A stretch of DNA of 20,384 nucleotides, from positions 1-20,384 of the forward strand of contig JAUVLC010000041.1 of NCBI GenBank assembly GCA_030595925.1. The letters are read 5' to 3'. A model generated the notes under the pieces. That model did no database searches. It was not told where the DNA came from and saw nothing but the letters and a program-made list of their open reading frames with translations. This document shows positions 1 to 20,384 of the stretch, piece by piece. Every line of letters begins with the position of its first letter. Positions within the stretch are counted from its first letter, which is position 1. Source of the DNA: Clostridia bacterium (GTDB lineage: Bacteria > CBDUZB01 > JAGLHV01). The position numbers were made by a program, and so were the translations under genes.

Positions 1-150
1 AGATACCTCTATCGCTCCATGACCATAGGCATCCGCTTTTACCACAGCAAGTATTTGCGCTTTATTTTTTACTATTTTTTTTATTTGTTTTAAATTATAT
101 ATACAATGAAAAAGATTAATTTCAATCCAACTGGGACGTAAAAAATGCAT
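1..150 (-). CDS. alr: Alanine racemase, N-terminal fragment (cut by window edge)
   Basis: This is the first 50 codons of a PLP-dependent alanine racemase, which interconverts L- and D-alanine for peptidoglycan synthesis in the cytoplasm. The translation opens with MHFLRPSWIEINL, matching the family's RPxWxEI start. At residues 35-45 it carries AVVKADAYGHG, the family signature in which Lys38 forms the Schiff base with PLP. The ATG lies three bases after the dnaB stop codon, and a purine-rich stretch with GGGCAGG precedes it inside the end of dnaB. It is therefore probably the last visible gene of the rpsF-dnaB operon; alr after dnaB is known in other bacteria. The rest of the gene continues past coordinate 1, so the catalytic Tyr and C-terminal domain cannot be checked. 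Confidence 0.9.
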   Translation of the reverse strand, partial: MHFLRPSWIEINLFHCIYNLKQIKKIVKNKAQILAVVKADAYGHGAIEVS

Positions 151-153
151 GAA

Positions 154-1497
154 TTAACCTGCCCTTTTAGAAAAATTATTAAATCGTGCATGTTCTTTCT
201 GAAAAGTAAGAGGAATAGTTCCGGTAGGACCATTTCTTTGTTTCCCAACAATCAACTCGGCTTTCCCCTCTAAATCCGGTTGATTGGGCTTATAATATTC
301 TTCCCTATAAATAAAAGCTACCACATCCGCATCCTGTTCTATTGCTCCTGATTCCCGTAAATCAGCTAATTGAGGCCGGGGTTCTGTTCTTTTTTCCGGA
401 GCACGGGAAAGTTGCGAAAGAGCGACTACAGGAACATTCAATTCTTTCGCAAGAATTTTTAACGCACGGGTAATTTCAGAAACATCTTGCTGTCTATACT
501 CCGCTTTTCCGGTTCTCCCGGGCATTAATTGTAAATAATCAATAATTAATAAAGCCAACCCTTTTTCTGCTTTGAGTCTTCTTGCCCTTGCTTTCATTTC
601 CAGAACCGTGGGAGCAGGAGCATCATCAATGTAAATAGGTGCTTCCGATAATCTGGAAGCAGCACTAGTAAGAGCAGGCCATCCTTTTTTAGATAAAAAC
701 CCTGTTCTTACATGATGTAAATTCACTTTTGCTTCCGAACAAAGCATCCGCATTAAAACTTCTTCTTTAGACATTTCCAGACTAAAAATAGCTACCGGCA
801 TTTTCTTTTCTATGGCAGCATATTGGGCAATAGAAAGAGCAAAACTTGTTTTTCCCATACTAGGCCTTCCCGCTATGATAATTAAATTAGAAGAATGTAA
901 TCCCCCTGTTTTTTCATCAAAATCACAAAAACCGGTCGGAACACCCGTTATATGTTCTTTTTTCTTATAAAGATTTTCAATTAATTCAATACTATCATGC
1001 ACCATCTCACTCACGGGAATAAAACCCTGAGTTAATTTAGCTTGAGCAATATTAAAAATATATTGTTCAGCCTTATCTAATAAAGATCCTACATCTTCTT
1101 CACCTTCATAACTTTCAGTAATAATTCGGGTAGAAACATTGATTAATTCCCTTAAAATAGCTTTTTCTCTTACAATTTTTGCATAATACTCAACATTAGC
1201 AGCCGTAGAAACAGAGTTTATCAAGGAAGTTAAATATTGAGCACCCCCCACATTAGACAATGAATTACCGGATTTTTTCAATTCCTCAGCAATTATTACA
1301 ATATCCACAGCTTCGTCACGATCATATAAATCAACTATTACCTGAAAAATTTTTTGATGGCTTTCTTTATAAAAACTTTTTTTCTGAAGTATTTCTACAG
1401 CTTTAGCAGTAGCTTCTTTTTCAATTAACATTGACCCCAAAACTGCTTTTTCCGCTTCTATGTTTTGAGGTAAAACCTTCTCTCCCAGGGTTACCAT
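154..1497 (-). CDS. dnaB: Replicative DNA helicase DnaB
   Basis: This is the hexameric 5'-3' helicase that unwinds DNA at the replication fork and works with primase. At 447 aa it has the usual length. The N-terminal domain begins LPQNIEAEKAVLGSML (residues 9-24). The RecA-like ATPase domain has Walker A GRPSMGKT at 210-217, Walker B LLIIDYLQLM around 316-325, the SQLSR segment at 361-365, and the KQRNGPTG arginine-finger region at 419-426. No intein or insertion is visible. AAAGGAG precedes the ATG and overlaps the rplI stop codon, which indicates translational coupling in one operon. The alr reading frame starts immediately downstream. Confidence 0.97.
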   Translation of the reverse strand: MVTLGEKVLPQNIEAEKAVLGSMLIEKEATAKAVEILQKKSFYKESHQKIFQVIVDLYDRDEAVDIVIIAEELKKSGNSLSNVGGAQYLTSLINSVSTAANVEYYAKIVREKAILRELINVSTRIITESYEGEEDVGSLLDKAEQYIFNIAQAKLTQGFIPVSEMVHDSIELIENLYKKKEHITGVPTGFCDFDEKTGGLHSSNLIIIAGRPSMGKTSFALSIAQYAAIEKKMPVAIFSLEMSKEEVLMRMLCSEAKVNLHHVRTGFLSKKGWPALTSAASRLSEAPIYIDDAPAPTVLEMKARARRLKAEKGLALLIIDYLQLMPGRTGKAEYRQQDVSEITRALKILAKELNVPVVALSQLSRAPEKRTEPRPQLADLRESGAIEQDADVVAFIYREEYYKPNQPDLEGKAELIVGKQRNGPTGTIPLTFQKEHARFNNFSKRAG

Positions 1498-1508
1498 AAA
1501 CTACTCCT

Positions 1509-1961
1509 TTAAACGCCCGATTCCTTTACTACCCATATTCTTATTTTCCCTTTAAGTTGAGAATAGACTTTTACTTCCACACTAAATGATCCCAATTCTT
1601 TTATTGGCTCCGGCAACAAAATATTTTTCTTATCCAGGTCTATTCCTTCCTTTTTCATAACCTGAACAATATCTTCACTGGTTACAGAACCAAACATTTT
1701 TCCACTTTCACCTGTTTTAACTGAAATCGTGCAGGAAACATTTTCTAATTTTTTAATAAATTCCTGTGCTTCTTTTACTAATTTAACCTCTTTTTTTTCT
1801 TCTAATTTTTTTTCAATTATTATTCTTTTTAAATTTGCAGGAGAAACCTCCACAGCAAAACCCCCAGGCAAAAGAAAATTTCTGGCATATCCCTTGGCCA
1901 CATTTACTTTTTCCCCTTCTTTACCCAAACCTGTAATTTCTTTCCTAAGTAAAACTTCCAT
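1509..1961 (-). CDS. rplI: 50S ribosomal protein L9
   Basis: L9 binds 23S rRNA near the base of the L1 stalk and affects frame maintenance. The 150-aa length is standard. The N-terminal rRNA-binding domain carries the signature GKEGEKVNVAKGYARNFLLP at residues 14-33. A charged connecting helix of roughly residues 45-75 leads to the C-terminal domain, with KMFGSVTSEDI around 88-98. A strong AAGGAGGGG site lies just upstream of the ATG. The gene sits between the DUF2232 membrane protein and dnaB, as in many bacterial rpsF-dnaB clusters, and its stop codon overlaps the dnaB ribosome binding site. Confidence 0.96.
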   Translation of the reverse strand: MEVLLRKEITGLGKEGEKVNVAKGYARNFLLPGGFAVEVSPANLKRIIIEKKLEEKKEVKLVKEAQEFIKKLENVSCTISVKTGESGKMFGSVTSEDIVQVMKKEGIDLDKKNILLPEPIKELGSFSVEVKVYSQLKGKIRIWVVKESGV

Positions 1962-2034
1962 AAACCCCTCCTTTTTTCACAATATACCCCATCGGACACA
2001 TCGTTCATATATTATTATTTCGTTTTATTAATAT

Positions 2035-3015
2035 TTATAAAACAATTTTTTCTTTTTTGTTTTTGTATTTCTTTCTAAAATCAACCCACACATCCATTAA
2101 TCCAAAACCTACTAACAAAACAGGCTGCAAAATAGTCAATGCATAAAACAAAAATTTCGTCATTTTTTGTATTTCGTATTTTTTACAAAAATAATTCAAC
2201 AACGACAACCCACTAATGAAATAAACCGCTATATATATCACCAACATATTTTGCCCAAGAGATTTCACAAAGTTACAATTACTATAAAATCCTACCCAAT
2301 AGAACACTCCTCCGGCAATAAACCCAAAAATAAATTTCTCTTCAGGACGCCAGGTAGAAAATAAAGGAAGATTTTTCAAGTAATATCCTAACTTAGCAAA
2401 TAAAGCTCTGGCCACTTTATAAAGCATAAATATTCCCAGAAAACAACCTAAAACAATAATAGAAAAAAATATATCTTCTAAAAACTCTATTTTTTCTTTC
2501 AGGAAAAATAATAGATTCTCTAAATCATCAGGAGGGATATCAATTTCTTTATAAAATTCTAAAATCAGGCCGTTATAAATCCTTAAATATTCCACTACCC
2601 GGCCAAAAACATCATAGTTCAAAAAGAATAAAGATACTAATTCAAAGAAACAAAGCATTACGAAACATAATAAACTTCCCCCAACCACCAACCACAAAGC
2701 AGAATACTTTTTTTCTATGCTATATCCAAAAAACAACCCTACACTTCCAAAAACCAGGAAAAAAAAAAGAGTATAAACTTCTCCCCATAAAACACAAATA
2801 ACTACCGAACTAATTAATAAAGAAAGAAATGCTCCTTTATAACCCTCATCCAGAAACAAATAAATAAATGGTAAAATTGAAAAAAAATAAAAGAAAAACC
2901 CTACTGCAGGCAAAAAAACCGCACTACTAAACAATCCTACACCCAATATACTCATAGATACTAAATTAATTAATCTTAACGTTAATCTTTCTTTTATATA
3001 TCTATTTTTCAACAA
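2035..3015 (-). CDS. DUF2232 (YybS-like) polytopic membrane protein
   Basis: This is a 326-aa hydrophobic protein with about eight predicted membrane helices, including segments near residues 15-55, 60-95, 105-135, 180-205, 228-245, 252-275 and 285-310. Position between rpsR and rplI, size and hydrophobic pattern all match the DUF2232/YybS family found at this locus in several phyla. Its function is not established. The start is unusual: the frame has no ATG near its beginning, and the best start is TTG at 3015 or the adjacent TTG at 3012, with AAGGGA a few bases upstream. The first in-frame Met is residue 21, inside the first helix. The nearby ATG at 3019 is in another frame and stops within a few codons. 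The protein ends in a Lys-rich tail (KKYKNKKEK), probably cytoplasmic. Confidence 0.82.
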   Translation of the reverse strand: MLKNRYIKERLTLRLINLVSMSILGVGLFSSAVFLPAVGFFFYFFSILPFIYLFLDEGYKGAFLSLLISSVVICVLWGEVYTLFFFLVFGSVGLFFGYSIEKKYSALWLVVGGSLLCFVMLCFFELVSLFFLNYDVFGRVVEYLRIYNGLILEFYKEIDIPPDDLENLLFFLKEKIEFLEDIFFSIIVLGCFLGIFMLYKVARALFAKLGYYLKNLPLFSTWRPEEKFIFGFIAGGVFYWVGFYSNCNFVKSLGQNMLVIYIAVYFISGLSLLNYFCKKYEIQKMTKFLFYALTILQPVLLVGFGLMDVWVDFRKKYKNKKEKIVL

Positions 3016-3127
3016 ACATTCCCTTTTTTAAAATACACTCAAAACACTATATAAACCATTTGGAAAAACCACAATACCATTACTCCAACTTTTGAATAAC
3101 TAATCTTTATATTGTAAAAAAAATTAT

Positions 3128-3397
3128 TTACGTTGAAGAAAAAGGCAACAAGCCTACAATCCTTGCTCTTTTTATCGCTTTAGATAATCGTCGCTGATGT
3201 TTAGCACAGGCACCGGAAATTCTCTGAGATAATATTTTACCCCGGTCTGTTATATACTTTCTAAGTATTACAACATCTTTATAATCAACTTCATCTATTT
3301 TTTTCGCACAAAAATGACACACTTTTTTTCTAAAAAAATTTTTCCTCTTAAACCCAAACTTTTTTTTACTAGTTCCCGTAGACCTTTTTTTTATCAT
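3128..3397 (-). CDS. rpsR: 30S ribosomal protein S18
   Basis: S18 pairs with S6 on the platform of the small subunit. The protein is 89 aa when started at the ATG at 3397. That start is preferred over an ATG ten codons upstream because AAGAGGGC lies just ahead of it and the S18 family is normally 75-90 aa. Recognisable segments are [30 protein letters not shown], and the C-terminal [20 protein letters not shown]. Cysteines in CHFC and GACAKHQ form the spaced pattern of a zinc-binding (C+) S18 paralogue. The N-terminus is a basic extension rich in Lys and Arg. The gene follows ssb after an 89-nt spacer. Confidence 0.95.
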
Positions 3398-3486
3398 ATT
3401 TCTGCCCTCTTTATATAAATTTATCAATTACAAAACACTAATTTTTCTAATTTCAAATTTTAACTTTTCGACAATCCCAAAATAAA

Positions 3487-3906
3487 CTAAAAAGGAATTT
3501 CTTCCTCTATTTTTTCGCTTTGCTTATTAAGAGATTCTGTTTTACCTTCAGCTGTCGACAAACCCCGAGCTCCATCCAGCATCTGCATAGTAGTTACTAT
3601 AACTTCCGTGACATACTTTTTATTCCCACTACTATCATCCCAGGAACGAGTTTCCATTCTTCCTTCTACATAAACATGACTTCCCTTTTTAAGATACTCC
3701 CCACAAATTTCCGCTAATTTTCTCCAGACAACTATTCTATGCCATTCAGTTTTCGTCTGTTGTTTTCCTTCCTTATCTTTCCAAGCCCTGTTAGTAGCAA
3801 TTCTAAAACTTGTCACAGCATCCCCTGCCGGTGTATATCTCAATTCGGGATTGTCCCCAAGGTGCCCTATCAATATGACCTTATTCACACTACCTTTACC
3901 AGCCAT
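3487..3906 (-). CDS. ssb: Single-stranded DNA-binding protein
   Basis: SSB coats single-stranded DNA during replication and repair and recruits partners through its acidic tail. The chosen ATG gives 139 aa. It is preceded by AAGGGGGGAAGATAGA, a strong ribosome binding site; an upstream ATG in the same frame would overlap rpsF. The OB fold runs from [19 protein letters not shown] through [31 protein letters not shown] and VTTMQML. The C-terminus ends in EEEIPF, the expected acidic interaction tip. The linker between OB fold and tip is short, about 25 residues. The gene begins 16 nt after the rpsF stop, giving the classic rpsF-ssb-rpsR order. Confidence 0.97.
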
Positions 3907-3922
3907 TCTATCTTCCCCCCTT

Positions 3923-4339
3923 TTATTGATTTTTTTCAATTATATTGTTTTCTTCGATAACATTATTCGTTTCTACTTGTTTTTCCTGAGAACTTCCTTC
4001 CTCTCCCGAAATAGAAACATTTTCTTTTGAGGAAGAATCTTCTTTAACAGAAATATTTTTTTTCTTAACAATCATATGCCGAACTATTCCATCTGTCATT
4101 TTACAATACTTTTCTATCAGGGATGAAATTGTAGAAGGAGCAGTAATTCCTAAACAAAAAAAATTGCCTTCCGTACACTTTTTAATTTCATAAGCCAGTA
4201 GTTTTTTACCTAAATGGGTACACAACAAAATTTCTCCCCCATTGGACGATATAATTTCCTTAAGCTTGCCCATCAAATTATCAACCTCTTCAGAATTTAT
4301 CCGGGAATTAAAAACAACCATAACTTCGTAAAAAAACAT
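3923..4339 (-). CDS. rpsF: 30S ribosomal protein S6
   Basis: S6 forms a heterodimer with S18 on the 30S platform. The first ~95 residues fit the family: [12 protein letters not shown] at the start, [21 protein letters not shown] in the middle, then [11 protein letters not shown] at the end of the fold. An acidic, Ser/Glu/Asn-rich tail of about 40 residues (99-138) follows; C-terminal extensions of this kind are common but variable in S6. AGGAGG lies about nine bases upstream of the ATG. This is the first gene of the rpsF-alr cluster, with a promoter candidate about 115 nt upstream. In some bacteria the S6:S18 complex regulates its own mRNA leader, but I see no clear CCG-bulge motif here. Confidence 0.95.
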
Positions 4340-4453
4340 TTAATAAAAACCTCCTCGTAATTTAAACCTTAGAATATGTCTTCCTAAACACAAATCCTGT
4401 CACAAAAAATTAATGCTTATTTTTTTAAACAGAAAACATCAAAAAGACAGGAA

Positions 4454-4483
4454 AGTATACAATATTTTTCTTTCTCTTGACAA
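4454..4483 (-). promoter_or_regulatory. Sigma70-type promoter for the rpsF operon
   Basis: Reading the minus strand, TTGTCA (4483-4478) and TATACT (4459-4454) are separated by 18 bases. The -35 element matches five of six consensus bases and the -10 element five of six. The predicted transcription start is near 4447, giving a leader of about 108 nt before rpsF. The leader includes a weak TTAGGA/TTCTAA hairpin. No other equally good pair was seen between the kinase gene and rpsF. Confidence 0.6.
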
Positions 4484-4719
4484 GGAAAAAATTTAAGATA
4501 TTAAAAAAAAATCACCCCGTAATGCTTCTTTCGTCAAAAACGACCTATAAATTGTAAAATAAAATCAAATATAAATTTAAAACTACAATATCTCCATCTT
4601 GAATTTGATAATTTTTCACCTCAATTAAAAGTACCCCCTTCTTCTCATGATTTATTCCTGTTTTTATATCCTTAAAACTGAAGATCTCTAATTTTAAGAA
4701 CTCCTATAAACCAAATAAA

Positions 4720-4770
4720 CCAGAATTTCCCGTTTAAAATCATTTTTAAACCAAATACGGAATATTCTGG
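4720..4770. repeat. Long imperfect inverted repeat in the rpsF-kinase intergenic gap
   Basis: The outer arms CCAGAATTTCCCG (4720-4732) and CGGAATATTCTGG (4758-4770) are near-complementary. They enclose a perfect inner stem, GTTTAAAA (4732-4739) against TTTTAAAC (4744-4751), with a TCAT loop. The element could fold into one hairpin with an internal loop. It is also flanked by two direct copies of AAACCAAATA (4708-4717 and 4748-4757). It lies 160 bp past the kinase stop codon, so it could act in 3' end formation, but no T tract follows a stem. The rest of the 590-bp gap (4340-4929) is AT-rich with no supportable gene. Confidence 0.5.
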
Positions 4771-4929
4771 CTCTTTACACTTTTTCTGTTAAAATTTTCT
4801 ACGCAAACCTCTTTCTTCTATCTAATATTAAAATTTATTTTAACTCAAACAAACAAATATTACTCTCATGAAAGTCCGGACCTCATATCCTTATCACAAA
4901 CCAACCATTCTTGTTTTAGGATTATTTTT

Positions 4930-7900
4930 CTACATTTTTCTTTTTACTTTTTTTATGAATTCTTTTATCTCCGTATCTCCGGAATCCAGACTAAGAACCC
5001 TTTCCCATTCAGATATAGCACGTTTAAAATCACCTTCTCGATAGTAACAAAATCCTATAGCATAAAAAAGATCCCTGCTTCTATCTACAGGTTTAACCCC
5101 TTGTGCAATATTATCCATTATTTTGTCTATGTACGTAACATATCTCTTTGAGTCATTCACTATTTTTTTATCATCCGGACCAAGACTTAATATCTGACTA
5201 TATTTATCATAAGCCGTAAGCCATCTTTTGTCTTTAAAATCTTCTTTTGCCTGAGAAGAGAGAACCTTACATTTTCGCTTTATTTCTTCAGCTTCTTTTT
5301 TAGCAATTTCTCTATTAACTTTGGCAAGATATTTTAAAGCTTTCTTATTAGTTGGATTAAATTTTAATAATTTATTTAACGTTTTACTTGCTTTTACCCA
5401 TTTACCCTTTTTATAATATGCAATCCCTTTCTCTAAAAGTTTTTCTTTATTTTTGAAAATCACGGCTAAAAAAACATCTATCTTAACTTCTTTATCCCCC
5501 CAGTTTAAAGCCTTAGTTACTTCCACCGCTTCATATTCTTTTTGTTTCCCAACTTTTATTTTATATTTACCAGCCTTTAAAATTTTTTTCCAAACACCCT
5601 TTTCGTTTGTCTGCCCTACCCATTTATTGTTAAGCAAGATATATGCATTATGAATATCATATTCATTTGCTATGTCTTTAACTACTACCTTTAACAAAAT
5701 AGGTTGCGGTTTCAATATTGCCTTAACAACTTTTTTATCATTAATATCAATTTTAAAAGAACGACTTTTATATTTAGGCAATTTTTTAAAGGTTACATCA
5801 TAACCTTTAATAAGCAACGGGTATTTAAAAGGAGTCTTTTTGCCATTTATTTTCGTTCCCTTTATATATACGCTGGCATTAATATCTTTTTTGTTATTTC
5901 CCTTTCCATAAGCATAAAAATAAACCCATTTTTTAAGAACCGGATTAATACTTACTTCTGTTTCTGCATTAACCTTAATTGTACCTGCCCACGGCGAAAA
6001 GTCCGGTTTTTCTAATTTTATTTTATATTCTCCTATTTTAATACTAATTTTCTGAGGAGTAGTCCCCCATGCAGTCTTTGAATCATCTACATAAATAGCT
6101 GCCCCCGGAGGAGAAGAATCAAGTGATATTTCTTTCCAAAAAGTTCCCAGTAAGGTATAATTTAGTAACCCATCATCAATAACAGATGAATTTATATCCC
6201 AATATCTACGATCTATCCCTTCCTGGTCGGACGCATCTTTGACAAGATTGATATTGCACTGTCCCCGCATAGTAACCTTTTCAATATTCCCTAAATCATT
6301 GAATCCATCCATAACTAATTTAACAGTGTGTTCTCCCACTTTTATATTTTGAATTAAAGGAGTTTTTTCAGGCAATTTTTTCCCATCAATATAAATTTCC
6401 GCACCTTCAGGTAATGAACTAATTTCTAAACCAATCTCAAAAGGAATAGCAATTAAATTCATCTTGTTTTTCTTGTCTTTATCTGCAGTATCAACTCCAT
6501 CAAGTTTAATGTCCTGTTTTCCTTTTTCAATCCCAAATACCGTTATCCTGCGTTCAATATCGTTATATCCTTCTTTTTTTAATATTAAAGTGTAATTACC
6601 GGGTAAAATTTTTGAGATATAAACCGGTGAAAAAGCATTCTTTTTTAACACATTTTTCATATTATCATTAACAAGAGAAACAGATGCCCCGGAAGGAAGA
6701 GTATCAATACTAAGAGTAGGAGGCCAGAAAAAATTATATATTTTAGTTCCTAAAGAAGTCCAGTGTTGAAATGTATCCAGAGCCACAAAACCAATTACAC
6801 CGATTAATAAACCTAAAGAGACCCTAATAATCATTTTTTTATATCTATTAGCTGTGTCCAAAACAAAATCAAATACGGTTTTCTCTCTTGCTTCTCCCTC
6901 TACCTCTACTTTTTTCCTTTCAACCTTCTTTTTAATTTTCTTTTCACCTTCGCTTTTTTCTAGTTTTATCTCTTTTTGTGTTTCTTTTATTTCTTCAATT
7001 TCCGGTAAAACAAAAGATGGTTTTTCTTTTGCCGGTAAATCATTAACTTCCACTTCTTTTTTTACAGTTGTTTCTTGTTCAATTGCTGCTCGGCGAGAAC
7101 GATTACTCTCTTTTTTTGAATTTTCTTCTTCTTTTTTTATTTCTCTTTTTAAATTTTCATGTATGAACTCTCTAAATTCACCCTGTAACATATGAGAATA
7201 TTTTTTTCGCTTATGAAGATATTCCTGTAAATCAACAAATACATCTTCATCATGTTGATATCTTTTTTCTCGATCTTTCTTTAAAGATTTTGTTACTATT
7301 CTCGTTAAGTTGTCAGGAACCCCCACATCTTTTAAAAGTTGTAGATTTACTTTGCCTTTTTTTACTTTTTCCCAAATATCATAATCAGTAGTACCTTCAA
7401 ACGGCCATTGCCCAGTTAATAATCGATATAAAACTATTCCTATAGAATAAATATCAGAACGATAATCCAACTCAACATCTCCCGTCGCCTGTTCAGGAGA
7501 CATATATGCAACCTTTCCCCTTAATGCTCCCTTTTTTGCCTTGGCTATATAACGGGTAGTTGCTTTAGCAATTCCAAAATCGGTAATTTTTATTCTCCCG
7601 TCAAAATAAATCATAATATTCCCGGGAGAAATATCACGGTGAACAATCCCCAACGGCTCTCCTGTAATTTCATCTACTTTAGAGTGAGCATATTTAAGTC
7701 CCTTTAAAACTTCACTGATAGTATGCGCTGCTAAATCAAAAGATATTTTTTTATCTTGTTTCTGGCATTTTTCAAGAAGGTCAAACAAGTTACAACCTTT
7801 AACATATTCCATAATGATATAGTAGATATTATTAACTGTTTTTAAAAAGTCAATAACTCTGACAACATTTTCATGTTCCAATTTAGAACTATTAACCGCT

Positions 7901-9168
7901 TCATCTCTAAACATATCCAGAAATCTAGCTTCCTGGGAAAAAGATTTGTGTATTTTTTTAACCGCAACGAATTTTTCCAGGTTTATTGCCCACGCTTTAT
8001 AAACAGAAGCAAATCCTCCTATTCCTATTTCTCTAATTATATGATATCTATTTCCACTTGTTTTCAAAAATTCTTTTGTTATTTGTTCAAGATTTTCTTT
8101 TGCTTCAATAGAAACAATCTCTTCACTTATTTCATCCTCTCTTTCTATTGCTTTTCCTATTGCCTCCTCTAATTGGCTGGCAGAAACAGGTTTTACTAAA
8201 CAGGCATTAGTATAATCTCTTATTTCCCCTTCCAACTTTTCCTTAGAAAAGGCATCAATTAGAATTATAAAATAAACGTCTTTATCAATATCCCTAAGTT
8301 CCTTAATTGTCGATAACCCATCCCCATCAGATAATTGATAATCAACGACTATCACATTGAAGAGAGTTTTACTAACCTTTTCAATAGCTTTTTCCCGGGT
8401 AGAAACACAACTAACAACACAGCCCTTCTTTCTTAAAATGTCAGATAAAAAGCCCATTGATTGGGGATCATTATCAACTATCAGTATATTTTCGCCTCCA
8501 TGCTTAAATTGATCAAAACCTTTTTCTTTTTTCTTATGCATTTTCTTCTCTTTAAACTCCTCAGCAATTTTTTTCTCTTCCTTTTTCTTTATCTCTTCCT
8601 CTTTCTTCTCCTCAGCGACTTTCTTCGCTTCCTCTTCTTTCCTGCGTATCTCTTCCTCTTTCTTCTCCTCAGCTACTTTCTTTGCTTCCTCTTCTTTCCT
8701 GCGTATCTCTTCCTGCTTCTTCTCTTCAGCTACTTTTTTCGCTTCCTCTTCTATCCTGCTAATTTCTTCTTCTTTTCGTTTCTCAGAAAATTCGCCCTTT
8801 TCCTCTTTTTGTTTCATTGATTCTTTCTTGAGCATTTCAAAAAGGTTGCCTTTTTTATTATCTTCTTTTTTTTCTTTCTCCAGTTCTATAGATATTTCCA
8901 TTTTTTTTTGTTCTTCATCCATCTGTCCCATTTCTCGGTCCCTCTCATTTTCTTCCTCTAATCCCGGTATCGGCCTATCAGAAATACAACGATCACACTC
9001 AGAAAGAATACTATCCCGATCAATTTTATATTTATCTCTCACTTCATCAATTATTGCCTCTCGCCCGGAAGAAATAGCAAAACAACATTCAAAGCAAACA
9101 TTACATTTAATAATCGGACATAAGATGACTCTATCTGTCTGCTTATTACATAACTTACACTTATCCAT
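4930..9168 (-). CDS. Membrane Ser/Thr protein kinase with receiver, PEGA and TPR domains
   Basis: This 1412-aa protein is probably a Hanks-type kinase spanning the membrane once. Domains (residues from the chosen start): nine Cys in the first 61, including CKLC, CNVC and CDRC; a Lys/Glu coiled region with three 19-residue repeats at 137-193; a receiver domain at about 226-340 with D232, phospho-acceptor D276 and K326; a kinase domain at about 375-650 with glycine loop GIGGFASV (382-389), K404, HRDISPGN (510-517), DFG (530-532) and MSPEQ; a charged linker; a membrane helix at about 779-798; PEGA domains near 818-890, 911-975 and 1013-1078; two more beta domains to about 1233; and TPR-like repeats at 1242-1410. 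The catalytic residues appear intact. The ATG at 9168 is chosen over one ten codons upstream because TTAGGAGGGAATGGG precedes it. It follows the PP2C gene by 53 bp, so the pair is probably co-transcribed. Confidence 0.9.
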   Translation of the reverse strand: MDKCKLCNKQTDRVILCPIIKCNVCFECCFAISSGREAIIDEVRDKYKIDRDSILSECDRCISDRPIPGLEEENERDREMGQMDEEQKKMEISIELEKEKKEDNKKGNLFEMLKKESMKQKEEKGEFSEKRKEEEISRIEEEAKKVAEEKKQEEIRRKEEEAKKVAEEKKEEEIRRKEEEAKKVAEEKKEEEIKKKEEKKIAEEFKEKKMHKKKEKGFDQFKHGGENILIVDNDPQSMGFLSDILRKKGCVVSCVSTREKAIEKVSKTLFNVIVVDYQLSDGDGLSTIKELRDIDKDVYFIILIDAFSKEKLEGEIRDYTNACLVKPVSASQLEEAIGKAIEREDEISEEIVSIEAKENLEQITKEFLKTSGNRYHIIREIGIGGFASVYKAWAINLEKFVAVKKIHKSFSQEARFLDMFRDEAVNSSKLEHENVVRVIDFLKTVNNIYYIIMEYVKGCNLFDLLEKCQKQDKKISFDLAAHTISEVLKGLKYAHSKVDEITGEPLGIVHRDISPGNIMIYFDGRIKITDFGIAKATTRYIAKAKKGALRGKVAYMSPEQATGDVELDYRSDIYSIGIVLYRLLTGQWPFEGTTDYDIWEKVKKGKVNLQLLKDVGVPDNLTRIVTKSLKKDREKRYQHDEDVFVDLQEYLHKRKKYSHMLQGEFREFIHENLKREIKKEEENSKKESNRSRRAAIEQETTVKKEVEVNDLPAKEKPSFVLPEIEEIKETQKEIKLEKSEGEKKIKKKVERKKVEVEGEAREKTVFDFVLDTANRYKKMIIRVSLGLLIGVIGFVALDTFQHWTSLGTKIYNFFWPPTLSIDTLPSGASVSLVNDNMKNVLKKNAFSPVYISKILPGNYTLILKKEGYNDIERRITVFGIEKGKQDIKLDGVDTADKDKKNKMNLIAIPFEIGLEISSLPEGAEIYIDGKKLPEKTPLIQNIKVGEHTVKLVMDGFNDLGNIEKVTMRGQCNINLVKDASDQEGIDRRYWDINSSVIDDGLLNYTLLGTFWKEISLDSSPPGAAIYVDDSKTAWGTTPQKISIKIGEYKIKLEKPDFSPWAGTIKVNAETEVSINPVLKKWVYFYAYGKGNNKKDINASVYIKGTKINGKKTPFKYPLLIKGYDVTFKKLPKYKSRSFKIDINDKKVVKAILKPQPILLKVVVKDIANEYDIHNAYILLNNKWVGQTNEKGVWKKILKAGKYKIKVGKQKEYEAVEVTKALNWGDKEVKIDVFLAVIFKNKEKLLEKGIAYYKKGKWVKASKTLNKLLKFNPTNKKALKYLAKVNREIAKKEAEEIKRKCKVLSSQAKEDFKDKRWLTAYDKYSQILSLGPDDKKIVNDSKRYVTYIDKIMDNIAQGVKPVDRSRDLFYAIGFCYYREGDFKRAISEWERVLSLDSGDTEIKEFIKKVKRKM
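8590..8760 (-). repeat. Three tandem 57-bp repeats inside the kinase gene
   Basis: Three consecutive in-frame 57-bp units encode copies of RRKEEEAKKVAEEKKEEEI, the first slightly diverged and a degenerate fourth following. The protein segment is a highly charged helix, likely a coiled coil or single alpha-helix separating the Cys-rich N-terminus from the receiver domain. Near-identical DNA between units suggests recent expansion or ongoing homogenisation, so copy number may vary between strains. Confidence 0.85.
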
Positions 9169-9221
9169 CCCATTCCCTCCTAATATTTTCACAAACACCT
9201 TATTAACTCAAACAGAATCTT

Positions 9222-10733
9222 TTATTCAATGACAATGCTTTTAATTTCATCCAGGGCAAGAGAAAAATTTTTTATCCACAAAATTTCGTTCCCTTTTGCA
9301 ATTTTAATAGAATGATTTCCTACTGCCAAATCTTTTGTTTGAATCACACGCAATTGTCCGATATCCAAACTTAATCGTTGATTATCTATATATATTTCCG
9401 CACCCGGAGGTAATTCCTTTTCAAATCCTAAAACAAAATTAATTTGTGCCTGAGGAACCAAGGTTTCACAAATCTTAATTTCATCATTCGCCACAACAAA
9501 TACATTGACACTTCCGTCCTTGTAATCAATCCTTTTCAGGGTTATTTTATAAGATTTTTCTCTCCTCTCCGGTAAACTTATTTCTGTAGGAGTTCTTTTT
9601 AATAATTTTAATCCATCGACAAATATTATCGCTCCAGGTGGAATAGAATTAATTTTCACCTTGCCGGAAATAATTTCTTCTTTAGTAAATGAAACATTTT
9701 TTACTTTTTCTTTTTTCTCAGGATTTTTCCACAACAAAACAACAAGTACCATTAAAAAACTAAGAAACAAAACAATCCCACTAAACAACAAAGGATTGTG
9801 CCATCTTTTTTTCTTATTTAATAATATCCCTATTTTTTCATCATCCGCTTCACTATACATCTTTGCCAATAATTCATCTTCCAATTGTAAAACCGCACTG
9901 TCTTCTTCGGGTATTATGATCATCGGTTCAAAAATATTGTTCTTTCGATTAATTATTCCCTTTTTATCATTTTTGATCATTAAAACCTCAACAGAAATAT
10001 TATCAGGACCTCCTTTTTCATTTGCTAAATCAATAAGCCTTTCACATAATAAATTTATATCTCCTTTTGATTCGACAACTATTCGACAAATTTCTTCATC
10101 TTCTACCACTGCAGTAAGACCATCGGAACAAAGAATAAACAAATCATTATTGAGAAGAGGTTCTATTTTTACATCTACCTTAACTGTTTGTTTTGTTCCC
10201 AGGGCACGTGTAATTACATTTTTTTGCTTAAAATTTTTAGCTTCTTCCTCATTTATTTCTCTATCTTGAAGTAGTTCATTAACCCATGAATGATCTTGCG
10301 TTAACCTTTCTATACTTCCTTTTCTTACTCTATAAATCCTACTATCACCTACATGTGCTATGCAAATATCATTCCCATCCAGAAACACTGACACAACAGT
10401 CGTTCCCATACCACGCAAATAAGGATATTTAACAGCAAGTCTAAATATTCGACGATTAGCAAGACGAATTGCTTCAACTAAATTGCATGCGTTAGGTGAA
10501 AGAGCAAACCCCTTCAACTCCGGACGTAAGGAGTAAAAATTTTCATTTTTTATTAGTTTTATATAATTTATAACTGTCTCTACCGCTACAGCACTGGCTA
10601 AATCGCCTGCCGCCTGCCCACCCATCCCATCACAAACAAGATAAAGGTCTTCTTTTGCATATTCCCCTATCATATCTTCATTTAAAGAACGTTTTTTTCC
10701 CACATCAGTTCTGGAAGCCATTCTCACCAACAT
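9222..10733 (-). CDS. Membrane-anchored PP2C Ser/Thr phosphatase with two PEGA domains
   Basis: This is a metal-dependent (PPM/PP2C) protein phosphatase of 503 aa, likely removing phosphates placed by the kinase encoded next to it. The catalytic domain covers residues 1-255, with the motifs RSLNED (15-20), CDGMGG (34-39), GMGTT (108-112), AHVGDSR (126-132), LCSDGL (201-206) and GGPDNIS (241-247), so the metal-binding aspartates are present. A charged linker leads to one membrane helix at about 314-335. Two PEGA-type beta domains follow, IPPGAIIFVDG at 364-374 and LPPGAEIYIDN at 441-451. The catalytic part should be cytoplasmic and the PEGA part extracytoplasmic. AAAGGAGAAG precedes the ATG. 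The kinase gene follows after 53 bp. PP2C fused to PEGA domains is an uncommon layout as far as I know. Confidence 0.93.
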   Translation of the reverse strand: MLVRMASRTDVGKKRSLNEDMIGEYAKEDLYLVCDGMGGQAAGDLASAVAVETVINYIKLIKNENFYSLRPELKGFALSPNACNLVEAIRLANRRIFRLAVKYPYLRGMGTTVVSVFLDGNDICIAHVGDSRIYRVRKGSIERLTQDHSWVNELLQDREINEEEAKNFKQKNVITRALGTKQTVKVDVKIEPLLNNDLFILCSDGLTAVVEDEEICRIVVESKGDINLLCERLIDLANEKGGPDNISVEVLMIKNDKKGIINRKNNIFEPMIIIPEEDSAVLQLEDELLAKMYSEADDEKIGILLNKKKRWHNPLLFSGIVLFLSFLMVLVVLLWKNPEKKEKVKNVSFTKEEIISGKVKINSIPPGAIIFVDGLKLLKRTPTEISLPERREKSYKITLKRIDYKDGSVNVFVVANDEIKICETLVPQAQINFVLGFEKELPPGAEIYIDNQRLSLDIGQLRVIQTKDLAVGNHSIKIAKGNEILWIKNFSLALDEIKSIVIE

Positions 10734-10801
10734 AAAATCTTCTCCTTTTATACTATTTAACCATTAACTTCTATTTAAAAAAATTTAACTCAATGAGACT
10801 T

Positions 10802-10833
10802 AGAGTTTTTGTCAGCATAGCTGAAAAAACTCT
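10802..10833. repeat. Hairpin-forming inverted repeat upstream of the PP2C gene
   Basis: AGAGTTTTTGTCAGC (10802-10816) pairs with GCTGAAAAAACTCT (10820-10833) around a three-base loop, with one bulged G. The stem is about 14 bp. No T tract follows on either strand, so it does not look like a standard intrinsic terminator. It shares the core TCAGCATA with the palindromic repeats just downstream in coordinate. Confidence 0.7.
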
Positions 10834-10863
10834 GTAGTAGAATTAACCCTGATAACTTTAGCT

Positions 10864-10927
10864 GAGTTTATCCTGAGCACTTCGCTTTGCTCAGCATAAA
10901 CTCAATCAAAGGGCTCAGCATAAACTC
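10864..10927. repeat. REP-like palindromic repeat with an extra direct copy of one arm
   Basis: GAGTTTATCCTGAGCA (10864-10879) and TGCTCAGCATAAACTC (10888-10903) form a 16-bp stem with a single C-C mismatch and an eight-base loop. The arm GCTCAGCATAAACTC at 10889-10903 is repeated exactly at 10913-10927, and a short TCCCT/AGGGA hairpin follows at 10926-10938. The composition is more GC-rich than its surroundings. The core (GAGTTTATCCTGAGC) resembles interspersed intergenic palindromes common in environmental genomes; that comparison is from memory. It fills much of the 339-bp gap between the FHA and PP2C genes. Confidence 0.75.
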
Positions 10928-10971
10928 CCTTGCAGGGAACTGAATGGTCTCGAATTTAATTATACCGTATC

Positions 10972-11076
10972 TTACTGCTTAAAAGTTATGTGGGATAAAT
11001 CTTCAATTTCCCGCAATTTGCTAAGAGACAGTTGATTTCCTTTAAACAATGTCCTAATTTTATCCAATAGAATCAT
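10972..11076 (-). CDS. Small ORF (34 aa) overlapping the FHA gene stop
   Basis: A 34-codon frame starts with an ATG that shares four bases (ATGA) with the stop codon of the FHA/propeller gene. The upstream AAAAGGGGA would serve as a very close ribosome binding site, so expression could depend on translational coupling. The peptide begins MILLDKIRTLFKG, is mostly helical-looking and mixed-charge, and has no signal peptide or membrane segment. No family is recognised. It ends just before the palindromic repeat cluster and may be a real small protein, a remnant of a longer gene broken by the repeat insertion, or chance. Confidence 0.35.
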   Translation of the reverse strand: MILLDKIRTLFKGNQLSLSKLREIEDLSHITFKQ

Positions 11077-13328
11077 TCCCCTTTTCCTTTTTTTTCAAAT
11101 AAAATGGGAGGCCTTTTTTCTTTTTTTCTTTTCATAATAAACAAGTTAGCAAAGACCGTTATTAATACTAAAAAAAATCCTTCCGTAAATTTAATAATAA
11201 AAGGAAGTACTTTGTTTTCAAAAGAATACCTTCCCGAATGCCGTGGATTGGAATGGAACATCGGCCAAACCAACTGGTTTTTAAATACTTTTGTGTTAGT
11301 TGAATAAACCCCTATTTTATTATCCATACGACTACACACAATATCAAGATAGCCATTTCCATTCACATCCCCTACCACAGGAGAAGAAGTGATGGGAATA
11401 GATGAAATTTTTTCTTGAAATAAAAGACGGTTTACCCTATCAGGAAGATTAGTTCTTCCTCTCAAAATATATAAATTGCCGTCTTCATTACCAATTATTA
11501 TATCTGCTATTCCATCTTTATCCATATCAGCTAATGCAGGCGAAGAAATTATTCTATTTTCTATCCCTGTATCATATTTCCAGAGAAGCTCTCCGGAACT
11601 ACCCTTTATTGCAAATATACACCCATTACAACTAGCAACAACAATATCCAGGTTGTTATCTCCGTCTAAATCCGTTAAAACCGGTGAAGAATAATAAAAA
11701 GGAGAAATTTTTTCCGAAATAGGTTCGATATAATAAGGATCCCAGAGCAATTCTTTAACATCCCCTCTCACCACTGATACATAATATTGTTTATCGGCAA
11801 TTACAATGTCCGGAACTTGATCTCCGTCTAAGTCCCCCTCGGCTGCCGTAGGAGTTATTTCGTTAAGTGGTAAATAAATACCTAAATTTTTATTTATCAC
11901 TTCCGTAAGATAAACAACATTTTCTATTTCCGATTCATTATCAAAAAAATACAATTTACCTTCAATAGTTCCAATAACCGTTCTTGCCTTTCCTCCATCT
12001 AAAAACACCATAGGTGAAGAATAAATATTCCCCACCACATTCCTTTCTTCTATTCTATTTTCATTAAGAGGAGAATAAATAAAATAAACTGTTCCCTGTT
12101 CAGAACAAATTACTACATCCAACCAGCCATCCTGATTTAAATCATACACTACAGGTGAAGAACGTAAATCCCCCCCTAATATTTCACTTTTATAAATCAA
12201 TTTACCCGTAGGTCCATCTATAATGTAAAGGCAAGAGTCATTCGAACCAATAACAATATCTTTAGCCCCATCTCCATTTATATCTACTATTGAAGGGGAT
12301 GATATTATTTTAGTCCCTATTCTAAAAGGCTCTTCCCATATTTTTTCTCCTGTTTTGCCATTCCAGGCATAAAGATATCCACCTGTTGTAGCAAGAATAA
12401 CTTCATTTTTTGTATTTCCGGTCAAATCTCCTATTCCCGGAGAAGAAGTAATTGCATAAACATCCTCCGAAGAAAAATAATCGGGAGTTTGCTGTAAAAT
12501 CTCCCTTTCTTCATCCGTTTTGAAAGTCACAAGGAGCCTCATAGAAAACACATCAGGTTTGCTTTTGATTATACCGTACCCTCTCATTCCATAAAAAAAC
12601 AAAAACAATCCCGCTAAAATAAGTGCTCCCGATAAAGCCTTAAAAAAAGGATTCTTAAATCTAACTAAAAAAATCCCCGCACTTTTAGGAGGGGAATAGT
12701 CATTACTTTCTTCCTCTACAAACCTGAAAATCGTACGGCCAATTAAAATTTCGTCCTTAGGTTGCAAAACAATTGCTTCATCTTCCCCTACTTCTTTTTT
12801 ATTAACAAATGTCCTATTTCTACTTCTTTTATCGGTTAAAACATATTGACCGTCCTGAAAAGTAATAGTCGAATGTCTTCGTGAAACACTGGGATCAACA
12901 TTTCCCCAAAGAATAACTTCATTAAAAACATCACTCCTTCCTATTCTTGTTTCACCGTGTTCTAACTCATACTTTTTGCCTTCGAAAGCGCCATAAATAC
13001 CCAATAAATTATATGATTTTGATTCCTTTTTTCTCCTTTGAACTTTTTCTCTTAAAAACAAAGAATAATGGCCTATCCCAACTTCATCATTAACCCTCAA
13101 AGGACAGGTTTCTATTTTTTTTCCGTTTACCATTGTTCCATAAGCAGTTTTTAAATCCTGAACGACAAACCCATCGCCTTCTTTTTTTACTATACAATGC
13201 TGCAAGGAAACAACCTTATCCTCAATTTGAATATCACATTCTTCAGCATTACCTATAACAATCTGCCGATCACGCAAAATACATTCCAAAATAATTTCTG
13301 CTTTCTTTTTTAACACTAATTTAAACAT
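11073..13328 (-). CDS. Twin-FHA membrane protein with FG-GAP/VCBS beta-propeller
   Basis: This 751-aa protein joins phosphothreonine-binding domains to an extracytoplasmic propeller. FHA1 spans about 1-95 and FHA2 about 105-205; FHA2 has the full pattern RIGRS (128-132), SRRHS (149-153) and NRTFVN (171-176), while FHA1 is more diverged (IVIGNAEE, SLQH, TMVNGK). A membrane helix lies at about 228-248. Eight FG-GAP-like repeats follow between 293 and 677, most starting SSP and many carrying acidic calcium-type loops such as DINGDGAKD, DLDGDQVPD and DVNGNGYLD. WPMFHSNPRHSG (688-699) resembles a motif common at the ends of such propellers. A second helix (about 708-732) returns the Lys-rich tail to the cytoplasm. 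AGGGGGA precedes the ATG. It lies between the SLH gene and the PP2C-kinase pair, so its FHA domains probably read kinase output. Confidence 0.92.
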   Translation of the reverse strand: MFKLVLKKKAEIILECILRDRQIVIGNAEECDIQIEDKVVSLQHCIVKKEGDGFVVQDLKTAYGTMVNGKKIETCPLRVNDEVGIGHYSLFLREKVQRRKKESKSYNLLGIYGAFEGKKYELEHGETRIGRSDVFNEVILWGNVDPSVSRRHSTITFQDGQYVLTDKRSRNRTFVNKKEVGEDEAIVLQPKDEILIGRTIFRFVEEESNDYSPPKSAGIFLVRFKNPFFKALSGALILAGLFLFFYGMRGYGIIKSKPDVFSMRLLVTFKTDEEREILQQTPDYFSSEDVYAITSSPGIGDLTGNTKNEVILATTGGYLYAWNGKTGEKIWEEPFRIGTKIISSPSIVDINGDGAKDIVIGSNDSCLYIIDGPTGKLIYKSEILGGDLRSSPVVYDLNQDGWLDVVICSEQGTVYFIYSPLNENRIEERNVVGNIYSSPMVFLDGGKARTVIGTIEGKLYFFDNESEIENVVYLTEVINKNLGIYLPLNEITPTAAEGDLDGDQVPDIVIADKQYYVSVVRGDVKELLWDPYYIEPISEKISPFYYSSPVLTDLDGDNNLDIVVASCNGCIFAIKGSSGELLWKYDTGIENRIISSPALADMDKDGIADIIIGNEDGNLYILRGRTNLPDRVNRLLFQEKISSIPITSSPVVGDVNGNGYLDIVCSRMDNKIGVYSTNTKVFKNQLVWPMFHSNPRHSGRYSFENKVLPFIIKFTEGFFLVLITVFANLFIMKRKKEKRPPILFEKKGKGE

Positions 13329-13388
13329 TAATCCCCCTGCTTCTTTAAAAAATAACTGTCTTTAAATATTTTTTTATAAACATTATTT

Positions 13389-14255
13389 TCATTTTCTCTT
13401 TTTAGCATTAATTTTGCGAACCTGTCTATCTAAAACTTTTTTGACTTTGCGGGAATTTTTAAGCATATTGGCAAACATATCCTCTCCTATCTCTTCACTA
13501 AGTTCTTCCAATAAATTCATTTTTTCTTTCACCGCAATAAATTCCGCCTGTATCTTTTTAGGAATAGGAATGTTGCCCATTAATCGAGGCAAATCCTTCT
13601 TGATTTCTTTAATAATTTTTTTCATATCCACTGTGCCTCTTACCCTGCTTGATGATGAAGAACCCTTATCCAATACTTCACAAACTTCTTTTCTTATCAC
13701 CATTTTAACCTGGGGAGAAGTACGAATAATCCGGGCAATTGCCCCCACACTGGTCTTTCCTCCACTTTTTCCTGCACTTAAAGAATCCACTTTTTCTTCT
13801 AATAAGTCAAACCTCTCTTCAGTTTTTTGAGTTAAAGACCCGCCTTTTGCCAATAAAGGTAATTCTTTTCTAATTTTAGATAGTATTATATTCATATTTC
13901 CTTTACCCACTCCACCTTTTTGCAAAACAGCCAGCTGCTGTTTTGTTTTATTTAATTGGGCAGTTAAACTACGCATTTTTTTGTCCAATACTCTCTGATA
14001 TTCCATTAAGGTACGGGTAAATTTATCATACTCATAAAGAGCCATAATCAAATCTTCTCTTTTTATTGTTGCTGTCGGACGAAAATACCCTTTTCCATAT
14101 TTGCCAATAAACCCATTTAATACTCCGTTTGTTTTAAAATTTTTAATTACATTTTTAACCTTAGGGCTCACGTCTTTATACTCCTGAGCATTAAGTCTAA
14201 TTGGTACACCCACCAAACTTAACACAATCGCTGTCTTTAATATCATTTGTTTCAT
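13389..14255 (-). CDS. Secreted SLH-domain coiled-coil protein with internal duplication
   Basis: This is a 288-aa envelope protein of unknown specific function. It starts with a signal peptide (about 1-23, ending RLNA before QEYKDV). One S-layer homology domain follows (about 25-75: YKDVSP, NGVLNGFIGKYGKGYFRPTATIKREDL), a type known to bind cell-wall polymers. Residues 78-112 look like a coiled coil. The remainder contains two related segments. IRKELPLL...ERFDLLEEKVDSL (about 128-159) matches IKKDLPRL...AEFIAVKEKMNLL (about 218-249), and SPQVKMVIRKEVCEVLD (180-196) matches SRKVKKVLDRQVRKI (268-282). AGGGGG precedes the ATG, and a clear promoter lies just upstream, making this the first gene of the signalling cluster. 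It is a candidate wall anchor or ligand for the sensors that follow. Confidence 0.8.
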   Translation of the reverse strand: MKQMILKTAIVLSLVGVPIRLNAQEYKDVSPKVKNVIKNFKTNGVLNGFIGKYGKGYFRPTATIKREDLIMALYEYDKFTRTLMEYQRVLDKKMRSLTAQLNKTKQQLAVLQKGGVGKGNMNIILSKIRKELPLLAKGGSLTQKTEERFDLLEEKVDSLSAGKSGGKTSVGAIARIIRTSPQVKMVIRKEVCEVLDKGSSSSSRVRGTVDMKKIIKEIKKDLPRLMGNIPIPKKIQAEFIAVKEKMNLLEELSEEIGEDMFANMLKNSRKVKKVLDRQVRKINAKKRK

Positions 14256-14292
14256 TTATTTTTACCCCCTCTATTTAAATTAATTCTTTTTA

Positions 14293-14321
14293 AAAGTACC
14301 ACAAATACATTTTTTTGTCAA
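14293..14321 (-). promoter_or_regulatory. Promoter upstream of the SLH-FHA signalling genes
   Basis: On the minus strand a consensus TTGACA (14321-14316) lies 17 bases from TACTTT (14298-14293). The -35 element is perfect and the spacing optimal, but the -10 element is weak (three of six). The predicted start near 14286 gives a leader of about 30 nt ending in the AGGGGGT ribosome binding site of the SLH gene. It is the best promoter candidate in the 242-bp gap. Confidence 0.5.
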
Positions 14322-14497
14322 TTAGATTTTCCTTATTAAACTATCATTGGTAAATTATTATACAAACTGATATCGCTAATAACAACATATTCTCTTAATA
14401 CTCTCCAAAACGACATCCTTACTTTTTCTTTTCAAAATTCTTATTAATCTTTTTATACACAATATTTTTTTTGCATATTACAAAAAATTATTTAATT

Positions 14498-15502
14498 TTA
14501 AAACTTTACACTACGTTCAATTTTTGTAAAATTTTTCTTTATCCAATTAATTGTTTTCTCCAAACCGGCAAAAAACTCTACTTCGGGATTATACCCCAAA
14601 ATTTTTCTTGCTTTATCAATAGATGCTCTTCTTCGGATTGAATTATCCCATTTTCTTTTTTCCAAAAAAATTATTTCTTTATTGCCCAATGCAGTATTTA
14701 TTGATTCTGCTAAATCAATAATTTTAGTTTCTTTTCCCGAAGCGAGGTTTATCGCTTCTCCAACGGCTTGAGGAACTACTCCTCCGGATAAAATACCGCT
14801 AACTATATCTTCCACATAAGTAAAATCTCTCGTTTCCTCCCCCGTCCCGGTAATAGGTAACTGCTGTTTATGCATTGCCCAATAGATAAAATTAGGAATA
14901 ACATTTCGATATTTACCGGGTATCTCGCCCGGACCGTAAACATTAAAAAATCTCAGCCTTACTACCGGCAAAGAATAATAATTATAAAAAAAATTACAAT
15001 ATAACTCTCCTAACAATTTAGTAATTTGATAGGGAGTATCCAGATTTATCGATTTGTAATCTTCTTTCAAAGGCAAAGGAGCATGATTGCCATATACAGA
15101 ACATCCGGAAGAAGCATAAACAACTTTTTTGACTCCAAATTGACGAGCTTGTTGGAGAATTCTTAATGTTCCCATACCACTTACCATTAAATCTTTTTGA
15201 GGATGTTCAACAGAATTGCGGTTAGCAAATAAAGCAGCTAAATGAAACACGATATCCAACCCTTCTGAAAATAGCTCTTTCAACAGCCTTTCATTTAAAA
15301 CGTCTCCCTGGATAAAAGTAAGATTAGACAACTCGGGAACATTCCACCTTTCAGAAGAAGAAAAATCATCCAGTACAATAATTTTCTTTACTTCCAAACC
15401 TGCTAAAGCAGAAACTAAATTACTTCCAATGCAACCTGCGCCACCGGTAATAAGTATTTTTTTGTTTTTATATTCTCTCAAAAAATTGTTTCTTTTCATC
15501 AT
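14498..15502 (-). CDS. NAD-dependent sugar epimerase/dehydratase (extended SDR)
   Basis: This is a 334-aa extended short-chain dehydrogenase acting on nucleotide sugars, most like UDP-glucose 4-epimerase/dehydratase relatives. The Rossmann motif is ILITGGAGCIGS (16-27). The catalytic SSG at 131-133 and YQITK at 158-162 are present, as are VRLRFFNVYGPGE (181-193) and TRDFTYVEDI (224-233). The exact substrate cannot be called. The start is ATG 15502 or the adjacent ATG 15499. AAAGGGGG immediately precedes both, and the first overlaps the glycosyltransferase stop as ATGA. It is the last gene of a three-gene glycan operon. Confidence 0.92.
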   Translation of the reverse strand: MMKRNNFLREYKNKKILITGGAGCIGSNLVSALAGLEVKKIIVLDDFSSSERWNVPELSNLTFIQGDVLNERLLKELFSEGLDIVFHLAALFANRNSVEHPQKDLMVSGMGTLRILQQARQFGVKKVVYASSGCSVYGNHAPLPLKEDYKSINLDTPYQITKLLGELYCNFFYNYYSLPVVRLRFFNVYGPGEIPGKYRNVIPNFIYWAMHKQQLPITGTGEETRDFTYVEDIVSGILSGGVVPQAVGEAINLASGKETKIIDLAESINTALGNKEIIFLEKRKWDNSIRRRASIDKARKILGYNPEVEFFAGLEKTINWIKKNFTKIERSVKF

Positions 15503-16752
15503 CCCCCTTTTCGCATCCTTCTTTGCAAAAGAAATTCCTTAAATAGTTTTTCGTATTTGGTTATACAAACATCCCGGGAAAAGTACTTTTGGACATACAT
15601 CCTTCCCTTTTTACCTAACTCCGCTCTTAAGATAGAATCATTATATAATTTCATAAGGGCCTGTGTCAACATTTGTGAATTTCCCGGTTCAACACAAAGC
15701 CCACATCCGGCCTCTTTAATAAGACGGATAGCATCCCCCTCAAAATTCATACTGGCAATTAAGGGACGGGCACTACTCATAATAGATACAATTTTAGAAG
15801 GAACTACCGGTGTTTTAACTTCTCCTTTGAGAGTAACCAGACAAACATCCGAAGAATCTAAAACAAACGGATATTTTTCTCTGGATTGAAAAGGCAAAAA
15901 TTTTACATTATTCAAATTATTAACTTTTACTTTTTTTTCTAACTCCGCTTTTTTAATCCCTCCCCCCACCAGAAGAAATAATATTTTCTTACAATCCCTT
16001 AATTGTAAAGCACTTTCCATTATAATTTCCATATCCTGAGAATATCCCATTACCCCTACAAAAGAAACTACAAATTTATTATCTAAACAATGCTCTTTTC
16101 GAAACAGATTAAATTTATTTGAGGGTTTTATTAAATCCGTATCCACCCAATTAGGAATAACTGCTACTTTGTGAGAACCGGCACCATTATCAATTACATA
16201 TTTTTGATTACCCGGTGAATGGACGGTAATAAAATCTGCTCTTTTATAAATAAATTTCTCTATGGTTTTAAAAAATTTAATCAAATACTTATTTTTTAAA
16301 ACACCCAGATCTACCGCACTCCGGGGAAATAAATCCTGAACATTAACTCCCATATAACTTTTTTTCATCTTACCCAAAAAATATCCGGAAACTCCTAAAG
16401 GAAGAGGGGGTGAATAAAGAAAAATAAAATCACAAGAAGCAAAAAACAGACCGGCAAAAAAAATAAACAATGCAGTAATAAACTGATTTAATCCTTTAAA
16501 TACAGGAACATTTCCGGAAAAAAACGGCATTCTTAATCTAACAACTCTAATCCCGGCAATTATTTCCCGTATCAAAAACTTACCCTTATAAAAATTAACT
16601 GTTTTTTTATCAACATTATACCTGGGAAAACCCGTAATTACCGTAACATTATATTTTTTTTTGACTAAACTCTCTGCAAGCTCATAAAAAAGGTGAGAAG
16701 CAGAACCAATTTCAGGAGGAAAATAAGCCGTCAATAATAATATTTTCATCAT
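15499..16752 (-). CDS. GT4 glycosyltransferase, WbuB/WcaI-like
   Basis: This is a 417-aa GT-B fold glycosyltransferase, probably transferring a sugar from a nucleotide donor to a polysaccharide intermediate at the inner face of the membrane. The N-terminal domain starts MMKILLLTAYFPPEIGSASH and contains a hydrophobic patch around 92-112 typical of membrane-associated GT4 enzymes. VNVQDLFPRSAVDLG (137-150) is characteristic of the WbuB-like subgroup. The donor domain contains VIPNWVD (198-204), FVGVMGYSQD (231-240) and VVPSKIVSIMSSARPLIA (316-333). It overlaps the preceding oxidoreductase gene by ATGA and the following epimerase gene in the same way, so the three are likely co-translated. Acceptor and donor are unknown. 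Confidence 0.92.
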   Translation of the reverse strand: MMKILLLTAYFPPEIGSASHLFYELAESLVKKKYNVTVITGFPRYNVDKKTVNFYKGKFLIREIIAGIRVVRLRMPFFSGNVPVFKGLNQFITALFIFFAGLFFASCDFIFLYSPPLPLGVSGYFLGKMKKSYMGVNVQDLFPRSAVDLGVLKNKYLIKFFKTIEKFIYKRADFITVHSPGNQKYVIDNGAGSHKVAVIPNWVDTDLIKPSNKFNLFRKEHCLDNKFVVSFVGVMGYSQDMEIIMESALQLRDCKKILFLLVGGGIKKAELEKKVKVNNLNNVKFLPFQSREKYPFVLDSSDVCLVTLKGEVKTPVVPSKIVSIMSSARPLIASMNFEGDAIRLIKEAGCGLCVEPGNSQMLTQALMKLYNDSILRAELGKKGRMYVQKYFSRDVCITKYEKLFKEFLLQRRMRKGG

Positions 16753-18905
16753 TTTTTCAAAATTTCTTCCAATTCTATTTTAACACACTTTCCAACTTTA
16801 AGAGAATCCAACGCTTTAAAAGTAGCTAAGGTTGTATACAAATATTGCTTAAAAAGTTTTTCCTGATCAAATATCCCCGAATCAAAAAAATAATTTAATT
16901 CATTAATATAACCCAAATCCTGAGAAAGTTTAACAATCTGTTTCTTTTTGTTTCCTCGAACTATTATTAATTTTTTAAAATCTTTTATGGTTGCCACCGA
17001 ATCTTCGGAAAAAATTTCTACCCGCTCTCTGGAAAAAGCTCTGGATCCTTTTGTGGTATAAACAATGGTTCCTACCGAACCATCACAAAAATACATAGTT
17101 ATGCAAACATTATCAGTCTCATGATATTTACCCCGGTGACCTCCAACAGATTCAACATATATTTTTTGGGGATAAGCATCAGTAATAAATTGAAAAAAAT
17201 CGATGAAATGGCAGACCTCCCCAATAATCCTTCCACCGCTAATTTTTACATTATTCACCCAATGCCCATCAGCAACATTTCCTGCATTAACTCTATAATT
17301 CATCATCAGTGCCGTACTTCTTTCCTCCCAACAGGACTTAGCTTGCATAGCTAAAGAACTAAATCTTCGATTAAACCCCACCATTAATCTCTGCTGTGAC
17401 CGGCTAAATATTTTTACTATCTGTTTCAATTCATTAATATTAATACACAAAGGTTTTTCTACAAAAACATTTTTCCCTGCTTCCAGAGCATCTATAATCA
17501 TTTTAGAATGGAGATTATGAGGAGTAGAAATAATAATACTCCCTATCGATTTGTCATCTAAAATCTCTTTATAATCTGAGCAACAATAATTGAATCCGAA
17601 TTTTTTCCCTATCTGTTGTGAAGATATCCCTTTAGTGGTAGCTATACCTACCAGATTTACTTTATAAATTTTTCTCAAAGCCGGCAACAAAATATTCTTA
17701 GTAAAATTTCCTCCTCCGATAAATCCAACATTTAATGCAGGAAACTGTTCGTTACTGATTTTTTTTATAAAAGACACTTTTGTTTCTTTTTCACCGTTAT
17801 TAATTTTTAAATTATTGTTATATTTAAAAACAATCCCTATATGCATTTTTTTCTTTTTAAGAATCATGTCATAACACTTTAACGCTTCTTCTATTTCAAA
17901 GTAACGGGTAATTAATTTATCCATTTTTACTTTCTTTTTTATTAAAAGATCAATAAAGTGCCGGACATTATTTTTCTGACTCCAACGACTAATTTCCGGT
18001 GGATAATCATTTTCCTCACCTGCTGCCCTGGACACAATAAATAATAATTCTTTTTCCCAGAAAATTTTTCTGGTTAATTTTAAATCAGCTACACCGACTA
18101 AAACTATTCTTCCTTTTTTCCGGGCAATATCTTCTGCTAATCGAACAGGCTTTGCATCATTACTTGCCGCAGTAATCATCACTGCATCAAAACCGTTATT
18201 ACCGGTAAAATTTTCTATCCTGGACAAAACATCATCGCTATCCGCATTTAATCCTAAATCAACGCCTAATTCTTCAGCCAATTTTACTTTATCTTTATCT
18301 AAGTCAAGACCAACAACCCTACATCCGTAAGATTTTAAAATTTGGACGGTAATTAACCCAATTAATCCCAAACCAATCACGGCAACATTTTCACCAAAAG
18401 TTAAATCAGCTTTTCTTATCCCGTTAACAGCAATTGCCCCGATCATCCCAAAAGATGCTGATTCAAAATCCAGTTCATCTGAAAACTTATTACATAAATT
18501 CTCCGGCATCCATATATATTCCGCATGAACGGCAAATCCTGCTCCGGCACAAACGACCCTATCCCCAACCTTAAACCCCTCAACCCCTTCACCTATTTCT
18601 ACTACCTCACCACTTGAACTATATCCCATCGGTATCGACTCATCCAAACGATTCATCGCCTCTTTAAAAACACTTATAAACCCTTCTCTTAATGCTTTTT
18701 GATAAGCTAATCGAACCAGATCCGGGCGGGCAACAGCCTTGCCCAATAAACTTTTTTTCGCCATATCAATCATTAATCTCTCGGTCCCTATGCTAACCGC
18801 AGAACAGATATTACGCACTATCACCCCCCCTGATTTACAAAAAGGAGGAGAAACTTCTTCTAATTTTATTTTACCTGTTCTATAATTCTGAACAACCTGC
18901 TTCAT
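16749..18905 (-). CDS. Bi-domain oxidoreductase (MDR + Gfo/Idh/MocA fusion)
   Basis: This 718-aa protein fuses two NAD(P)-binding enzymes. Residues 1 to about 360 are a medium-chain dehydrogenase-like domain with VSIGTERLM, MGYSSSGEVVEIGEGVEGF and the Rossmann VIGLGLIG at 176-183. The catalytic zinc ligands of ordinary alcohol dehydrogenases (the GHE motif and CxxC lobe) are absent. Residues about 390-718 are a Gfo/Idh/MocA domain with VGFIGGGNF (393-401), VEKPLCI (482-488) and GEVCHFIDFF (562-571). This fusion is known as bi-domain-containing oxidoreductase and typically sits in surface-polysaccharide loci, as here; its reaction is not established. The ATG at 18905 is chosen over an upstream in-frame ATG because AAGGGA precedes it and the family starts MKQVVQ-like. 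It is the first gene of the glycan operon. Confidence 0.9.
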   Translation of the reverse strand: MKQVVQNYRTGKIKLEEVSPPFCKSGGVIVRNICSAVSIGTERLMIDMAKKSLLGKAVARPDLVRLAYQKALREGFISVFKEAMNRLDESIPMGYSSSGEVVEIGEGVEGFKVGDRVVCAGAGFAVHAEYIWMPENLCNKFSDELDFESASFGMIGAIAVNGIRKADLTFGENVAVIGLGLIGLITVQILKSYGCRVVGLDLDKDKVKLAEELGVDLGLNADSDDVLSRIENFTGNNGFDAVMITAASNDAKPVRLAEDIARKKGRIVLVGVADLKLTRKIFWEKELLFIVSRAAGEENDYPPEISRWSQKNNVRHFIDLLIKKKVKMDKLITRYFEIEEALKCYDMILKKKKMHIGIVFKYNNNLKINNGEKETKVSFIKKISNEQFPALNVGFIGGGNFTKNILLPALRKIYKVNLVGIATTKGISSQQIGKKFGFNYCCSDYKEILDDKSIGSIIISTPHNLHSKMIIDALEAGKNVFVEKPLCININELKQIVKIFSRSQQRLMVGFNRRFSSLAMQAKSCWEERSTALMMNYRVNAGNVADGHWVNNVKISGGRIIGEVCHFIDFFQFITDAYPQKIYVESVGGHRGKYHETDNVCITMYFCDGSVGTIVYTTKGSRAFSRERVEIFSEDSVATIKDFKKLIIVRGNKKKQIVKLSQDLGYINELNYFFDSGIFDQEKLFKQYLYTTLATFKALDSLKVGKCVKIELEEILKK

Positions 18906-18939
18906 TGTTTTTTGTCCCTTATCCCAAAATTCAATCCGT

Positions 18940-18968
18940 ATAATATATTTACTTATACAAAAAAACAA
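18940..18968 (-). promoter_or_regulatory. Candidate promoter of the glycan operon
   Basis: On the minus strand TTGTTT (18968-18963) and TATTAT (18945-18940) are 17 bases apart. The -10 is good and the -35 weak. The predicted start near 18933 would give a leader of about 28 nt before the chosen ATG at 18905, which itself argues against the longer upstream start. The region is very AT-rich, so chance matches are likely. Confidence 0.35.
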
Positions 18969-19024
18969 CTCAAAAATCAATCAAATTATATTAGAAAAAC
19001 AAACCCTGTGATATAAAAAAATAA

Positions 19025-19109
19025 CTAACAATCCAACCTAAATTTTATATTAGCAGGAAAAATCCATCTGACTAACATTTAATAAAAAATATTTAGGTTT
19101 AAGTGTTAG
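19025..19109. repeat. 85-bp imperfect terminal inverted repeat, MITE-like or hairpin
   Basis: CTAACA and AACCTAAAT on the left arm (19025-19052) are mirrored by ATTTAGGTT and TGTTAG on the right arm (19080-19109), with a central spacer of about 27 bp. The arms match in the outer six and an internal nine bases and loosely over an AT stretch. It fills the gap between the peptide deformylase stop and the glycan operon promoter. It might be a degenerate miniature element or a weak transcript-end structure. Confidence 0.45.
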
Positions 19110-19153
19110 CTTTGTCCGAATTTTCGTCTTATTCTTTTAAAATAATTTTTAAT

Positions 19154-19669
19154 TCATTCTTTTCGTTTCTTGTAACTTTTACGCCGAAATAAATCCTTTT
19201 TCAAGGAAATAATTCGATCAACAAACAAAATTCCGTTAAGATGGTCTATCTCATGCTGAAAAACAATTGCTTCAAATCCTTTAGTTTCTATTTCTATAGG
19301 TTGCCCCATGCGATTTTGTGCACTAACCTTGATTTTTGCGGCCCTTTTTACATTCCCGGTATAATCCGGTAAACTTAAACACCCTTCCCCGCTAATCACT
19401 TCTCCTTCCTGCATCCGAATAACAGGATTTAACAATATCATTAATCCATGAGAAATAGTTGTTTTTTTGTGTTTTGAAGCATCTACAACAATAAGTTGTA
19501 CGGAACAACCCACCTGCGGAGCAGCAATACCTACACAACCGGGAAACGAATGTAAAGATTCTATCATATCATTGATTAATTGATTAATTCGGTAATCAAT
19601 TTTTTCTATCAATGCACATTTTTTTTTTAAAATTTCATGAGGATATTGTAACACCTCTAACACCGCCAT
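19154..19669 (-). CDS. def: Peptide deformylase
   Basis: This enzyme removes the formyl group from the N-terminal methionine of new proteins using a metal ion. It is 171 aa, the normal length, and has all three signatures: GIAAPQVG at 47-54, EGCLSLP at 95-101 with ligand Cys97, and QHEIDHLNG at 138-146 with His139, catalytic Glu140 and His143. A short Lys/Arg-rich tail ends the protein. Its ATG comes one base after the stop of the ACT-domain gene, with GAGGA inside that gene's end as ribosome binding site, so the two are coupled. It is not next to fmt or priA here. Confidence 0.96.
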   Translation of the reverse strand: MAVLEVLQYPHEILKKKCALIEKIDYRINQLINDMIESLHSFPGCVGIAAPQVGCSVQLIVVDASKHKKTTISHGLMILLNPVIRMQEGEVISGEGCLSLPDYTGNVKRAAKIKVSAQNRMGQPIEIETKGFEAIVFQHEIDHLNGILFVDRIISLKKDLFRRKSYKKRKE

Positions 19670-19670
19670 A

Positions 19671-20219
19671 TCACAATTCCTCAGTTTCTACAGGATGTAT
19701 ACTGACATTTACATCTAGCTCTTTTCCTTTATTTTCCAGCTCTTTTCGCAAGTGTTCCTCACCCATATCAGAAGAAACCTCCACCTCTAATAACATTACA
19801 TAAACCGATTCCTCTTTACTTCCTGCAATTTGCGTATTAACATCAACGATATTTACTTTTTTATCCGCTAAAAATTGTGTTATTTCATATACTATCCCGG
19901 GTTTATCCACCCCATAAACAGAAATGGCATAAATCTTTACCTGCTCATCCACCTTATGCACTAATTCGTCAGGAGAAAGCTCCCGCAAATATATTGATAA
20001 ACCCAATGTTTTTCTTAAAAAATCAAAATTTTTACTAAATTGAACAGGAGAAATATCCTTTTTACCTGATATTACCAATATCATGGCAAATTCTCCCTTT
20101 AATAAAGTCATACTGGAATCTTCAATGTTGTATCCCAATTCATAAAGAACCTTTGATACCCCCGCCACTATTCCCGGTTTATCTTTACCCACAGCAGTAA
20201 GAATCATGTTTTGTGCCAT
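19671..20219 (-). CDS. Two-ACT-domain protein, GcvR-like regulator
   Basis: This 182-aa protein consists of two ACT domains, at about residues 5-80 (LTAVGKDKPGIVAGVSKVL) and 93-172 (ISVYGVDKPGIVYEITQFLADK). Each has the DKPGIV turn that usually lines an amino-acid-binding site at the dimer interface. The layout matches glycine cleavage system transcriptional repressor (GcvR) and related amino-acid-sensing proteins. No DNA-binding domain or enzyme domain is present. Target and ligand are not deducible. AAAGGGAGG lies four bases upstream of the ATG. It is the first gene of a pair with peptide deformylase; the functional link between the two is unclear. Confidence 0.88.
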   Translation of the reverse strand: MAQNMILTAVGKDKPGIVAGVSKVLYELGYNIEDSSMTLLKGEFAMILVISGKKDISPVQFSKNFDFLRKTLGLSIYLRELSPDELVHKVDEQVKIYAISVYGVDKPGIVYEITQFLADKKVNIVDVNTQIAGSKEESVYVMLLEVEVSSDMGEEHLRKELENKGKELDVNVSIHPVETEEL

Positions 20220-20281
20220 AAAACCTCCCTTTATACTGCTTTTAGTAATGTCAAAAATATCTGCACATTTCTGTTCTGATT

Positions 20282-20382
20282 TCTGTCCATGTAACTACAG
20301 GCTTTATAGAGTAAGCCTGCGTATAATTAGCTCCTGTTGCACAAAGCCCATGTCAGGTCGGAGGACAGATTGTATCACAATC
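20282..20382 (-). other. Candidate structured RNA or leader upstream of the ACT gene
   Basis: This stretch is noticeably GC-richer than the flanking gaps and holds several pairing arms. TCTGTCC (20282-20288) pairs with GGACAGA (20363-20369). Inside are CAGGCTT (20298-20304) with AAGCCTG (20313-20319), and CTCC (20331-20334) with GGAG (20360-20363). GGCTTT at 20300-20305 could instead pair with AAAGCC at 20343-20348, so the folds compete. GATTGT/ACAATC (20368-20382) forms another small hairpin. No known RNA family is recognised. Strand is uncertain; minus is assumed because it would lead into the ACT gene. The window edge hides its upstream side. Confidence 0.3.
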
Positions 20383-20384
20383 CC

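Follow-up and report, generated by a model that had tools for sequence, protein, structure and literature searches.

The locus raises the question of whether four neighbouring genes, which encode an SLH-like coiled-coil protein (SLH-cc), a membrane protein with two FHA domains (the reader), a PP2C-type phosphatase and a large membrane kinase, act as one circuit of threonine phosphorylation spanning the cell envelope. The best-known loci that group a kinase, a phosphatase and an FHA protein are those of Actinobacteria and of T6SS clusters. Judging from the sequences, we would put the probability that the four genes make up one such circuit at roughly 0.7. A single trans-envelope phospho-signalling unit had already been proposed in a preliminary description of this DNA, and the proposal is well supported by gene order, by the neighbourhood in a second phylum and by a paralogous reader-phosphatase-kinase cassette. 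The further suggestion in that description, that the circuit senses the wall or S-layer, is a guess.

Four genes on one strand

The window, that is the whole stretch of 20,384 nucleotides analysed here, carries four long open reading frames (ORFs) within positions 14255-4930, all on the minus strand and in the transcription order SLH-cc, reader, phosphatase, kinase. Five genes had been counted in the preliminary description: the four large ones stand, and the fifth, a 34-aa ORF on the same strand (10972..11076), is probably not a gene, having no Pfam match and no counterpart in either congener, where reader and phosphatase genes are separated by shorter gaps of 114 and 155 bp. In the window the gap between these two genes is long because a dispersed repeat (10745..10970, unstranded) sits inside it. 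The repeat has 72 matches in the genome, many of them short and on both strands, and is no part of the module; on contig 74 another copy separates the FHA gene from the kinase gene. A promoter scan found 44 sites as against 41.4 in shuffled sequences, which is no excess, so that no operon boundary can be claimed.

On the upstream side the module is flanked by three genes of sugar metabolism and on the downstream side by rpsF, ssb, rpsR, a DUF2232 gene, rplI and dnaB (the sugar genes, rplI and dnaB were named by reading their sequences). The sugar-gene group includes an apparent fusion of a zinc-alcohol-dehydrogenase-like and a Gfo/Idh-like oxidoreductase (16749-18980), which is syntenic in the congeners.

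Among the proteins encoded in the genome is one of Omp85/BamA type (E=6e-65), and the cell therefore has an outer membrane, i.e. it is diderm. In such a cell the periplasm is where the sensor parts would lie, together with the SLH-like protein. The sensor parts had been described as lying 'outside'; their predicted location is the periplasm rather than the cell surface.

The reader (11073..13328, minus strand, 751 aa; identified by ORF, Pfam and prediction of transmembrane segments, TMs) is built as FHA1-FHA2-TM-FG-GAP propeller-TM, with TMs predicted at residues ~228-246 and ~707-735. Both FHA domains (FHA1 at 13071-13262, FHA2 at 12738-12950, both on the minus strand) are over the Pfam cut-off (E=2e-32), and the propeller is recognised as FG-GAP_3 (E=1e-28). 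The twin-FHA reader of the preliminary description is thus correct as to its two FHA domains and its propeller, with a canonical phosphothreonine site in FHA2 only. Specifically, the phosphothreonine-binding Gly, Arg, Ser, His and Asn of FHA2 are all kept in 34/34 aligned proteins, while the Arg of FHA1 is replaced by Ser, Asn or Lys in every alignable protein (33/33), the other canonical residues of FHA1 being kept in nearly all. Since the canonical site is invariant in FHA2 and FHA1 lacks its Arg, FHA2 is the likely phosphothreonine reader; for FHA1 a structural role or one in protein-protein contacts is more likely. Such a pair, with one phosphothreonine site strictly conserved and the other consistently altered, is unusual. 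The propeller has seven FG-GAP-type Ca loops. The predicted structure of the reader is of low confidence and usable only in part of the propeller; in a Foldseek search its best matches were BamB propellers at ~15% identity, with other propellers scoring nearly as well. The resemblance to BamB-type periplasmic propellers thus comes from a low-confidence model, and the reader differs from them in its FG-GAP Ca-type loops and in being joined via a TM to FHA domains.

The phosphatase (9222..10733, minus strand, 503 aa; identified by ORF, Pfam and NCBIfam) had been called a membrane PP2C phosphatase with PEGA domains, and it is one: PP2C (PF00481, E=3e-14) and PEGA (E=4e-8) are over their Pfam cut-offs, and a TM is predicted at residues 315-333. 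It also scores 250.6 bits against the NCBIfam Stp1 profile NF033484, over the cut-off of 230. The metal-site residues, including the metal-binding Asp, are invariant in 35/35 aligned relatives; profile and metal-binding Asp residues together place the protein among PP2C/Stp1 phosphatases.

The kinase (4930..9198, minus strand, up to 1422 aa; identified by Pfam, TM prediction and the congener copies) may truly start at an ATG 10 codons further in. It consists of a Cys-rich N-terminus, a coiled coil, a receiver domain (REC), the kinase domain, a TM (residues 789-807), three PEGA domains and TPRs. The giant membrane kinase with PEGA and TPR domains that had been announced is therefore present, with Pkinase, the three PEGA and TPR all over the Pfam cut-off; the earlier domain list was right as far as it went, but had overlooked the REC and the Cys-rich N-terminus. 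The kinase domain (7252..8046, minus strand) matches PF00069 with 159.5 bits (cut-off 31.7) and has the catalytic Lys, Glu, HRD Asp, Asn and DFG Asp (K414, E433, D522, N527 and D540) of a Hanks-type Ser/Thr kinase, residues that are kept among aligned relatives. REC (8158..8487, minus strand; residues 238-347) is found with PF00072 at E=5e-14 and 52.9 bits, over a cut-off of 30.2. Its acceptor Asp and its Lys are present, with Asn in place of one acid-pair residue and Asp at the Thr/Ser position; lacking these two residues, it may not be phosphorylated in the normal way.

Two other parts of the kinase have similarities elsewhere. The Cys-rich N-terminus (window ~8980-9170) resembles a stand-alone 72-aa protein encoded at another place in the genome (L055:5052-5270; 31% identity), for which Pfam has no family. 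The TPR tail (4933-5466) is closest to the TPRs that a likely outer-membrane/TPR protein of this genome carries (E=2e-12), and next closest to the product of the gene that follows REC in the second phylum; this similarity is weak evidence because TPRs are generic.

SLH-cc (13389..14255, minus strand, 288 aa; identified by ORF, profile and neighbourhood) appears to be a secreted or periplasmic protein, with a signal-peptide-like N-terminus, an SLH-like part at ~residues 26-80 and a coiled coil. As a secreted SLH protein, which it had been called, it is only partly borne out: the match to Pfam SLH is sub-threshold (14.9 bits, E=0.026, cut-off 20.8), but the conserved N-terminal family is real. 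Indeed, a profile built without the window's genus finds the N-terminal domain at E=1e-13, so that the family can be taken as real and linked to the module. Among the relatives, 4/17 match Pfam SLH at E<0.1, and a paralogue just reaches the cut-off of 20.8. AlphaFold predictions for three sequences reached a pLDDT of 38 and the model was not used. The relatives end in a short hydrophobic tail, which the window copy lacks. An SLH-like paralogue in the window genome (L053:4451-7519) adjoins PorV-like and secretion-tail-like genes, an arrangement that also occurs directly upstream of the reader in several second-phylum genomes.

OmpM carries a single SLH domain in each chain and forms trimers through a coiled coil (PMC10628300). 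Like OmpM and SlpA, SLH-cc has an N-terminal SLH-like domain, one per chain, followed by a coiled coil, and by this analogy it may be a trimeric stalk that binds the cell wall. It differs from them in its sub-threshold SLH match and in having no C-terminal outer-membrane barrel: Pfam finds no outer-membrane beta-barrel family in the 288-aa protein, which sets it apart from an OmpM-type tether.

Gene order within the genus and in a second phylum

Conserved gene order in relatives had been named in the preliminary description as the check on a common module, and it was found within the genus; in a second phylum it is the neighbourhood that is conserved. In both congeners the order is SLH-cc, reader, PP2C, kinase, with SLH-cc adjacent upstream of the reader; in one of them the remainder of the kinase is on another contig, which also carries rpsF and the genes next to it. 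The sugar genes upstream of the module are, however, syntenic within the genus too, so that congener synteny alone is weak evidence, and it is from these flanking genes that the notion of adjacent genes working separately, as chance or inherited neighbours, draws what support it has.

The same genome holds related gene groups. Contig 17 carries an FHA-FHA-TM-propeller gene followed by a PP2C gene and a kinase-TM gene, and copies of this cassette occur in both congeners. Its phosphatase lacks TM and PEGA and its kinase has a TM but no PEGA, which implies that periplasmic sensing by these two proteins is not essential to the core. The two cassettes of the window genome are paralogous and are therefore not independent events. 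On contig 74 a third FHA gene adjoins a kinase gene. In a census of the genome, FHA domains are found in 3 genes and PP2C in 2, each beside a kinase gene.

The contig 17 cassette contains no SLH-cc, and SLH-cc was accordingly considered as a possible bystander, a view overturned by the second-phylum loci described below. Outside the window's genus, a search of 386 genomes found the full-length reader in just two genomes, which share nothing but domain rank with that genus. Within the phylum of these two, presumably Elusimicrobiota (Endomicrobia-like), the reader is present in 42/294 sampled genomes belonging to five families. Neighbourhoods were counted in 36 loci of this second phylum, the denominators being the loci with a readable flank. 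A PP2C-TM gene is directly downstream of the reader in 35/36 loci, and a stand-alone REC gene comes next after it in 32/34. The SLH-like coiled-coil protein is encoded upstream of the reader in 27/35, which upholds its earlier listing as a member of the set; in one genus, and in a few other cases, it does not adjoin the reader. A PEGA kinase is encoded further upstream in 22 of 36 loci, and in two more once additional upstream sequence was fetched.

The arrangement is not that of the window. In the second phylum the kinase gene is ahead of the reader, whereas in the window it is last; REC is a separate, canonical protein there, whereas in the window it is fused into the kinase and degenerate; and the flanking genes are different. 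That the set stays together despite a changed order is stronger evidence than fixed synteny. When long TM-type PP2C proteins are defined by E at or below 1e-85, they occur in 41/42 reader genomes and in 0/252 other genomes of the second phylum, and the lone reader genome without one has a degraded cassette. The hypergeometric probability of this co-occurrence is 2e-49, a value that overstates the independent evidence since the genomes are related; at the family level, reader and long PP2C are found in the same five families. Recurrence in a second phylum with different flanks and internal order, the paralogous cassette on contig 17 and the near-perfect co-occurrence of reader and long PP2C largely refute a mere neighbourhood of separately working genes, which we would regard as very improbable. 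On the sequence evidence, the set is a real, co-inherited module.

In one small-genome genus of the second phylum (L152, L153, L154) several species have a cassette that is frameshifted or decayed, and there are near-complete genomes in this genus with neither reader nor long PP2C.

Several second-phylum loci carry further genes: PorV-like and FlgD_ig/secretion-tail-like genes directly upstream of SLH-cc, and a PorV-like/TPR gene after REC. The Pfam matches to PorV and to the secretion tail are below cut-off. The flanking genes could mean that the circuit regulates an outer-membrane or secretion apparatus, controlling the PorV-like and secretion-tail (type IX-like) proteins encoded alongside it, as would the SLH-cc paralogue that sits with such genes in the window genome, and a precedent for control of secretion by a kinase and an FHA protein exists in T6SS (PMC3953482). 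We nevertheless think this decidedly unlikely, as the window itself has no PorV-like or secretion-tail genes, the PorV and secretion-tail matches are sub-threshold and there is no T6SS. It concerns the output of the module and is not exclusive of an explanation by one circuit.

Proposed circuit and known systems

If the four genes form one circuit, the PEGA domains of the two enzymes and the reader's propeller with its Ca loops would be periplasmic and close to SLH-cc, which may be a trimeric stalk, and would sense the state of the cell wall and outer-membrane space. Altered engagement of these domains would shift the balance between the cytoplasmic kinase and PP2C activities. The phosphothreonine, which would probably arise in the juxtamembrane region of the kinase itself or in a substrate nearby, would be bound by FHA2 of the reader; this binding would gather kinase, phosphatase and propeller at one site and couple the periplasm to a cytoplasmic response, with REC as an input or scaffold arm. 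A more specific version, possible but tentative, is an envelope-surveillance complex present in at least two phyla, in which propeller and PEGA domains would physically read the SLH-like stalk and the PorV-like proteins, and phosphothreonine on the kinase would recruit the membrane-anchored reader through FHA2, thus reporting wall or outer-membrane attachment to the cytoplasm.

The actinobacterial pknA/pknB-pstP-fhaA/fhaB locus encodes a membrane Ser/Thr kinase, a membrane PP2C and FHA proteins and is wall-related (PMC6554272). These three kinds of protein are encoded together here as well, but the module has PEGA instead of PASTA, lacks rodA and pbpA and belongs to a diderm host; its reader is anchored in the membrane and bears a propeller, and it adds REC and the SLH-like protein. 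The likeness of grouping (PMC6554272) could be read as pointing to a core reader/PP2C/kinase circuit for growth or division, a diderm counterpart of PknB-PstP-FhaA/FhaB with the SLH-like protein as a mere neighbour, and both the paralogous cassette without SLH-cc and the genus in which SLH-cc is absent beside the reader would fit such a role. It is an unlikely one: the window contains neither PASTA domains nor rodA, pbpA or division genes, SLH-cc adjoins the reader in most of the second-phylum loci, and the reader is absent from most second-phylum genomes, near-complete ones included, so that it is not a universal growth factor. The kinase scores 272 bits against NF033483, under the cut-off of 450, and Pfam finds no PASTA domain in it; with different neighbours besides, the locus does not belong with the PASTA kinase (PknB/Stk1) wall loci.

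In the T6SS threonine pathway, which comprises PpkA, PppA and Fha, phosphothreonine is bound by Fha (PMC3953482). Here, too, kinase, PP2C and FHA reader are encoded together in a diderm cell. The reader of the module differs, however, in its tandem FHA domains, two TMs and propeller, as does the module in its PEGA sensors and SLH-like partner, and the sheath gene VipB is absent from the five genomes searched, which places the module outside T6SS. The way the module works would be analogous to that of the PknB/PstP/Fha locus in mycobacteria and of the T6SS threonine pathway, while it is a member of neither.

A search of open-access literature found no description of this module. Its build differs from that of the known kinase-phosphatase-FHA loci, and it is linked with an SLH-like envelope protein and, in the second phylum, also with outer-membrane proteins; it is co-inherited in bacteria for which this literature yielded no account of such a circuit. 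The few proteins that it names are candidate partners, open to experiment, in the sensing of the envelope by these cells.

A reading as a defence system was also considered and not adopted. Comparison with the PD-T4-6 and MADS defence kinases gave kinase-domain matches only, mostly to kinase residues 380-720 and mainly generic, and no matches for the reader or SLH-cc. Another kinase-like gene (L045:2376-7649) encodes a very large protein of 1757 aa, in whose sequence kinase, AAA-like, GAF and histidine kinase parts can be read, and is preceded by a receiver gene.
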